Shown in pieces: positions 1 through 60,533 of a DNA stretch of 60,533 nucleotides (within the stretch, counting starts at the first letter, position 1; every line of letters starts with the position of its first letter). The stretch covers positions 1 through 60,533 of the forward strand of contig CAMDCV010000026.1 of the NCBI GenBank assembly GCA_945890645.1, in the 5' to 3' direction. Both the position numbers and the translations under genes were made by a program. This DNA is from Akkermansia muciniphila. GTDB lineage: Bacteria; Verrucomicrobiota; Verrucomicrobiia; Verrucomicrobiales; Akkermansiaceae. Below the pieces are notes generated by a model. That model had not been told where the DNA came from, ran no database searches, and worked only from the letters and a program-made list of their open reading frames with translations.

Positions 1-124
1 GCCAACTTTCTTGTCATCAACAAATGTTGGCACAATGGCTGCTCTCAACTAAAAAGATTCCGCAACGCAAATTTTTCTCAACATTCTCAAATCAAATACT
101 TCAACATGTAACTCCACTAATTCC
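1..124. other. Leader region upstream of the PEP-CTERM gene, no gene seen
   Basis: AT-rich sequence without a convincing reading frame. Bases 1-6 (GCCAAC) and 26-31 (GTTGGC) are complementary and could be the hairpin end of a gene lying outside the window. The rest probably carries the promoter of the following gene, but I cannot assign -35 and -10 boxes with confidence. Confidence 0.4.
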
Positions 125-173
125 ATGAAACTACGTTCCTCCAACACCACCCGCAACACACTGCTGGCCTTCC

Positions 174-950
174 TTGCCCATCGGTTCATCCGCTCTACTT
201 CACGCCCAATCCCTAGAAATCACGGGTGAAATCTCACGAACCGGAGGAACAGGGGCTCCTACGGTCACCGGCAGCGGCTCACCTGACGATGTCTCTACGT
301 GGACCGTCGGATCGGCTGGTGTGGGTGTTTTCCAAATGAACGGCGGAACACACTACATGAAAGTCAGTGCTACCAGCTTCACTGGCGCTTTATCGCCTAC
401 CTCACCCACCCTCATGGTGGCACGCACCGAGAACAGTCAAGGGCTCACGGATCCGGGAACGCTTTCTGTTTATATTGCTCCCACCAGCAGCAATACTGCT
501 TGGACCTTGGATCTCAATTTTTCCTTCTACAGCGATAGCGCGCTGCTTACCCCTGCCACCATCACCGAGTTCCAACTTACCTCGCTTGATATTGACTTTG
601 CCCAGAGCTATTACGTGCAAACCGCAGATTTTTCCGGCGGCAGCGTCACTTACGCCCCTCCTTCTGGTCCCTTTGCTGGTCCGAGCAACATCACAGCCGC
701 ACCTCCTATTTCGGGCTTCACAGGATTCACTGCAGTTCCTAATGCTGATTTCAGCGACCCTCGTGCTGCTGTTTCTTCTCGGGGAACTGGTACTAATTTT
801 GACATCAAACTTGCTCACACCAACGTTGCGCTTTTCATGTTCGAATTCCGCAATCCTAGCTCCATCATTCCTGAGCCGACATCAGCACTGCTTGCCACCG
901 CAGGTATGGCTCTCTTCGGACTTCGCAGACGCAGATCTCAGGGCGCGTAA
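174..950 (+). CDS. PEP-CTERM sorting-domain exported protein, signal peptide out of frame
   Basis: Predicted secreted protein of about 258 residues, rich in Ser, Thr, Ala and Pro. The C-terminus has the full PEP-CTERM arrangement: an IIPEPTSALL motif, a short hydrophobic stretch, then a basic RRRR tail. This is the recognition signal of the exosortase/EpsH sorting system. The central part looks like a beta-rich choice-of-anchor domain of unknown role. The open frame begins at a TTG at 174, without a complete signal peptide. A normal signal-peptide start, ATG at 125 (MKLRSSNTTRNTLLAFLA), lies in another frame and would join this frame perfectly if one or two bases changed near 165-180. The gene is therefore either frameshifted or carries a sequencing error. 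No exosortase gene is in the window. A terminator follows at 996-1020. Confidence 0.75.
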   Translation: MPIGSSALLHAQSLEITGEISRTGGTGAPTVTGSGSPDDVSTWTVGSAGVGVFQMNGGTHYMKVSATSFTGALSPTSPTLMVARTENSQGLTDPGTLSVYIAPTSSNTAWTLDLNFSFYSDSALLTPATITEFQLTSLDIDFAQSYYVQTADFSGGSVTYAPPSGPFAGPSNITAAPPISGFTGFTAVPNADFSDPRAAVSSRGTGTNFDIKLAHTNVALFMFEFRNPSSIIPEPTSALLATAGMALFGLRRRRSQGA

Positions 951-995
951 TTCGGCACTCGGTTCTTACGAATCAGAAGACAAATCATTTAAAAA

Positions 996-1020
996 AAGAG
1001 TGGGGCATGCACCCACTCTT
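996..1020. terminator. Hairpin terminator after the PEP-CTERM gene
   Basis: Perfect 9-bp stem AAGAGTGGG / CCCACTCTT with a 7-base loop. It is preceded by seven A and followed by a T-rich stretch, so it could work in both directions. A small minus-strand open frame has its stop codon at the right foot of the stem. Confidence 0.75.
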
Positions 1021-1177
1021 ATTTGTTAGATTCGGGAGCTATCGTATGGACCGTTTCGCTACTAGGATTTGCTTCCTCAAGCTCTGCGTATCCCTTTGCG
1101 ACTTTTGCCTCTCCGCGTTTCGTTTCATCCCTAGCTTGATCGCCGAGCGTGACTAGGAAAAATCCGATTGTCAGCAT
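1019..1177 (-). CDS. Possible small protein (52 aa), unknown
   Basis: Minus-strand open frame with ATG at 1177 and TAA at 1021-1019. It would encode 52 residues: a short hydrophobic start (MLTIGFFLVTLG) followed by a charged, Ala/Glu/Lys-rich, probably helical part and an acidic Ser/Thr tail. Composition is protein-like, but no family is recognised and no clear ribosome site precedes the ATG. The stop overlaps the terminator of the convergent PEP-CTERM gene. It could be a remnant or chance frame; protein conservation in relatives would decide. Confidence 0.3.
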   Translation of the reverse strand: MLTIGFFLVTLGDQARDETKRGEAKVAKGYAELEEANPSSETVHTIAPESNK

Positions 1178-1215
1178 CGACCCACTTGCGTTTCACTAAC
1201 CGAGTTACCTAAATT

Positions 1216-1344
1216 ATGAAAACTACTATCGTATTGATCGTTGTGGCCGCTTCGGCTTTGTTGACTTCCTGTGGCACCGTGAAAGGCATCGGCCAAGATG
1301 TCCAACAAGCAGGACGCGGGATTTCCAATAGCGCCAGTCGCTAA
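1216..1344 (+). CDS. Entericidin EcnA/B-like small lipoprotein
   Basis: A 42-residue protein starting MKTTIVLIVVAASALLTSC. The lipobox LTSC makes Cys19 the predicted lipidated residue. The mature part GTVKGIGQDVQQAGRGISN matches the entericidin pattern: a short amphipathic helix with Gly-x-x-x-Gly-Gln-Asp-Val-Gln-x-Ala-Gly. Known members are small membrane lipoproteins of a bacteriolytic toxin-antidote pair in enterobacteria. In many other phyla a single copy of unknown role occurs, as here. No second entericidin lies next to it. It ends 22 bases before the convergent MoeB-type gene. Confidence 0.85.
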   Translation: MKTTIVLIVVAASALLTSCGTVKGIGQDVQQAGRGISNSASR

Positions 1345-1366
1345 GCAACGGATATTCCTCTGATTA

Positions 1367-2473
1367 CTATTGCGCGGAGGGGTAACCCTCCGCGAGCCAT
1401 GCATCCATGCCGCCAGCGACATTGGTGACGGACTCCAATCCGGCATCGATAAGAAACTGTGCGGCACGGGATGATCGACCACCCGCCTTGCAATGGACAA
1501 AGATTTCGCGATCGCGCGGAATTTCATTGAGGCGAGAAGGAAGTGTTGCCAGAGGGATAAGAATACTCCCCTCTATGGCTGCTTGCGCGTGCTCCTCAGG
1601 CTCGCGAACATCGATCAAGTAAACCTTGCTTTGTTCGCTCATCAGTTGGTGAAGTTCATTCACGGAAATGGATTTAAAATTCGACATGGCGCAGGTGTTG
1701 TTGGTAAGAGTTTGAGGATTATGAATGGAGTGGATAATAGGTTTGTTGCCGCACAAACGACACAAGGGGTCAGCGCGCAGGGTTAGTTGGCGAAAATTGC
1801 AGTGGAGGGAATCGTAGCACAATAGCTTGCCGATGGCAGGCGTGCCCATGCCGGCGATGAGCTTGAGTGTTTCCATTGCTTGGAGGCTGCCCATGATGCC
1901 GGGAAGCGCCCCGATGACACCGGCTTCGGCGCAACTGGGCACGGCACCAGGCGCGGGCATGTCTGGTAAGAGGCAGCGATAACACGGTCCACCCAGGTGG
2001 GGAGCAAAGACTGTCATTTGTCCTTCAAATCGCTGAATCGCGGCATGGACTAAGGGGATTTTTCGGAAAAACGCGGTATCATTGGTGAGAAATCGCGTGG
2101 AGAAATTATCGGAACCATCGACTATGACGTCGCAGCCTTCACTGAGCGCCATAGCATTGTCAGGAGTGAAGCGACAGGCATGCAGTTCTAATGTCAATTC
2201 TGGATTGAGGTCGCGCAACCGTTGAGCAGCAGAATCGATTTTTGGCAGCCCACAAAACGATTCACCGTGAAGTATCTGGCGTTGCAAATTGCTGCGTTCG
2301 ACGAGATCAGGATCGACGATGACCAGTGTGCCGACACCTGCCGCAGCAAGGTAGAGCGTGACAGAAGAACCGAGCGCGCCCACGCCGATGCACAATACTT
2401 TCGCCGCAAGCAGACGCTGCTGGCCAGAGAGGCCGAGCTCGGGCAAAATGGTTTGGCGGGACCAGCGTTCCAT
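1367..2473 (-). CDS. moeB: MoeB/ThiF-type adenylyltransferase with C-terminal rhodanese domain
   Basis: A 368-residue E1-like enzyme that adenylates the C-terminal glycine of a ubiquitin-like sulfur carrier (MoaD or ThiS type) for molybdopterin, thiamine or related sulfur transfer. The nucleotide-binding Gly-rich motif GVGALGS is at about 31-37. Two zinc-binding CxxC pairs are at 164-167 and 238-241. The conserved Cys in PSCAEAGVIG is at 181. The C-terminal rhodanese domain (about 265-368) has the persulfide loop HCKAGGRSSRAA with Cys328. This domain order is common in MoeBR-type proteins. No sulfur-carrier gene is adjacent, so the pathway (Mo cofactor, thiamine or thiouridine) cannot be fixed from context. 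It lies 7 bases downstream of the RNA methyltransferase gene and is probably co-transcribed. Confidence 0.9.
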   Translation of the reverse strand: MERWSRQTILPELGLSGQQRLLAAKVLCIGVGALGSSVTLYLAAAGVGTLVIVDPDLVERSNLQRQILHGESFCGLPKIDSAAQRLRDLNPELTLELHACRFTPDNAMALSEGCDVIVDGSDNFSTRFLTNDTAFFRKIPLVHAAIQRFEGQMTVFAPHLGGPCYRCLLPDMPAPGAVPSCAEAGVIGALPGIMGSLQAMETLKLIAGMGTPAIGKLLCYDSLHCNFRQLTLRADPLCRLCGNKPIIHSIHNPQTLTNNTCAMSNFKSISVNELHQLMSEQSKVYLIDVREPEEHAQAAIEGSILIPLATLPSRLNEIPRDREIFVHCKAGGRSSRAAQFLIDAGLESVTNVAGGMDAWLAEGYPSAQ

Positions 2474-2480
2474 AATTTTG

Positions 2481-3710
2481 TTAGACGGGACCGTCGAAGG
2501 TCATGATGTTTTCTACGTGACGGGTATGTGGAAACAGATCGAAGGGTTGCACTGCGGTGAGAGTAAAACCAGCGGCCAATAAGATCGCAAGGTCGCGCAC
2601 CTGCGTGGCGGGATCACAGGAAACATACACCACCCGACGCGGAGCGAAAGCGATCAATTGATCGAGAAATTCCGGCGTGCAGCCTTTGCGCGGTGGATCG
2701 ATGACCACCGTCGTATTTTTCGAGGGAAAGGTGATCCCTTCAAAAATCGCCTCGGCACTGGCTGCGAGGAACGTAGCATTCGTGATGGCATTTTTTTCTG
2801 CGTTCTTGCGCGCCCACTCGACGGCAGCCTCCGATACTTCAACGCCAGCGACTTGTTGGAAATGCGGGGCAAGGCAGAGAGCGAATAATCCCGAGCCACA
2901 GTAGGCATCAATAAGAAACTGGATCTCCGGCAAACGGGTCTGCTGGGCGACATAGCCAACGAATTCTTCCAGAATGAACGGATTGTTTTGAAAAAATTCC
3001 CCCGCTAAGAAATCAAAGCGCGTCGTGCCGCAAACCTCGGTGACCACGGCGTTGTTGTCGGTGGTGACATGACGGGTGTTGTCATGGTCGACAGTCGCCC
3101 GTAACAGCAGCGTGCCACCTTTTTTTCTGGGATTTTTACGAGTGGTTTCGCGCACCGCGGGCAGAGCAGCGTTGATTTCCTTCATCGCGATCGGACACTG
3201 CGGCACATCGAGAATTTGTGAGCGACGCCCTTGGGCGAGAAAACCGATGGGCATGAATTCCTCGGCACTGCGGGGCTTTTGATAGTGCGGGGTGATTTTG
3301 GATCGATAGCCCAACTGCTGCGGCGAAGGATGGCAAGGCTTCACCGAAAAGGTATGACCAGCCATGTGCTTCATCAGCTCTTCTACCTGTCGGGTTTTCC
3401 ATGCCAACTGCGCGGAGTAAGAAAAATGCTGATACTGACAGCCGCCGCATTCGGTGAAAAGCGAGCACTGCGGCGCGACACGATCCGGCGATGGTTTCAG
3501 CACTTCAACCAGATCCGCTTGCGAGAAATTTTTCTCATTCCGATAGATGCGTGCGAGCACAGTTTCGCCAGGCAGGCAATACGGCACAAACACCACCCAC
3601 CCATCCACCCGCGCCACACCCATGCCGAGGTTCGTCAGTGAATCGATGTGCAAGGTCAATTCGTGATGATAGGCAAAAGGCTCAGGTCGGAATTTTTTCG
3701 GCGGTCGCAC
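2481..3710 (-). CDS. RlmD/TrmA-family 23S rRNA (uracil-C5)-methyltransferase
   Basis: S-adenosylmethionine-dependent RNA m5U methyltransferase. A TRAM RNA-binding domain opens the protein. An iron-sulfur cluster motif CxxxxxCGGCQYQH follows, with a further Cys in the DVPQCPIA segment. The SAM-binding motif IDAYCGSGLFALCLA and the catalytic DPPRKGC and VSCDPATQVRDL segments are present, the last with the nucleophile cysteine region. Length without the extension (409 aa) fits the family. The open frame reaches an ATG at 3845, but the extra 45 residues resemble no domain. I prefer the GTG at 3710, just before the PPKKFRPEP segment; the start is uncertain. Substrate (U747 or U1939 of 23S rRNA, or tRNA U54) cannot be told from sequence. 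Confidence 0.85.
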   Translation of the reverse strand: MRPPKKFRPEPFAYHHELTLHIDSLTNLGMGVARVDGWVVFVPYCLPGETVLARIYRNEKNFSQADLVEVLKPSPDRVAPQCSLFTECGGCQYQHFSYSAQLAWKTRQVEELMKHMAGHTFSVKPCHPSPQQLGYRSKITPHYQKPRSAEEFMPIGFLAQGRRSQILDVPQCPIAMKEINAALPAVRETTRKNPRKKGGTLLLRATVDHDNTRHVTTDNNAVVTEVCGTTRFDFLAGEFFQNNPFILEEFVGYVAQQTRLPEIQFLIDAYCGSGLFALCLAPHFQQVAGVEVSEAAVEWARKNAEKNAITNATFLAASAEAIFEGITFPSKNTTVVIDPPRKGCTPEFLDQLIAFAPRRVVYVSCDPATQVRDLAILLAAGFTLTAVQPFDLFPHTRHVENIMTFDGPV

Positions 3711-3902
3711 GCCGACAGTGAGACGGGAAGCAGGCCTGAAGAAAAGAGTAAAATTCGGGGAATGGTGAATTACGATAGGGCTCACCCAGATAGCAAAATA
3801 CGCGGAGTCAATCGTAGCGCGCGGGTAGCGACATTTCGGGTTCATTCCTATCTTCGTATCGAACTGAGACGCAGTCTTGGTCTAACCAAAACACACACGC
3901 TT

Positions 3903-4859
3903 ATGAAAACTACCTACGCCCTTCTTACCTTTGGAGCCGCTATGACGGCATCGCTTTTCGCTGGCACTACTGCGCCAGTGATCACCAGCAATAGCTGCGA
4001 ATCCATTGATGCCTTTGCCTCGGCCCTTCGTCCCATCAGCAACCCTACTTTGTTCGATCTGGCTCTGCCACGCACGAACGCCCATGCGATTTTCCTGCAC
4101 CAGAACATGCCCGACCAAGCGGCGATCGTCGGCGGCGGCAGGGTGCCAGTGGGTGGTGATTTTCAATTGTTTGCCCTCCAGCTCGAATATGCTGTGAACG
4201 AGCGCTTGGCGATCGTTGCCACCAAAGACGGCTACGTGAATTTCAATCCGGATGCCACGCTCTCGGAAGAAGATGGGTTTGCCAACATTGCCGCCGGATT
4301 AAAATATGCATTCATCTATCAACCGGAAAACGGCTTTGCCCTCAGTGGCACGACCACGATCGAAATCCCCACCGGCAGTGACGACATCACACAAGGCAGC
4401 GGTGACGGTGCCGCCAACTTGATCCTTACCGCCTTGAAAATCGAAGGCGAGTGGCAGTTCGCCGGGGCTGGTGGTCTGCATGTTCCGTTTGATAAAGATG
4501 CGGAATCGATGACCTCGTTTATCAGCACGCACGTCAGCTATGAGCTCTGCGATTTTTTCACTCCCTTGATCGAACTTAACTGGTATCACGTGATCGATGA
4601 AGGTGATGGCGGCAGTCGCTATAACGCGCAAATCGGTGGCGGCGTTCCCGGCGTCATTGGCTTTGAAGGGGGCGACCTACTGAACTGGGGTGCCGCGAAT
4701 GCCAATGAGAATGCAGATATTGTGACACTCGCCGTTGGTTTCCGTTCACGCCTGAGCGAAAACATCGATCTCGGTGTCGCCTATGAAATTCCACTCACGG
4801 ACGAAGAAGAAAATCTCATGGAAGATCGATTGACCATCGACTTGATTTGGAACTTCTGA
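3903..4859 (+). CDS. Outer-membrane beta-barrel (porin-like) protein
   Basis: A 318-residue exported protein. ATG at 3903 gives a signal peptide (MKTTYALLTFGAAMTASLFAG) and is preferred over the longer frame upstream. The mature part alternates hydrophobic and polar residues in short strands with glycine and acidic turns (for example LALQLEYAVNERLAIVATKDG, TLAVGFRSRLSENIDLGVAYEIPL). It ends LTIDLIWNF, an aromatic C-terminal strand typical of proteins folded by BamA. Probable transport or structural barrel protein of the outer membrane; substrate unknown. It is divergent from the methyltransferase gene and followed by a terminator at 4894-4926. Confidence 0.8.
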   Translation: MKTTYALLTFGAAMTASLFAGTTAPVITSNSCESIDAFASALRPISNPTLFDLALPRTNAHAIFLHQNMPDQAAIVGGGRVPVGGDFQLFALQLEYAVNERLAIVATKDGYVNFNPDATLSEEDGFANIAAGLKYAFIYQPENGFALSGTTTIEIPTGSDDITQGSGDGAANLILTALKIEGEWQFAGAGGLHVPFDKDAESMTSFISTHVSYELCDFFTPLIELNWYHVIDEGDGGSRYNAQIGGGVPGVIGFEGGDLLNWGAANANENADIVTLAVGFRSRLSENIDLGVAYEIPLTDEEENLMEDRLTIDLIWNF

Positions 4860-4893
4860 TGGCGCTCCCCTGCCCTCCCCCCATCAAAACCGT

Positions 4894-4926
4894 AACGTCG
4901 TCTCTCTTCGGATAGGCGACGTTTTT
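4894..4926. terminator. Terminator between convergent genes
   Basis: Stem AACGTCG (4894-4900) / CGACGTT (4917-4923) followed by a T run. It lies between the barrel gene and the convergent glycosidase gene, whose stop codon is at 4930-4932, so it probably serves both. Confidence 0.7.
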
Positions 4927-4929
4927 CTG

Positions 4930-6258
4930 TTAGCGCACTTCGAATGGCACGTTTGCCGTGGCGGCATGGCCTTTGCCATCCTTCACCCATACGTAAAGAC
5001 GATAGATGCCTGGTTTTTTGGGAGCAGTGGCAGAAATCGTTGGCTTGGAGGGATCAGTGATCACATCGGGAATCGCAGTGGGTTTTTTTTCACTCGTATT
5101 GTGTTGGTGACCTTGCAGATCGCGCAACACGGCCCACTGATAAATCAACACATCCTGCTCGGGATCAGTGGCCTTGACGCTCGATTGAAACGTCGCACCT
5201 GGAGCCATGGCTGCGGTGGGCACGCCCGTGATCGGCATAATGGCAGGTGCGTGGTTAGAGGGCTTACGGCCTGTCCACATTTCCTCTAACACATCGACCG
5301 ATGCCGTGGTATCGCCCTCATGCGTGTAGAGGCCGAACCAAGTGGCGGTTGACTCAAATTTCCAGCCCCAGACAAAGGCATAGTTGCCGAGGTAGCCACC
5401 ACCCGGCGTGAGGGTGCTTTGGTAAGCCTGTCGTATCATGGCCGCTTTTTCGCTGCTGGTTTGCTCGAGCGGTGTTCCTGATGCCGCTTTTTTACATTCC
5501 CAAAATCCGCGAGGGCCCCATTCGGTGAGAAGCCACGGGCGTTTCCAGCCGACTTTTTCCAAATGATTGCGCAAACTGAAAACCCCGCCGTAAGTATTGA
5601 TGCCAACAAAATCAAGATGCGGCGTGTGTTCATTCAGCCCCTTCGCATTGGCGGGACCGAGGCCCGCTACAGCGGTGAAAGTCGGGTGATGCGGGTCAAT
5701 TTCACGCACCATTTTCGCCAAGCGATCGAGTTGCTGCCAGTAGGGAGTATTATCGCCAGGGCCTTCCGATTCGTTGCCGATTCCCCAGGCTAAGAGTGCC
5801 GGATAATCGCGATAAAGCATGACCTCCTTGCGAACACGCTCGCTTTGTTTCGCGCAGTGCTCGGTATTTTTGTAGGAAAACCAACTGCACTCGCTTTCTA
5901 ACCAAATTCCCGCACTGACAGTGAGGTTGAGTGACTCCGCTTCCTCAAGAATCACGTCCAGCCCATTCGTGGACCAAGTGCGGATCGAATTCCCCCCGCG
6001 AGAGGCGAGTTCCGCAAGATTTTTGTCACCTCCGACACCATTGACAACGTAGGGTTTCCCACCGCGCGTGAGACCGTTCGCAGTGACAACAACCGGCACA
6101 GCTTGGCGCGTGATGACAGGGGAAGTATTGATCGAGGTACTTGTCGTAGTGCTTTCTTTTTTCAAGCAATGGCTAAGAGAAAAAACGAAGATGAGAAGAA
6201 TCAAACTACGGAGTATGAACGAGTGCATGAGAAAGGGTTTGTCGTGGTGCTGCTTCAT
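4930..6258 (-). CDS. Lipoprotein with GH2-like TIM barrel and C-terminal Ig-like domain
   Basis: Predicted exported glycoside hydrolase. The start region contains several Met codons (6306, 6258, 6228). From 6258 the protein begins MKQHHDKPF and then a signal peptide ending LSHC, a plausible lipobox. The catalytic barrel shows NSIRTWSTNGLD, LLAWGIGNESEG (Glu after Asn is the expected acid/base) and WLLTEWGPRGFWE (Glu in TEW is the expected nucleophile). The last ~90 residues form a beta-sandwich of PKD/Ig type (ATDPEQDVLIYQWAVLRD, GIYRLYVWVKDGKGHAATANVPFEV). This matches GH2-like TIM-barrel lipoproteins in related bacteria. Substrate not predictable; a surface polysaccharide or laminarin-type glycan is an inference. 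Confidence 0.8.
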   Translation of the reverse strand: MKQHHDKPFLMHSFILRSLILLIFVFSLSHCLKKESTTTSTSINTSPVITRQAVPVVVTANGLTRGGKPYVVNGVGGDKNLAELASRGGNSIRTWSTNGLDVILEEAESLNLTVSAGIWLESECSWFSYKNTEHCAKQSERVRKEVMLYRDYPALLAWGIGNESEGPGDNTPYWQQLDRLAKMVREIDPHHPTFTAVAGLGPANAKGLNEHTPHLDFVGINTYGGVFSLRNHLEKVGWKRPWLLTEWGPRGFWECKKAASGTPLEQTSSEKAAMIRQAYQSTLTPGGGYLGNYAFVWGWKFESTATWFGLYTHEGDTTASVDVLEEMWTGRKPSNHAPAIMPITGVPTAAMAPGATFQSSVKATDPEQDVLIYQWAVLRDLQGHQHNTSEKKPTAIPDVITDPSKPTISATAPKKPGIYRLYVWVKDGKGHAATANVPFEVR

Positions 6259-6360
6259 CTTCTTTCTGAGGGGAAAAACGACAAGTAAATTGTGAGGATG
6301 ACTCAATGGGCTATGGATACAGCCCGGTGACTAGTTGTAAGTCGTTGTAGCTATGTTTTG

Positions 6361-6387
6361 GCATGCGGGCAAGATGCCCGCGCCACG
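6361..6387. repeat. REP-like palindrome
   Basis: Stem GCGGGCA (6365-6371) / TGCCCGC (6375-6381) with a 3-base loop, inside GGCATGCGGGCAAGATGCCC followed by GCGCCACGG. The form resembles the short GC-rich intergenic palindromes dispersed in many bacterial genomes. It sits just past the stop of the TPR gene and could also end its transcript. Only one copy is in this window. Confidence 0.45.
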
Positions 6388-6391
6388 GTGC

Positions 6392-6772
6392 TTACTCTCG
6401 CAAGACTTTTCCGCCTAGGGAAAGGATTCTGGCATTGCCTTTCGCGGATTCTGCTTCGGCGATTTGGCCATCGCGGACATACATTTGCGAGAGCGCTGTC
6501 CAAGCTAACAAATCGTTAGGACGCAGTGTCGTGGCTTGGAGGCCGCATCCGATGGCTTCTTTGGTATGTCCGAGCTTTAACAAAGACATACCAAGGGCGT
6601 GCCAGGCATCAAAAAAATCGGGATCGAGAGCGACGCATGCGCGATAGAGTGCCACGGCCTCTTCGAGCTCGCCGACGGCTAGATGGCCGTTGGCGTCGTC
6701 GAATAGTTGATCACAGTCGGGCACGAGAGTAGTTTTACTGCGAGACCGTAGCGTTCGCATTTTGCTGGGCAA
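6392..6772 (-). CDS. Small tetratricopeptide-repeat protein
   Basis: A 126-residue protein without signal peptide. Residues about 20-110 form TPR helices: FDDANGHLAVGELEEAVALY, ACVALDPDFFDAWHALGMSL, LKLGHTKEAIGCGLQATTLR, PNDLLAWTALSQMYVRDGQI. TPRs act as protein-protein interaction scaffolds. The start (6772, or Met at 6760) overlaps the end of the upstream SurA/PpiD-like gene by 26-38 bases, indicating translational coupling and a shared operon. The partner may therefore be the envelope chaperone or its clients; this is inference from context only. Confidence 0.75.
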   Translation of the reverse strand: MPSKMRTLRSRSKTTLVPDCDQLFDDANGHLAVGELEEAVALYRACVALDPDFFDAWHALGMSLLKLGHTKEAIGCGLQATTLRPNDLLAWTALSQMYVRDGQIAEAESAKGNARILSLGGKVLRE

Positions 6773-8366
6773 GCCATGCTTGGAAGCTGAGCACGCGCAT
6801 CTGATTTTGGTATTGGCTCACACCACCCATCAACATGCTGTCAAAATTCGGATCCTTCACGATTTCGCGTTTGTCCACGATGGCAAGCATCGCTCCGTCA
6901 TCGGTGGTGATGATGTCCGTCAAACTACCTGGGCTAACATATTGCGCAGCAGTGAACAGTGCTGGCGCATTGCTGTGTCCGGTAGGCTCTTCTCCGCGTG
7001 CGAGAGCGCTGACACTCTTTGTTTCGTATCCAGCTTCTTTCGCAGCATCGGCAAACGACTTACCGGCCTTGACGGCTTCTTCGATTTTTGTCTTAGCTGC
7101 TTCAGACGCTACTTTGAGAGCTTCGCGTGCTTTTTCGTCAATCCATTGCTTCGCCACTTCCTCTTTCGCTTCTTCAAATGTTTTGTCGCGTGATGCTTCC
7201 TCCGCGTCGAGACGGGCAATCATCCAGTCTGCTTCACCAATCGCGACGCTATCCGTGAACTTGGAAACCGGGTCAGTGGTGACCTTCAGAGTAAACAAGA
7301 TCTGCGTGAGAGTTTTCGTCGTTTTCCGCAGGTTGAGTGCGAGCATTTCTTCGGGCACGGTCGTTTCGGTGAAAAACTCTGTCGAGCGCAGTTCCCAACC
7401 TAGTTTTTTCACTTCATTTTCAAATTCCGCGCCTTTGCTGTCATCGATATCAGAGAGCAAGTCGTTCATCTTCGCGGCGGCATCGAGTTCCGCCTTACGA
7501 CGTTTTTCCATGATGGCTTTATCGGCAGCGGAAGGTTCTGGCACAGGGTCACCTTCTTTGGCCGCCTTTGGTGGCTCGGGGGCTTTGAGGGCATCATCAG
7601 GATAGGTAGGCTTACCAACCACGAAGGTAAACTTGCGGCGCACTTCGGTTTTGTATTTGTCTTTGCGCAAATCCCAATACTGCTTGAGTTCGTCGTCTGT
7701 GGGCTTTTCTTTGGCTTTGAAATTCTCCAAAGAAACCGTGAGATACGTGGCAGAAACTTTCTGCACCATTGCTTGATACGAACGCTTGACGTCTTCCGGA
7801 TTGACATTGATAGACCCACCGAGCAGCGCGGATAGCTTCTCGTAGATGAGGAAATCCTGCACCAAGCTGATGACATCGGCCTCGCTCATCCCCTCTTTGC
7901 CAAGGGCATTTTTGATGAAATTCGTGTAGCCTTCTTGATTGAATTTTTTGATCGATGGATTGGTGGGATCGGTCTCGGTGAAGACGGAGCGCTCACGGAT
8001 AAATTTCTGAATCTCCTCATCGCCCGGCTGAATGCCAAACTCACGTCCCGCCTTCTGCAAGAGGAGACGATTGACAAAAAAGCTTTTATCCATCGCATCT
8101 TCGGAATCGGTTTTGGAATCGGTCAATGCCGAAGCAAAACCATACAAGTCCATCGATTGGTATGAAACCAGTTGCATGGCGAGACCGCGTGAGCTTGGCC
8201 CGAGGCGACGGTATTCATTGATGTCATAGCTGACATTATTCACCGAGATACTGTTCGCGCCAGAAGAGCGGAAAAACTGTTGTGAGTCCATGAGCAGGAA
8301 GCCAATGAAGACAGCAACGAGTGCGGCGATGATGACACCTGGGTATTTGCGAAGATTTTCGATCAT
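6735..8366 (-). CDS. SurA/PpiD-like membrane-anchored periplasmic chaperone
   Basis: About 543 residues from ATG 8366 (MIENLRKYPGVIIAALVAVFIG), giving one N-terminal transmembrane helix as in PpiD; the frame upstream to 8435 is not needed. Then comes a SurA-N-type helical region (FFVNRLLLQKAGREFGIQPG, EEIQKFIREREVF-type helix, LIYEKLSALLGGSINVNPED). A long helical middle follows with a Pro-rich insert, and a C-terminal region with FADAAKEAGYETKSVSALAR and TTDDGAMLAIVDKREIV, like the C-terminal part of PpiD. A canonical PPIC parvulin core is not obvious to me. Probable role: folding and quality control of exported proteins, in keeping with the many exported proteins here. The TPR gene follows and overlaps. 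Confidence 0.75.
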   Translation of the reverse strand: MIENLRKYPGVIIAALVAVFIGFLLMDSQQFFRSSGANSISVNNVSYDINEYRRLGPSSRGLAMQLVSYQSMDLYGFASALTDSKTDSEDAMDKSFFVNRLLLQKAGREFGIQPGDEEIQKFIRERSVFTETDPTNPSIKKFNQEGYTNFIKNALGKEGMSEADVISLVQDFLIYEKLSALLGGSINVNPEDVKRSYQAMVQKVSATYLTVSLENFKAKEKPTDDELKQYWDLRKDKYKTEVRRKFTFVVGKPTYPDDALKAPEPPKAAKEGDPVPEPSAADKAIMEKRRKAELDAAAKMNDLLSDIDDSKGAEFENEVKKLGWELRSTEFFTETTVPEEMLALNLRKTTKTLTQILFTLKVTTDPVSKFTDSVAIGEADWMIARLDAEEASRDKTFEEAKEEVAKQWIDEKAREALKVASEAAKTKIEEAVKAGKSFADAAKEAGYETKSVSALARGEEPTGHSNAPALFTAAQYVSPGSLTDIITTDDGAMLAIVDKREIVKDPNFDSMLMGGVSQYQNQMRVLSFQAWLAQQNANATVSQ

Positions 8367-8562
8367 GATGGGTAGAAATGAAAAGGCCGCTAGCGACCGG
8401 GCGGGAAGTAAATCTGTTGTTGCCGGGTATCGCAACCATAATTGCGGGGGAAATCGATAGTTTTTTTCGGTGAGTAAAAATATTTTGCCCTAATATTCTA
8501 AGGTTTACCCGCGTGGTGTGTCTGTTACTCTGTAGGCCTATGGATTTCCCACTTTACTCGCC

Positions 8563-9144
8563 ATGGAACAGATATTGCCATCCCCCACTTCCCGCATCGC
8601 TCTCGCGGCAGGTGCGCCAGACCATCGACTGATGATGACCGAGGAACGCCCCAGTCTGAGAGCCTTGTTCGATTCGGAAGAATCGGCACTGCTGCGCTTT
8701 GCCTATGGCATCGTCGGACAACGGGAAACGGCGGAGGACCTCGTGCAGGAGGCATTTCTGCGACTCCACGAGCACTGGCAAGAAGTGCAACATCCGAAGG
8801 CGTGGCTGTATCGGTCCATCCGCAACATGGCACTCAATCACCTGCGCGACCACCGCCGCGAGACGGCCATGAGCGAAGGCAGCGACTGGGCCAGCGACGC
8901 ACCGACAGCGGCAGAAACTCTCGGACGCAGCGAAGCGGTCGGCGTGCTACGGATGCTGATGGCAGAGATGTCAGCGCAAGACCAGCAACTCATTTTATGG
9001 AAATACAACGGCAGTCTCTCCTACGACGAGATTAGCAAACGCACGGGGCTCACGGTGAGCAATGTCGGCTACAAACTCCACCATTTACTCAAATCCCTGG
9101 CCGATTCGATGCGTCGCATGGGCGTGGAAACCAAGGAAGGATAA
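8563..9144 (+). CDS. ECF-type sigma-70 family RNA polymerase sigma factor
   Basis: A 193-residue sigma factor. Region 2 covers about 30-95 (LFDSEESALLRFAYGIVGQR, AEDLVQEAFLRLHEHW, AWLYRSIRNMALNHLRDHRR), with the conserved EDLVQEAFLRL helix that binds the polymerase clamp. Region 4 covers about 125-185, with the helix-turn-helix SYDEISKRTGLTVSNVGYKLHHLLKSL. Spacing and length fit an extracytoplasmic-function sigma factor. ATG at 8563 gives 23 extra residues; a second candidate, ATG-ATG at 8632-8635, would start MMTEERPSLRALF, closer to the usual length. It ends one base before the frame of the next gene, whose N-terminus resembles anti-sigma proteins, so the pair probably forms a sigma/anti-sigma switch. 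Confidence 0.9.
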   Translation: MEQILPSPTSRIALAAGAPDHRLMMTEERPSLRALFDSEESALLRFAYGIVGQRETAEDLVQEAFLRLHEHWQEVQHPKAWLYRSIRNMALNHLRDHRRETAMSEGSDWASDAPTAAETLGRSEAVGVLRMLMAEMSAQDQQLILWKYNGSLSYDEISKRTGLTVSNVGYKLHHLLKSLADSMRRMGVETKEG

Positions 9145-9159
9145 TTGACACGGAACACA

Positions 9160-12100
9160 ATGAACGAAGAACCACATCACTTGACCCCTGTCGGCGACGA
9201 AGCCCTGGAAGCCCGCATCATTGCGTGGGTTCTCGGCGAGGCATCGCCCTTTGAGGCAGCGGAGTTGGAAAACATCTGCGAGCAAACCCCCGAATGGCGG
9301 GTCTTTCAGCGTCGCATGCTAGCAACTCACGAATTGCTCGGCGAGGCGACGACTCGCGGCGCGGCAGAAGATTGGAAAATGCCTAGCGAGAAACGCGGCA
9401 AGCTCGATGCGCTCATTGGGGCGGTGGAGGTGGTTGAGGAAAAACCGCAGCGCAAGCCGCAGCCATGGTGGCATCGTATGGCTGGATTAGCGGCAGTCTT
9501 AGCGATCGTGGCTATCATAGGGAGTTCCGTGACGGGCAAACTCGGCAAAGTGAGCAAAGATATCGTGGCTGTTCATGAGGCAAAGGCACCATCGCAGCTC
9601 AAAGGTAATCTAGAAATAATCGGCGGTAGTAAGTTCGAAATTCCATTGTCCGAATTGGACGCGCCCGTCCCCTTTCCTGTCACTCCCGCCACTCCAGTAT
9701 CCCCCGATGAAAATGGTTATTTACCAGCCCGATTGCCAAACGCGGTTGGTAGCGATGAGAGAAGTGCCGCTGCCGCTGGCTCAGACGATCCATTTGCCCC
9801 AGCCGAAGGTCTGGCATCCGGTGGCGAAGGTGATGAAAGAAACATGCAAGTTGAAGGAGATCCTTTCTCGGCACCCGAACCGCAAGGCTCTGTTGGAGCG
9901 GCTTCCAATGTGGATGCGTTTGCCACAGGTGTCGCCAGTGCAGAAGTCGCGGATGTGCCCGCTGATCCATTTTCTGATGGCAGCCAACCTGCAGGAGCAG
10001 CTTTGCGGTATCGCGGCGCTCCCGCGAAAGAAGAAGCAACTCGTTTAGCGGAGGGGGATCGTGTGCCCATGCTGGATGAAATCCCGCAGGTAGGCAGTTT
10101 ATTTCGTGAAAAACCATCCGCTCCAGCTGCTCCTGCATCGGCCAAAGCACAAGCGATTCCTGGTGCTCAAAGTGGAGTTGCCCCGCAAGAGCAGTTAATG
10201 ACCTACGCAAAAAATTTAGAATACGGTGAAGCAGGTGGTTTCCTGCCGGAAGAAAAAAAAGCCAGAGAACTGGCACTATCCGACTCGTCTGCAGTTTCTA
10301 AGATGCAACTTGGCGCACAAGATTATGGAAGTGTTGATGCCTTTAGCTCTGGTGCTGGTGGGGATTCGTCAATTTCAGATGATCCAATACGTTCCAATCC
10401 TGCAATCGTTTATGAAGAAGCCGAAACGGTGGATCGAGTACGCCGCACCCTCTACAAAGGCGAAGGACAATATAATTTAGGTAAATTGGATGACGCCAAG
10501 CGTGAATTTGAAGGAATCTTGCAGATCGACCCCGACAACAAAGCCGCGCGCCGCTGGCTGGAACGCGTCGATCAATCAAACGCTGACTATTACAGATCCT
10601 CCTATGACCATACTCGTGCGCAACTTCTTACGGATGTTGACAAGGCATGGGAGCTCGCAATCCCGGCTGAGAAAAGTAAAGAAGTTGACCCTTTAGCGAG
10701 TGAGCTATCACCTGCTTCCGATCCTTCATCTTTTGCTAAAGACGCGGATCAACGAAGCTATGCCTGGTGGAGTGGAGCGGAAAATCAAAAAGCAACGATT
10801 ACGAGTGGAGCCCCAGTGATTATCGACGGGATTAAAGCAACTGCAGATAAAGATATTCTCCAAGAAGTGGATGAAGAACAAACGAAGGCTTTGAAAGAAA
10901 TTCAGGAAATCGATGCCGTTCTCAATACACCGAATCTGCGGGATCTTTCTGCGAAAAAAGCCCCCCTCTCCCTCCCCGAAATTTTTGCCTCACAAGAACC
11001 CTACTCGACCTTCTCCCTGCGTGTCAGTGATAACGCCTTCCGCATTGCCCAGGCGGCGATGGCGCAAAACCAACGCCCAGCCGCTGAGTCGGTGCGCGTG
11101 GAGGAATTTTACAACGCCTTCGACTACGGCGATCCAGTGCCAACCGCGCAGGAACCCGTCGCAGCATCGATGGAACAAGCCGCGCATCCGATTTTGCCAC
11201 AACGCAATCTCCTGCGCATCGGCCTGCGCACCGCTGCCGCGGGTCGTGGTGCGGGTCAGCCCTTGCATCTGACTTTGCTGGTCGATCAATCGGGCTCGAT
11301 GAGTCGTGGGGATCGCAGTGATGCCTTGCTCGCTTCGGTGAAAGAACTCAGCACTTTATTGAATGCACAGGATCAGATTTCGGTGATCGGCTTTTCCCGC
11401 ACACCGCGATTGTTGGCAGAAAAAGTGCCGGGCGATCAACACGCACGACTCATTGAACTGCTTGCTCGCACCCCCAGCGATGGCGGCACGAATTTGGAAG
11501 AGGCACTGAAACTCGGTGAAGTGGTGGCGAAACGCAATCACTTGGCTGGTGCGCAAAATCGTTTGCTCTTGCTCACCGATGGCGCCGCAAATCTCGGCAA
11601 CGCCGATCCCGATCGTCTCGCGGCCTGGGTCAAGACGCTGCGTCAACAAAACATCGCCTTCGACATCGCCGGCATCGGCACCGATGGGCTCAATGATCCT
11701 CTGCTGGTGGAAATCGCTCGCAATGGCAATGGTCGTTATTATGTGATGAACGATGCCAAGCAAGCCAAGCAACAGTTTGCCGCGCAGCTCGCTGGTGCTT
11801 TCCGTCCCGCAGCGGAGAACGTGAAAGTGCAGGTGCAATTCAATCCGCAACGCGTGGGCAAGTATCAGCTCATCGGCTTTGAAAAAGACCGCCTGCGCAC
11901 GGAAGATTTCCGCAATGATAAAGTCGATGCCGCCGAGATGGCCGCAGCCGAAGCCGGACAGGCCCTCTATCAGATCGAGCTGTTGCCCGAGGGCACAGGC
12001 GATGTCGGCGAGGTCTCGGTGCGTTTCCGCGATGTCGCCACGCAGCAGATGGTCGAGCGCAAGTGGACGATCCGCTACGATCCCACCACGCCCGCGTTCG

Positions 12101-12291
12101 ACCAAGCCACGCCGACGATGCAACTCGCTGGACTCGCAATGCTCAGCGCCCAGAAACTGCAAGGCGGAGCCGCCGCACCGATGATCCGCTTCTCGGAAAT
12201 GCAAGAGCCACTACGCAATGTGCGCGATGAATTTTCCTCGAACAAACGCGTCGGCGAATTGTTAGAGATGATCCAGAAACTGAACGATTGA
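9160..12291 (+). CDS. Membrane protein with anti-sigma-like N-terminus, VWA and YfbK-C (DUF3520-like) domains
   Basis: 1043 residues from ATG 9160; a TTG at 9145 is less likely. Residues 1-~95 (ALEARIIAWVLGEASPFEAA, then ENICEQTPEWRVFQRRMLAT) resemble the helical domain of YfbK-like proteins and anti-sigma factors. One transmembrane helix is at about 107-126. A low-complexity Pro/Ala/Asp linker follows, with repeated DPF and PxAPE-type segments. A TPR-like helix pair (GQYNLGKLDDAKREFEGILQ) is at about 430-465. A VWA-N segment (SLRVSDNAFRIAQAAMAQNQ, VRVEEFYNAFDYGDPVP) starts at about 610. The VWA domain has the MIDAS motif DQSGSMS at about 709 and TDGAANLG further on. A YfbK-C domain ends the protein. 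Directly downstream of the ECF sigma gene; the next gene starts 5 bases after its stop. Confidence 0.85.
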   Translation: MNEEPHHLTPVGDEALEARIIAWVLGEASPFEAAELENICEQTPEWRVFQRRMLATHELLGEATTRGAAEDWKMPSEKRGKLDALIGAVEVVEEKPQRKPQPWWHRMAGLAAVLAIVAIIGSSVTGKLGKVSKDIVAVHEAKAPSQLKGNLEIIGGSKFEIPLSELDAPVPFPVTPATPVSPDENGYLPARLPNAVGSDERSAAAAGSDDPFAPAEGLASGGEGDERNMQVEGDPFSAPEPQGSVGAASNVDAFATGVASAEVADVPADPFSDGSQPAGAALRYRGAPAKEEATRLAEGDRVPMLDEIPQVGSLFREKPSAPAAPASAKAQAIPGAQSGVAPQEQLMTYAKNLEYGEAGGFLPEEKKARELALSDSSAVSKMQLGAQDYGSVDAFSSGAGGDSSISDDPIRSNPAIVYEEAETVDRVRRTLYKGEGQYNLGKLDDAKREFEGILQIDPDNKAARRWLERVDQSNADYYRSSYDHTRAQLLTDVDKAWELAIPAEKSKEVDPLASELSPASDPSSFAKDADQRSYAWWSGAENQKATITSGAPVIIDGIKATADKDILQEVDEEQTKALKEIQEIDAVLNTPNLRDLSAKKAPLSLPEIFASQEPYSTFSLRVSDNAFRIAQAAMAQNQRPAAESVRVEEFYNAFDYGDPVPTAQEPVAASMEQAAHPILPQRNLLRIGLRTAAAGRGAGQPLHLTLLVDQSGSMSRGDRSDALLASVKELSTLLNAQDQISVIGFSRTPRLLAEKVPGDQHARLIELLARTPSDGGTNLEEALKLGEVVAKRNHLAGAQNRLLLLTDGAANLGNADPDRLAAWVKTLRQQNIAFDIAGIGTDGLNDPLLVEIARNGNGRYYVMNDAKQAKQQFAAQLAGAFRPAAENVKVQVQFNPQRVGKYQLIGFEKDRLRTEDFRNDKVDAAEMAAAEAGQALYQIELLPEGTGDVGEVSVRFRDVATQQMVERKWTIRYDPTTPAFDQATPTMQLAGLAMLSAQKLQGGAAAPMIRFSEMQEPLRNVRDEFSSNKRVGELLEMIQKLND

Positions 12292-12296
12292 TTTTT

Positions 12297-15200
12297 ATGA
12301 AGAAGAACCTGTTACAAAAAATCGCCCTGTCACTGGCATGCCTGTTCTCGATGGCGAGTGCCCAAGAGATGCGCGAAGGCGTGATGGTGGTGCCCATTGA
12401 AAAAACGCAAAAACCGGTGCCGACGTTTTTTTCCGCTGCCGTGGAACTGAATGCCAAACGTTTTTTTGATCGCATTGAGACCTTGGCCAGCATCCGCTAT
12501 GATCTGCATCAAGGCTTGGGCGAACGCATGAGTCTATCGCTGAAGGGCGAAGGTGAAATCACCGAAGTCAGCGGCGAGGGACTGATGGATTGGTCACTGC
12601 GTCGCGATGCCGAGGGCAATCGTTTCCTCGATGTGCGAGTCAAACAAGGCGAAGTTCCGCAAAAACAATGGACCGTTATAGTGCGCACGCGCCTCGCACT
12701 CACCACCGCCATGAAGACCTGCGAGCTATGGATGCCGGGGCAGGGCGATGCGGTGGGTTTCACGACACAAGTCGCACTGCTCGAAGATGGCATGAAACAG
12801 GCCCGCGTGATCGAGGTCGAAGGCTTGTCGCCGGTGGAGGATTCGAAGGGCTTACGATTTGTCGGCTCGGGGCGGCCACGACTGCGTCTTGATCTCAGTC
12901 AAAGCGAGGGCGAGGTATCGTTTCGCGATAGCCAACTGGAGGGAACGGTGTCTGCCGATCAGCGTTCGGTGGCATTTGTGTTTCGTGCCATGGCACAAGT
13001 CAAACGTGCAGGTGCAACGATGGAATTTTGTCGTGGTGCCGTCGCGCTCAGCGATGTCAGCGCGGGCGATGGCTGGCACATGAACTTGCGCGCAGAAGGT
13101 GAAACCTATATCTATGATTGGATCGGTGATCGCGAGGGCGATGTGCCGGTCGAAATCCGCTTCGATGTGCCTGTGACGCACATGGGCGACTGGCGTTTGT
13201 TAGATTTTGCGATTCCTGCGGGAGTAGTAGTGCCACTGTGGTTGCAGGGCTTGCCCGCCGCAGTGCAGTTCGATGCGCAAAAGCCCGTAGTCCCAGCCCT
13301 GCAGGGCGACAAATGGCGCGGCTTTTTACCTGCCGATGGGCGAGCGTTGTTAGGCTGGCGCGCAGGCCGCGAAGTCGCTGATGGCGCCTTGTTTTTCTCC
13401 AGCACAGAAATCACTGACCTGCGCGTGGGCAGCGGATTGTTGCGACAGTTTAGCCAAATCGACATGCGCATTTTGCAAGGCAAGTTGCCGTCTTTAGTCA
13501 TCCAACTGCATGGCACGGGTGAAGTGCTATCGGTGCAGGGCGAGCAAGTCGTCGGCTGGTCGGTGAGCGAAGCTGATGGCAAGCGACTCCTTTCCCTGCA
13601 ACTGAATCGTGCGATGGAAGGCACGGGACGCATCATGATCGAGTCGCAAGCACCGCTCGGAGATTTTCCTTTAAAAGCCACAGGACTGCGCTTTGAACCT
13701 ACTGGCTCTCTGCGGCACAGCGGTTGGCTGCGCATCGCGAATGAAGGCGCGGTAAAGATCGAAGTGGCCTCATCGAGCGGATTAATCCAACTCGCGCCAG
13801 AACAATTTCCGATAGAAAATAAAAACTTACGCCAAGCATTCGTCTATCGCTTTCCTGCGGCAGAGTATGCCTATCAAGTCGGTGCCGATCACGTGCTGCC
13901 CGAAACTTCGGTGAACGAATTGACCATTTACGAACTCGCGGAAACCGACCGAAGGATCATTGCCGATATCGAGATCGACATCCGCGAAGCTCCTCTGCGT
14001 GAGTGGGAAATTCTCGTGCCGGAGGACTACACGGTCGTTTCCTGCACCGGCGCGTCCGTGGCGGATTATGCTCTCGCTACGACAGCCACGGACGGTCGTC
14101 GTTCGCTGAAAATCATCTTTCGCGAAGCAGTGAAGGATAGACAGTTGATCCAGCTGCGCTTGGAAAAAAACGAAGCGGCTAAGGCTGGTCCATGGGTGCT
14201 CACTCCCCTGCGTTTTCCCAGTGTGAAGTCGCATCGCGGCTTCATCGGTGTGGTCGCAGCGGCGGGCTATCGGATGAGCAGCGGCGAGCGCACGCATCTC
14301 ACGGAAGTGCCGCTTTCCTATTTTCCGAAACAAAGCGCCGGACTGCAACAAGCCTATCGCATCAAAGAGTCCGCCTGGGCCGCGACGATGAATGCAGAAG
14401 CACTCGGACAAAGTATTCAAGCCGATGTGTTTCACTTGTATTCTGTCAAAGAAGGCGCGGTCTATGGCTCGGTGTTGTTCAATTATTTTGTCGTAGGTGC
14501 GCCATCGAGCGAGTGGCGTGTGCAGATCCCCGAAGCCATCGGAAACATCGAAATTACCGGACAAAACATCGGCCATGAATGGCGTCGTGAAGGCAATGTG
14601 TTAGTGATTCCTTTGTCGCGTCCCCTGCTCGGTGCCGGCACGATGTTGTTGAGCTTCGAGCAACCGATACAAGCCGCCGGTGGTGAAATTTTTCCCGGTG
14701 AAATTCGTCCGCTTAATGTGCAAGCCGAAAGCGGCTACGTGCAAGTCGTCAGTCCGCTGCAAGTGGATTTTGAAGTGACGGCAAACAGCGGCAACGTGCT
14801 ACCTTTGCAAGCAAATGAACTGCCTGCCGACTACCGAGTGCTCAGTTCAGCGCCGACACTTTCCGCCTGGCAATACACCGCGCGTGATTTTTCGATTGGC
14901 CTCACATTCAAGTGGTTCAAGACCGGTGAAACAGTTGAGCAAGTAGTGGACTTCGTGAAGATCGCGAGTCAGGTATCGCGCGATGGACAACTGGTGACCG
15001 AAGCGAAGTTTTTCGTGAAGTCGAAACGTCGCGAGGCATTGCGTATGACATTGCCAGAGGGTGCGATTTTGTTAGAAACGAAAGTCAATGACATCACGGC
15101 GAATCCCCGCGTGGACAAAGGCGAAATCGTCATCCCATTGCCACAGAAAAACGATCTCAATCAAGCCGTGGAAGTGCTGCTGCGTTATGGCACGGCGGCG

Positions 15201-18200
15201 GCGAAGGGCAAGCGTGTCACCTTGCAAGCACCGGTCCTGCAAGCCCCGACCGTCATCGGCGAATGGACTGTCACTGGCGATGAAGGACAAGTGTTGACAC
15301 CACTCGGAGGCACTGTGGAAGTAGTACGTATGCCCTTGTGGGAAGATGGATTTCAGTGGCTCTCCCGTCATGCGAGTATGACTTTGTTGTTCGCGCTATT
15401 GATCGCAGTGGCTTGGTTGCTTTCGGGCAGGCCTACCTTATCGGGCACTTTATTGTTAGGCTCATCGGCGATGGCTGGTGTATTGGCGATCAGCAGTGTA
15501 AAACTGTTTAACGTTAATCCGACGATGCTCGAATACGCGGCACCCGTGGTGAAAGCAGGCGCGCAGATGGCGGTGGAGATCAACAATGCTTCCTTGTGGT
15601 CATCGGCGTTGAGTCGCGCCTTTTGGATCGGGCTGGGGCTGGGAGTGATTGTGTTAGGGCGCGGTTGGTTCATGCGCGACAAGTGGTGGCTCGGCTGCGG
15701 TGCCGTGATGGTCGCAGTGGGTCTGCTATCGATCCGCAATGGCACGCCGATCTTTTTCGGAGTGGCGGCACTGCTTTTATTCGTCATGGCGATTGTGCGT
15801 TTTCGCACTTCCACGGTGCGCACGATCCCACCGATCGCGGCCACTGCTGCGATGCTAGCACTTGCCATTCTGTTAGGGTCGCCGACAGCTCAAGCACAAG
15901 AATTATTGCGGGAAAAAACGGCAGAGCGCATGGTCTATGATTGCCAAATCAAACAGCAGCGTTTGTTCGGATCAGCAGAAGTAACAGTGCGTGCCGAGGC
16001 GGGTGATCGTTTTGGATTTCTGCAAGCGCCTGCGGTGCTGGGAGAATTTTCCGGCGAGGGCTTGCGCGTGATGCGCGAAATGCGCGGCGATCAAGCGGTG
16101 TATGTGATCGTCGCCGATCAAGCAGGGCTTTTCACTGCCAATGCGAAATTTGAAATGCCCCTGCCGCAATCTCAACAAGCATGGATTTTGCCCACCTCGC
16201 TCGCCGCCGTGCGCAAGCTGACACTGCGCTGGGATCAGGGCGGATGGGAGTTTGCTTCGAGTGCCGCCGCGCGCATCGAGCCGATGATGAACCCCGGCAA
16301 CAAAGAAAGTGGCGCGACCTTGTGGCTCAAGCCCGTGGCGAAAGTCGAGATCGTGCCACAAGCGCGCCAACGCGATTTGACGAACGAGCCCTCAGTGTTT
16401 TTTGTCGAATCATCGCAGTTGATGATTCCCTTGCCGGGTGTGGTCAATGGCCGTCATTCATTGCTCGTGCGTCCTTCGCAAGGTCAGGTAACGGAATTGT
16501 TGATGCGTGTGCCGCCTGGCTTTACAGTCAGCGATGTGACCGACGGACCCACCGGTGTGTGGCGTTTTGATCCTAACAAATCCGAGCTGCGCGTGGCGAT
16601 CGAACCTGCACAGAAGAAAGCATTTTCTCTCGCTGTGCATACGCAACGCGGCACGGCGGCATTGCCTGTGGAGATGAATTTGGAACCACTGCGCGTGCTT
16701 GGAGCGGCGGGTGAAGTAGGATTGCTCGCACTGGCTTTCGGCGAAGATGCACAACCGGAAAAAATCACCGTTAAAGGTTTGGCACCGGTGAATCCTGATG
16801 ACTTCGATGGCAGATTATTGCCACGCGATTCGAAAGGCAATGCTTTAGCGACCTTGCAACAAGTCTATCGCTTCGGTGGAGCAGAAGCTTCGCTGCAAGC
16901 ACGCATCACCCCCGTGGCGGCAGAAATGCGCGCGGAAACATGGCAGGTACTATCGCTTGGAGATGACCGCATGGTGCTATCGGCAGACCTAGCGGTATCG
17001 ATCACTCGTGCAGGAATGTTCCGTTTGTTGTTAGAGATTCCCAAGGGCTTGGAAATTGAAAGCGCCTCGGGTGACGCGTTAAGCCACTGGACTGAAGCGG
17101 AAACCGATGGCGTGCGTGTGATGACTTTGCATTTGAACGGCCGCACCATGGGACGTCAGCAATTTCACCTCAGCTTCACTGGACCCGCCACCGGCGCGCA
17201 AAAGAAATGGCAAGTGCCGCGTCTGATGCTGCGCGAAGCAACCCGCGAGTCAGGCATTCTCACCATCGTGCCGGAACAAGGCATGCGCATCGGCGTTGTC
17301 GATCGTGAGCATGTTTCACCGATGGATCCCCGCGATTTATCCGACGCTCCACAAGCCCACGCTAAAGCCGCGATGCGACTGGGCGCACTGGCATTCCGAC
17401 TGCTGCAAAAAGATTGGCGTCTCAGTCTATCCATCGATGAACTCGAGCCATGGGTCACCGCGCAAGTGTTTCACGAAGTCGTGTTGCGCGAAGGGCAACT
17501 CAGCACAAAAATGGGCCTCGTCTATCAGATCGAAAATGCCGCGATCAAGACCCTGCGCGTGCGTTTGCCCGGCCTCAATGATGTCACCGCCGGCACCGTG
17601 CGTGCCACCGGTCCGAGCGTCGCCGACTTTTTAAAAGTCGAGGGCGAGACAGATGTGTGGGAAATCCGATTCCAACGCGGCGTCTCCGGCAGCACCGCAG
17701 TCAATCTCGAATTCCAACAACAACTCCCCGAAGGCACCAGCGATAAGATCGAACCGATTCGTTTGTTAGAGGCGCGGCAAGTGAGTTACTTCGCGGCGAT
17801 TCGTTCGGGAGGTCGTATGGAACTGAGTGTCGATGCCACTCTCCCTGAAGGCTGGCTCCTCAACGACTGGGCGGCCATCCAGTCCGCGATGCCAAAATTG
17901 CGCAATGTCGTTTCTCCAGCGCTGTCGTTTAAAGTCACCAACCCGCAGAACCCTCTGACGATCAATTTCCAACGCCACCAGCTCGCCGACATCCAAAAAA
18001 TGAGAGTCGCCGATGGCACCCTAACGACACTAATTTCCTCGCGCGGTGAAGCTCTCACGGCAGTGAATTTGCAAGTGCAAGTCGCTGAAAAAGGAACACT
18101 GCGCCTGCGTTTACCAAAGGGCGCCGAACTCTACAACGTGCTCGTCAACGACGAAGGAGCCTCGCTGGTGCGTGAGGGCGATGAGTGGTTGTTCTATGTT

Positions 18201-19055
18201 TTCCCTGCCGCCGATTCGAAAAAACCTGCCACGGTGCGTTTCGTTTATGCCTCTGCCGCAGGTAGTAAAATGGAACTCGAAGGACCGTCGCTCAGCGTGC
18301 CGATGGAGAATCTCACATGGCGCGTACTTATCCCTGAAGGCTGGCGCTTGCACGATCACGAAGGCGATTTCGATCTCAAGCAACAAAGCAAAATGGGGGC
18401 TTTCCGCTTGGAAAACTATCAAGACTTTGTCACGGCTCGCAAGGAATCGAGCTCTGCCGAAGCCGTGGCCTTGTTCGATCAAGCCAGCAACTGGATCAAT
18501 CAGGGCGATCAGGAAAAAGCTTCCATTGCCTTAGGCAATGCCTCGCGCAATGGACTGCTCGATGAAGCATCGAACGAAGATGCCCGCGTGCAACTGCGGG
18601 AACTGCGCACGCAACAAGCCGTGCTCGGCCTCAACACACGCCGCCAAAAAATCTTCCTCGATAACAAATCACAATCGGGAGCGGATAACCAACAACTCGA
18701 ACAAGCCGCGCAAGTCAACCCGTTGCTGCAAGGAAAATTCAATTACGACCCGAAACAATTTGATCGCTTCATCGAAGGCAACACCGCCGACGAAAATGCC
18801 GCGCTGCAAGCCATCGCCCAACGCATCGTCAACCAACAGCTCGCCGCCGAACCAGCACCATCTGGCCTTGAAATTAGCGTGCCCGAACGTGGATCGATGC
18901 TCACCTTCGGACGCAGCATCCAAGTGGACGGCGGTAAACCGATGCACCTGCAACTGAAACTAGAGCGCGAACAAAAAAACCGCTATGGCTTGGCTTTGCT
19001 TGTTTGTGCTTTACTCGCAGCAGTTGCGTTCGCACCACTACGGAGAAAAAATTGA
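12297..19055 (+). CDS. Giant exported multi-pass membrane protein, unknown function (2252 aa)
   Basis: ATG at 12297 gives a signal peptide (MKKNLLQKIALSLACLFSMA, SA|QE). Two long beta-rich exported halves flank a cluster of about six transmembrane helices at residues ~1025-1200. The last of these helices ends SPTAQAQE, itself like a signal-peptide cleavage site. The C-terminus has one more helix (YGLALLVCALLAAVAFAPLRRKN). Segments recur in both halves: VFHLYSVKEGAVYGS / VFHEVVLREGQLSTK, and LRMTLPEGAILLETKVND / LRLRLPKGAELYNVLVND, each followed by comparable strands. This suggests an ancestral duplication or fusion. I recognise no named domain. It shares an operon with the sigma factor and the VWA protein, so an envelope signalling or assembly role is inferred. 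Confidence 0.8.
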   Translation: MKKNLLQKIALSLACLFSMASAQEMREGVMVVPIEKTQKPVPTFFSAAVELNAKRFFDRIETLASIRYDLHQGLGERMSLSLKGEGEITEVSGEGLMDWSLRRDAEGNRFLDVRVKQGEVPQKQWTVIVRTRLALTTAMKTCELWMPGQGDAVGFTTQVALLEDGMKQARVIEVEGLSPVEDSKGLRFVGSGRPRLRLDLSQSEGEVSFRDSQLEGTVSADQRSVAFVFRAMAQVKRAGATMEFCRGAVALSDVSAGDGWHMNLRAEGETYIYDWIGDREGDVPVEIRFDVPVTHMGDWRLLDFAIPAGVVVPLWLQGLPAAVQFDAQKPVVPALQGDKWRGFLPADGRALLGWRAGREVADGALFFSSTEITDLRVGSGLLRQFSQIDMRILQGKLPSLVIQLHGTGEVLSVQGEQVVGWSVSEADGKRLLSLQLNRAMEGTGRIMIESQAPLGDFPLKATGLRFEPTGSLRHSGWLRIANEGAVKIEVASSSGLIQLAPEQFPIENKNLRQAFVYRFPAAEYAYQVGADHVLPETSVNELTIYELAETDRRIIADIEIDIREAPLREWEILVPEDYTVVSCTGASVADYALATTATDGRRSLKIIFREAVKDRQLIQLRLEKNEAAKAGPWVLTPLRFPSVKSHRGFIGVVAAAGYRMSSGERTHLTEVPLSYFPKQSAGLQQAYRIKESAWAATMNAEALGQSIQADVFHLYSVKEGAVYGSVLFNYFVVGAPSSEWRVQIPEAIGNIEITGQNIGHEWRREGNVLVIPLSRPLLGAGTMLLSFEQPIQAAGGEIFPGEIRPLNVQAESGYVQVVSPLQVDFEVTANSGNVLPLQANELPADYRVLSSAPTLSAWQYTARDFSIGLTFKWFKTGETVEQVVDFVKIASQVSRDGQLVTEAKFFVKSKRREALRMTLPEGAILLETKVNDITANPRVDKGEIVIPLPQKNDLNQAVEVLLRYGTAAAKGKRVTLQAPVLQAPTVIGEWTVTGDEGQVLTPLGGTVEVVRMPLWEDGFQWLSRHASMTLLFALLIAVAWLLSGRPTLSGTLLLGSSAMAGVLAISSVKLFNVNPTMLEYAAPVVKAGAQMAVEINNASLWSSALSRAFWIGLGLGVIVLGRGWFMRDKWWLGCGAVMVAVGLLSIRNGTPIFFGVAALLLFVMAIVRFRTSTVRTIPPIAATAAMLALAILLGSPTAQAQELLREKTAERMVYDCQIKQQRLFGSAEVTVRAEAGDRFGFLQAPAVLGEFSGEGLRVMREMRGDQAVYVIVADQAGLFTANAKFEMPLPQSQQAWILPTSLAAVRKLTLRWDQGGWEFASSAAARIEPMMNPGNKESGATLWLKPVAKVEIVPQARQRDLTNEPSVFFVESSQLMIPLPGVVNGRHSLLVRPSQGQVTELLMRVPPGFTVSDVTDGPTGVWRFDPNKSELRVAIEPAQKKAFSLAVHTQRGTAALPVEMNLEPLRVLGAAGEVGLLALAFGEDAQPEKITVKGLAPVNPDDFDGRLLPRDSKGNALATLQQVYRFGGAEASLQARITPVAAEMRAETWQVLSLGDDRMVLSADLAVSITRAGMFRLLLEIPKGLEIESASGDALSHWTEAETDGVRVMTLHLNGRTMGRQQFHLSFTGPATGAQKKWQVPRLMLREATRESGILTIVPEQGMRIGVVDREHVSPMDPRDLSDAPQAHAKAAMRLGALAFRLLQKDWRLSLSIDELEPWVTAQVFHEVVLREGQLSTKMGLVYQIENAAIKTLRVRLPGLNDVTAGTVRATGPSVADFLKVEGETDVWEIRFQRGVSGSTAVNLEFQQQLPEGTSDKIEPIRLLEARQVSYFAAIRSGGRMELSVDATLPEGWLLNDWAAIQSAMPKLRNVVSPALSFKVTNPQNPLTINFQRHQLADIQKMRVADGTLTTLISSRGEALTAVNLQVQVAEKGTLRLRLPKGAELYNVLVNDEGASLVREGDEWLFYVFPAADSKKPATVRFVYASAAGSKMELEGPSLSVPMENLTWRVLIPEGWRLHDHEGDFDLKQQSKMGAFRLENYQDFVTARKESSSAEAVALFDQASNWINQGDQEKASIALGNASRNGLLDEASNEDARVQLRELRTQQAVLGLNTRRQKIFLDNKSQSGADNQQLEQAAQVNPLLQGKFNYDPKQFDRFIEGNTADENAALQAIAQRIVNQQLAAEPAPSGLEISVPERGSMLTFGRSIQVDGGKPMHLQLKLEREQKNRYGLALLVCALLAAVAFAPLRRKN

Positions 19056-19064
19056 AAAAAACAC

Positions 19065-19094
19065 TTGCCAGCGTGAGTCGGTTTAGTTTAGTTT
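19065..19094 (+). promoter_or_regulatory. Possible promoter of the initiator tRNA gene
   Basis: TTGCCA (19065-19070), 18 bases, then TAGTTT (19089-19094), which would start transcription about 25-30 bases before the tRNA. A GCGCC-GCAA-GGCGC hairpin (19104-19117) lies in the precursor leader. The -10 box is a poor match. Confidence 0.35.
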
Positions 19095-19127
19095 CTCACC
19101 CCCGCGCCGCAAGGCGCATATGGTAAT

Positions 19128-19204
<77 letters not shown>

Positions 19205-19206
19205 AT

Positions 19207-19236
19207 AAAAGCCGCAATCGAAAGATTGTGGCTTTT
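19207..19236 (+). terminator. Terminator of the tRNA-fMet transcript
   Basis: Near-perfect 13-bp stem AAAAGCCGCAATC / GATTGTGGCTTTT with a GAAA tetraloop, starting three bases after the CCA end. Confidence 0.85.
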
Positions 19237-19269
19237 GCCGTTAGGGACAAATGAAATGCTATCGGCTAC

Positions 19270-20376
19270 ATGAGAAGTATCGACCAAGAACTGAAGGCAA
19301 TTCGACAGCAAGGTCTGTGGCGAAAACTTTCGCCACAACCCCGCTGCGGCGCTGATGCGCATAATTTTGCTAGCAACGACTACCTCGGTCTAGCTCAACA
19401 CCCGGCCCTCACCGAGGCCTTTCATGAGGGTCTGAAAATTCACGGTCACGGTGCCGCCGCATCTCGACTCGTCTGTGGCACCAGTGCGGCCCACGTGCAA
19501 CTCGAAGCCGCCATCGCCGATCTGAAATCCACTAAGCGGGCTCTTACTTTTAGCTCAGGTTATGCCACCGCCATGGGCATCATCCCGGCACTCCTCGATA
19601 AAAACGATTTCATCATTGTCGATAAACTCAGCCACGCCTGTCTCATCGATGCCGCCAAACTCTCGGGTGCCACACTGCGCGTTTTTCCACACAATCATCT
19701 GGGAAAACTCGAAAATCTGTTAGAGTCAATCCGTGCCAAACACGGCAGCGAGCCACGCATTCTCATCGCCACCGAATCCGTCTTCAGCATGGATGGCGAT
19801 GTCTGTCCTCTGCGTGAAATCGTCGATCTCAAAAACCGCTTCGATGCCTGGTTACTGCTCGATGAAGCCCACGGCTTCGGCGTGCTAGGAGCCAACGGTG
19901 CTGGTCTCGCCGAAGAACTCGGCCTACAATCACAGATCGATTTGCAAATGGGCACCCTCAGCAAAGCCGCAGGGCTTTCCGGCGGCTTCGTCGCGGCCTC
20001 TTCCTCTTTCATCGATCTTCTCATCAACCGAGCCCGCTCCTTCATCTACTCCACAGCTCCCCCACCCGCTTTAGCACACGCAGGATGTTTTGCCGTCAAT
20101 CTGATCCGCTCCACAAAAGGCCAACAACTCCGACATCGCCTGCAACAAAACATCGCGTTACTAACCGATCAAAAAACTCCCATCATTCCCCACATCCTCG
20201 GCAGCAACAAAAAAGCACTAGCCGCTTCAGAAAAACTTTCCCAAGCCGGCTTCCTCGTACCCGCCATCCGCTTTCCCACCGTCCCTCGCAACACCGCCCG
20301 CTTGCGCATTTCCCTATCCGCCGTGCATTCCGAATCCGCCATCATCGATCTAAAAAAACACCTTTCCACTCTCTAA
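19270..20376 (+). CDS. bioF: 8-amino-7-oxononanoate synthase (BioF-type)
   Basis: A 368-residue alpha-oxoamine synthase (PLP fold type I) that condenses pimeloyl-thioester with L-alanine in biotin synthesis. Visible motifs: substrate-binding FASNDYLGLAQHP near residue 33; GHGAAASRLVCGTSAAHVQLE; TESVFSMDGDVCPL; LLLDEAHGFGVLGANGAGLA with the PLP-stacking Asp and His; and the Schiff-base lysine in MGTLSKAAGLSGG. Length is slightly below the usual 380-400. No other biotin gene is nearby. A KBL-type activity cannot be fully excluded, but the sequence is most like BioF. Confidence 0.88.
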   Translation: MRSIDQELKAIRQQGLWRKLSPQPRCGADAHNFASNDYLGLAQHPALTEAFHEGLKIHGHGAAASRLVCGTSAAHVQLEAAIADLKSTKRALTFSSGYATAMGIIPALLDKNDFIIVDKLSHACLIDAAKLSGATLRVFPHNHLGKLENLLESIRAKHGSEPRILIATESVFSMDGDVCPLREIVDLKNRFDAWLLLDEAHGFGVLGANGAGLAEELGLQSQIDLQMGTLSKAAGLSGGFVAASSSFIDLLINRARSFIYSTAPPPALAHAGCFAVNLIRSTKGQQLRHRLQQNIALLTDQKTPIIPHILGSNKKALAASEKLSQAGFLVPAIRFPTVPRNTARLRISLSAVHSESAIIDLKKHLSTL

Positions 20377-20578
20377 CGCCCTCAGGTCCACCCAAAAAAC
20401 ACTTCAAAAAAAATTCTGCTAATTCTGAAATCCTGTCAAAAATAGCTTGTCTCACCTCATCGGCTTTTTTCCCAAAACCAATTCCCCATGAATCTGAACG
20501 CAAGAGTTGATACAACCCGAAAGCTCTCCCCGTATCCATCCTTGCTAAACCCAGCATCCACCATTACAAAAGCCCGTT

Positions 20579-21244
20579 ATGAAACCACTGCTCGCACTCC
20601 TATTCGCCTGCTCACTCGCCTCCGCTGAAGAAGGCTTCACCCCTCTCTTCAATGGCAAGGACCTCACCGGTTGGAAAGTCGTCAATGGCGATGGCAAATT
20701 CACGGTCGATGGCGATTGCATCGTTGGCACCGGAGAAAATGTCAAAAATAACACCTTCCTGCGCACCGAGAAAACCTACAAAAATTTCGACTTCAAATTC
20801 GAAATGAAATTCGAGGCCCTCACTGGCAATTCCGGCATGATGTTCCGCGGCTTGCAGAAAGAAGGCAATGACGGACGCGTGCACGGCTATCAGTGCGAAC
20901 ACGACAACGGTAAAGCCCGCGCCTGGACCGCCGGCCTCTACGATGAAGCTCGTCGCGGTTGGTTATTCCCGCAGAAAACCGACAAAAAAAGCGCCCCCGA
21001 ACTATTGGCGAAATCCAAAGCATTCACCGAGCAAGGCCAAAAAATCATGCGCTGGGATGACTGGAACCAAATCCGCATCCGCTGCGAAGGCAACCACATT
21101 CAAATCTGGCTCAACGGCGAAGTCCGCGTCGATTACAAAGATGAAGGCGCCGAGTTCACTCCCGAAGGATTCTTCGCCTTGCAAGTCCACTCGGGAAAAT
21201 CCTGCAACGTCCGTTGGCGCAATCTCATGGTCAAGGAACTCTGA
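20579..21244 (+). CDS. DUF1080 (3-keto-disaccharide hydrolase fold) exported protein
   Basis: A 221-residue protein with a short signal peptide (MKPLLALLFACSLASAEE) and a single concanavalin-like beta-sandwich of the DUF1080 family. It opens with the family signature GFTPLFNGKDLTGWKVVNGD, followed by FDFKFEMKFEALTGNSGMMF and the end GFFALQVHSGKSCNVRWRNLMVKEL. Family members include hydrolases of 3-keto-glycosides, and many copies occur in Verrucomicrobiota and Planctomycetota genomes. Substrate cannot be predicted. It is separated from bioF by about 200 bases and has its own promoter presumably. A second paralogue is at 33.1 kb on the other strand. Confidence 0.88.
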   Translation: MKPLLALLFACSLASAEEGFTPLFNGKDLTGWKVVNGDGKFTVDGDCIVGTGENVKNNTFLRTEKTYKNFDFKFEMKFEALTGNSGMMFRGLQKEGNDGRVHGYQCEHDNGKARAWTAGLYDEARRGWLFPQKTDKKSAPELLAKSKAFTEQGQKIMRWDDWNQIRIRCEGNHIQIWLNGEVRVDYKDEGAEFTPEGFFALQVHSGKSCNVRWRNLMVKEL

Positions 21245-21283
21245 TCTGCGTTCCGTTTATTTCATTTTTGATTAGATCGCATC

Positions 21284-22132
21284 ATGGGATTCTTTAAATC
21301 GCTTTTCAATAAAATTACCAATCGAGCAGAGATCGAATGGGATGAAATCGAAGCCGACCTCATTGCCGCCGACCTCGGCGTTCGCGGTGCCATGGAAATC
21401 GTCGAGGAGCTCAAAGACCTCGGTCGCAAGGTCACCGCAGAAGACGTCATCGATGTCGCCCGTGCCCACATCAGCAAGCGCCTCCCCGCGCAGCATCCGA
21501 TGCCGCAAAAACGCACCGATGGCATGCCCTGCGTGATCCTCGTCGTCGGCGTCAATGGCGTTGGCAAGACCACTTCCTCCGCCAAACTCGCCCGTTGGCT
21601 TCAGTCTCAGGGTAACTCTGTCCTGCTCGCCGCTGCCGATACCTTCCGCGCCGCTGCCGTCGAACAACTCGAACGCTGGGGCGAAAAAATCAACGTCCCT
21701 GTCATCCGCGGCAACACCAATGCCGATCCTTCGTCGGTCTGCTTTACCGCACACCAAAAAGCCATCGCACAGAAAACTGACTTCCTCATTTGCGACACCG
21801 CCGGACGTTTGCATACCCGCCACAACCTGATGGAGGAACTGACAAAAATCCGCCGCGTCATCGCCAAGAACGATCCCTCGGCACCGCATCTCACCTTGTT
21901 AGTCGTCGATGCCACCACCGGTGCAAACGCCATGCAGCAAGCGAAGGAATTCCACAAAGCCTGCCCGCTCGATGGCCTCATCGTCACAAAAATGGACGGC
22001 TCCGGCAAGGGCGGCATCGTCGTTAGCATTCACGAACAATTGAAAATCCCCACCTGCTTCATCGGCACCGGTGAGGAAGCCAGCGCCTTTGCCCCCTTTC
22101 ATCGCGATTCCTTTGTCAACGAGGTCATCTAA
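21284..22132 (+). CDS. ftsY: Signal recognition particle receptor FtsY
   Basis: A 282-residue SRP GTPase. It consists of the N domain and G domain without the long acidic A domain, as in many bacteria. G1 GVNGVGKTTSSAKLA, the FtsY/Ffh-specific insertion box AADTFRAAAVEQLERW, G3 DTAGRLHTRHNLMEEL, G4 TKMDGSGKGG and the closing GTGEEASAFAPF are all present. It binds Ffh-ribosome complexes at the inner membrane and hands nascent membrane proteins to SecYEG. It lies 11 bases upstream of xseA, so the two are probably co-transcribed. Confidence 0.96.
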   Translation: MGFFKSLFNKITNRAEIEWDEIEADLIAADLGVRGAMEIVEELKDLGRKVTAEDVIDVARAHISKRLPAQHPMPQKRTDGMPCVILVVGVNGVGKTTSSAKLARWLQSQGNSVLLAAADTFRAAAVEQLERWGEKINVPVIRGNTNADPSSVCFTAHQKAIAQKTDFLICDTAGRLHTRHNLMEELTKIRRVIAKNDPSAPHLTLLVVDATTGANAMQQAKEFHKACPLDGLIVTKMDGSGKGGIVVSIHEQLKIPTCFIGTGEEASAFAPFHRDSFVNEVI

Positions 22133-22143
22133 CACATTTTCCC

Positions 22144-23481
22144 GTGTCCGACGCCAAAACCATTTCCGTCACGCAACTTCTCCGACGCATCAAAAACGTT
22201 ATCGAGATCGAAGTTGGCGAGGTCTGGGTCGAGGGCGAAGTCAGCAACCTCAAAAAACAAGCCAGCGGCCATTGGTATTTCACGCTGAAGGACGATAACG
22301 CCCAAATCCAGTGCGCCATGTTCGGCGCTCGTAAACGCAGCGGCCACGAGGCATTGCAAGATGGTGCCAAAGTCCGCGTCTTCGCCGAGGCCACCGTCTA
22401 TGAAGCACGCGGCAGCTTGCAAATCATCGTCCTGCGCGCCGAAGCCGCCGGACTAGGCGACCTCCAAGCCCGCTTCGAAGCCCTCAAACGAAAACTCCAC
22501 GCCGAGGGTCTCTTTGATACCAATGGTAAAAAACCACTCCCTCGTTTTCCTAAAATCATCGGCATTGTCACTTCAGAGACCGGTGCCGTCATTCAAGACA
22601 TCCAGCACGTCATCAGTCGTCGCGCACCGTGGGTGAAACTTTATCTGCTTCCCGTCCGCGTCCAGGGCAAAGGTGCTGAACGCGAAATCGCCGCTGCCAT
22701 CCACGCCATTTCCCATCCCGAACGCTTTGACCTCCCCCACTGCGATGTCCTCATCGTCGGACGCGGCGGCGGTTCCCTCGAAGACCTCTGGTGCTTCAAC
22801 GAAGAAATCGTCGCCCGCGCCATCGCCGCATCGCCCATCCCCATCATTTCCGCTGTCGGCCACGAGATCGATTTCACCATTGCTGACTTCGCCGCCGACC
22901 TCCGCGCGCCCACACCCAGCGCCGCCGCCGAAGTCGCCGTGCCCGATGGCAGCGAGCTCATTGCCCGCCTCGAATCTCTCCACTTGCGCAGCCGTCGCCA
23001 AGTCCACAGCCACATCGAGCAATCACTCTATCGACTCGATGCCATGCGCCGCAGCACCCTCCAACGCCGTGGCGAACGCATCCTACGCGAGCCCATCATG
23101 CGCCTCGATACCCTCCGCGACCGACTCGACCGCGCACTCCAAACGCAATGGCAACAAAGCACGCACGCCCTCGAACAACTGCGCACCGCCCATCGCAGCC
23201 TGCACCCGCACCTGATTCTCGACCGCCGCCAAGCCACCCTCACCGACCTCGCCCGACGCCTCCACTCGGCCAGCCAACAAACCCTCCAGCAACAGGAAAA
23301 ACACCTGCGCCACATGGAAGCCATCCTGCGCACTCTCGGCCCCGAGTCCTCACTCCAACGCGGCTATTCCATCACCTTCGATCCCAGCGGCCAAATCCTC
23401 CGCCACCCCAAAGAGGCCCCAACGGGTACGCAACTCACTACCCGCCTCGCCACTGGCGAGATCAAGAGCATCGTCACGTAA
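22144..23481 (+). CDS. xseA: Exodeoxyribonuclease VII large subunit
   Basis: A 445-residue protein with GTG start at 22144. The N-terminal OB-fold domain has SVTQLLRRIKNVIEIEVGEV, WVEGEVSNLKKQASGHWYF and AQIQCAMFGARKRSGHEALQ. The catalytic domain contains FPKIIGIVTSETGAVIQDI, DVLIVGRGGGSLEDLWCFNE and ISAVGHEIDFTIADFAADLR. A long coiled-coil region rich in Arg, Gln and Leu follows, then the C-terminal closing segment LQRGYSITFDPSGQIL. Exonuclease VII degrades single-stranded DNA to oligonucleotides in repair. The small subunit gene (xseB), often adjacent, is not seen here. A T6/A7 inverted repeat at 23495-23514 follows and may be a weak terminator. Confidence 0.95.
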   Translation: MSDAKTISVTQLLRRIKNVIEIEVGEVWVEGEVSNLKKQASGHWYFTLKDDNAQIQCAMFGARKRSGHEALQDGAKVRVFAEATVYEARGSLQIIVLRAEAAGLGDLQARFEALKRKLHAEGLFDTNGKKPLPRFPKIIGIVTSETGAVIQDIQHVISRRAPWVKLYLLPVRVQGKGAEREIAAAIHAISHPERFDLPHCDVLIVGRGGGSLEDLWCFNEEIVARAIAASPIPIISAVGHEIDFTIADFAADLRAPTPSAAAEVAVPDGSELIARLESLHLRSRRQVHSHIEQSLYRLDAMRRSTLQRRGERILREPIMRLDTLRDRLDRALQTQWQQSTHALEQLRTAHRSLHPHLILDRRQATLTDLARRLHSASQQTLQQQEKHLRHMEAILRTLGPESSLQRGYSITFDPSGQILRHPKEAPTGTQLTTRLATGEIKSIVT

Positions 23482-23757
23482 ATCCGCGATACAATTTTTT
23501 ACTCTGTAAAAAAATTAACACTGTTTAGGCTCTATTTCCCTTTTCCGTTCACATGAGATTGTAACGGAGAGTTCAAGGCACAAGCTTCGTAAGCCAGCTC
23601 AAGAAGAGCTACTTATCTATAGGATCAGCTTAACTGGGACCCTAAGTTATGCCTTCGGAATATTAGTTAAAATAAATGACAAAAAAATTGCTTTGAAGAA
23701 AGAATTTGATTACAATTGTCATCACAAGGTAATTACATCGATTTTTCCTTTGTACGT
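23482..23757. other. AT-rich intergenic region before the first Verru_Chthon cassette
   Basis: No gene seen. It starts with an AT-rich inverted repeat (TTTTTTAC at 23495-23502, GTAAAAAA at 23506-23513). A small hairpin AGCTC-AAGAA-GAGCT lies near 23600. The region ends with the shared upstream element described at 23711. Confidence 0.5.
23711..23740 (+). promoter_or_regulatory. Shared upstream element, copy 1
   Basis: TACAATTGT (23711-23719, containing the palindrome ACAATTGT), then ATCAC and TAATTACATCG. The same arrangement, TACAATTGT, TCACCAC, GATTACAACG, occurs at 28470 upstream of the second cassette. In both places TACAATTGT ends 38 bases before an ATG. It is either a promoter core or a regulator site; I cannot distinguish these. 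Confidence 0.55.
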
Positions 23758-23789
23758 ATGAATCACCCTCGTGTATGAATCACCCTCGT
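23756..23789 (+). repeat. 17-bp tandem duplication of the start-codon region
   Basis: The unit GTATGAATCACCCTCGT is present at 23756-23772 and again at 23773-23789. The first ATG (23758) opens a six-codon frame that stops at TGA 23776-23778, overlapping the second ATG (23775) as ATGA. Only the second ATG reads into the long gene. Confidence 0.95.
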
Positions 23790-26700
23790 AAAACCCACCT
23801 TCAAGGAAAAGGCTTCACTCTCATTATTACCATTAGTCTCTTGGTGCTGTTGACTTTGATCGCCATTGGTCTTCTCAGTTTGTCCGCTGTAACCATCCGG
23901 GGAGGATCACAGGATCAAGCCCGAGCCATTGCCCAGTCGAACGCCCGCTTGGCTTTGATGATCGCCATCGGCGAATTACAGAAACAGCTCGGCCCCGACC
24001 AGCGAGTTTCCGCTAACGGTTCGATTCTCGCCACCACCGCAGTGAAACACCCACACTGGATGGGTTCGTGGGATTCTTGGAGAGCTGGCACAGCTGTACC
24101 GCCAACCACCACTGCCAAACCTGATCCAGCGAGCGATCAACGCACGATCCCCGGCAGCACCGCCGTCGGCATGGCTCCTACTTATGTGGCAAATCGTAGC
24201 GATCACTTTCGCTCATGGCTAGTTTCTCTCCATCCCGCAGAAGCAAACGCACTCAGTTCCGCGAAAGACCTCACCCCCGACTCGCTTGTGGAACTTGTCG
24301 GCAAAGGTTCTCTGGGTGCTACGGCTAACACTGCCGACTTTGTCAATGCTCGCCTGATCAATGTCAAAAACTCCCTCTCCAGCAGCATCACGGGCCGCTA
24401 TGGCTGGTGGGTCGGCGATGAGAGTCAAAAAGCACGCATTTTACAAGACTCCTACGCCAACGACAAAAACATCACTCTCGCCCAAAAAATTTCTCGAAGC
24501 CAAGCCCCCGACTCGATGGGCAACAAGCGTATCAAAGGTTTGGAAAACATTACAACGCAGGCAGAACAGCAACTAGGCTCGCTGCCATCGCTGGTCACAC
24601 TTGATGTCGTTCCGAGCATCACGGGGCGTCCATCGCAGAATTTCCACACCGTTACGGCATTTTCTTCGCAGGTGTTATCCGATGTCCGCGAGGGTGGTCT
24701 CAAGCGTGACTTGTCGGTATTGCTCGAACGTCCGATTTCTGAAAGTGAAGCCGGCAATGAGTTCATGCTCTATAAATTCACAAACGGCAAAGATTCATGG
24801 TTGGCCAGCAAACCAAACCAAGAGGCAGTTCCGATTAGCGACCTCGCCGCCTATTATCAAATGTATGATGGCGTCTCCAATGCGACTCGCAGCAACTACA
24901 AGCGCGGCGTGCAATACGCTTCGAATTTACTGCCGAATGGCATGCAACTAGTCGCCCCGGGCTATGGCACCGTGGCCGATACCAATGCTTACTTTCGCGA
25001 ATATACAGCACTCTACCGCCAACCCGTTCCGATAAAAATTCAGTTCTTACTCAGTCTTTTCTCCGTTCCGATTCAACCGGCGGTTGCGCCAACTAATGCG
25101 AACCCAACTCCTGACACGCATGAATTACTGATCGGCATCACCCCTTCGATCACCATGTGGAACCCCACCAATCTTCCATTGATGATGCGTTTTGACAATA
25201 ACCCTGACCTTTTTGCCCAGCACTTGCGAGTAGGAGCACTCCCCTTCCGTATCCGCTTCAACAAAAACAATGGCCAATACATCAGCAATCCTGAAAACCT
25301 CTCCGCTCTTCGCGGCAGTGTCGACGGTAATAAACCAGAGCTCTTCGGTTTGTACTTGTCTGGAAAACGCCAAGTCCGCTTTGAACCGGGCGAAGTGAAA
25401 GTCTTTTCACTGCCCTACTCGGGCGATGCCAGCGGCGTCAAGAGCCAACTCGGCCTCAAGGGCAATTGGACGCAAGCAGGTAATATGAAAAATTTCTTCT
25501 TCAAAACTGACCGGTATTTTGAAGGTCATGAAGTTTCTCCGGGATGGGAACCGCAATCGTTTATCTTGTTCAACAACTCCGCTAACGGAGCCGCCCCGCA
25601 TGTGGTGAACAGCCGCTTGCGTTTCAAAGGATCCGATAGCATTTCCTTCAATGTTCTCGCGGACAACCCGCAAATGGGTACTGCAGACCTGACCGTTGGT
25701 GGAGCCATGTCATTCATCATGATCCAGACAAGCCATCAAGACTACCGCACTGCGGCTTGGAGTCGTCGCCATTTCATCTTCAACTCTCGCCACGGTGCTG
25801 CCGCATCCGGCGGTGCCCACAATGCCTTTAACCAGACCCTATTCACCAAAGGTTTCCCGAATCAAAATACGACCATAGTCTCGGCTCCTCGCAGCGGTTC
25901 ATCCATCATCGCACGTGCTCCCACCTCGGAGGGCTGGCCTTTCTTACAATTCTCGCTACAAGCTAGCGTGGAAACGAGTGAATCCTCCAACGGTGGACTC
26001 GCGGGTGGTCGCAAATTTGCGAGCCGTCCCTTTATTCATTCCAGCCCCTTGCAGGCACCTTTTCTTGATGATTTCTCTGGCAAATCCCTCTACAACATCG
26101 GGTGGAACTGGGCAACGGATGAAATCAATGACGTCTTCGAAGCTCCTGTTCAAGTCAGCCCGAATAACCAAGGCTACTTCGGCGGCGGCTACACCCCAGA
26201 GTCTGGTACTACCCACATCGTACAAACCGATATTCCTGTTGTGCCGCCGATCGCTATCGCAGCACTGAGCCACGCCCGCCTCGGCGGTTACACCCTTGCC
26301 AATGATGAAGCTGTGGGTGGCAAGTATAACCAAAATATCACCGCTGTTGGCCAAGGCGGACTCTTCCCGAATACTCTGCAAGCCATCGGAAACTCCTACG
26401 CTCACCCACAAATCCCTGCCAATGAGGCCTACATCACCTGGGGACGGACATTCGACACCGCTGCCGGCGCGCGCAACATCACCGTAGCCGACCACTCCTA
26501 CCTTGCCAATAAAGCACTATGGGATGATTACTTCTTATCCTCCATCTCTCCCGAACCATCGTCGGTGGAAATTTTCAAAGGTTCTGGACGCTCAGCTCTC
26601 GACGTTGCTTACGACTTTTTCTTTTATGAAAAGCCTCTCGCGAACCGTCGCATGCTGCCCTACAAAACGAAATTGGATGAAACCAAGCTCAACCAAATGT

Positions 26701-27566
26701 TCACCCAAGCGAACACGTTCACCAATGGCTTGGCCGATAAAATTGCCGCTCACTTGATGGTAGAAGGAGCTTTCAATGTAAACTCGACCTCTGAAGAAGC
26801 ATGGAAAGTCTTTTTCTCAAGCCTCAAAGGCAAACCGGTGGCTTACCTCGATAAAACTGATGCCATGAAAGGCACTGATCCATCCATCGCATCGGATCAC
26901 ACCGGCACACCAGTATCTCAGGGAACACTCTCTAACGGCAAACTCTATAAGGGCAGTCCCAAAGATCCTTCAAAACCAGATCAGTGGCAGAACTGGCGCG
27001 AATTGAGCGACGATGAAATCGACGCTCTCGCCAAAGCAATGGTGAAGCAAGTAAAACTACGCGGTCCATTCCTCTCGCTGTCGGAATTCGTCAACCGCCG
27101 TCTCGATTCTTCCAATCCAGAGCTAGCCGTGAAAGGTGCTCTTCAAGCGGCACTCGACGATACTTCCGTCCCCATCAACGAAGGTTTCCGCGGCAATAAC
27201 CGCAAGTTTTCCGCAGCTGAGTCGGCCAGCATCGGTGCGGCCTTCCCACTAGCGGCGACTGGTCCCATCGCTTACGGCAGTCCCGCTTATGTCGATCAAG
27301 CAGACATCCTTCGCAACTTTGCTGAGCAATTGACTCCACGCGGTGATACCTTTGTCTTGCGCACCTACGGTGAATCACTCGATGCGAATGGCAAAGTTGC
27401 TGCACGCGCTTGGTGTGAAGCTGTGGTGCAGCGCGTGCCCGACTACATCGACTTAAAAGATGAGCCCCATGTGAAACAATCGGCTCTCGTATCGGAGGCA
27501 AATAAAGTTTTCGGTCGCAAATTGGAAATCGTCAGTTTCCGCTGGCTGAATCCATCGGAAGTGTGA
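23775..27566 (+). CDS. Verru_Chthon cassette protein A-like exported giant, copy 1 (1263 aa)
   Basis: The N-terminus has a short basic leader MNHPRKTHLQGKG followed by FTLIITISLLVLLTLIAIGL, a type IV prepilin-like cleavage site (G|FTLI) and hydrophobic helix. The usual Glu5 of pilins is replaced by Ile. The helix continues into GGSQDQARAIAQSNARLALM and IAIGELQKQLGPDQRVSANG, as in pseudopilin-type cassette A proteins of Verrucomicrobia and Chthoniobacter. The very long remainder is beta-rich with many Asn, Gly and Pro. It ends with a conserved segment: RTYGESLDANGKVAARAWCE, AVVQRVPDYI, then SFRWLNPSEV. Function unknown; export through a type II/IV-pilus-like machine is an inference from the N-terminus. 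A paralogue lies at 28.5 kb and the small partner gene starts 21 bases downstream. Confidence 0.85.
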   Translation: MNHPRKTHLQGKGFTLIITISLLVLLTLIAIGLLSLSAVTIRGGSQDQARAIAQSNARLALMIAIGELQKQLGPDQRVSANGSILATTAVKHPHWMGSWDSWRAGTAVPPTTTAKPDPASDQRTIPGSTAVGMAPTYVANRSDHFRSWLVSLHPAEANALSSAKDLTPDSLVELVGKGSLGATANTADFVNARLINVKNSLSSSITGRYGWWVGDESQKARILQDSYANDKNITLAQKISRSQAPDSMGNKRIKGLENITTQAEQQLGSLPSLVTLDVVPSITGRPSQNFHTVTAFSSQVLSDVREGGLKRDLSVLLERPISESEAGNEFMLYKFTNGKDSWLASKPNQEAVPISDLAAYYQMYDGVSNATRSNYKRGVQYASNLLPNGMQLVAPGYGTVADTNAYFREYTALYRQPVPIKIQFLLSLFSVPIQPAVAPTNANPTPDTHELLIGITPSITMWNPTNLPLMMRFDNNPDLFAQHLRVGALPFRIRFNKNNGQYISNPENLSALRGSVDGNKPELFGLYLSGKRQVRFEPGEVKVFSLPYSGDASGVKSQLGLKGNWTQAGNMKNFFFKTDRYFEGHEVSPGWEPQSFILFNNSANGAAPHVVNSRLRFKGSDSISFNVLADNPQMGTADLTVGGAMSFIMIQTSHQDYRTAAWSRRHFIFNSRHGAAASGGAHNAFNQTLFTKGFPNQNTTIVSAPRSGSSIIARAPTSEGWPFLQFSLQASVETSESSNGGLAGGRKFASRPFIHSSPLQAPFLDDFSGKSLYNIGWNWATDEINDVFEAPVQVSPNNQGYFGGGYTPESGTTHIVQTDIPVVPPIAIAALSHARLGGYTLANDEAVGGKYNQNITAVGQGGLFPNTLQAIGNSYAHPQIPANEAYITWGRTFDTAAGARNITVADHSYLANKALWDDYFLSSISPEPSSVEIFKGSGRSALDVAYDFFFYEKPLANRRMLPYKTKLDETKLNQMFTQANTFTNGLADKIAAHLMVEGAFNVNSTSEEAWKVFFSSLKGKPVAYLDKTDAMKGTDPSIASDHTGTPVSQGTLSNGKLYKGSPKDPSKPDQWQNWRELSDDEIDALAKAMVKQVKLRGPFLSLSEFVNRRLDSSNPELAVKGALQAALDDTSVPINEGFRGNNRKFSAAESASIGAAFPLAATGPIAYGSPAYVDQADILRNFAEQLTPRGDTFVLRTYGESLDANGKVAARAWCEAVVQRVPDYIDLKDEPHVKQSALVSEANKVFGRKLEIVSFRWLNPSEV

Positions 27567-27587
27567 TACCTCACGCCCCACATTGTT

Positions 27588-28280
27588 ATGTCCCGCACCC
27601 TCTTATCTCGCCTCGCACAAGTGTCATTGCTTGCGTTCTCTCTCCATACGGGAACCGCGCAGGAAGCAGACACGGTTGCTGTGCAGTTCCTCACTTTTCC
27701 GAAAACGATGGAGCCGGTGAAAGTGGAATTGCTGGTGGGTGAAGGAGCTACGACTGAATTACAGGTGCCGAGTAATGAACTGTCGCCCACCATCCGTGTG
27801 CCGCGCATGACCTCGTGGGTTTTCGGAAAAACAGAAACGGGTGAGGATCAAAAACCTACCTTCAAAATTTACGGTCAAGCCAAAGCTCTCGCCGATGGCA
27901 AGCAATTGATCCTGTTGATTCGCAAAGGGAAGGAAATTTCCGAGGGCGTCGACGTTCGCCCGATTGCCAACGACATTGCCACTTTTGGTGGTGGTAAATT
28001 TCTTTTCATGAATGCCGCCCTCGTCGATGTGGCGGGCGAGACGGGTGGCCAAACTTTTGCTCTGAAACCCGGCGCGATGACGATCGTAAAACCCAAGCCC
28101 GACGCCAATGGTCGACTGTTTCAAGCCATGTTTTACTTTCGTCGAGATAACGAGCCACGGCCGTTTTTCAGCTCAAAGTGGCCCATCAGTGAAAACACGC
28201 GTGGGCTGATTTTTTTCTATCACGATCCTGATACCAAGCAACTGCGCATGCACACCATTCGCCACTTTTTGAGTGAATAA
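27588..28280 (+). CDS. Small exported partner of cassette copy 1 (230 aa), unknown
   Basis: Signal peptide (MSRTLLSRLAQVSLLAFSLH, then TGTAQE with a likely AQ|E-type cleavage). The mature part is beta-rich: VAVQFLTFPKTMEPVKVELL, ELQVPSNELSPTIRVP, GRLFQAMFYFRRDNEPRPFF, LIFFYHDPDTKQLRMHTIRH. It has distant but colinear similarity to the 237-residue protein at 32306. The two share early strands ending in IxVP/ITLP, a central LVDxxG segment, and a W-containing end followed by a basic xxxRxF motif. No named family recognised. It starts 21 bases after the giant gene, so a two-gene operon and a shared export or assembly role are likely. Confidence 0.7.
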   Translation: MSRTLLSRLAQVSLLAFSLHTGTAQEADTVAVQFLTFPKTMEPVKVELLVGEGATTELQVPSNELSPTIRVPRMTSWVFGKTETGEDQKPTFKIYGQAKALADGKQLILLIRKGKEISEGVDVRPIANDIATFGGGKFLFMNAALVDVAGETGGQTFALKPGAMTIVKPKPDANGRLFQAMFYFRRDNEPRPFFSSKWPISENTRGLIFFYHDPDTKQLRMHTIRHFLSE

Positions 28281-28306
28281 CCATTTTCTATGGCCTGTGA
28301 TTCCAC

Positions 28307-28337
28307 GAATCAAGGGCGACAAATCTTGATTCCCTTT
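28307..28337 (+). terminator. Probable terminator after cassette copy 1
   Basis: Stem GAATCAAG (28307-28314) / CTTGATTC (28325-28332), 10-base loop, followed by CCTTT. The T run is short, so efficiency is doubtful. Confidence 0.5.
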
Positions 28338-28469
28338 AGACTTCAGGAAGTATTCCGTCACAACGGACCCATGATGCACGGAAAACGAGGTGTGATTGAT
28401 CAGAGGTATAGAGAAAACAGAAAAATAGAGTTTTCCTCAAAATTTCATTGCACCAAACAAGTAATTCGC

Positions 28470-28501
28470 TACAATTGTGTCACCACTTAGTGATTACAAC
28501 G
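28470..28501 (+). promoter_or_regulatory. Shared upstream element, copy 2
   Basis: TACAATTGT (28470-28478), then TCACCAC and TGATTACAACG, matching the element at 23711. It ends 38 bases upstream of the ATG at 28517, exactly as in copy 1 relative to its first ATG (23758). Confidence 0.55.
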
Positions 28502-28516
28502 CACATCCTTTCTGCG

Positions 28517-31500
28517 ATGAAACTCCAAAAATCTCAAATCCCCCCCCAAAATGGGTTTACGCTCATTATCACCATTAGCTTGCTGGTGCTACTCACAATG
28601 ATCGGTATCGGTCTACTCAGTCTTTCTGCTGTGACATTGCGCAACGGTACAAGCAATCAAGCACGATCCCTAGCTCAATCCAACGCCCGCCTCGCCCTGA
28701 TGCTCGCCATCGCGGAGTTGCAAAAAACCACCGGCGCCGACACGCGAATTACTGCATCCGCAGATCTTCTTGCAGCGAACGCGCCGCGTTTGACCGGCGT
28801 GTGGCGCAGTTGGGAAGGCACAGACCACCAAGCGAACGGACGTCCCATCGCGCCGAACTACGGTCTCAAGAAGCAACCAGAATCAGGCGGTGGCCGCTTC
28901 GTCGATTGGCTCGTCTCCAGCGCAGCCAGCATCACCGCTCCCACCATCAACGATGCCACCAGCTTGGTGAAAACAACGGCCCAAAATGACACAGTTCCCC
29001 TGCTCGCCGCAGGCTCTCTGCAGAAAACGGATACCCGCCAAATCCACATCGTGCCCAGCAAATTGAGTGACACCGGCCGCTTCGCGTGGTGGGTCGCGGG
29101 CGAAAACCAAAAAGCCGCTCTCGCACAGCCCTACAAACCACGCACCAACACCACCGCAGGACTGGCGGAAATGGGCCAGACACACACCATCACCAACCCC
29201 GAAGTATTCGGCATGTCCGCATTGTTGACCGATCCTGAACAGTTCGATCCAGACACCGCTGCCATGAAGACTGCCCGCAAAGCGATCTCACGCGAGACCA
29301 TGGCCATCGCCACCGAGAACAACACCGAGGAACCAGAGAAAAAATTCCATGACCTCACCCCATTCGCTTCTGGCTTGCTAACGAACAGCGCCACTGGCGG
29401 CTGGCGTAAGGATATGTCTATAATCACTGAGCAGTGGGATAGTATTTATGCTAGTTATCCGGGCGGACGGCTACCTCTATTTAGGATCATCCCAGTAGCG
29501 GGAGGCACTACACTTGTGCCGAAGCCAGTCAAGCCTGCCGCCTCAGCACTCGTTACGAACTCTGCAGCTCTGACGGCAGCCACGCCCGCCCAATCTAATC
29601 TTTATCCGTGGAGTAATTATTCATTGATTTTGGGATATACACAACCGGGCACTTACCATGCGGCCTCCGCTTCCTGGGCATCGCTCCAGAGCTTTGCCAC
29701 TTCATACAAGAACTTTTCCTCTAATTCCGGGGTCGTGAAGAGCCCGTTTGTCTGGGATAAGATTGCCAAGGCGAGCACAACTTCGATTACTAGCGCTGAA
29801 ATTTACAACCATAAGCACAGACAATTACTCCATCCACAGATCGCACGGTTTCAGGTGCTTGTCTATGCTAGGGCAGAAGAAAGAATTCCAGCTCAGAACC
29901 CTAAAAGATATAATTTGAGATTGATGTATGTGCCATTTTTCACTCTTTGGAATCCCTATAATCTCACCTTGGAGCACACAATCAGCGGCACACTCAATGC
30001 AGGCCAAAACAGCGGGAAGCACACCAACTTTTTGGGATTAGGGTGGCGACGTTCCCTGCCAGGGGTAATGGCAATCGTCAATAAGACCACCTTTCCGAAC
30101 CCTGATTCTGTCCCCAACAATCAATTCAAATTGTTAACGAATGGCAACTTTCAGACTCTGGATTGGCCCAATAATTTCGCGAATCCATACGACAATGAAT
30201 TGCCGAGTAACGTCAACAAATATGGGACAAAATCCGTATGGAGAGATCTGCGCACTTGGGCCTGCTGGCTACCAGAGGGAACTCTTACCTTCAAACCAGG
30301 GGAAGCAAAAATATTCTCACCAGAGTGGATCGATAACGGTTACGGCTTCGGGGGGGGGGCCTTCAGAATGAAGGAGGGTTACAACCCAACCACTATTGTG
30401 GGAAGAGATTTTGATGCCCCGGGCTTGTCGAACCTCTTGGCTACCCAAAGCTATTGGTTCCTTTACAGGAACGACAGGGTTACCCAGCCTTATCGGGATC
30501 GAACTCCTGGAAACGGCTTCTCCCTGTCTTTCGGGGATGGAAGTTCCCACTTCGGCGGAACTGCGATATTGCCCTCTGGACTGGGAGACGAATTTCACAA
30601 TATCACTTCATTGACAGTAGAAAATGTTAGCAATGCTTATTGGCCAACGGATGAGGTTGATGAAGTAGGCTACTCAGTGGGAGAGCTAGCCTCTGGGCCG
30701 TGGATTCCAATTTTTTCGACCAGTTTCGGTCCTCGCATGACGATTGGCACCGGGTCGGGCACAAAGCAGAACCGACCAACCAAGGGTGCGGTTCAAAACA
30801 ACGCCCTCGCCGCAATGATACTAAACGATCCAGCAAGCGGAGCCGCCAAAGATCACCCTGCGAATAATACCTTTGATTTCGCATACCATTCTCTCAGCAT
30901 TGGTTCCAATATCACCCCTAATCTGAGTACCTCACAAGGTTTCATCGCCACGGGCTACCAGAGTGGCGATGGACTCTCACGACTTGTCATGGTGGACGTC
31001 CCACTGCGCCCCATGGCTTCAATGCTGGAGCTCCAAGGTTGGAATCCTCGCGGACAAAACCCCTACCCTCCGTTCCAGATGAATCTCATCGGCAATAGCG
31101 ATGCCACTCCCCTCATCCCGAAAAATCAGATCGTGCCCCCCACGATGGCGCCCTCGACTGTAGAGACCAACTTACAGCACGACGATGCCTACTGCGCCAA
31201 TCACCTACTATTGGATGACTGGTTCCTTTCTTCCATCGCACCAGATCCAGGAAACTTTGGGAACAGCAGCCCCAAAGACATCAGCACCGTCTATCGGGAA
31301 TTTGTGAAGGGAGAGAGAAAGCTCGTCAACCGCGCCTACCGCCCGATTTCCCTCGACAGCAAAATCACCGACTCTGAGGCCACCAAGCGCATCGCATCAT
31401 TCATCACCAGCAACGATGGCTGGCTAAAAATAGCTTCACGCTTCGAAGTGGATGGCATGTTCAATGTCAATTCGACCTCGGTCGATGCTTGGAAAGCATT

Positions 31501-32263
31501 GTTCGGTCATGCGAAAGCTCTCGAACAAATCGCCATGCAGGGCGCGAACGGAATCGTGAGCACGAACGTCTCGAATAAGAACGCCGTTACACGCGGTCCA
31601 ATCGCATCTGACATCGAAGCCGGGACTGGTGCTGGTTTCAGCGGACAATTCGGCAACGCCTCGGAATTCACGGGTTTCCGCAATCTTTCGGACAAACAGA
31701 TTGAAAATCTTGCACAAAAGGTGGTGGAGCAAGTGCGCCTGCGCGGTCCCTTCCTTTCCCTCTCTGAGTTTATGAACCGTCAACTCAGCAACGACACAAC
31801 CCTCGCTTTGGCAGGTGCTGTGCAAACCGCCCTCAATCTTCTCGCGGAAGATCCCATGGCTAAACTTCGCAATCCCGCCAATTCCCTTTCGGACAACACC
31901 ATGGATCCCAATGATCCGAAACTCAATGGCGTGGGCTATGAATTTGCGCAAGCCGCAACGGGATCTAGTGCCTTCGGTGCTCCAGCTTGGATCCGGCAGG
32001 CTGATATTCTCAGACCCATCGCGCCTATTCTCAGCGTGAGAGATGATACGTTCACCATTCGTGCTTATGGAGATGCAAAAGATAGCAATGGCAAAGTCAT
32101 CGCTAAAGCGTGGTGCGAAGCAGTAGTGAAAAGAACACGTGATTTTGCGCATCCCTCCGATGCTCCCGACGCGACTGATCCTCCCACCAATGTCCTCAGC
32201 ACGACCTTTGGCAGAAACTATAAAATCATATCTTTCCGCTGGCTGAATGCCAATGAGGTGTGA
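28517..32263 (+). CDS. Verru_Chthon cassette protein A-like exported giant, copy 2 (1248 aa)
   Basis: ATG at 28517 gives the leader MKLQKSQIPPQNG followed by FTLIITISLLVLLTMIGIGL, the same prepilin-like site and helix as copy 1; an upstream frame from 28448 is not needed. Colinear with copy 1: TSNQARSLAQSNARLALMLA, GRFAWWVAGENQKAAL, the cassette end AYGDAKDSNGKVIAKAWCEA and SFRWLNANEV. Two homopolymer tracts lie in the coding sequence: C8 at codons 8-11 just before the cleavage site, and G10 at 30350-30359 (Gly-Gly-Gly-Ala, codons 612-615). The centre, about 29.4-30.75 kb, uses AGA/AGG, TTG and other AT-rich codons much more than the flanks. Function unknown. The partner gene follows at 32306. 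Confidence 0.85.
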   Translation: MKLQKSQIPPQNGFTLIITISLLVLLTMIGIGLLSLSAVTLRNGTSNQARSLAQSNARLALMLAIAELQKTTGADTRITASADLLAANAPRLTGVWRSWEGTDHQANGRPIAPNYGLKKQPESGGGRFVDWLVSSAASITAPTINDATSLVKTTAQNDTVPLLAAGSLQKTDTRQIHIVPSKLSDTGRFAWWVAGENQKAALAQPYKPRTNTTAGLAEMGQTHTITNPEVFGMSALLTDPEQFDPDTAAMKTARKAISRETMAIATENNTEEPEKKFHDLTPFASGLLTNSATGGWRKDMSIITEQWDSIYASYPGGRLPLFRIIPVAGGTTLVPKPVKPAASALVTNSAALTAATPAQSNLYPWSNYSLILGYTQPGTYHAASASWASLQSFATSYKNFSSNSGVVKSPFVWDKIAKASTTSITSAEIYNHKHRQLLHPQIARFQVLVYARAEERIPAQNPKRYNLRLMYVPFFTLWNPYNLTLEHTISGTLNAGQNSGKHTNFLGLGWRRSLPGVMAIVNKTTFPNPDSVPNNQFKLLTNGNFQTLDWPNNFANPYDNELPSNVNKYGTKSVWRDLRTWACWLPEGTLTFKPGEAKIFSPEWIDNGYGFGGGAFRMKEGYNPTTIVGRDFDAPGLSNLLATQSYWFLYRNDRVTQPYRDRTPGNGFSLSFGDGSSHFGGTAILPSGLGDEFHNITSLTVENVSNAYWPTDEVDEVGYSVGELASGPWIPIFSTSFGPRMTIGTGSGTKQNRPTKGAVQNNALAAMILNDPASGAAKDHPANNTFDFAYHSLSIGSNITPNLSTSQGFIATGYQSGDGLSRLVMVDVPLRPMASMLELQGWNPRGQNPYPPFQMNLIGNSDATPLIPKNQIVPPTMAPSTVETNLQHDDAYCANHLLLDDWFLSSIAPDPGNFGNSSPKDISTVYREFVKGERKLVNRAYRPISLDSKITDSEATKRIASFITSNDGWLKIASRFEVDGMFNVNSTSVDAWKALFGHAKALEQIAMQGANGIVSTNVSNKNAVTRGPIASDIEAGTGAGFSGQFGNASEFTGFRNLSDKQIENLAQKVVEQVRLRGPFLSLSEFMNRQLSNDTTLALAGAVQTALNLLAEDPMAKLRNPANSLSDNTMDPNDPKLNGVGYEFAQAATGSSAFGAPAWIRQADILRPIAPILSVRDDTFTIRAYGDAKDSNGKVIAKAWCEAVVKRTRDFAHPSDAPDATDPPTNVLSTTFGRNYKIISFRWLNANEV

Positions 32264-32305
32264 AGAATCCTATTTTCTGATATAGTATCGCTCGTAACGA
32301 TTCAT

Positions 32306-33019
32306 ATGACCACCTACCCTTCGATCATCGTAACCATCTTCTGTGTATTGATGGGCATTTTGCAGGCAAAGCCTCGAACCTGCAGAATCGTTTTTCCCGA
32401 GCGGCCGCAAAACTCTCCGAAAGTCGCCTTCTTATTCGACGGCAAAAAAAGCACGAGCATCACATTGCCCAGCATGAATTTATCCGAAGTGATCACACTG
32501 CCCGGCGGCCTGCTGACTCTTGCACTGACAGACCAAGAAATTAGCGATCCAAAATTGCTGCCGCCTACTGCACCGCGCATCTCGATCCCGGAGAATGTCA
32601 TGGATTTTTATATTATCATGATGCCTGATCCCAAGAATCCGCCATTCCCCATCAAGATGAATCTTGTGGATGCGGGAGACAATAAACTCAAAGCGAGTGA
32701 AACATTATGGTTCAATTTCACAGAACATAAGATCATCGCGAAACTGGGCACTTCAGATCTATCCGTGGAGCCAAAAAATCGTGCGATTTCCCAAGCCCCC
32801 GCCCCTGCTAGCGGCTACTACATTGCTCGCTTCGCCTATCAAACAAATGGCACAGGCGCATTGTCTTCTATCACAGAGCAAAGCTGGTGGCATGACGCGA
32901 GCAGCAAACATGTTGGCTTCATGGTGAACACGGGAGGAAAATTGCCGAAAATCTATTACTATCGAGATTTTCGCATGCAGGAGGAAGCAGTAGATGGTTC
33001 GGAAGTGGTCCCGAATTAA
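32306..33019 (+). CDS. Small exported partner of cassette copy 2 (237 aa), unknown
   Basis: N-terminal signal peptide (MTTYPSIIVTIFCVLMGILQ, then AKP). The beta-rich mature part is colinear with the partner of copy 1: KVAFLFDGKKSTSITLPSMN, ITLPGGLLTLALTDQEISDP, MNLVDAGDNKLKASETLWF, GYYIARFAYQTNGTGALSSI, GGKLPKIYYYRDFRMQEE. Sequence identity with its paralogue is low, so the pair diverged long ago. No named family recognised. It lies 42 bases after the giant gene and is convergent with a DUF1080 gene. Confidence 0.7.
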   Translation: MTTYPSIIVTIFCVLMGILQAKPRTCRIVFPERPQNSPKVAFLFDGKKSTSITLPSMNLSEVITLPGGLLTLALTDQEISDPKLLPPTAPRISIPENVMDFYIIMMPDPKNPPFPIKMNLVDAGDNKLKASETLWFNFTEHKIIAKLGTSDLSVEPKNRAISQAPAPASGYYIARFAYQTNGTGALSSITEQSWWHDASSKHVGFMVNTGGKLPKIYYYRDFRMQEEAVDGSEVVPN

Positions 33020-33053
33020 AAATTCTACTGGTTCATTGATTTCACAGATCAAG

Positions 33054-33641
33054 TCATTTTTCATCAAGCGGAGTGAGACGCAGATTGCGAAAATGGATTT
33101 CCATCTCGACTCCCGGATGCAGTTGCAGACCGATCGGTCCATCAACGGGTTCTGCATCGGTGGTATACTCAAGCACTTGTTTTCCCTTGAGAGTGACAGT
33201 GTATTTTTTCCCCTTCACCTCGATCTTAATCGGATTCCATTCACCTTCTTTGAGCAAAAGATCCACGCCTACCGCAGCGACAGGATAGCCTTTTTTCTTA
33301 CCAATGTAGGGGGAGCAGGTCATATCGCGCTTTAACGAGCCGGAAATGCCTAACTGAATTTGCTCACTCTCATTGCGCAAGAAAAATCCAGAGTCGATCT
33401 TACCATTGTAATAGAATTCACCTTCTAACACAAAATCGCCGTAGTCTTTTGTCGTCCATAAGATGGAACCCGTTTTTTTTGCATCGCTTTTGCCGATTAA
33501 AACACCGTCCTTTGCCGTCCAATACTCCGGTGCCGCGGTAGCCTTCCAGCCATCCAGTGTTTTTCCGTCAAACAAAGCCACGGGTTCTGCTGCATTCAAG
33601 CAACTGACCATTACAACTGAATAAAGCAAGGATTTTACCAT
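33054..33641 (-). CDS. DUF1080 exported protein, second copy
   Basis: ATG at 33641 gives a signal peptide (MVKSLLYSVVMVSCLNAAEP) and a 195-residue protein; upstream frame to 33734 is not needed. Family signature PVALFDGKTLDGWKATAAPE, then YGDFVLEGEFYYNGKIDSGF, FLRNESEQIQLGISGSLKRD and the end IGLQLHPGVEMEIHFRNLRL. It shares the fold with the 20.6-kb protein but is clearly divergent. Probable extracytoplasmic carbohydrate-active or binding protein; 3-keto-glycoside hydrolysis is known for some members of the family. The upstream gene, on the same strand, is cimA. Confidence 0.88.
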   Translation of the reverse strand: MVKSLLYSVVMVSCLNAAEPVALFDGKTLDGWKATAAPEYWTAKDGVLIGKSDAKKTGSILWTTKDYGDFVLEGEFYYNGKIDSGFFLRNESEQIQLGISGSLKRDMTCSPYIGKKKGYPVAAVGVDLLLKEGEWNPIKIEVKGKKYTVTLKGKQVLEYTTDAEPVDGPIGLQLHPGVEMEIHFRNLRLTPLDEK

Positions 33642-33761
33642 CACTTCAATACGACAGGAAATCCGCAGTATTTTCAAGAACATGATGAAAAGCGATGAGT
33701 CTGCACAGAACCATTGATGCAAATCGCGATGCAATGCGATGGTATCTCAGGTTGAAACCGA

Positions 33762-35342
33762 TTACTTCTTGAGACGACGCTGTAAGAACAAATCGAGTCC
33801 ATCCACCAGCGCAATCCAACTCGCCTCGATGATATTTTCCGAAACACCGACCGTGCCCCAGTTGGTCTCGCCATCGGTACTGACAATCAGCACGCGAGTT
33901 TTCGAGGCCGTAGCATCGTGTCCATCGAGAATGCGCACTTTGTAATCCACTAATGAAACTTCCGACAGCTCTGGATAAAATGGCAACAAGGCCTTGCGCA
34001 GTGCGACATCAAGAGCGTTCACCACACCATGACCTTCGGCCACCGTGTATTCGGGCGTGTCGTTGACAAACAATTTCACCGTCGCCTCGCACACCGGTGT
34101 GTGCCCATCGCGGTACTGACGGAAGCTGGTGTGAAATTCTTTGAGCTCGAATTTTTTCACGTATTCGCCTGTTTCCTTGCGGATCAGCAACTCTAACGAG
34201 CCACCCGCTGCTTCATAGGAATAGCCGATATTTTCCTGCTCCTTGACGGTTTGCAGCAAGTTCTTCGCCGCAGCGGAACCTTTTTCCAGATTCAGCCCCA
34301 TTTGCTCGGCTTTGATCAAAATATTGCTCTGCCCCGCGAGTTCGGACACAAGAATGTATTGCACATTCCCCACTTCCTCCGGACGAATGTGTTCGTAACT
34401 GCGTGCCAGTTTCTGCACCGCATTCACGTGCATGCCGCCCTTGTGCGCGAAGGCCGTACGACCCACAAACGCCGCGCGGGCGAAGTGTGGGTTGTTCGAC
34501 ACATCATCGACGAAAAACGAGAGGTCTTTCATCTTATCCAAATGGGGCGTCACCGATAAGCCCATTTTCAATTGCAGAATCGGGATTAAAGAAGTGAGGT
34601 TGCAATTACCAGTGCGTTCACCGTAGCCATTGATCGTGCCCTGCACCTGCACCGCACCTGCTTGCACGGCGGCCACGGCATTCGCCACACCTAGCTCGCA
34701 ATCGTTGTGCGTGTGGATGCCGATCGGCACTTGTGGGATCGCCGCTTGCACGGCTTGGCAGATGGCGCTCACTTCCTGCGGGAGAGTGCCGCCATTGGTG
34801 TCGCACAGCACCAAAATATCAGCACCGCCTTCCGCCGCCGCGCGCAGGGTGTCCAGCGCGTGCTCGGCATTTTCTTTGTAGCCATCGAAAAAGTGCTCGG
34901 CATCATACACCACCTCGCGGCCATGTTTTTTCAAATACGCCACCGTATCGCGAATCATCGCTTGGTTTTCCTCCAAGGTCGTGCGCAGCACCTCAGTCAC
35001 GTGGAGGTCCCAGCTTTTTCCGAAAATCGTCACCACCGGCGTCTCGGCATCGAGCAATAATGCCACCTGAGCATCTTCCTCCACCGGAGTGTCCGCCCGA
35101 CGCGTCGAACCAAAGGCCGCCAGTTTCGCATGCGTCAGCTTGAGCTTTTTCGCCTCGCGGAAAAACTCCACATCCTTCGGGTTCGAACCCGGCCAACCTC
35201 CTTCAATGTAGTCGATACCAAACTGATCCAGCCGCTCCGCAATTCGAAGTTTGTCTAAGCCAGAAAGTTGAAAGCCTTCCCCTTGCGTTCCATCGCGCAG
35301 GGTAGTGTCATAAAGATACACAGGTTTCACAGGAGTTGCCAT
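33762..35342 (-). CDS. cimA: (R)-citramalate synthase
   Basis: A 526-residue homologue of the LeuA/CimA family. It condenses acetyl-CoA with pyruvate to citramalate, the first step of the threonine-independent route to isoleucine. The HMGL-like TIM barrel opens with VYLYDTTLRDGTQGEGFQLS and has IDYIEGGWPGSNPKDVEFFR, the metal ligands in IGIHTHNDCELGVANAVAAV, and NGYGERTGNCNLTSLIPI. The C-terminal LeuA-type regulatory domain (about 400-520) ends in VSTDGETNWGTVGVSENIIE. The GxWPGSNPKD and ERTGN segments favour CimA over isopropylmalate synthase or homocitrate synthase. Feedback by isoleucine is typical of the family. Confidence 0.93.
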   Translation of the reverse strand: MATPVKPVYLYDTTLRDGTQGEGFQLSGLDKLRIAERLDQFGIDYIEGGWPGSNPKDVEFFREAKKLKLTHAKLAAFGSTRRADTPVEEDAQVALLLDAETPVVTIFGKSWDLHVTEVLRTTLEENQAMIRDTVAYLKKHGREVVYDAEHFFDGYKENAEHALDTLRAAAEGGADILVLCDTNGGTLPQEVSAICQAVQAAIPQVPIGIHTHNDCELGVANAVAAVQAGAVQVQGTINGYGERTGNCNLTSLIPILQLKMGLSVTPHLDKMKDLSFFVDDVSNNPHFARAAFVGRTAFAHKGGMHVNAVQKLARSYEHIRPEEVGNVQYILVSELAGQSNILIKAEQMGLNLEKGSAAAKNLLQTVKEQENIGYSYEAAGGSLELLIRKETGEYVKKFELKEFHTSFRQYRDGHTPVCEATVKLFVNDTPEYTVAEGHGVVNALDVALRKALLPFYPELSEVSLVDYKVRILDGHDATASKTRVLIVSTDGETNWGTVGVSENIIEASWIALVDGLDLFLQRRLKK

Positions 35343-35399
35343 CGCGCGGGGAAACTAGGCGGGCGACACCTATAAATCCAGCAAAAAACCTCATGAAAG

Positions 35400-35471
35400 T
35401 GCTCCCGGCGGGAATCGAACCTGCATTTGCCCTTTAGGAGAGGGCCGTTCTATCCATTGAACTACGGGAGC
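35400..35471 (-). tRNA. tRNA-Arg (anticodon CCU)
   Basis: On the minus strand, acceptor GCTCCCG pairs with CGGGAGC, the discriminator is A, and CCA is not encoded. Anticodon stem GCCCT/AGGGC encloses loop CTCCTAA, giving anticodon CCT, which reads AGG codons. T arm GCAGG-TTCGATT-CCCGC is near canonical. The contrast with the initiator tRNA, where CCA is encoded, means a CCA-adding enzyme is needed. Confidence 0.95.
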
Positions 35472-35640
35472 GCAGAACAGGCATACGCTAGGATCCCTCA
35501 GGATTCAAGAATTTCTTCCCATGACAAAAGCAGCCCCTGAACTAACAACTATTAGTTCGTCACGCCCGCACGGGAATATGCTTTGCAAGAAAGGCGATCG
35601 CCGCTTATCCTCCGCCCGCCGCACCGGCCACCGTTGCTCT

Positions 35641-37323
35641 ATGTCAGAAGTTGAGGAAAAAAAATTGGACTTTATCCGTGAAATCATCGCGAACGATCTA
35701 GCCAGCGGTAAACACCAGAGCATTATCACGCGCTTTCCGCCGGAGCCGAATGGCTACCTACACATCGGTCACGCGAAATCCATTTGCCTGAATTTCGGCA
35801 TCGCCCAAGAATTGCGCGAGCGCGGGGCAAAATGCCACCTTCGTTTCGATGACACCAATCCCTCGAAGGAAGAAGTGGAATACGTCGAAAGCATACGCGA
35901 GGATGTGCAGTGGCTCGGTTTCGAATGGGATGCGCTCCATTTCGCGAGCGATTATTTTTCTTTTTACTACGACTGCGCCGTGGCTCTGATCGAAAAAGGC
36001 CTCGCCTATGTCGATGAGCAATCGCAGGAGCAAATGAAGGAAACGCGCGGCAATGTGAATGTTCCAGGTTCGTCCTCGCCGTGGCGTGACCGCAGCGTTG
36101 CGGAAAATCTCGATCTTTTTGCTCGAATGCGCGCCGGTGAGTTTGCCGATGGCAGTTTGGTGCTGCGGGCCAAGATCGATATGGCATCGCCGAACATGAA
36201 CCTGCGCGACCCGGTGCTTTATCGCATCATGCGCGCCCATCACCACAACACCGGCGACGAGTGGTGCCTCTACCCGATGTACGATTACGCCCATCCCTTA
36301 GAAGATGCGGTTGAGCACATCACGCATTCACTTTGCACGTTGGAGTTTGAAAACCATCGCCCGCTTTACGACTGGGTCATCGAAAATTGCCCCGTGCCAG
36401 CGAAGCCGCGCCAGATCGAGTTCGCTCGTCTCAATCTCACCTACACCGTGATGAGCAAGCGCAAACTACTGCTACTCGTCAAGGAAGGTCTAGTCGGCGG
36501 TTGGGACGATCCACGCCTCCCCACCATCTCCGGTCTGCGACGTCGTGGTTATCCCGCCGAAGCGATTCGCAATTTCTGCCAACACATCGGCATCACCAAA
36601 TTCAACGGCACCACCAGCGTGGATCTGTTAGAATTTGAAGTGCGCAGTTACCTCAATCGCGAGGCCCCTCGTCGCATGGCCGTCCTTGAACCACTCAAGG
36701 TCGTGTTGGAAAACGTCGGCGCAGACGAACGCATCGAAGCCAGCGTGCAAGAACATCCCGAGCGCCCCGAGTGGGGCGAACGCACACTCAGCCACGGCCG
36801 AGAAATTTGGATCGAACAAAGCGATTTCCTCGAAGACCCGCCGAAAAAATTCTATCGTCTCGGCCCTGGTCGTCACGTTCGCTTGCGCGGTGGCGACATC
36901 ATGAAATGCCTTTCCTTCGAAAAAAATGCTGATGGTCACATAACGGAGTTGCGTTGCGAATTACTGAAAGGCACCGCAGGAGCCAACACGCCTGAGGGTG
37001 TCGAATGCCGTGCCGCGATTCATTGGGTCGATGCCACCACCGGCCGTGATGCCGAAGTGCGCCTCTACGATCGCCTCTTCCAAGTCGAAGATCCTGATGG
37101 CGAAGAAGAAGGTTTTCTCAGCGCGATCAACCCCGATTCCCTCACCATCATCACGGCCAAGGTCGAGCCTGCTGTGGCGGCGATGAAACCCGGCGAAAGT
37201 TGCCAGTTCGAACGCACCGGCTATTTCATCGCCGATTGCAAAGACCATCAATCGGATCAATCCCCTGTCTTCAATCGTACCGTTGGCCTGAAAGATTCTT
37301 GGAATAAAAAAGCCGGGAAGTAA
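35641..37323 (+). CDS. glnS: Glutaminyl-tRNA synthetase
   Basis: 560 residues from ATG 35641 (MSEVEEKKLDFIREIIANDL); the frame upstream to 35521 is an extension without a domain. Class I signature PNGYLHIGHAKS is near residue 37. The GlnRS-specific CHLRFDDTNPSKEEVEYVES, FSFYYDCAVALIEKGLAYVD, the HSLCTLEFENHRPLYDW block and the KMSKS-like VMSKRKLLLLV loop are present. Two C-terminal beta-barrels for anticodon recognition follow. It charges tRNA-Gln directly, so the organism does not depend solely on GatCAB transamidation. A tRNA-Arg gene lies just upstream on the other strand. Confidence 0.95.
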   Translation: MSEVEEKKLDFIREIIANDLASGKHQSIITRFPPEPNGYLHIGHAKSICLNFGIAQELRERGAKCHLRFDDTNPSKEEVEYVESIREDVQWLGFEWDALHFASDYFSFYYDCAVALIEKGLAYVDEQSQEQMKETRGNVNVPGSSSPWRDRSVAENLDLFARMRAGEFADGSLVLRAKIDMASPNMNLRDPVLYRIMRAHHHNTGDEWCLYPMYDYAHPLEDAVEHITHSLCTLEFENHRPLYDWVIENCPVPAKPRQIEFARLNLTYTVMSKRKLLLLVKEGLVGGWDDPRLPTISGLRRRGYPAEAIRNFCQHIGITKFNGTTSVDLLEFEVRSYLNREAPRRMAVLEPLKVVLENVGADERIEASVQEHPERPEWGERTLSHGREIWIEQSDFLEDPPKKFYRLGPGRHVRLRGGDIMKCLSFEKNADGHITELRCELLKGTAGANTPEGVECRAAIHWVDATTGRDAEVRLYDRLFQVEDPDGEEEGFLSAINPDSLTIITAKVEPAVAAMKPGESCQFERTGYFIADCKDHQSDQSPVFNRTVGLKDSWNKKAGK

Positions 37324-37356
37324 TTCGTTCACATGCTTTCATGGCCAAAAAGCCAC

Positions 37357-37388
37357 TTGACAGCAATGCTAGCAATGCATACATTGCT
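37357..37388 (+). promoter_or_regulatory. Strong promoter with overlapping palindromic operator for the FitAB-like pair
   Basis: TTGACA (37357-37362), exact consensus -35, 17-base spacer, then TACATT (37380-37385). The inverted repeat AGCAATG-CATA-CATTGCT (37371-37388) covers the -10 box, with an additional half-site GCAATGC at 37363-37369. The ATG at 37392 is only six bases past the -10 box, so the transcript would have almost no leader. This fits repression by the antitoxin. Confidence 0.75.
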
Positions 37389-37391
37389 CTC

Positions 37392-37661
37392 ATGAGCACA
37401 ACACTGACCATCCGCAATCTCGATGAAGGCGTGAAAATGAAGTTACGCATCAGAGCAGCAAGTCATCAACGGTCGATGGAAGCAGAGGCTCGGGAAATCC
37501 TAGCCAACTGTCTTGCTGAGGATCCGAAGATTGCCCTTACAGAAAAAAAAGCTATTGCCGCTCGACGCAAGCGTATCGAGGCAGTTGTCGGTTCTTGGAA
37601 AAACCGTATGGATGGAAAAACGACAGACGACATTATGAAGGAACTCAGGGGTGATGATTGA
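37392..37661 (+). CDS. FitA/VapB-type ribbon-helix-helix antitoxin
   Basis: 89 residues from ATG 37392. The N-terminal Arc/FitA-type ribbon-helix-helix MSTTLTIRNLDEGVKMKLRI, RAASHQRSMEAEAREILANC binds DNA as a dimer; the MSTTLTIRNLD strand is characteristic. The basic middle (EKKAIAARRKRIEAVVGSWK) and the C-terminal helix probably wrap the toxin. The start at 37341 is possible but would include the promoter. Its 3' end overlaps the PIN toxin gene by 8 bases, the usual coupling of toxin-antitoxin operons. It likely represses the promoter at 37357-37388. Confidence 0.88.
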   Translation: MSTTLTIRNLDEGVKMKLRIRAASHQRSMEAEAREILANCLAEDPKIALTEKKAIAARRKRIEAVVGSWKNRMDGKTTDDIMKELRGDD

Positions 37662-38058
37662 GCCTTCCACGGCCCTTATCGATAGCAACGTGATCATCGA
37701 CATCATCGGTGATGATCATGCATGGCGCGATTGGTCCATCGAAGCACTTGCTGCCTGTGAGGTGCCTTTCGCGAATCCTATCGTATTCGCGGAACTTTGT
37801 TACCTCAGACCCTCGCCTTCAGAAGTTGAAAAGTTGCTAAGGACATTAGAAATCGGCTATCTAGAATTACCTAAAGATGCACTCTTTATGGCCGCTCAGG
37901 CGTTCAAGCTTTATCGACAACGCGGAGGCAACAAGACCGCTCCCCTACCCGATTTTTTCATTGGTGCTCATGCCGCTGTGCTAGGGGTGCCGATCATCAC
38001 ACGCGATGTCAGACGCTACCAAACGTATTTCCCCACTGTCACACTCATTGCTCCCTAA
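37654..38058 (+). CDS. FitB/VapC-type PIN-domain toxin
   Basis: About 134 residues from ATG 37654 (GTG 37651 is an alternative). PIN nuclease with the acidic residues in order: Asp10 in ALIDSNVIIDII, Glu47 in NPIVFAELCYLR, Asp100 in PLPDFFIGAHAAV and Asp118 in ITRDVRRYQTYFP. All four catalytic metal-binding positions are intact, so the toxin should be active. Such toxins cut tRNA or mRNA. The FitA-type antitoxin directly upstream overlaps by 8 bases. Homology suggests post-segregational or stress-related control; targets cannot be inferred. Confidence 0.9.
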   Translation: MIEPSTALIDSNVIIDIIGDDHAWRDWSIEALAACEVPFANPIVFAELCYLRPSPSEVEKLLRTLEIGYLELPKDALFMAAQAFKLYRQRGGNKTAPLPDFFIGAHAAVLGVPIITRDVRRYQTYFPTVTLIAP

Positions 38059-38072
38059 CAAAAACGGGCAAC

Positions 38073-41000
38073 TTAGAGCACGCGCAACAATTCCAAAACC
38101 TCCAGAAGTTTTTCATCTGCGTTGGTGGATTTCAGTCGGGGATGGCGATGTTCTAGCGTGATGGGTTGGTTGTTGCGGATGAGTGTTAGGCGTTGCGCTT
38201 TGAGCTCGACGGCAGAGATTTTTTTCGCGGCGGCGCGGAGTTTGATGCGGCTTAGGGTGAAGAGATTGGTAACGGCAGCGGGGAAACGGCCGAAACGATC
38301 TCTCCAAGCCTTTTCCAATCCATCGAGTTCTTTTTCGGTGAGGCACTCGGCCAGTTCGCGGTAGGCGTGGACGCGGAGTTTGGTGTCGTCGATAAAATCG
38401 TTAGAGAGATATGCAGGTATCCATTCGACCTCAACATTGCCCCGTTGGAATTCCGTTTCGGTCAGGGCGACGCAATCGGCTTTTACGGTTGTTTCATTGC
38501 GCTCGGGGGTGATGCGGCCTTTGAGGCGATCGACGGATTGACGCAGGAGTTTGCAATAGAGATCGAAGCCGACTGCGGCGATGTGACCGGATTGTTTGGT
38601 GCCTAACAGATTTCCGGCACCGCGGATTTCGAGGTCGCGCATGGCGATTTTAAAGCCGGAGCCGAGAGCGGTGTATTGGCGAATCGCTTGGATGCGTTTG
38701 CGGGCGTCGCCTTGCGCCATCATGTCGCTTGGCAATAGTAAAATCGCGTAGGCTTTTTCGCCAGCGCGTCCGACGCGGCCACGCAGTTGATAAAGATCCG
38801 CAAGACCAAAGCGATCGGCGCGGTCGATGAGAATGGTGTTGGCGTTCGGAATATCGATACCTGTTTCGATGATGGTCGTGGCTAACAAAACATCGGCCTC
38901 GCCATTGACGAACGTTTTCATCACGACTTCAAGTTCGTCTTGTTCCATCTGACCGTGGCCGATGAGGATGCGCGCATCAGGCACAAGCGCCTGAATTTTT
39001 TTGCGCATATTGTCGATGGTCTTGACGCGATTGTGGAGGAAGAAGACTTGGCCGCCGCGTTTCATTTCGCGAAGAATTGCATCGCGGATGATGCGATCAT
39101 CGTAAGGAGAAATGGTGGTGTGAACGGGTACACGATTCGGTGGCGGCGTATCGATGGTGGACATGTCGCGCGTGCCCATGAGTGCCATGTAGAGCGTGCG
39201 CGGGATGGGTGTGGCGGAGAGTGTGAGAATATCGATGTGACGGAAAATTTCTTTGAACTTCTCTTTGTGCTTTACGCCGAAGCGTTGCTCTTCATCGATG
39301 ACAACAAGGCCGAGGTCGTGATATTTCACATCGCCTGAGAGCAAGCGATGAGTACCGATAACGATGTCCACTGAACCATCGGCAACACCGGCGACGGTCT
39401 CTCGCACTTCGGCAGGTGAGCGGAAACGATTGAGCAAATCAACGCGGACTGGGTAGTCACTCATGCGTTCCCGAAAAGTGCGCCAATGTTGTTCGGCAAG
39501 CACGGTGGTGGGCACCAAGATAGCGACTTGTTTGCCGCCGGTGACTGCTTTGAATGCCGCGCGGATGGCGACCTCCGTCTTACCGAATCCGACATCGCCG
39601 CAAATGAGTCGATCCATGGGCTCGTTGCTTTCCATGTCGCGCTTGGTATCTTCAATCGCGCGGCGTTGATCGACGGTTTCAGTGAAGTGAAAGGAATTTT
39701 CGAACTCCCACATCCAACGCGAATCCGGCGCATGGGCGAAGCCTTGATTCGCTTGTCGCTCGGCTTGGATGCGTAAAATTTGCGCGGCATAGTCGAGGAT
39801 GGATTTCTCGGCAGTCTTGCGAGCGTTTTTCCACGAGCTGCCGCCAAGGTTGTGAAGGTCAGGCGTTTTACCACCCATGCCGACATACTTCGCCACGAGG
39901 TGCGCCTGATCGATAGGCACGTGGAGCAATGCGCCCTTTTGATACTCGATGACCATTTCCTCCGTGTGGCCGTCGTCGGAAATTTCAATACCGCGAAAGC
40001 GACCGATACCATATTCAAAATGCACCACGAGGTCGGCGAGTTGGATTTCTTCCAGATTCGCGGCGACAGCGTGATTGCGCTCTAACAAACTCTTGCGCGC
40101 GCTACTACCGCTGCGGTAGCGACCAAACAATTCCGAGGAGGACAGCACCGCGAGCTTCCATGCGGGGATGATAAAGCCGCCTTGCAATTCACCGCGCAAG
40201 ACAGGCAATGGCGCGAAATCTCCGGCAAGTTCTTGGAAACGTTCTTCCTCACCGCGATTGGCAAAACTCATCGCTAAAGTCCAGTTGGCGGATCGCCATT
40301 CTTCTACTTGGGCGAAAAATCGTTCGCGTTTGTTTTGCTGCAAAATGAAATCACCCGCCTCGAAGACCCCGAGCGGACTGGGAAAAATTTCTAACGGAAT
40401 TTTATGAGGTGTGTCGTCATCAAGGCTGTGCTGGCACAGTTGCATGTGCGTGAAGAGGGTGACATCGATTTCGTCACCGACGTGGATGACCAAGTGCTCA
40501 GCGGCAATGTAGTCGCGCGCGCAGGCGCTTTTGTCGGGCTCGCGGAGGGAAAGCGTGACGCGGTCGCATTTGCCGGTGCTGAGTTGGGAGTCGGGATCGT
40601 ATTCGCGGATCGATTCGATTTCCTGATCAAAAAACTCGATGCGCAAGGGCATCGCGGCATGCCAGGGGAAGACATCGATGATACCACCACGCACCGCAAA
40701 CTGCCCACGCGCATGGACGATGGCGCTGCGTTCGTAGCCGATGTCCGCCAGCGAAGCGGTGAACTTCTGTGGATCGAGTTGCTTGTTTTTTTGCAAGATC
40801 AATCGCGACTGATCGAGGCTTTGCGGGCTTGGTGCGGCGGCTTGCAAAGCGCTAGCGTGTGTGTGGACGACAAGGCGCTGGCCTTGACTGAGGGATTCGA
40901 AGACTTGCAAGCGTTCGGCCTCCGCCTCGGGGTCGGCGATGCTGCCATCGACGAGGTCGGCAGCGGGTTCGGGCAGAGTCAACGAGGTTTGACCCCAGCA

Positions 41001-41264
41001 CTCCATTTCTGCGGCGATGCGTTCGCGTTGGCGCGGGAGGTCGTGGAGAATCCAGATCAATTTTTTCGGATGCAAGCGGCATAGTGCCGTCAAAAGATAA
41101 GCGTGGGCAGCGGCATGGCAGGGTCCGAAGACAAGTGTCTCCCGCACTTGACCAAGGGTGGTAAGCGATTCATGGACGGTGCTGTGCTGTGACAAGAGTG
41201 CCAACAGGGCTAGTGATGTGTTCGCTTGGGGCGGCACGGACGCAGGATAATCCGCTTTCGCCAA
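38073..41264 (-). CDS. mfd: Transcription-repair coupling factor Mfd
   Basis: A 1063-residue SF2 translocase that removes stalled RNA polymerase and recruits UvrA. The N-terminal UvrB-like region includes SAIVHARGQFAVRGGIIDVF and LRIEFFDQEIESIREYDPDS. The CarD-like RNA polymerase interaction domain has QLADLVVHFEYGIGRFRGIE. The motor has Walker A GDVGFGKTEVAIRAAFKAV, DEEQRFG box, TLSATPIPRTLYMALMGTRD and TTIIETGIDIPNANTILIDR. The C-terminal TRCF domain follows. The most upstream start is TTG at 41264, inside the loop of a TTTCGCC/GGCGAAA inverted repeat. No earlier ATG or GTG exists in frame. Confidence 0.95.
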   Translation of the reverse strand: MAKADYPASVPPQANTSLALLALLSQHSTVHESLTTLGQVRETLVFGPCHAAAHAYLLTALCRLHPKKLIWILHDLPRQRERIAAEMECWGQTSLTLPEPAADLVDGSIADPEAEAERLQVFESLSQGQRLVVHTHASALQAAAPSPQSLDQSRLILQKNKQLDPQKFTASLADIGYERSAIVHARGQFAVRGGIIDVFPWHAAMPLRIEFFDQEIESIREYDPDSQLSTGKCDRVTLSLREPDKSACARDYIAAEHLVIHVGDEIDVTLFTHMQLCQHSLDDDTPHKIPLEIFPSPLGVFEAGDFILQQNKRERFFAQVEEWRSANWTLAMSFANRGEEERFQELAGDFAPLPVLRGELQGGFIIPAWKLAVLSSSELFGRYRSGSSARKSLLERNHAVAANLEEIQLADLVVHFEYGIGRFRGIEISDDGHTEEMVIEYQKGALLHVPIDQAHLVAKYVGMGGKTPDLHNLGGSSWKNARKTAEKSILDYAAQILRIQAERQANQGFAHAPDSRWMWEFENSFHFTETVDQRRAIEDTKRDMESNEPMDRLICGDVGFGKTEVAIRAAFKAVTGGKQVAILVPTTVLAEQHWRTFRERMSDYPVRVDLLNRFRSPAEVRETVAGVADGSVDIVIGTHRLLSGDVKYHDLGLVVIDEEQRFGVKHKEKFKEIFRHIDILTLSATPIPRTLYMALMGTRDMSTIDTPPPNRVPVHTTISPYDDRIIRDAILREMKRGGQVFFLHNRVKTIDNMRKKIQALVPDARILIGHGQMEQDELEVVMKTFVNGEADVLLATTIIETGIDIPNANTILIDRADRFGLADLYQLRGRVGRAGEKAYAILLLPSDMMAQGDARKRIQAIRQYTALGSGFKIAMRDLEIRGAGNLLGTKQSGHIAAVGFDLYCKLLRQSVDRLKGRITPERNETTVKADCVALTETEFQRGNVEVEWIPAYLSNDFIDDTKLRVHAYRELAECLTEKELDGLEKAWRDRFGRFPAAVTNLFTLSRIKLRAAAKKISAVELKAQRLTLIRNNQPITLEHRHPRLKSTNADEKLLEVLELLRVL

Positions 41265-41322
41265 ATGGCGAAACGTATTTTCTTTTCATCGATAGAAGGG
41301 CATCGTAAAAAATCGTCAACGC

Positions 41323-42045
41323 ATGAGCAGCGAAACGCACAAACTGGACACACTGCAATCCATCGAACTCGCCGAGGGTGTCGAGATTCGTTTGCGCATC
41401 GCTGGACCAATATTGCGAGTCTTTGCGTGGGCACTTGATATGCTCTTTATTGGATTGGCCATGGGAATTCTTGCCATCGCATTAGGGATAGCAGGCTTCC
41501 TCGTCGGTAGTCAGGTAATCAATGGCGTAATGATGCTCATTTGGTTCGTTCTTACATGGTGGTATCCCGTATTTTTTGAAGTCAGTCGCTGGGGCGCTAC
41601 CTTTGGAAAAAAAATTTGCGGCCTGCGTGTAATGCAACCCTCGGGCGCGCCGATTACTTGGTCACAAGCGATTGTGCGAAATTTCCTACGCGTGGTGGAC
41701 ATCAATCCCCCGTTCTGGGGACTTCCCGGCATGGCGAGTTGTTTGGCGACACAGCGCTTCCAACGACTTGGCGACCTAGCTGCAGGAACAGTCGTGGTTT
41801 ATGAACGCAGCGAGGTAGTGCCCGAAGGCGCTGGGCCTCCGCCTTTGCAGGCACAGCGACCGATGGTCGCGCTACGGCCCGAAGAAAGTCGCGCGATTGT
41901 AACCTTCCGCGAGCGGGCTGTGTTTTGGTCGGATGCAAGACGTATTGAGATCGCCGATCATTTGCAGGTGCTGACAACAAAAAAAGGAGCCGAGGGTGTG
42001 AATTCCCTATCGGCGATGGCGCATTGGTTGCAAGATAAGAGATGA
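41323..42045 (+). CDS. RDD family membrane protein
   Basis: A 240-residue integral membrane protein. Two hydrophobic helices (LRVFAWALDMLFIGLAMGIL and VGSQVINGVMMLIWFVLTWW) begin the RDD domain, named for conserved Arg and Asp residues; here AWALDMLFIG and GDLAAGTVVVYER. The block WGATFGKKICGLRVMQPSGA is typical. The cytoplasmic C-terminal tail has FRERAVFWSDARRIEIADHL. Role unknown; some RDD proteins act in ion homeostasis. Divergent from mfd with a 58-base gap. Confidence 0.88.
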   Translation: MSSETHKLDTLQSIELAEGVEIRLRIAGPILRVFAWALDMLFIGLAMGILAIALGIAGFLVGSQVINGVMMLIWFVLTWWYPVFFEVSRWGATFGKKICGLRVMQPSGAPITWSQAIVRNFLRVVDINPPFWGLPGMASCLATQRFQRLGDLAAGTVVVYERSEVVPEGAGPPPLQAQRPMVALRPEESRAIVTFRERAVFWSDARRIEIADHLQVLTTKKGAEGVNSLSAMAHWLQDKR

Positions 42046-42147
42046 GAATTTAGACTTTCAGACATAAGACTTAAAAAAATTATTAATTCATTTTGTATAC
42101 GATAAATTACGCTTGTAAATCCGAGTGGCTCTGAGGAAAGTATTGGC
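42046..42147 (+). promoter_or_regulatory. AT-rich leader with GTATAC palindrome upstream of the sugar-catabolic operon
   Basis: Contains TTTTGTATACGATAAA, centred on GTATAC, of the general type bound by GntR-family (FadR-like) repressors, which are common for such operons. No regulator gene is adjacent. Assignment is speculative. Confidence 0.3.
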
Positions 42148-43095
42148 ATGTCATTGGAAGATCGTCATAACGCCAAAAAATTACGTCGTAAGATCACGGG
42201 TTATGCTGCTTGTTTGTTGCCGTTTGACACAGATGGCAGCATCGCGGAGCAGGCGTTTCGCGAAGCTGTGGAACGCACCACTGCAGCGGGACTAGGGTGC
42301 GCAGTGAATATGGATACGGGTTATGCCAATTACCTCACTGCGGCCGAACGCACCCAAGTGCTGCGCTGGACGCAAGAGGTTGTTGCGGGACGTCGTGATT
42401 TCGTGGCGGGAGCTTTTGTGGAGGGAAAAGAAGGCGACCTTGTTGAGATTTATCGACGTGAAATGGATGAGATCGTTAGCTTCGGGGGCACTCCAATTTT
42501 ATTTCAAACGACTCGATTTCATAGTTGGTCGCCACAACAAATCGTCGATTTGTATGCGAGTGTTTGCGAGGGCTATGAGTCCGTCTTTGGATTTGAGTTG
42601 GGCCGCATGTTTGCGCCGAACGGCATGATTTTCGATGAAGAAACGGTGCGCGGTTTGATGCAAATTCCTGCACTCAAAGGCATGAAACATTCTTCGCTCG
42701 ATCGCGGACAAGAACTTCGACGTTTGCAAATCCGCGATGAGGTTCGTCCAGAGTTCATGGTATTTACGGGTAACGATCTCGGCATCGATATGACGGAATA
42801 CGGATCCGATTATCTGTTAGGACTTGCGGCCTTTTGTCCGGAAATGTTTGCCGAGCGCGATGCCTATTGGGCTAGTGGCGATGATCGCTACGCCGCTCTC
42901 AATGACGCCTTGCAATATTTAGGTAACGTTGGTTTCCGCGCACCAGTACCCGCCTACAAGCACAGTTGTGCGGTATTCCAGCACCTGTTAGGTCGTATAC
43001 CGTCATCGGAACCTCACGCACTATGCCCACGTCGTCCCGACTGGGAGGCGGGCATTATGCACGACTGCGCGCTGCGTCTGGGCTACGATGTTTGA
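42148..43095 (+). CDS. Dihydrodipicolinate-synthase-family aldolase-like protein
   Basis: A 315-residue protein resembling the DapA/N-acetylneuraminate lyase superfamily: a class I aldolase TIM barrel using a Schiff-base lysine, likely in the segment ALKGMKHSSLDRGQELR. Other visible features are the start ITGYAACLLPFDTDGSIAEQ and the GxNMDTGYANYL strand. The family uses pyruvate plus an aldehyde or related sugar acids. In this genome it opens an operon with a sugar-phosphate isomerase/epimerase and a Gfo/Idh oxidoreductase, so a role in sugar or polyol breakdown is probable. The family name does not fix the substrate. Confidence 0.75.
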   Translation: MSLEDRHNAKKLRRKITGYAACLLPFDTDGSIAEQAFREAVERTTAAGLGCAVNMDTGYANYLTAAERTQVLRWTQEVVAGRRDFVAGAFVEGKEGDLVEIYRREMDEIVSFGGTPILFQTTRFHSWSPQQIVDLYASVCEGYESVFGFELGRMFAPNGMIFDEETVRGLMQIPALKGMKHSSLDRGQELRRLQIRDEVRPEFMVFTGNDLGIDMTEYGSDYLLGLAAFCPEMFAERDAYWASGDDRYAALNDALQYLGNVGFRAPVPAYKHSCAVFQHLLGRIPSSEPHALCPRRPDWEAGIMHDCALRLGYDV

Positions 43096-43156
43096 TGCTT
43101 TTTTGAAAAAATCGTATCTTTCGTTAGGTAATTGATGACATATTCGTCTTGTTGTT

Positions 43157-43987
43157 ATGGACTTGCATCACGCCGCTATTCACACATTTACGACCAAGCC
43201 TTGGACTATTGATCAATGCATTGACGGATACGCGCGTCATGGATTTGGCGGCATCTCGGTGTGGCGAGAGACAGTGGCGGGACAAGACCTCGCGCGAGTG
43301 CGAAAAAAAATCTCCGATGCGGGACTTGCCGGTGTTTCTTTAGTGCGCGGCGGATTTTTCACAGGCAGCACGAAGGAACAACGCGATGCCGCCATTGGGG
43401 AAAACCGTAAAGCGATCGAAGAAGCTGAAGCACTCGAACTGCCGATGATTGTCTTGGTATGCGGCGCGACTCCCGGGCAAATCCCCTCCGATAACTTTAT
43501 CCAGATTGAGCAAGGGCTGGAAGAAATTTTGCCCTTTGCGGAAGCTGCGGGTATTCGGTTAGCGGTCGAGCCACTGCATCCCATGTATGCGGGCGATCGC
43601 TCGGCGATTTGCAGTCTGCGCGATGCGAATGACATGGTCGAGCGACTGGCGCATCCCCTGCTGGGTATAGCCGTGGATGTCTATCACGTCTGGTGGGAGC
43701 TTGACCTACAAGAACAAATCGATCGCTGCGCAGACGAAGAGCATCTTTTCGCGTTTCATGTTTGTGATTTTAAACCGAACATGGATCACGTTTTGTTAGA
43801 CCGAGGCCTGCCTGGTGAAGGTGTGGCAAATGTGGGCATCATCGACAATTGGATTCGCGATGCCGGATTCGCAGGCATGACTGAAGTCGAGATATTTTCC
43901 AACCGCTACTGGGCGGAAGATCAGGATGAATTTTTGAAAAAAATCGCTGCCAGCCTTCAAGGATTGCAGAACCCTTACCAAGATTGA
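43157..43987 (+). CDS. Sugar phosphate isomerase/epimerase (AP-endonuclease-2-like TIM barrel)
   Basis: A 276-residue xylose-isomerase-like TIM barrel. Motifs: HHAAIHTFTTKPWTIDQCID near the start, FAEAAGIRLAVEPLHPMYAG with the metal-ligand Glu, VAVDVYHVWWELDLQEQIDR with Asp and His, and FHVCDFKPNMDHVLLDRGLP with His and Asp. The end shows GMTEVEIFSNRYWAEDQDEF with another Glu. This ligand set is that of the isomerase/epimerase group (IolE, IolI, hydroxypyruvate isomerase). It lies 61 bases after the DapA-like gene and 5 bases before the oxidoreductase gene, so all three are probably co-transcribed. Confidence 0.85.
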   Translation: MDLHHAAIHTFTTKPWTIDQCIDGYARHGFGGISVWRETVAGQDLARVRKKISDAGLAGVSLVRGGFFTGSTKEQRDAAIGENRKAIEEAEALELPMIVLVCGATPGQIPSDNFIQIEQGLEEILPFAEAAGIRLAVEPLHPMYAGDRSAICSLRDANDMVERLAHPLLGIAVDVYHVWWELDLQEQIDRCADEEHLFAFHVCDFKPNMDHVLLDRGLPGEGVANVGIIDNWIRDAGFAGMTEVEIFSNRYWAEDQDEFLKKIAASLQGLQNPYQD

Positions 43988-43992
43988 ATTTT

Positions 43993-45138
43993 ATGAAAAT
44001 ACGCAACATCGGCATCATCATGAACGGCGTCACAGGACGCATGGGCACCAACCAACACCTGGTGCGATCCATCCTCGCGATTCGTCAACAAGGAGGCCTA
44101 GTCTGCGGTGACGAGCGCATCATGCCCGACCCAATCCTAACAGGTCGCAATGCCAATAAACTCGCGCAACTCGCTGCAAAGTATGGTGTGGAGAAATTCA
44201 CGACGGACCTTGATGCGGTATTAGCCGATTCGTATTATGAAATTTTCTTTGATGCAAGTGGCACACCTCATCGCATTCCTTTCTTGGAGCGGGCCATCGC
44301 TGCGGGTAAGCACATCTATTGTGAAAAACCGACGGCGGTGTTGGCTTCCGAAGCTTATCGCATTGCCGAAGTGGCAGAAAAGGCTGGCGTGAAAAACGGC
44401 ACCGTACAGGACAAACTCTGGCTACCCGGTATTCGTAAATTTCAATTGCTCAAGGAGCAGGGATTTTTTGGAGAGATTCTCTCGGTGCGGGGGGAATTTG
44501 GTTACTGGGTATTCACCGGAGAAAATCTTGAACAACCGGCGCAGCGCCCGAGTTGGAACTATCGCAATGAAGACGGCGGCGGCATGATCGTCGATATGCA
44601 TTGCCACTGGCGCTATGTAATCGACAATCTTTTTGGCAACGTTACGCGAGTCTTTTGCAAAGCCGCGACACATATTCCGCAGCGTCGCAATGAAAGTGGT
44701 GAGTTGTTTCCCTGCACGGCAGATGATTCGGCATATGCGTTGTTTGAAACGGATACGGGTGTGATTTGCCAGTTCAATAGCAGCTGGGCCGTACGAGTGC
44801 GACGCGATGATTTGCTGACCATGCAAGTCGATGGCACCAAAGGATCAGCCATCGTCGGACTCCGCAAATGCTGGGTGCAACATCACAGCGTAACGCCACG
44901 TCCTGTCTGGAATCCTGACATCGATAGTCCCTTGAATTTTTATGATAATTGGACCGAAGTACCCGATCAAAGCGCTTACGATAATGCCTTCAAAATCCAG
45001 TGGGAGCTGTTTCTCAAACACGTCGTTGGCAACGAGCCTTTCCGCTGGACTTTGCGCGAGGGAGCTAAAGGCGTGCAACTTGCGGAACTAAGCTGGGACT
45101 CGCACCACAAAGGCGCGTGGGTGGATGTGCCTCACTAA
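43993..45138 (+). CDS. Gfo/Idh/MocA-family NAD(P)-dependent oxidoreductase
   Basis: 381 residues from ATG 43993 (a TTG at 43984 is less likely). The N-terminal Rossmann fold starts MKIRNIGIIMNGVTGRMGTN with a glycine-rich loop. The family signature is AIAAGKHIYCEKPTAVLASE, with the catalytic lysine in EKP. The C-terminal alpha/beta domain holds GYWVFTGENLEQPAQRPSWN and MIVDMHCHWRYVIDNLFG, where the HCHWR His is a likely catalytic residue. It oxidises or reduces a sugar, inositol or keto-sugar; substrate unknown. The stop overlaps by four bases with that of the convergent pfkA gene. Confidence 0.88.
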   Translation: MKIRNIGIIMNGVTGRMGTNQHLVRSILAIRQQGGLVCGDERIMPDPILTGRNANKLAQLAAKYGVEKFTTDLDAVLADSYYEIFFDASGTPHRIPFLERAIAAGKHIYCEKPTAVLASEAYRIAEVAEKAGVKNGTVQDKLWLPGIRKFQLLKEQGFFGEILSVRGEFGYWVFTGENLEQPAQRPSWNYRNEDGGGMIVDMHCHWRYVIDNLFGNVTRVFCKAATHIPQRRNESGELFPCTADDSAYALFETDTGVICQFNSSWAVRVRRDDLLTMQVDGTKGSAIVGLRKCWVQHHSVTPRPVWNPDIDSPLNFYDNWTEVPDQSAYDNAFKIQWELFLKHVVGNEPFRWTLREGAKGVQLAELSWDSHHKGAWVDVPH

Positions 45139-46100
45139 CTCGCGAGCGGAGCGCAAAGCTTGAGCAAGTCTTGATCAATCTTATAGCGTTGGCTGGTGAC
45201 TACCTGGATGGGCACTGATCCAAAAGTTCCATCGCGAAATGTCATGATGGCGTTAGAGTTGCCAGCGCGCAGAGAATCGACGGCTGCGACGGCAAATTTA
45301 TATGCCATGATGCGATCGTGCACGGTCGGTGAGCCGCCGCGTTGGACGTGACCGAGCACCGTGAGGCGCGCGTCCATCTTCAGCGAATCCGTGAGCCAGC
45401 GAGTGAGGTGCTCTGACATGCGCGTGCCCTCAGCGACGATGGCGAGAACGTAAGTACGACCATTTTTTCTCTCCTCGTCGAGTCGAGCGCCGATTTTATC
45501 AAGATCGTAGGGAATTTCAGGGATGAGGCAAATTTCTGCGCCGCTGGAAAGGGCGGAAACCATCGCGAGATAACCGCAATGACGGCCCATGACTTCGATC
45601 ACAAAGGCGCGGGAAAACGACGTCGCGGTGTCGCGGATCGAGTCCACGGATTGACGAATCATGTTCAGCGCTGTGTCAACGCCGAGGCAGTAATCGGTGC
45701 CAGGAATGTCATTGTCGATGGTTGCGGGAATGCCGGCGAAAGGCACACCGAAATCGGCATAAAATTGATTCAGCGCGCTGAAGGAACCATCGCCTCCGAT
45801 GACGATCATTTGTCCGATGCCACGGCGTTGTAAATTGTCGTAGGCTTGTTGACGGTATTGCAGTTCAAAGAATCGCTTCGAGCGCGACGAGCGCAGCACG
45901 GTGCCACCGCGGTGTAGGATGCCGGAGCAGCGCTCGCGGTCAGCCTCGACGATATGATCGTCGATCAATCCGCGCAGACCGTCATAGACGAGATAGGGCT
46001 TGAAGCCCTGCTTGCGGGCGTATTCTACGCAGCATTTGACGGCGGGGTTCATGCCGGCACTGTCGCCGCCGGACGTCATGATCGCGATACCTTGAGACAT
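45135..46100 (-). CDS. pfkA: ATP-dependent 6-phosphofructokinase
   Basis: About 321 residues from ATG 46100 (MSQGIAIMTSGGDSAGMNPA); Met at 46124 and 46142 are possible upstream starts without extra domain. Conserved blocks: TSGGDSAGMN for nucleotide binding, IVIGGDGSFSALNQFY, PATIDNDIPGTDYCLGVDTA with the catalytic Asp, VIEVMGRHCGYLAM, and ILGHVQRGGSPTVHDRIMAY-like LGHVQRGGSP. The Gly in GGDGS is expected for ATP rather than pyrophosphate as donor. It catalyses the committed step of glycolysis. A membrane pyrophosphatase and enolase lie within 6 kb but in separate units. Confidence 0.93.
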   Translation of the reverse strand: MSQGIAIMTSGGDSAGMNPAVKCCVEYARKQGFKPYLVYDGLRGLIDDHIVEADRERCSGILHRGGTVLRSSRSKRFFELQYRQQAYDNLQRRGIGQMIVIGGDGSFSALNQFYADFGVPFAGIPATIDNDIPGTDYCLGVDTALNMIRQSVDSIRDTATSFSRAFVIEVMGRHCGYLAMVSALSSGAEICLIPEIPYDLDKIGARLDEERKNGRTYVLAIVAEGTRMSEHLTRWLTDSLKMDARLTVLGHVQRGGSPTVHDRIMAYKFAVAAVDSLRAGNSNAIMTFRDGTFGSVPIQVVTSQRYKIDQDLLKLCAPLAS

Positions 46101-46281
46101 GTCGAGGTGAGCAAACTCTCTCATAGGCAAAATAGCAAGCACATCGTGTGCGAAAGTATCGGGAAATTCAGTGGCATGATGGACATCTTAGCAAAGCAAA
46201 ATTTTCTTATAAATGGCACCCAAGAATTTGAGTATTTTTTGCTGCTTGGAAAGTATTTGCTTGTTGTGATAGGGGTAGCGC

Positions 46282-47619
46282 ATGACAGAACGAGAAATCC
46301 GCCAAGTGCTCAATCTCACAGGAGTAATGCCCAGTCGACAACTCGGGCAAAATTTTCTAACGGATGCTGCTACGGCCCACGCGATCGTCGATCACCTCGA
46401 CTTACAAGCCGATGATACCGTGGTGGAAGTTGGTCCCGGCACTGGTGCACTCACCTGTCATGTCGTAGGACGCGTTAAAAAAGTAGTGCTAGTCGAATTC
46501 GATTCCCGACTTGCCGCTGCATTACAGGAAAAATTTGCAGACCGGGCGGACGTCGAAGTTGTTCATCAGGATGCCGTGGAATTTGATTTGCGACGTTTGT
46601 TTCCAGAGCGTCCAATCAAGTTTCTCGGCAACCTTCCCTACGCAAGTGGCGGTGCAATCATGAAAAACTTTTTGTCGGTCCCGCATCCCTTCTCGCGTGC
46701 CGTGATCATGTTGCAGAAGGAAGTAATTGATCGCCTCAGCGCGGCACCAGGGCACGCCGATTATGGACTTCTCTCCCTGCGGGTGCAGAGCGCATGGCAT
46801 GTACAAACTGTAATGGAAGTGCCCCCCGAAGTATTCTATCCGATTCCCCAGGTCGATTCAAGCGTTGCAGTTCTTACACCACGTTCGGATTTACCCGCAT
46901 TTGACCGCCGATTGTTTGATGAGCTGCTGCGTCGTGGATTTGGTCAGCGTCGCAAGCAATTGCATAAATTAATGCCCGAGCATGACGGATGGAATTCTTT
47001 GATCGAAACATTGGGCGTGCCGGCAACCGTGCGGGCGGAAGAACTCAATTTATCACAATGGCTGACGATCACTCACCATTTTGACGATCATCCCTTAAAA
47101 GAAATTCCTCAAAAAGGTTCCGAAATTTTTGACGTGGTGGATGAGCATGACCAAGTGGTGAGTCAGTCCACTCGTGCAGAAATTCACGCGCAAGGATTGC
47201 GGCATCGGGCAATTCACGTTTTTGTATTTAATAAGCGCAAAGACTTACTTTTGCAGTTGCGATCGAAGCTAAAGGACAACCACCCCGGCGTATGGGATTC
47301 CAGTGCGGCAGGGCATCTTGATACTGGCGAAGATTATGCGACATGCGCCGTCCGCGAGTTACACGAAGAGCTGGGAATTACGAAAGAAACGGTTGTCGAA
47401 GTAGGAAAGCTTTCTCCCAGCCCTGCGACCGGGTGGGAATTTGTCGCTTTGTATGCCGTGCAATATCAGGGCGCTTTACGATTCCCCTGCTCAGAAATTG
47501 ATGCAGTGCAGTGGTTCCCTCTGGCCATCATTGAAGAATGGGTAAAAAAACGTCCTTCAGATTTTGCTACAGGCTTCCTAGAATGCTGGGAATTATTTGG
47601 TAAAACCAGCGCCACCTGA
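46282..47619 (+). CDS. rsmA: Fusion of RsmA/KsgA rRNA dimethyltransferase with a Nudix hydrolase
   Basis: 445 residues. The first ~262 are a complete KsgA: PSRQLGQNFLTDAATAHAIV at the start, SAM-binding VVEVGPGTGALTCHV, catalytic FLGNLPYASGGAIMKNFL (NLPY motif), VIMLQKEVIDRLSA and the C-terminal helical domain RRGFGQRRKQLHKLM. The enzyme dimethylates two adenines of helix 45 in 16S rRNA. A linker then leads to a full Nudix domain (about 278-440), with HRAIHVFVFNKRKDLLLQLR, PGVWDSSAAGHLDTGEDYAT and the Nudix box G-x5-E-x7-REL-x-EELGI intact. The Nudix part resembles isopentenyl-diphosphate isomerase-like or YfcD-like members. Length and frame are continuous, so the fusion is real in this sequence. 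Followed by a hairpin terminator. Confidence 0.93.
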   Translation: MTEREIRQVLNLTGVMPSRQLGQNFLTDAATAHAIVDHLDLQADDTVVEVGPGTGALTCHVVGRVKKVVLVEFDSRLAAALQEKFADRADVEVVHQDAVEFDLRRLFPERPIKFLGNLPYASGGAIMKNFLSVPHPFSRAVIMLQKEVIDRLSAAPGHADYGLLSLRVQSAWHVQTVMEVPPEVFYPIPQVDSSVAVLTPRSDLPAFDRRLFDELLRRGFGQRRKQLHKLMPEHDGWNSLIETLGVPATVRAEELNLSQWLTITHHFDDHPLKEIPQKGSEIFDVVDEHDQVVSQSTRAEIHAQGLRHRAIHVFVFNKRKDLLLQLRSKLKDNHPGVWDSSAAGHLDTGEDYATCAVRELHEELGITKETVVEVGKLSPSPATGWEFVALYAVQYQGALRFPCSEIDAVQWFPLAIIEEWVKKRPSDFATGFLECWELFGKTSAT

Positions 47620-47653
47620 TGACTCCTCTTGCTATAAAATTTACTATAAAAAA

Positions 47654-47681
47654 ATGCTTCGTATCGAAAAATACGAAGCAT
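47654..47681. terminator. Bidirectional terminator between rsmA-nudix and the HTH gene
   Basis: Perfect 11-bp stem ATGCTTCGTAT (47654-47664) / ATACGAAGCAT (47671-47681) with a 6-base loop. A-rich on the left and T-rich on the right, so it can end both convergent transcripts. Confidence 0.85.
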
Positions 47682-47707
47682 CCATTTGTAATTGACTGAT
47701 ACTAAAT

Positions 47708-48037
47708 TTAGTCGATGCAAGAGCGGATTTCCTTGCGGAGTTCCTTCGCTTCTGCATTGAGTTTGGCAAGAGATTTCTCTGCTTTAGCGATTTCCGATTT
47801 CACTGCAGTTAAACGGTCCCACAGCTTGCTAGGATTGCGTTTTTTGTTCACGGCTTTTTTCGCTTTTTTACCAGATTTCTTATTCCAAGCTGACAGAGTC
47901 ATGGGGGTAACCTTGAATTTTTTTACGGCTGCGGTTTGTCCGCCGCGACCATTCTCGGCGTTGAATTTTTCAACAAAAGCAAGAATCTCACTTTTTTCTT
48001 CTTGGGTATATCTTTTAACTGTACGTTTAGCTGGCAT
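47708..48037 (-). CDS. Small basic helix-turn-helix protein, unknown
   Basis: A 109-residue, Lys-rich protein. Residues ~8-55 (RYTQEEKSEILAFVEKFNAE, TAAVKKFKVTPMTLSAWNKK) form a predicted helix-turn-helix of the type found at the start of IS3-family and related transposases. A basic stretch KKAKKAVNKKRNP follows, then a heptad-like helix (DRLTAVKSEIAKAEKSLAKL) likely to form a coiled coil. No transposase body follows, so it is not an insertion sequence as it stands. Probable DNA-binding or nucleoid-associated protein; function unknown. A possible promoter reads TTGTAT, 18 bases, TACTAT upstream of its start. Confidence 0.6.
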   Translation of the reverse strand: MPAKRTVKRYTQEEKSEILAFVEKFNAENGRGGQTAAVKKFKVTPMTLSAWNKKSGKKAKKAVNKKRNPSKLWDRLTAVKSEIAKAEKSLAKLNAEAKELRKEIRSCID

Positions 48038-48124
48038 AGCACGAGTTACCTAGTGCCATATAGTAATGAATGCAACAAATAATATACAATTTCGTCACAT
48101 TTTTTTTCCTATCATGCAAAATGA

Positions 48125-49522
<1,398 letters not shown>

Positions 49523-49547
49523 CTCTTGCGCTCACTCGCACCTATAC

Positions 49548-49576
49548 AAGGTCACACGGCAACGTGTGGCCTTTTT
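49548..49576 (+). terminator. Terminator of eno
   Basis: Stem AAGGTCACACG (49548-49558) / CGTGTGGCCTT (49563-49573, one G-T pair) with GCAA loop and a T run. Confidence 0.9.
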
Positions 49577-49663
49577 TGTGCCCCGCGTGGCCCAAAAATT
49601 GTCTTGCCAGACTCGATGCAATGTAGATTCTGATCTAACCCAAAACCACATAACCCATTCCTT

Positions 49664-51730
49664 ATGCTCGATTCCCTATTTCAAGAACATGGTATCACTG
49701 TCTCCATTGGCCTCGGTTTCGCAAGTCTACTCATCGCTTTATGGCTCATTCGTTCCGTCTTAGCAGCGAGTGCCGGCAATGAGCGTATGAAAACGATCGC
49801 GGCAGCTATTCAAGCGGGTGCAGCAGCATATCTGCATCGACAAGTGATGGCGATTTCTTGGATCGCGGTGGTGATGTTCATCGCCGTTGGTTTTTTGCGC
49901 AACTGGTCAACAGCCTCAGGTTTTGTCGTGGGCGCGGTTTGCTCGTTGATTGCTGGTTACATTGGTATGAACATCGCCGTTCGCGCGAATGTCCGCACCG
50001 CCCAGGCCGCATCCGTGGGTGCTCGGCCAGCATTGCGTGTTGCCTTCAATGGTGGTGCTGTGACGGGGTTGCTTGTCGTTGGCTTGGGGCTGGTATCCGT
50101 CGGTCTGTTTTACCTGATTACCAAAAAAATCTATCAAGATGAACGACTCGCGATTGACTCATTGGTGGGTCTTGCACTTGGCAGCTCATTGATCAGCGTG
50201 TTTGCCCGTCTCGGCGGCGGCATTTATACCAAAGCAGCGGACGTGGGCGCGGACTTGGTCGGAAAAATCGAACAGAATTTACACGAGGACGACCCACGCA
50301 ATCCTGCAACCATCGCCGACAACGTCGGTGATAACGTCGGAGACTGCGCGGGCATGGCGGCGGATGTTTTTGAAACGTATGCGGTCAGCTTGATCGGTGC
50401 GATTCTGATCGGCTACCTTACGTCTACTGGGCATGCAGCGGCCACACTGATCTATCCGTTTTTAATTTGTGGCCTCGCCATCATCGGCTCACTGCTCGGA
50501 ATTTGGTTTGTGAATTTCACCAAGACCGACGCGACAAAAGCCCTCATTGGCGGTGTCGGTGTCAGCGGCGTCGTGACAGCGGCGCTGATTTATCCAGCTA
50601 CGACGGCGCTATTTCCTCAAGCGATTGATTTCTCCGGAAAAATGATTGGCTCGTCCGCGTTGTTCAGTTGTGCGCTGATTGGCATTGCCCTGACCTTTGC
50701 CACGGTATGGATCACGAACTATTATACCTCCACGGCGCATAAGCCTGTGCGCCGCATCGCCGATGCCTCCGAAACTGGTCATGCCACGAACATCATCGCG
50801 GGGATCAGTGTGGGGCATCACTCCACCACCCTGCCGGTGTTACTGATCGCGGCATCCATCCTTGGCTGCTATGAACTCGCCGGACTCTACGGCATTGCCG
50901 TGGCGGTCATCAGCATGCTGAGCCTTTCCGGTATTATCATTTCGCTCGATGCTTTCGGGCCCATTACAGACAACGCGGGTGGCATTGCCGTGATGAGCGG
51001 GCTCGACGCGGAAGTGCGCAAGATCACCGATGAACTCGATGCCGTAGGCAACACGATGAAAGCTGTCACGAAAGGCTACGCGATTGCCTCCGCGGGCCTT
51101 GCGGCGATGGTTCTCTTTGGTTCCTATGTAGAAGAATTGAAATTCCACCTTCCCTCGACTGAAGCGCTAAACTTTGATCTGACTAATCCCAAAATCATCA
51201 TCGGCCTCTTCATTGGCGGTCTGTTGCCCTACATTTTCACGGCCTATGCGATGGATGCGGTTGGCTCCGCCGCCGGTGCGGTAGTGAACGAAGTACGCCG
51301 ACAAGTCAAAGCCTTCCCCGGCATTCTTACGGGAGAAACCACCCCTGACTATGGCCAGTGCGTGGACATCGTGACCAAGGCCGCATTGAAAAAAATGATC
51401 GTTCCCGCCTTATTGCCGCTGGTATTTGTGGTAGTAGTCGCGGCGATTCCTTTTCTGGGCAAAGAAGCTCTCGGTGGCGTTCTAGTAGGCACGATCGTAA
51501 CCGGTCTGTTTGTTGGCATCGCTATGACCTCTGCTGGTGGGGCGTGGGACAATGCGAAAAAATACATTGAGGAAGGCAACCACGGCGGCAAAGGTTCCCC
51601 TGCCCACCAAGCAGCCGTCACCGGTGATACCGTGGGTGATCCCTACAAAGACACCGCGGGGCCAGCCGTGAACCCCATGATCAAGGTGGTTAATATTGTA
51701 GCCATTCTGCTGATCCCGATTTTCTTCTGA
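49664..51730 (+). CDS. hppA: Membrane-bound H+-translocating pyrophosphatase
   Basis: A 688-residue multi-pass membrane protein (about 15-16 helices). It hydrolyses PPi to pump protons. The catalytic block [20 protein letters not shown], then [33 protein letters not shown], is intact, with all the Asp residues of the pyrophosphate/Mg site. A second block has [20 protein letters not shown]. The Lys after GNTM is the residue that marks K+-independent, H+-pumping enzymes, as opposed to Ala in K+-dependent forms. The third loop near the end has [20 protein letters not shown] and [20 protein letters not shown]. It recovers PPi made by biosynthesis as a proton gradient. The terminator at 51764-51793 follows. 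Confidence 0.95.
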
Positions 51731-51763
51731 GGTCAGCGCTATCATTCTACTCACCAAAAAAAT

Positions 51764-51797
51764 ATGGCTCCGGCGCATCAATGCCGGAGCCATTTTG
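51764..51797. terminator. Terminator between hppA and the adhesin-like gene
   Basis: Perfect 11-bp stem ATGGCTCCGGC (51764-51774) / GCCGGAGCCAT (51783-51793) with flanking A and T runs; both convergent genes end within about 35 bases. Confidence 0.9.
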
Positions 51798-51825
51798 ATT
51801 GGTTTGTTTTCTGTTTTTAGTCAGC

Positions 51826-54800
51826 TTAGGGTGCCAAACTCGCGCGGAAGAACATGGACTTCCAGGCAGTTGTTTGATCCCCTGGTTGGCTGAAAAGTAC
51901 ATTGAACGCACCAGAGCCAGTAGTACTATGTTCACCAGCGCTAGTCCAGTTTTCCAAGTTGGTGCTGTATTCGATAAGCAACATCTGGTTAGGTTCGCTG
52001 AGGAAACCGTGAGTAACGGTGGTACTGACTGTGTCGAATACCGGCAAACCGATAGATGTCATAGCCAAGGAAATCGGCTCCGTTGCTTCGGGCTGATTGC
52101 CAGTGAATTGGACAGCATCAATTAACCAGAGTTCATTGGCTGCATTATTCGTCAGAGTGATGCGATAACGCAGAGACGCTGCTTGGGGAAGATTCGTGAT
52201 CATGACGGTTCCATAACCATCTGAAGTCCGCAAACCGCCACCAGCAGGAGCAAACGCAGCTGCCGTATTATCGCCATCGTAAGCGGTGCTAGCCACAGCA
52301 GTTCCACCAGAGAATGACCAGCAAGCATTGTTATTACCGTTAACTTGTAAGGTATTATTCCATGTAGCACCATTGTCGGTACTGATCGCTACTTGCACAG
52401 TATCGGATGCTTCCATGCCGTTAGCGTTGGTATTGAGGGAAAACGCCGCAAGACGGAATCGTAGCGAATAATCACTGCCAGCCAGTGTATTGATACTGTT
52501 GGAGGTATAAGATGCTGAGCCATTGGCAACCCCAAAGGAATGCGAGCCTTCTGCAACAAGGCTAGTGCTTGCGGGGCGCTCACCGCTTGCGGAGGCCCCA
52601 GTAAAATAAGCGCCACCTGAAAGAACTCCATTTGCCGCAGATTCATTCAGTCCTTCTGCGTAAATGAGCGGTAAAACCACTTGATTCTGAACCACGGGAG
52701 TTGCCGCATTGTAGTTACTGTTACCCGCTTGGCTTGCAGTAATCACAGTAGTGCCACTGCTTACGATCGTGAGTGTGGAGCCCGATACCGTCGCGACGTT
52801 AGTGTCTGAACTCTCGTAGGTAACAGCCAATCCGGAACTAGCGGTTGCGGTAAGAGAAAACGGCTCATCGCCAGCAACTTTCGAAGGCAAAGCCGCGAAA
52901 ATAATCGTTTGATCAGCTTTGATAATCGTGCCGCTTAACGAAGGCTGAATCACCGAGTAATTGGCTGCGTCTGCACCGGTGATTTGAATCGTAGCAACAA
53001 CCGAGATTCCTTCACCCACATCGACCTGCGCGAAATTTCCAGTGAGAGGCTCTACAAGCGTAACGACATCATCACCCAAAGGGCTTCCGAGCGTAGCGCC
53101 CGTGATACTTGCTGCGGTTGTTCCGTCATACGCCCGGGTCGTGACAACAGCACCTGTAACACTGAGTGGCTTGGGCGTTATGTCGGCGGTCAAACCGGGC
53201 TGCAAAACAGTGCAATTGGCAGAAGGGGTAGCATAACTGCCCGTGCGAACGAGAAGCTTTTCAGTCGCCGCCAGTTCATCGGCAAAGGCCCAAGTCACCG
53301 AGCCAGTGGGACTGAAAATGTCACCATTCACGAGCCCATCAAAAGCAGCCGTACCAGTGACAGAAACTGCCGTAGTTGTGTCATATTCCTTATCTGCCGC
53401 TATGAGGCCAGAGATAGTAATTTGTTTCGGTGTGACGGTGCTTTCCACCGTGGCCACTGGCACAGGTGTCGCAGTAGGGCTCGACAATATGACATTGCCG
53501 CTATGAGCACCTACTGCCGCAGTCGGCGCAAGACGCACATAAATTAGTGTATCAGGAACGACTCCGCCGCTAGGCACGAGATCAAACGAATTAGCGAAAC
53601 CGGATTCAGGATCAATCGAAACTTGATAGCCCGACGGCGCGGTCACAGTAAGATTGCCAATAAGGGCAGAGGCGGAAGCAGTGAATGATGTATTTGTCGA
53701 AGGCGCGCCATACACCGTTGTAACAGCCTCCAATGTACCAACGGCATAAATTGTAGGCGATGTAGGCGGCTCAGGCGCTTCCGTCACCGCAGCGCTGGCT
53801 TCACCATCGCCTGCAGCATTTACAGCTAACAATTTTACTGGGTAATCCGTGCCGTTGACCAACCCAGTGATCAAGAGCGGGCTTGTAGTGCTCGCGGGTG
53901 AACGCTCTACGAACGTGGCTCCATTATCGATCGAATACTTATAATTTGTAATCGCAGTGCCGCCGTCGAAAGAAGGCGGAGTAAAGGCGACCGACAGCGC
54001 AGTATTACTTGGTGTGATGGTAGTAATAACAGGAGCTGTTGCAACCGTGCGTGGGACCCCTACTAGTCCACTGCTCGCTGGGCCAGTGCCAACCACGTTG
54101 ACAGAGCGCAGCTTCACGGAGTAACTTGTGCCATTGGTGAGACCACTAATAATCAAAGGAGAAGCTGTCGATGCGGGACCGGGCGTTACAAATGTCGCGC
54201 CATCGTCGATGGAATATTCTACGTTGGTTAAGGCAGATGCCCCATCATACCCTTGACTGAAGGCAACGCTCAGCTGGCCATTGCCGGGAGTGATTTCCGT
54301 AATAGTCGGAGCCGCAGGAACAACGGGAGGCACTGCGGTGATGGAAAAATCATCGATGCCGATACCTTGACCGTTCGTAGAACCGGAGACTCCCGTGAAC
54401 AACCAACGAAGATAATATGTTTGGCCATTTGCAATGTTAAGTCCGCTAATTGTGAAAGTCTTAGCGATAGAAGTTGGTGGATTAGAAATCACAGTGTTGC
54501 TTGCATCCACGGCATAGGACTGGTCCCCCGCAATGGCCGCCGTGGTGGGAGAAGATGTGGAGCCATGAAAAAACGTCCAATTAAATGCGCGAGTACCCGA
54601 GCGGTATTTTTCGAAATTCCAAGCAAGTTCGAGAGAACTGATGCCTGCACCTGTGTTATTCGTGAAAGCATATGTTATACTGCGAGGACTACTGTAGCTT
54701 CCAGTTGTCAAAAATCCCAGCGCCCTTTCAGAGGATGATCCCGTAATTCCATTCGCCCAATTGATGGCTCCACCACTTGAGGAGCCAGTCACAACTCCTG

Positions 54801-55050
54801 TGCCAGTCGTGCCATACGCCAACGTCGTTGCGGTCGTCCCCGTTGCCCAATCCGGACCGATTTTGAATCCTGTCGGCAAGGTAGCCGCAGCGCTTGAACC
54901 CATACCATCAAAATTCTGCGTAAGGGCAGAGTTGTTAGGAATCGATTGTTGCCCCCAGAGCGAAGACAGAGAAACAAAAAATCCCACACTTAAGGAAAGC
55001 GCGGAATGGAATAGACGACGGCGAACAGTCAACGAGGAGTCAGGATTCAT
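51826..55050 (-). CDS. Large exported protein with fibronectin-III, MBG/YDG and Ig-like repeats
   Basis: 1074 residues from ATG 55050 (MNPDSSLTVRRRLFHSALSL, signal peptide ending SLWGQ); frame to 55125 is not needed. N-terminal lectin-like domain (to ~230), then two fibronectin-III-like modules with near-repeated TxxGYDGxxALTNVEYSIDDG and SFDGGTAITNYKYSIDNG. An Ig-like module (TVYGAPSTNTSFTASASALI) follows, then YDG/MBG modules (AADKEYDTTTAVSVTGTAAF and VVTTRAYDGTTAASITGATL). A Big2-like stretch (TYESSDTNVATVSGSTLTIV) comes next, and a C-terminal module (LIEYSTNLENWTSAGEHSTT, MFFRASLAP) seen in many verrucomicrobial proteins. No PEP-CTERM or TM anchor at the end. Likely secreted or surface adhesin-type protein; no function assigned. 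Confidence 0.82.
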   Translation of the reverse strand: MNPDSSLTVRRRLFHSALSLSVGFFVSLSSLWGQQSIPNNSALTQNFDGMGSSAAATLPTGFKIGPDWATGTTATTLAYGTTGTGVVTGSSSGGAINWANGITGSSSERALGFLTTGSYSSPRSITYAFTNNTGAGISSLELAWNFEKYRSGTRAFNWTFFHGSTSSPTTAAIAGDQSYAVDASNTVISNPPTSIAKTFTISGLNIANGQTYYLRWLFTGVSGSTNGQGIGIDDFSITAVPPVVPAAPTITEITPGNGQLSVAFSQGYDGASALTNVEYSIDDGATFVTPGPASTASPLIISGLTNGTSYSVKLRSVNVVGTGPASSGLVGVPRTVATAPVITTITPSNTALSVAFTPPSFDGGTAITNYKYSIDNGATFVERSPASTTSPLLITGLVNGTDYPVKLLAVNAAGDGEASAAVTEAPEPPTSPTIYAVGTLEAVTTVYGAPSTNTSFTASASALIGNLTVTAPSGYQVSIDPESGFANSFDLVPSGGVVPDTLIYVRLAPTAAVGAHSGNVILSSPTATPVPVATVESTVTPKQITISGLIAADKEYDTTTAVSVTGTAAFDGLVNGDIFSPTGSVTWAFADELAATEKLLVRTGSYATPSANCTVLQPGLTADITPKPLSVTGAVVTTRAYDGTTAASITGATLGSPLGDDVVTLVEPLTGNFAQVDVGEGISVVATIQITGADAANYSVIQPSLSGTIIKADQTIIFAALPSKVAGDEPFSLTATASSGLAVTYESSDTNVATVSGSTLTIVSSGTTVITASQAGNSNYNAATPVVQNQVVLPLIYAEGLNESAANGVLSGGAYFTGASASGERPASTSLVAEGSHSFGVANGSASYTSNSINTLAGSDYSLRFRLAAFSLNTNANGMEASDTVQVAISTDNGATWNNTLQVNGNNNACWSFSGGTAVASTAYDGDNTAAAFAPAGGGLRTSDGYGTVMITNLPQAASLRYRITLTNNAANELWLIDAVQFTGNQPEATEPISLAMTSIGLPVFDTVSTTVTHGFLSEPNQMLLIEYSTNLENWTSAGEHSTTGSGAFNVLFSQPGDQTTAWKSMFFRASLAP

Positions 55051-55430
55051 AAAAGTAATAGATGGGACGGACGACGTGGGTAGCATAACGTGGTTGGGTG
55101 ATTCACAAAGAATGAATGGTGACAACTCCGTAACAAACAGATCGACATGTTTACCAAGGCATTGTCACCGACCCTCGTTAAGCACTTGCCATGCCATCCT
55201 GAGCCACTTACTTCGCTACCCAAAAATTCTGATTTTTTAGAAATAACTTGCATTCCTATCATAAATCGAGCACACCCACCCCGTGTTCGCGAAAGTGAAC
55301 CACCAGGCGCTCGTTTGAGCATCGCCCTTTTCCGGTCTTCGTCGATGAGAAAGATTGTTTGAGGTTCATCCTACAACTCATCGCACCGCCAGCAACCGAT
55401 ACCCGGTGCGCGTTGGCACTTTACATCAAC
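55051..55430. other. Divergent intergenic region (380 bp), no gene seen
   Basis: Lies between the divergent adhesin-like and helicase genes. AT-rich around 55220-55260. No reading frame here looks coding on either strand. It must hold two promoters, but I cannot assign boxes with confidence. Confidence 0.5.
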
Positions 55431-56717
55431 ATGACCGCTCCATTATTTGAAGCGCTGCCACTGGCCGCGCCGTTGCATCGCGTATTGCGCGAACTGAATT
55501 ACCTCGAACCTTCGCCGATCCAAGCGCAGGCCATTCCTTTGCTACTCGAAGGCCGCGACCTTTTAGGTTGTGCCCAAACTGGCACCGGAAAAACCGCCAG
55601 CTTCGCGCTGCCGATTCTAAATGCCCTGCATAACAATCCTACCAAAGCGAAACCAAAATCCTGCCGCACTCTCGTGCTCGCCCCTACCCGCGAGCTCGCC
55701 ATGCAAGTTGGCAAGAGCTTCGGCACTTATGGTAAGTATGTGCCGTTTCGTCAGACCCTCATCTACGGTGGTGTCGGCCAAGTGCCGCAGGTGCAAGCCA
55801 TGCGTCAGGGCGTCGATGTCCTCGTCGCCTGCCCCGGACGTTTGCTCGATCTCATCGATCAAGGCTACGTCGATCTCTCGCACGTGGAATTTTTCGTGCT
55901 CGATGAAGTGGACCGCATGCTCGACATGGGGTTCCTGCGCGACGTGAAACGCATCGTTGGCATGCTGCCTGCGAAACGCCAGTCGCTATTTTTCTCCGCC
56001 ACCATGGCGCCGAACATCGTCGATCTCGCCAACAACATCCTGCGCAATCCCGCCAGTGTCAGCATCACGCCTGAGACGACCACCGCAGAAAAAATCGACC
56101 AACAAGTTTGCTTCGTCACCAAAGAGTCGAAGCGTCCGTTGTTAGAAGAACTCCTGCGCGGTCAAGCAAATGCCAAGGAGCAAAAGCTCACAATTGTTTT
56201 CAGCCGCACCAAACACGGCGCCAACAAACTCGCCAAGAGCCTTTGTGCGGCGGGCTTTGAGTCCGATGCCATCCACGGCAATAAATCCCAAGCCCAACGC
56301 GAAAAAGCACTGGATCGATTCAAAAAGGGCCTCACGCCCGTACTGGTCGCCACCGACGTCGCCGCTCGCGGTGTCGACGTGAAAGACGTCGGCTTGGTCG
56401 TAAACTTCGACCTGCCTAACGAACCAGAAGCTTACGTGCATCGCATCGGTCGTACCGCCCGTGCCGGAGCCGAAGGTCGTGCCGTTTCGTTCTGCTCCGA
56501 AGACGAATTGGAATACCTGCGCGATATCGAAAAAATCATCCGCATGTCCATCCCGCGCTGGGACAACCATCACTGGCACGAACACGATCTCGCCGAGCGC
56601 CATCTGCGCGGCATCCGTTCCCCAGGCGGAGCCCCACGCCCCGGCGGCGGTCGCCCGCAACAACGCAGTGGCCAACGTCGTGGCCAAGGCGGCGGCAATC
56701 GTCAGCGCTCGCGCTAA
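55431..56717 (+). CDS. DEAD-box ATP-dependent RNA helicase (RhlE-like)
   Basis: 428 residues from ATG 55431; the frame from 55359 is an extension. Q motif PSPIQAQAIPLLLEGRDLLG, Walker A AQTGTGKTASFALP, motif Ib PTRELAMQVGKSFGTYG, DEAD-type FVLDEVDRMLDMGFLRDVKR (here DEVD instead of DEAD), motif III FFSATMAPNIVDLANNIL, ATDVAARGVDVKDVGLVVNF and HRIGRTARAGAEGRAVSFCS. The tail (GGAPRPGGGRPQQRSGQRRG) is a Gly/Arg-rich RNA-binding stretch as in RhlE. DEVD is a conservative variant of the Walker B motif. Probably acts in ribosome assembly or mRNA turnover. Confidence 0.92.
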   Translation: MTAPLFEALPLAAPLHRVLRELNYLEPSPIQAQAIPLLLEGRDLLGCAQTGTGKTASFALPILNALHNNPTKAKPKSCRTLVLAPTRELAMQVGKSFGTYGKYVPFRQTLIYGGVGQVPQVQAMRQGVDVLVACPGRLLDLIDQGYVDLSHVEFFVLDEVDRMLDMGFLRDVKRIVGMLPAKRQSLFFSATMAPNIVDLANNILRNPASVSITPETTTAEKIDQQVCFVTKESKRPLLEELLRGQANAKEQKLTIVFSRTKHGANKLAKSLCAAGFESDAIHGNKSQAQREKALDRFKKGLTPVLVATDVAARGVDVKDVGLVVNFDLPNEPEAYVHRIGRTARAGAEGRAVSFCSEDELEYLRDIEKIIRMSIPRWDNHHWHEHDLAERHLRGIRSPGGAPRPGGGRPQQRSGQRRGQGGGNRQRSR

Positions 56718-56733
56718 CAGTATTTCATCCCAC

Positions 56734-56768
56734 AAAAAAAGCCGCTGCAATCACGCAGCGGCTTTTTT
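56734..56768. terminator. Bidirectional terminator between the helicase and mdh
   Basis: A7, stem GCCGCTGC (56741-56748) / GCAGCGGC (56755-56762), 6-base loop, then T6. Serves the convergent helicase and malate dehydrogenase genes. Confidence 0.9.
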
Positions 56769-56782
56769 CGTTAGGGAACCGA

Positions 56783-57772
56783 TTACTTCGGCAGCAGGTC
56801 TTTCACCGCATCGCGCTCTTCTTTGAGCTCGTTGATGGTGAGGTCGATTTTCTCTTGGCTGAAGGCGTCGATGGGCACGCCTTGCACGACTTCCCATTTG
56901 CCATTTTCGATGGTGCGGATCGGCATCGATGCCATCAGTCCTTTTTCAATGCCATACGAACCATCGGAACAAACGGCCACGCTGTGCCAGTCGCCCGCAG
57001 GAGTTGGAGTGATCAGGCTCTTCACCGTGTCGAGTGCGGCGTTGGCGGCCGAAGCAGCAGACGAAGCACCGCGCGCTTTGATGATCGCGGCACCGCGTTG
57101 TTGCACGGTGGAAATGAACTCGCCCTTGAGCCATTCGACGTGTGAGATCACTTCGGTCACAGGACGTCCGTTGATTTTTGCATTGGTGAAGTCAGGATAC
57201 TGCGTGGCCGAGTGGTTGCCCCAGATGCACATGTTGGTGACTTTCGATTGATGCACGGCAGCTTTTTTCGCGAGCTGGCTCTTGGCACGATTTTCATCGA
57301 GACGAGTCATGGCGAAGAAACGATCTTTCGGCACGCCGTCGGCATTGTTCATGGCGATGAGTGCATTGGTGTTGCAAGGGTTGCCGACCACCAGCACGCG
57401 CACGTCTTTGGCAGCATTGCGAGCGATCGCTTTGCCTTGACCGGTGAAAATTTTGCCATTGATGCCCAGCAAATCGCCGCGCTCCATCCCCGCTTTACGC
57501 GGTACCGAACCCACGAGCAGAGCCCAGTTGGTATCGCGGAAACCTTCATTTAGGTCGGCAGTAGGAGTGACTTGATTGAGGAGAGGAAACGCGCAGTCAT
57601 CCAGCTCCATCACCACACCTTCGAGAGCGGGCAGTGCCGGTTCGATCTCGATCAAACGCAGATTGACAGGCTGATCTGGTCCGAAAACCCAGCCAGAGGC
57701 GATGCGAAACAACAACGCATAGCCAATTTGGCCAGCGGCTCCAGTAACAGAAACAGTAATGGGTGCTTTCAT
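56783..57772 (-). CDS. mdh: Malate dehydrogenase
   Basis: A 329-residue NAD-dependent enzyme of the MDH type 2 group (cytosolic eukaryote-like). Rossmann motif [19 protein letters not shown] is at the N-terminus. The substrate-binding Arg of the [16 protein letters not shown] loop, Asn in [13 protein letters not shown], catalytic Asp and His in [11 protein letters not shown] and [19 protein letters not shown] are present. It interconverts malate and oxaloacetate in the TCA cycle. The mobile-loop Arg pair and the NHS-type His identify malate rather than lactate specificity. The terminator with the helicase gene follows. Confidence 0.95.
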
Positions 57773-57898
57773 AAGACGAGCTCTCCGTAAACAAGTTTGC
57801 TCCTAAGGTCAAGAATCGCCTTCGAATATTTTGAGAGGAACAGGGAGAGCGGGCAGATACAAACACTGCTCACTGATTGCTTTCTGCTAGCCACTTAC

Positions 57899-58264
57899 CT
57901 AAGGCACCAACAAGCGAAACTCGGGAATCCTTGTAAATACTGCCTCGCCAGCGGCGGTTTCCCCGAAATACGCGCCCACCACAGTGGCGGAATCTGCGAC
58001 TACGTGATAGCTGTTGTAGCTAAATTCGCTACCTTTTTCAAACATGGGCATTTCACCGACTACACCTTCGCCCTCGACCACCACCGTATCTCCTGAATCT
58101 TCGCGCACCACCCACTTGCGTCCGCGCAGGGTTACGATTTCCTCCGATTCATTCCAAATCGTGATCGCATACAAAAACGGATACGGCTTTTCCGGGGGAG
58201 CCTCTAGTTCCGGCATGAATCGCACCTCCACCACTTTCACTTTCCAACCTGATAACTCTCTCAC
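57899..58264 (-). CDS. apaG: ApaG domain protein
   Basis: 121 residues, GTG start at 58264 (MRELSGWKVKVVEVRFMPEL). Single ApaG/DUF525 fibronectin-III-like fold: EKPYPFLYAITIWNESEEIV, TLRGRKWVVREDSGDTVVVE, GEGVVGEMPMFEKGSEFSYN, YFGETAAGEAVFTRIPEFRL. The family is linked to Co2+/Mg2+ homeostasis in Salmonella and to pyrophosphate-related signals, but its molecular role is not settled. Length and core match the family. Its usual neighbour rsmA is in this genome 11 kb away, as a Nudix fusion. Confidence 0.88.
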   Translation of the reverse strand: MRELSGWKVKVVEVRFMPELEAPPEKPYPFLYAITIWNESEEIVTLRGRKWVVREDSGDTVVVEGEGVVGEMPMFEKGSEFSYNSYHVVADSATVVGAYFGETAAGEAVFTRIPEFRLLVP

Positions 58265-58413
58265 ACCGTTACTTTAGCAAATCGAATGCGCTTAGCAAGC
58301 GAGGTAAATGGTGGATCATGGATTGCGACGAAATCATCCCGACCCGCCTAACGAAAATAATGCTGCACATTTTCCATCAGACTTCTTGACGTGCCCATCA
58401 TAGCCTGAGCAGC

Positions 58414-58860
58414 ATGCTGACCATGGAACCGCCAGTGCTCAATCCCTATGAAGCTCCCGCCACCAATCTAACAGAGCCCGCCGTCCCCACAACACAGCAA
58501 TATCAATTTCGGGATATGAAGGCCTTCGCATGGGTGACGGGACTTTGCATCTCCTTCCACATCCCCTACGCGATTTTGATCACACTTTTATTAAAGCAAG
58601 TCATTACCTTGCCGGATGAAATGTTAGATTTAATCGATGGATTGTATGCGATCGCTTTTATCGTCGGAGTCGTCTTTTACTGCATGTGGAAGTATCGCTG
58701 TGCCTGCAATGCTCGCTACTTTTATGGCGGCCCCCTGCGGTACACGCCCGGTTGGTGTGTTGGTTATTATTTCATTCCCATCCTTATGCTTTTCCGCCCT
58801 TACCAATGCATGAAGGACATTTTTGAAAAGACCTATCTAAGGCTTGCTGAAAAAGTTTAA
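58414..58860 (+). CDS. DUF4328-type membrane protein, 3' end replaced by the IS
   Basis: 148 residues in the present frame; ATG at 58414 or, more likely, 58423 (MEPPVLNPYEAPATNL). Two hydrophobic helices (FAWVTGLCISFHIPYAILI and LYAIAFIVGVVFYCMWKYRC) precede the DUF4328 signature RYTPGWCVGYYFIPILMLFR, PYQCMKDIF. Family members normally continue after this motif with further helices. Here the frame ends soon after, and the last six codons (LAEKV and stop) lie inside the left end of the insertion sequence (58842 onward). The gene is therefore very probably 3'-truncated by the insertion. The rest of the gene would lie beyond the window. Confidence 0.75.
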   Translation: MLTMEPPVLNPYEAPATNLTEPAVPTTQQYQFRDMKAFAWVTGLCISFHIPYAILITLLLKQVITLPDEMLDLIDGLYAIAFIVGVVFYCMWKYRCACNARYFYGGPLRYTPGWCVGYYFIPILMLFRPYQCMKDIFEKTYLRLAEKV

Positions 58861-60531
58861 AACCGATTTCAGCATAGTGAGCAATTTAGATTTTTCTGGC
58901 TCTGCGGCCTGGGTGACGTTGATGGAAATGATTCGTGTGCATACTCTTTCTTTGCTTGGGCGCTGGGTGGCATCGCCCAGCTGAGCAGTAATTGAATCAG
59001 GGCACGCAAAAGTCTCAACCAGTGGTCGAGGTTAAGCACCATGACGCCGATCCCGATGACGGTTCGGCTCGTATCCGCTAGTTTTGCCATCACTCGTTGA
59101 AGGGTACCTTTGCGTTTGACGTTGCCAAATTTCCCTTCGATGGCGATGCGATCTGTTTCGTCTTGTCGTTGCTGGCGTTTTTCTTCGCGGGTCTGCTTTC
59201 TGGGCCGCCCGAGTGGTTTGCCGCTCAGGCGGATGTTGTGTTCTTTGCACCATGCGCGATTAGCGCGGGTTTGGTAAATCTTATCAGCATGAATGCTGGC
59301 GGGGTAGTGGCCGTAGCGTTGGGAAAAGGCTTGTGCCTGGGTTACGAGATCGCTGGTCTCGTTGTAGGCATCCCAAGAGAAGCGATCTAACAAAACGTAG
59401 CCTGCGACATGGCTGACTGATATTTTCGCTCCAAATTCCACGCTCTGCGCCAGCTTGCCGCGCACGATGGGACGAACGTGCGGTTGGCTGATGCTGACGA
59501 TGCGATGTGCGCAGCGATGGCTACGTTCTTGATACATCTGTAGTTGTTGTTCGTAGGCGGTGTGGATGACCATGAGGCATTTGTGCCAGTAGCGGCTCAG
59601 GACGTGGAGGTTGGCTCCATTTTCTAACATGTTTTTGATGTGCCCGAGGTTGCGCTTGATGTAGCGAAGTTGTTTGCCGATGGCGGTGCGGATTTTATTG
59701 GCGCGGGGCTTTTTGCTCAGGGCGATGGTGAGGAAGTCGCGACGGGCTTTTTTGCGATATGTGCGGGGTTTGGCTGTGCCTTGTGGCAGGGTGGCGTGGA
59801 GTTTGTCGATGATGCGTTCGGTTTTTTCGCGCGCTTCGTTGAGGAGTTTTAGATCGGTGGGATAGGTGATGTCGGCGGGGGTGCAGGTGGCATCAATGAG
59901 GAGTTTGCCGCTGGGCGGAGCATCTGTTTGCTGTTGTTTTTCAGCTGTTGAGGATGTGTTAGAAGAAGATTGATCCAGTGGTGGATTGGATGGTGTGTTT
60001 TGTTGGCCACGAGCTTTATCAATGATGGCTTGGTTAACCCGCTCTAACATTTCTGGGGTGATGCGTTTGCGAAAATGCACCATCATGGAGGGATCGAAAA
60101 GATTTTCACGCAAGTATTCGTGCAGGCCGAGAAAGTATTGTAAATAGGGGTTTTCGCGGATCAGCTCGGCGGTCTCTTCATCGGTGACGCTGAGGCGCTC
60201 TTTGATGATGAGGGCACCTAGCGCAATGCGACTGTTTAGGGCAGGAGCCCCCATGCCGCTGCTGGCAAAGTTGGCCTGATAGTCCTGCTCGATCAGGTTC
60301 CATGGCACGAAGGAGGCGAGTTTCACCCAACGATTTTCTGGATCAAGTTTGCCACCAAAGGGGAGAAAGAAATCGGCAATGCCGGACTGGGGTTGTGCAC
60401 GATACATGCCACTCTGTTACGTGAGAGGTGCACGGATTTTTGCGACGAAATGTGCAATTCCGTGCATTTGTGTGAGGCAATCATGCCAGCATCGATTGAT
60501 AGCTAAAGGCTTTTCGCGTTATTCAGGAAGC
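58842..60531 (-). mobile_element. IS5-like insertion sequence with imperfect terminal inverted repeats
   Basis: Left end GCTTGCTGAAAAA (58842-58854) and right end, read inward on the minus strand, GCTTCCTGAATAA (60531-60519), match at 11 of 13 positions. A single 512-residue transposase fills the inside on the minus strand. The right end sits two bases from the window border, so the target-site duplication cannot be seen. The left end lies in the DUF4328 gene. Confidence 0.75.
58869..60407 (-). CDS. IS5-like (IS1182-type) transposase
   Basis: A 512-residue DDE transposase. It starts MYRAQPQSGIADFFLPFGGK and contains the DUF772-type N-terminal domain (FASSGMGAPALNSRIALGAL, IIKERLSVTDEETAELIREN, PYLQYFLGLHEYLRENLFDP, MVHFRKRIT). 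First Asp of the DDE triad is in LLIDATCTPADITYPTDL. Second Asp is probably in AGYVLLDRFSWDAYN or ASIHADKIYQTRANRAWC. A terminal Glu is in IEGKFGNVKRKGTLQRVM. The frame is intact and should be active. Group assignment (IS5 vs IS1182) is from overall style, not from database comparison. Confidence 0.88.
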   Translation of the reverse strand: MYRAQPQSGIADFFLPFGGKLDPENRWVKLASFVPWNLIEQDYQANFASSGMGAPALNSRIALGALIIKERLSVTDEETAELIRENPYLQYFLGLHEYLRENLFDPSMMVHFRKRITPEMLERVNQAIIDKARGQQNTPSNPPLDQSSSNTSSTAEKQQQTDAPPSGKLLIDATCTPADITYPTDLKLLNEAREKTERIIDKLHATLPQGTAKPRTYRKKARRDFLTIALSKKPRANKIRTAIGKQLRYIKRNLGHIKNMLENGANLHVLSRYWHKCLMVIHTAYEQQLQMYQERSHRCAHRIVSISQPHVRPIVRGKLAQSVEFGAKISVSHVAGYVLLDRFSWDAYNETSDLVTQAQAFSQRYGHYPASIHADKIYQTRANRAWCKEHNIRLSGKPLGRPRKQTREEKRQQRQDETDRIAIEGKFGNVKRKGTLQRVMAKLADTSRTVIGIGVMVLNLDHWLRLLRALIQLLLSWAMPPSAQAKKEYAHESFPSTSPRPQSQKNLNCSLC

Positions 60532-60533
60532 TC

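Follow-up and report, generated by a model that had tools for sequence, protein, structure and literature searches.

A candidate envelope-signalling locus in Akkermansia muciniphila with an ECF sigma factor, a YfbK-headed putative membrane anti-sigma factor and a giant membrane protein

Introduction

ECF pathways are a main route of envelope sensing in bacteria, and FecI/FecR/TonB-dependent transducer systems include an anti-sigma factor. To our knowledge, VWA/YfbK proteins have no settled function. PMC7406223 describes membrane-bound class I anti-sigma factors of the RseA, RskA and RsiW type, in which zinc and non-zinc forms are mixed in one family. Inner-membrane vWA force transducers, as portrayed in PMC12204202, consist of a helix, a disordered linker and a YfbK-like vWA head, occur in Verrucomicrobia too, adjoin tolQ/tolR-like motor genes and, in many though not all cases, carry SHLS in the helix.

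We analysed a locus in a 60,533-nucleotide stretch of A. muciniphila DNA (contig CAMDCV010000026.1, assembly GCA_945890645.1; hereafter the window). As in the ECF/class I anti-sigma pairs of PMC7406223, an ECF sigma gene lies directly before a gene for a putative N-terminal anti-sigma domain and one membrane helix; here, in contrast, a predicted periplasmic part of ~900 residues follows, made of a linker mosaic and a VWA-YfbK head, and the operon has a third, giant member. Helix, linker and YfbK-like head are shared with the vWA force transducers in PMC12204202, which differ in that an anti-sigma-type domain precedes the helix in our protein. The YfbK family, with YfbK of E. coli, has the same domain order (vWF_A, VWA, YfbK_C), whereas the window protein adds an N-terminal domain and a helix, and its gene follows a sigma gene. 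The likeness to FecI/FecR is the anti-sigma factor: the linker of one orthologue (L054) gave weak STN (2.3e-05) and FecR_C (0.031) matches, both below cut-off, no FecR family scored above cut-off in the protein parts scanned, and no neighbour gene recurs at the locus itself. About 100 residues (403-507) are 52-72% identical to the Amuc_1098-type pilus secretins (NF042912) compared, as a fragment only.

With a probability of about 0.7, we read the locus as an autoregulated cell-envelope signalling operon with an ECF sigma factor, a YfbK-headed membrane anti-sigma factor and a giant partner. It would join ECF sensing and VWA/YfbK proteins across the phylum: a putative anti-sigma factor with a YfbK head, a sigma gene preceded by a conserved promoter element, and a giant dedicated to them make the question of what YfbK proteins do directly testable.

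Results and discussion

Conservation of the three-gene locus

8563..9144, + strand: ECF sigma factor gene (193 aa, regions 2 and 4; Pfam, NCBIfam and AlphaFold domains)
9160..12291, + strand: gene for the putative membrane anti-sigma/VWA-YfbK protein (1043 aa; open reading frame open from TTG 9145)
12297..19055, + strand: giant membrane protein gene (2252 aa; open reading frame open from TTG 12288)

The tight packing reported in the initial annotation is borne out, as the genes share a strand and are separated by 0 or 15 bases (sigma/VWA) and -4 or 5 bases (VWA/giant) in the list of open reading frames, depending on the start codon chosen. Four flanking genes scanned with Pfam encode a SurA/rotamase-like protein, a TPR protein, an aminotransferase and a 3-keto-disaccharide hydrolase.

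A contig search with a one-sequence query gave nine close loci. Matches to the giant were found in 58 genomes including the window's own, and 49 others were examined (G086, G106, G197, G213, G245, G263, G278 and G284 were left out of the triad count). Six distant loci with split giants (L076-L081) and a second stretch of G172 (L082) were set apart before counting. Among the 43 examined loci of other genomes with a full-size giant, 33 have sigma, VWA and giant genes in this order on one strand; six lack enough DNA to tell and four lack the neighbours. In L067, L069, L070 and L073 upstream DNA is present and neither a VWA nor a sigma gene precedes the giant; G114, one of the four giant-only genomes, has a YfbK gene on another contig. 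A separate check found the triad in 8/9 named loci. The grouping is therefore not due to chance, since order and strand recur in 33 loci of other genomes, and the co-conservation that the initial annotation had proposed to look for is present within the phylum. The sigma gene directly adjoins the VWA gene, first and on the same strand, in 33/33 triads, as for class I anti-sigma genes, and the two overlap by four bases in 15 of these. Next to the triad, no further gene family was found in more than 4/43 loci.

Sigma factor and promoter-like element

8496..8523, + strand: putative ECF promoter, TTCTAAGG-N14-GTGTCT, conserved upstream of sigma genes

The sigma protein scored above cut-off for Sigma70_r2 (PF04542, 1.4e-16), Sigma70_r4_2 (PF08281, 1.1e-09) and TIGR02937 (NCBIfam). 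It has sigma70 regions 2 and 4 only in its 193 residues, as ECF sigma factors do, and its AlphaFold domains lie within 1.6-3.0 A of sigma2 and sigma4 structures.

The initial annotation had suggested mapping a promoter upstream of 8563, and a promoter-like element conserved in the window's lineage is located there. The sigma genes of L034-L038 have it without mismatch at -61 to -65, and L039 has it, likewise without mismatch, near its sigma gene; in 8/8 further loci outside the derivation set it stands between -53 and -78 with 0-2 mismatches. The same-genus locus L033 has it only with two mismatches. Seven of the eight perfect sites in nine genomes precede sigma genes. The element, at up to three mismatches, was absent from 22 of the 34 rows searched, including L040, which has it with one mismatch further in. 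Its conserved position before the sigma gene suggests that the operon is autoregulated. Sites with up to one mismatch in the nine genomes numbered 37, sigma promoters included, only a little above the 25 for a reversed-pattern control, and thus no regulon beyond the operon is indicated. Among nine of these sites inspected, three (L102, L112, L113) lie shortly upstream of signal-peptide-like ORF starts.

Putative anti-sigma domain and VWA-YfbK head

9160..9444, + strand: putative anti-sigma domain without zinc ligands, residues 1-95, positioned as the zf-HC2/HxxxCxxC domains of orthologues
9478..9534, + strand: single transmembrane helix, residues 107-125 (hydropathy)
10987..11217, + strand: vWF_A domain (PF12450; Pfam)
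11269..11775, + strand: VWA domain (Pfam), with the MIDAS DQSGSMS at 11284-11304 (residues 709-715)
11803..11979, + strand: YfbK_C match (PF12034; Pfam), positions 4-62

The anti-sigma-like domain that the initial annotation placed before the helix holds up by orthology. In 24/48 VWA orthologues the membrane helix is preceded by HxxxCxxC, a class I anti-sigma motif. Pfam, run on the N-terminal portions of 30 out of the 38 VWA proteins in examined loci, gave zf-HC2 above cut-off in 16 (L043, L045, L048-L057, L059, L060, L062 and L063). Zinc ligands are missing from the N-terminus of the window protein, where Pfam gave no anti-sigma match either; zf-HC2 was found in 0/10 of its nearest examined orthologues, and its nearest relatives lack HxxxCxxC as well. 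For the window protein, the anti-sigma assignment therefore comes from its orthologues, which together with gene order point to the N-terminus as a putative anti-sigma domain. An AlphaFold read-through model of the sigma factor with this N-terminus had a pTM of 0.62 and good single domains, with N-terminal helices at model residues 213-223, 229-241 and 243-264. The interface was not well modelled, and the sigma2/sigma4 arrangement was 13-16 A off known sigma/anti-sigma complexes aligned at full length.

Beyond the helix, the predicted VWA and YfbK-C domains were confirmed: vWF_A, VWA and YfbK_C were all above Pfam cut-off, the combination that defines the YfbK family, though PF12034 covers only 59 of 184 positions. 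DxSGSM is present in 48/48 VWA orthologues.

An ECF sigma gene lies directly upstream of 19 of the 20 other YfbK genes examined in the phylum. These were drawn from 32 YfbK places found; the other 12 comprise seven triad members, a second sigma-YfbK pair in the window's own genome and four that were left out (G023 contig 30, G088, G114 and G086). The ECF-YfbK pair is common in the phylum and not special to this locus, and the giant is the addition. The three-gene combination, which the initial annotation did not know to be described, is not described among the open-access literature matches listed, and neither are secretin pieces in anti-sigma factors.

Giant protein

12939..15320, + strand: predicted beta-domain array of the N-terminal half, residues 215-1008 (aligned to its C-terminal counterpart with hhalign)
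15372..15878, + strand: central transmembrane cluster, about residues 1026-1194 (hydropathy)
15939..18374, + strand: beta-domain array of the C-terminal half, residues 1215-2026 (hhalign; modelled fold)
18408..18848, + strand: helical TPR-like tail with the NEDARVQLRELRTQQAVLGL motif
18984..19040, + strand: C-terminal transmembrane helix (hydropathy)

No Pfam family exceeded its cut-off in the giant. Hydropathy placed hydrophobic helices at residues 1026-1070, 1149-1194 and 2230-2248, with a marginal window at 301-319. The two halves align as paralogues (hhalign probability 100, 778 columns), from which the giant is a predicted internal duplication of tandem beta domains. The initial picture of two beta-rich halves around a transmembrane cluster agrees with the alignment and the helices, the fold being modelled for the C-terminal half. 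In a fold search with that half, the 50 best PDB rows, headed by chains of OST1, integrin alpha and alpha-2-macroglobulin, all had TM-scores below 0.3 on either side; against a viral structure library the TM-scores were below 0.2. We take the modelled half to be generic strings of beta sandwiches.

Proposed signalling route

In the signalling operon that we favour, the VWA/YfbK protein would act as a membrane-anchored class I anti-sigma factor, its cytoplasmic N-terminus holding the ECF sigma factor, as orthology and gene order suggest. A single helix would span the inner membrane; the long linker on its periplasmic side would bear the VWA-YfbK head. Conserved synteny makes the giant, presumably anchored by its central helix cluster and C-terminal helix and displaying two beta arrays, the likeliest contact of the head. 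A periplasmic change would be relayed to the anti-sigma domain, perhaps by pulling or cleavage, and the freed sigma factor would transcribe its own operon from 8496-8523, an element whose conservation is observed and whose use is presumed. The linker would most likely serve as a spacer or interaction arm, and might, speculatively, be tuned to host envelope machines.

Linker mosaic and alternative readings

9535..10959, + strand: hypervariable linker, residues 126-600 (identity to relatives)
10063..10104, + strand: secretin-signature-like peptide VPMLDEIPQVGSLF, residues 302-315 (Pfam Secretin, E 0.2)
10366..10680, + strand: type IV pilus secretin piece, residues 403-507 (profile and pairwise matches)

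Identity to nine relatives is 12-23% over linker residues 131-402, against 49-67% over residues 1-95 and 55-89% over residues 601-875. The part described at first as TPR-like is instead a piece of an Amuc_1098-type pilus secretin (3.6e-38, 131 bits, short of the family cut-off of 750 for a full-length secretin). A generic TPR identity was ruled out by the 52-72% identity to pilus secretins, which extends outside the TPR motif, and compositional matching by 0/48 matches in each of 20 shuffled sets. Peptides similar to VPMLDEIPQVGSLF occur in L053 (4.4e-05), L125 (1e-04), L122 (0.0014) and L118 (0.0021), all below the Pfam cut-off. Secretin pieces were found in 18/48 linkers, scrambled in order in some; among giant rows, taken as a comparison, 2/48 match secretin weakly, near their tails. 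Matches in L215, L212 and L216 cover the TPR region only, may be generic TPR and were excluded from the counts.

The pieces are mostly nearest to the secretin of their own genome or genus. For the search for secretin pieces in the linkers, 23 of 26 secretin loci (L126-L151) were kept by a length filter, one of which, L130, may be in the wrong reading frame (length 986 vs an open frame of 913). Six pieces, with reading frames picked by match for the clade and dN/dS analyses, formed one clade in 0/200 bootstrap trees, which rules out a single ancestral capture, and their dN was well below dS, both pairwise values including the donor branch. Pieces of pseudopilins, Wzc or autotransporters appear in some other linkers or helices. 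A pseudopilin-like helix exit was seen in 15/48 (by eye, from 16 pattern matches), the helix region of L052 matches pseudopilins encoded in its own genome (E from 1.5e-05 to 0.005 in the five matches inspected), and one YfbK linker has Wza-like and Wzc-like pieces. Other pieces trace to toroid proteins, to autotransporter-type repeats and to a small exported protein; tracing covered six proteins, without a control set of other linkers. On its sequence, the linker is a mosaic in rapid change, into which pieces of host envelope machines have apparently entered more than once, as is best shown for secretin.

Whether this content matters for signalling can be read in more than one way. A linker that need only be long, exported and soluble would let recombination swap in any exported sequence, without signalling meaning. 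We put this slightly short of even odds: the very low conservation, scrambled piece order and several unrelated donor families fit it, while the pieces keep their frame and much of their amino-acid sequence (within the donor-branch limit on dN and dS), which tells against it, as does the tracing of only six proteins without controls. If neutral, the linker would be a clear example of a mosaic that turns over rapidly between two conserved domains.

We consider it unlikely that the pieces are bait for surveillance of export machines, imitating secretin, pseudopilin or capsule-export proteins of the host cell and binding their partners or being treated like them, so that faulty assembly frees the sigma factor. 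The lack of a single clade, dN well below dS, and the pseudopilin-, Wza- and Wzc-like pieces speak for bait, as does the identity to the own-genome secretin in L035 (84%), L036 (75%), L038 (69%) and L040 (67%). Secretin mislocalisation is reportedly an envelope-stress signal for the Psp response. Against bait, 30/48 linkers lack a secretin piece at the threshold used, the near relatives L117 and L033 lack it as well, and toroid, autotransporter-type and small exported donors are not such machines. The window piece is nearer to the secretin of a sister species (72%, its best match) than to its own (65%; a separate alignment to a secretin of the window's genome gave 62% over 103 residues), L036 ties between its own secretin (75% over 134 residues) and the L035 piece (75% over 84), and L040 between its own and that of the window's genome. 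Similar pieces also occur in other proteins, such as a 2263-residue protein of the window's genome.

We think it improbable that the periplasmic arm is a self-updating imitation set, repeatedly re-copied from host machines that span the envelope (the pilus secretin, the pseudopilin helix and Wza/Wzc capsule export), by which the ECF pathway with its giant beta-domain partner would report the assembly of exactly the cell's machines. A sensor arm partly assembled from fragments of the cell's own export machines would be an unusual design and, if functional, the host secretin in it a new way for a sensor to keep pace with its target.

Very improbable is a VWA protein acting as a motor-driven TonB/TolA-type force transducer, as has been proposed for vWA proteins of the inner membrane that bear a YfbK-like head, with a sigma gene that merely controls its expression: the helix-linker-vWA layout and YfbK-like fold, Verrucomicrobia included, are those in PMC12204202, but the four window neighbours belong to other families, with no tolQ/tolR-like motor gene among them and none recurring in relatives, the helix MAGLAAVLAIVAIIGSSVT lacks SHLS and any His (one His, not conserved in L117, lies two residues ahead of the helix), and a class I anti-sigma motif of the zinc type is found ahead of the helix in half of the orthologues. 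A TPR gene, such as the one flanking the triad, is also described beside vWA force transducers in PMC12204202.

Genes and domains of the triad

An ORF scan of the window, which is one entire contig (C26) from a 3.8-Mb genome (G000), confirmed the three open reading frames of the initial annotation at the positions listed here. Domain identities were assigned by homology.

8563-9144, +, ECF sigma factor gene; regions 2 and 4 present (Pfam)
9160-12291, +, gene for the VWA protein (1043 residues), a putative membrane anti-sigma factor
VWA protein N-terminus, ~95 residues, no Pfam match
VWA protein residues 107-125, one membrane helix (hydropathy)
VWA protein after the helix, in order: long linker (residues 126-600), vWF_A, VWA, partial YfbK_C match (Pfam)
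VWA protein residues 709-715, MIDAS DQSGSMS in the VWA domain
12297-19055, +, gene for the giant membrane protein (2252 residues); no family over cut-off in a Pfam scan

A gene for a SurA/rotamase-like periplasmic folding factor (6735-8435, -) is divergent from the sigma gene and was not a recurring triad neighbor among 43 loci compared.

Conservation of the triad

The giant was present in 58 of 288 phylum genomes, including the window's; the 20 listed genomes without it were all from genus g2, in the same family as the window, and 210 more had no match. We retrieved 50 stretches, representing 49 of the 57 other giant-bearing genomes. The co-conservation on which the proposed system depended was borne out, with sigma, VWA, and giant genes in this order on one strand in 33 of the 43 loci with a full-size giant, 15 of them with a 4-base sigma/VWA overlap. 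Four loci had the VWA and giant genes with the sigma position beyond the available DNA (L041, L047, L066, L068), two had upstream DNA too short to judge (L046, L061), and four had upstream DNA with neither sigma nor VWA gene in place (L067, L069, L070, L073), although L067 had a sigma gene further away on the opposite strand. In a separate set of nine named relatives (genome bins whose titles name Akkermansia, Akkermansiaceae, Luteolibacter, Prosthecobacter, Verrucomicrobiae or Verrucomicrobiales and so point to Verrucomicrobiota as the phylum), eight loci contained the whole triad and the exception, L125, begins too late to reveal the sigma gene; the giant of L122 was split across two frames. 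The triad is real and conserved. No further gene family occurred near it in more than 4 of the 43 loci. No description of it was found among the open-access papers listed in the literature searches.

Six more distant loci (L076-L081) contained two adjacent genes, at least one weakly similar to the giant, and a profile search found no sigma or VWA gene nearby. These pairs encode proteins of about 1165-1236 and 1466-2578 residues, with a start motif like IYVPYEEL...VFLPYEEF.

Elsewhere in the phylum, an ECF sigma gene was directly upstream of 19 of 20 fetched YfbK genes, and the open frames of these pairs were close or overlapping. The window's genome also contained a second pair of ECF sigma factor and full YfbK-type membrane protein (contig 35, L181:829-3556). 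The ECF sigma factor with a YfbK-type membrane protein is therefore a module general to the phylum, in which addition of the giant marks the variant. We class the triad as a putative variant of ECF sigma systems with a class I anti-sigma factor; its odd feature is a self-derived linker.

The putative anti-sigma domain

We compared 48 VWA proteins: the window's, 38 from fetched loci (two from L055), and nine from the named loci, with three truncated at the start (L047, L066, L068). All 48 had DxSGSM and 24 had HxxxCxxC ahead of the helix. Pfam zf-HC2 was over cut-off in 16 of 30 scanned N-terminal parts (L058 was under it) and unmatched in those of the ten nearest orthologues, so the window's branch is without zinc ligands and without any Pfam match. 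The anti-sigma-like domain of the initial annotation is favored by its position and by the motif in half of the orthologue rows, but the window's own protein has neither the ligands nor a Pfam match. Its N-terminus occupies the same place as the orthologues' motif domains, with three predicted helices. Zinc and non-zinc class I anti-sigma domains are intermixed, even inside groups, according to PMC7406223.

The sigma factor and VWA N-terminus were modelled together as an AlphaFold read-through (pLDDT 83, pTM 0.62). Structure comparison matched the modelled sigma2 and sigma4 each to solved sigma domains; with both domains together, the model was 13-16 Å off the AlgU-MucA, SigW-RsiW, and SigmaE-RseA chains. 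The N-terminus would hold the sigma factor, and a periplasmic signal passed through the helix would release it.

A mosaic linker

VWA residues 403-507 shared 62-65% identity with their own genome's Amuc_1098-type type IV pilus secretin. Of 48 linkers, 18 (including the window's) were matched by a profile built from 23 secretins (i-E below 0.01, Z = 1000). The profile found nothing in any of 20 shuffled sets, and its matches in the giants were weak and confined to 2 of 48. Close relatives differed at that threshold (L120 with a secretin piece, L117 and L033 without), and pieces were out of secretin order in L035, L036, L041, L047, and L125. Six pieces from the same secretin region formed no clade in a tree, with six label changes; none of 200 bootstrap trees had a single change, and two or more are required by the well-supported branches. 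Most forks were below the strict support mark. Among the secretins compared, the own-genome secretin scored best for L035, L036, and L038, although by identity the L036 piece was equally close to that of L035. For L040 the own secretin tied with that of the window's genome, and the window's piece was closer to a sister species' secretin than to its own. Pairwise dN was 0.11-0.32 against dS of 1.4 to saturated, values that mix donor and copy branches. The secretin pieces may have come from repeated capture or from gene conversion.

Secretin pieces also occurred in other proteins of these genomes. A 2263-residue open frame (L183:2055-8843, G000 contig 31), by eye alpha-2-macroglobulin-like, matched secretin model positions 242-461 at 172 bits.

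Donor tracing covered six YfbK-type proteins alone, each searched against its own genome. Unless Pfam is cited, Wzc, Wza, pseudopilin, and toroid are labels assigned by eye from motifs. The G240 VWA protein matched a Wzc-like protein (285 residues, 66%), the secretin (239 residues, 51%), and a membrane-anchored toroid protein (70 residues, 57%). That of G277 matched the secretin (446 residues, 53%) and a toroid protein (72 residues, 66%). In the G012 protein, Pfam recognized a repeat of autotransporter type (PATR, 5.5e-12), and another short stretch matched an exported protein of 261 residues. The helix region of the G221 protein weakly matched several own-genome proteins (E 1.5e-05 to 0.007), and the five inspected have the pseudopilin start FTLIELL; a pseudopilin-like helix exit was found in 15 of 48 VWA proteins (16 pattern matches, one unrelated by eye). 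A second YfbK protein of G240 (L182:6167-8452) had Wza-like (66%) and Wzc-like (58%) linker pieces. Their donors are within 2.5 kb on a single contig, other than that of L182, and the Wza-like donor has one stop codon in the matched stretch.

Speculatively, the borrowed pieces may act as bait for envelope machines, which would account for their likeness to the host's own machines. However, recombination inside one genome yields such likeness as well, and no secretin piece was present in 30 of 48 linkers.

Another YfbK protein (L217:1987-3900) contained AEKDEGY...GTPTRIGG in its linker, by eye like a TonB-dependent receptor plug start; AEKDxGY was in 0 of the 48 triad-type VWA proteins.

Putative promoter element

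The element TTCYAAGR-N14-GTGTCT (window 8496-8523) was common to the window and five relatives, at -61 to -67 from the sigma gene. It was found in 8 of 8 further loci outside the derivation set, at -53 to -78, with no mismatch in one, one in five, and two in two, and 2000 shuffled 300-base sequences contained no site with one mismatch or fewer. L033, from the window's genus, had a 2-mismatch form only. At up to three mismatches the element was absent from the searched stretch of 22 of 34 rows, nearly all distant; one of these, L040, had a 1-mismatch form further in. Seven of eight perfect sites in nine genomes were these putative sigma promoters, including six that belonged to the derivation set or had been located by means of the pattern, and the eighth was inside an ORF of the window's genome. 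The nine-genome search indicated no wider regulon. The conserved element supports autoregulation in the window's lineage, where the sigma factor would regulate its own operon.

The giant protein

The giant contains a duplication. Its N- and C-terminal arrays were paralogous over 778 columns (profile-profile alignment, probability 100), and each had self-matches at a ~170-residue offset. AlphaFold predicted beta domains, long helices at 824-970, and a final membrane helix in the C half (pLDDT 85, pTM 0.43), for which a fold search gave generic matches. The giant would probably act as a partner of the VWA protein. Its tail had a profile match to designed TPR proteins. The tail (window 18408-18848) also contains the motif NEDARxQ, the majority consensus in the alignment, with the pattern in 15 of 35 giants.
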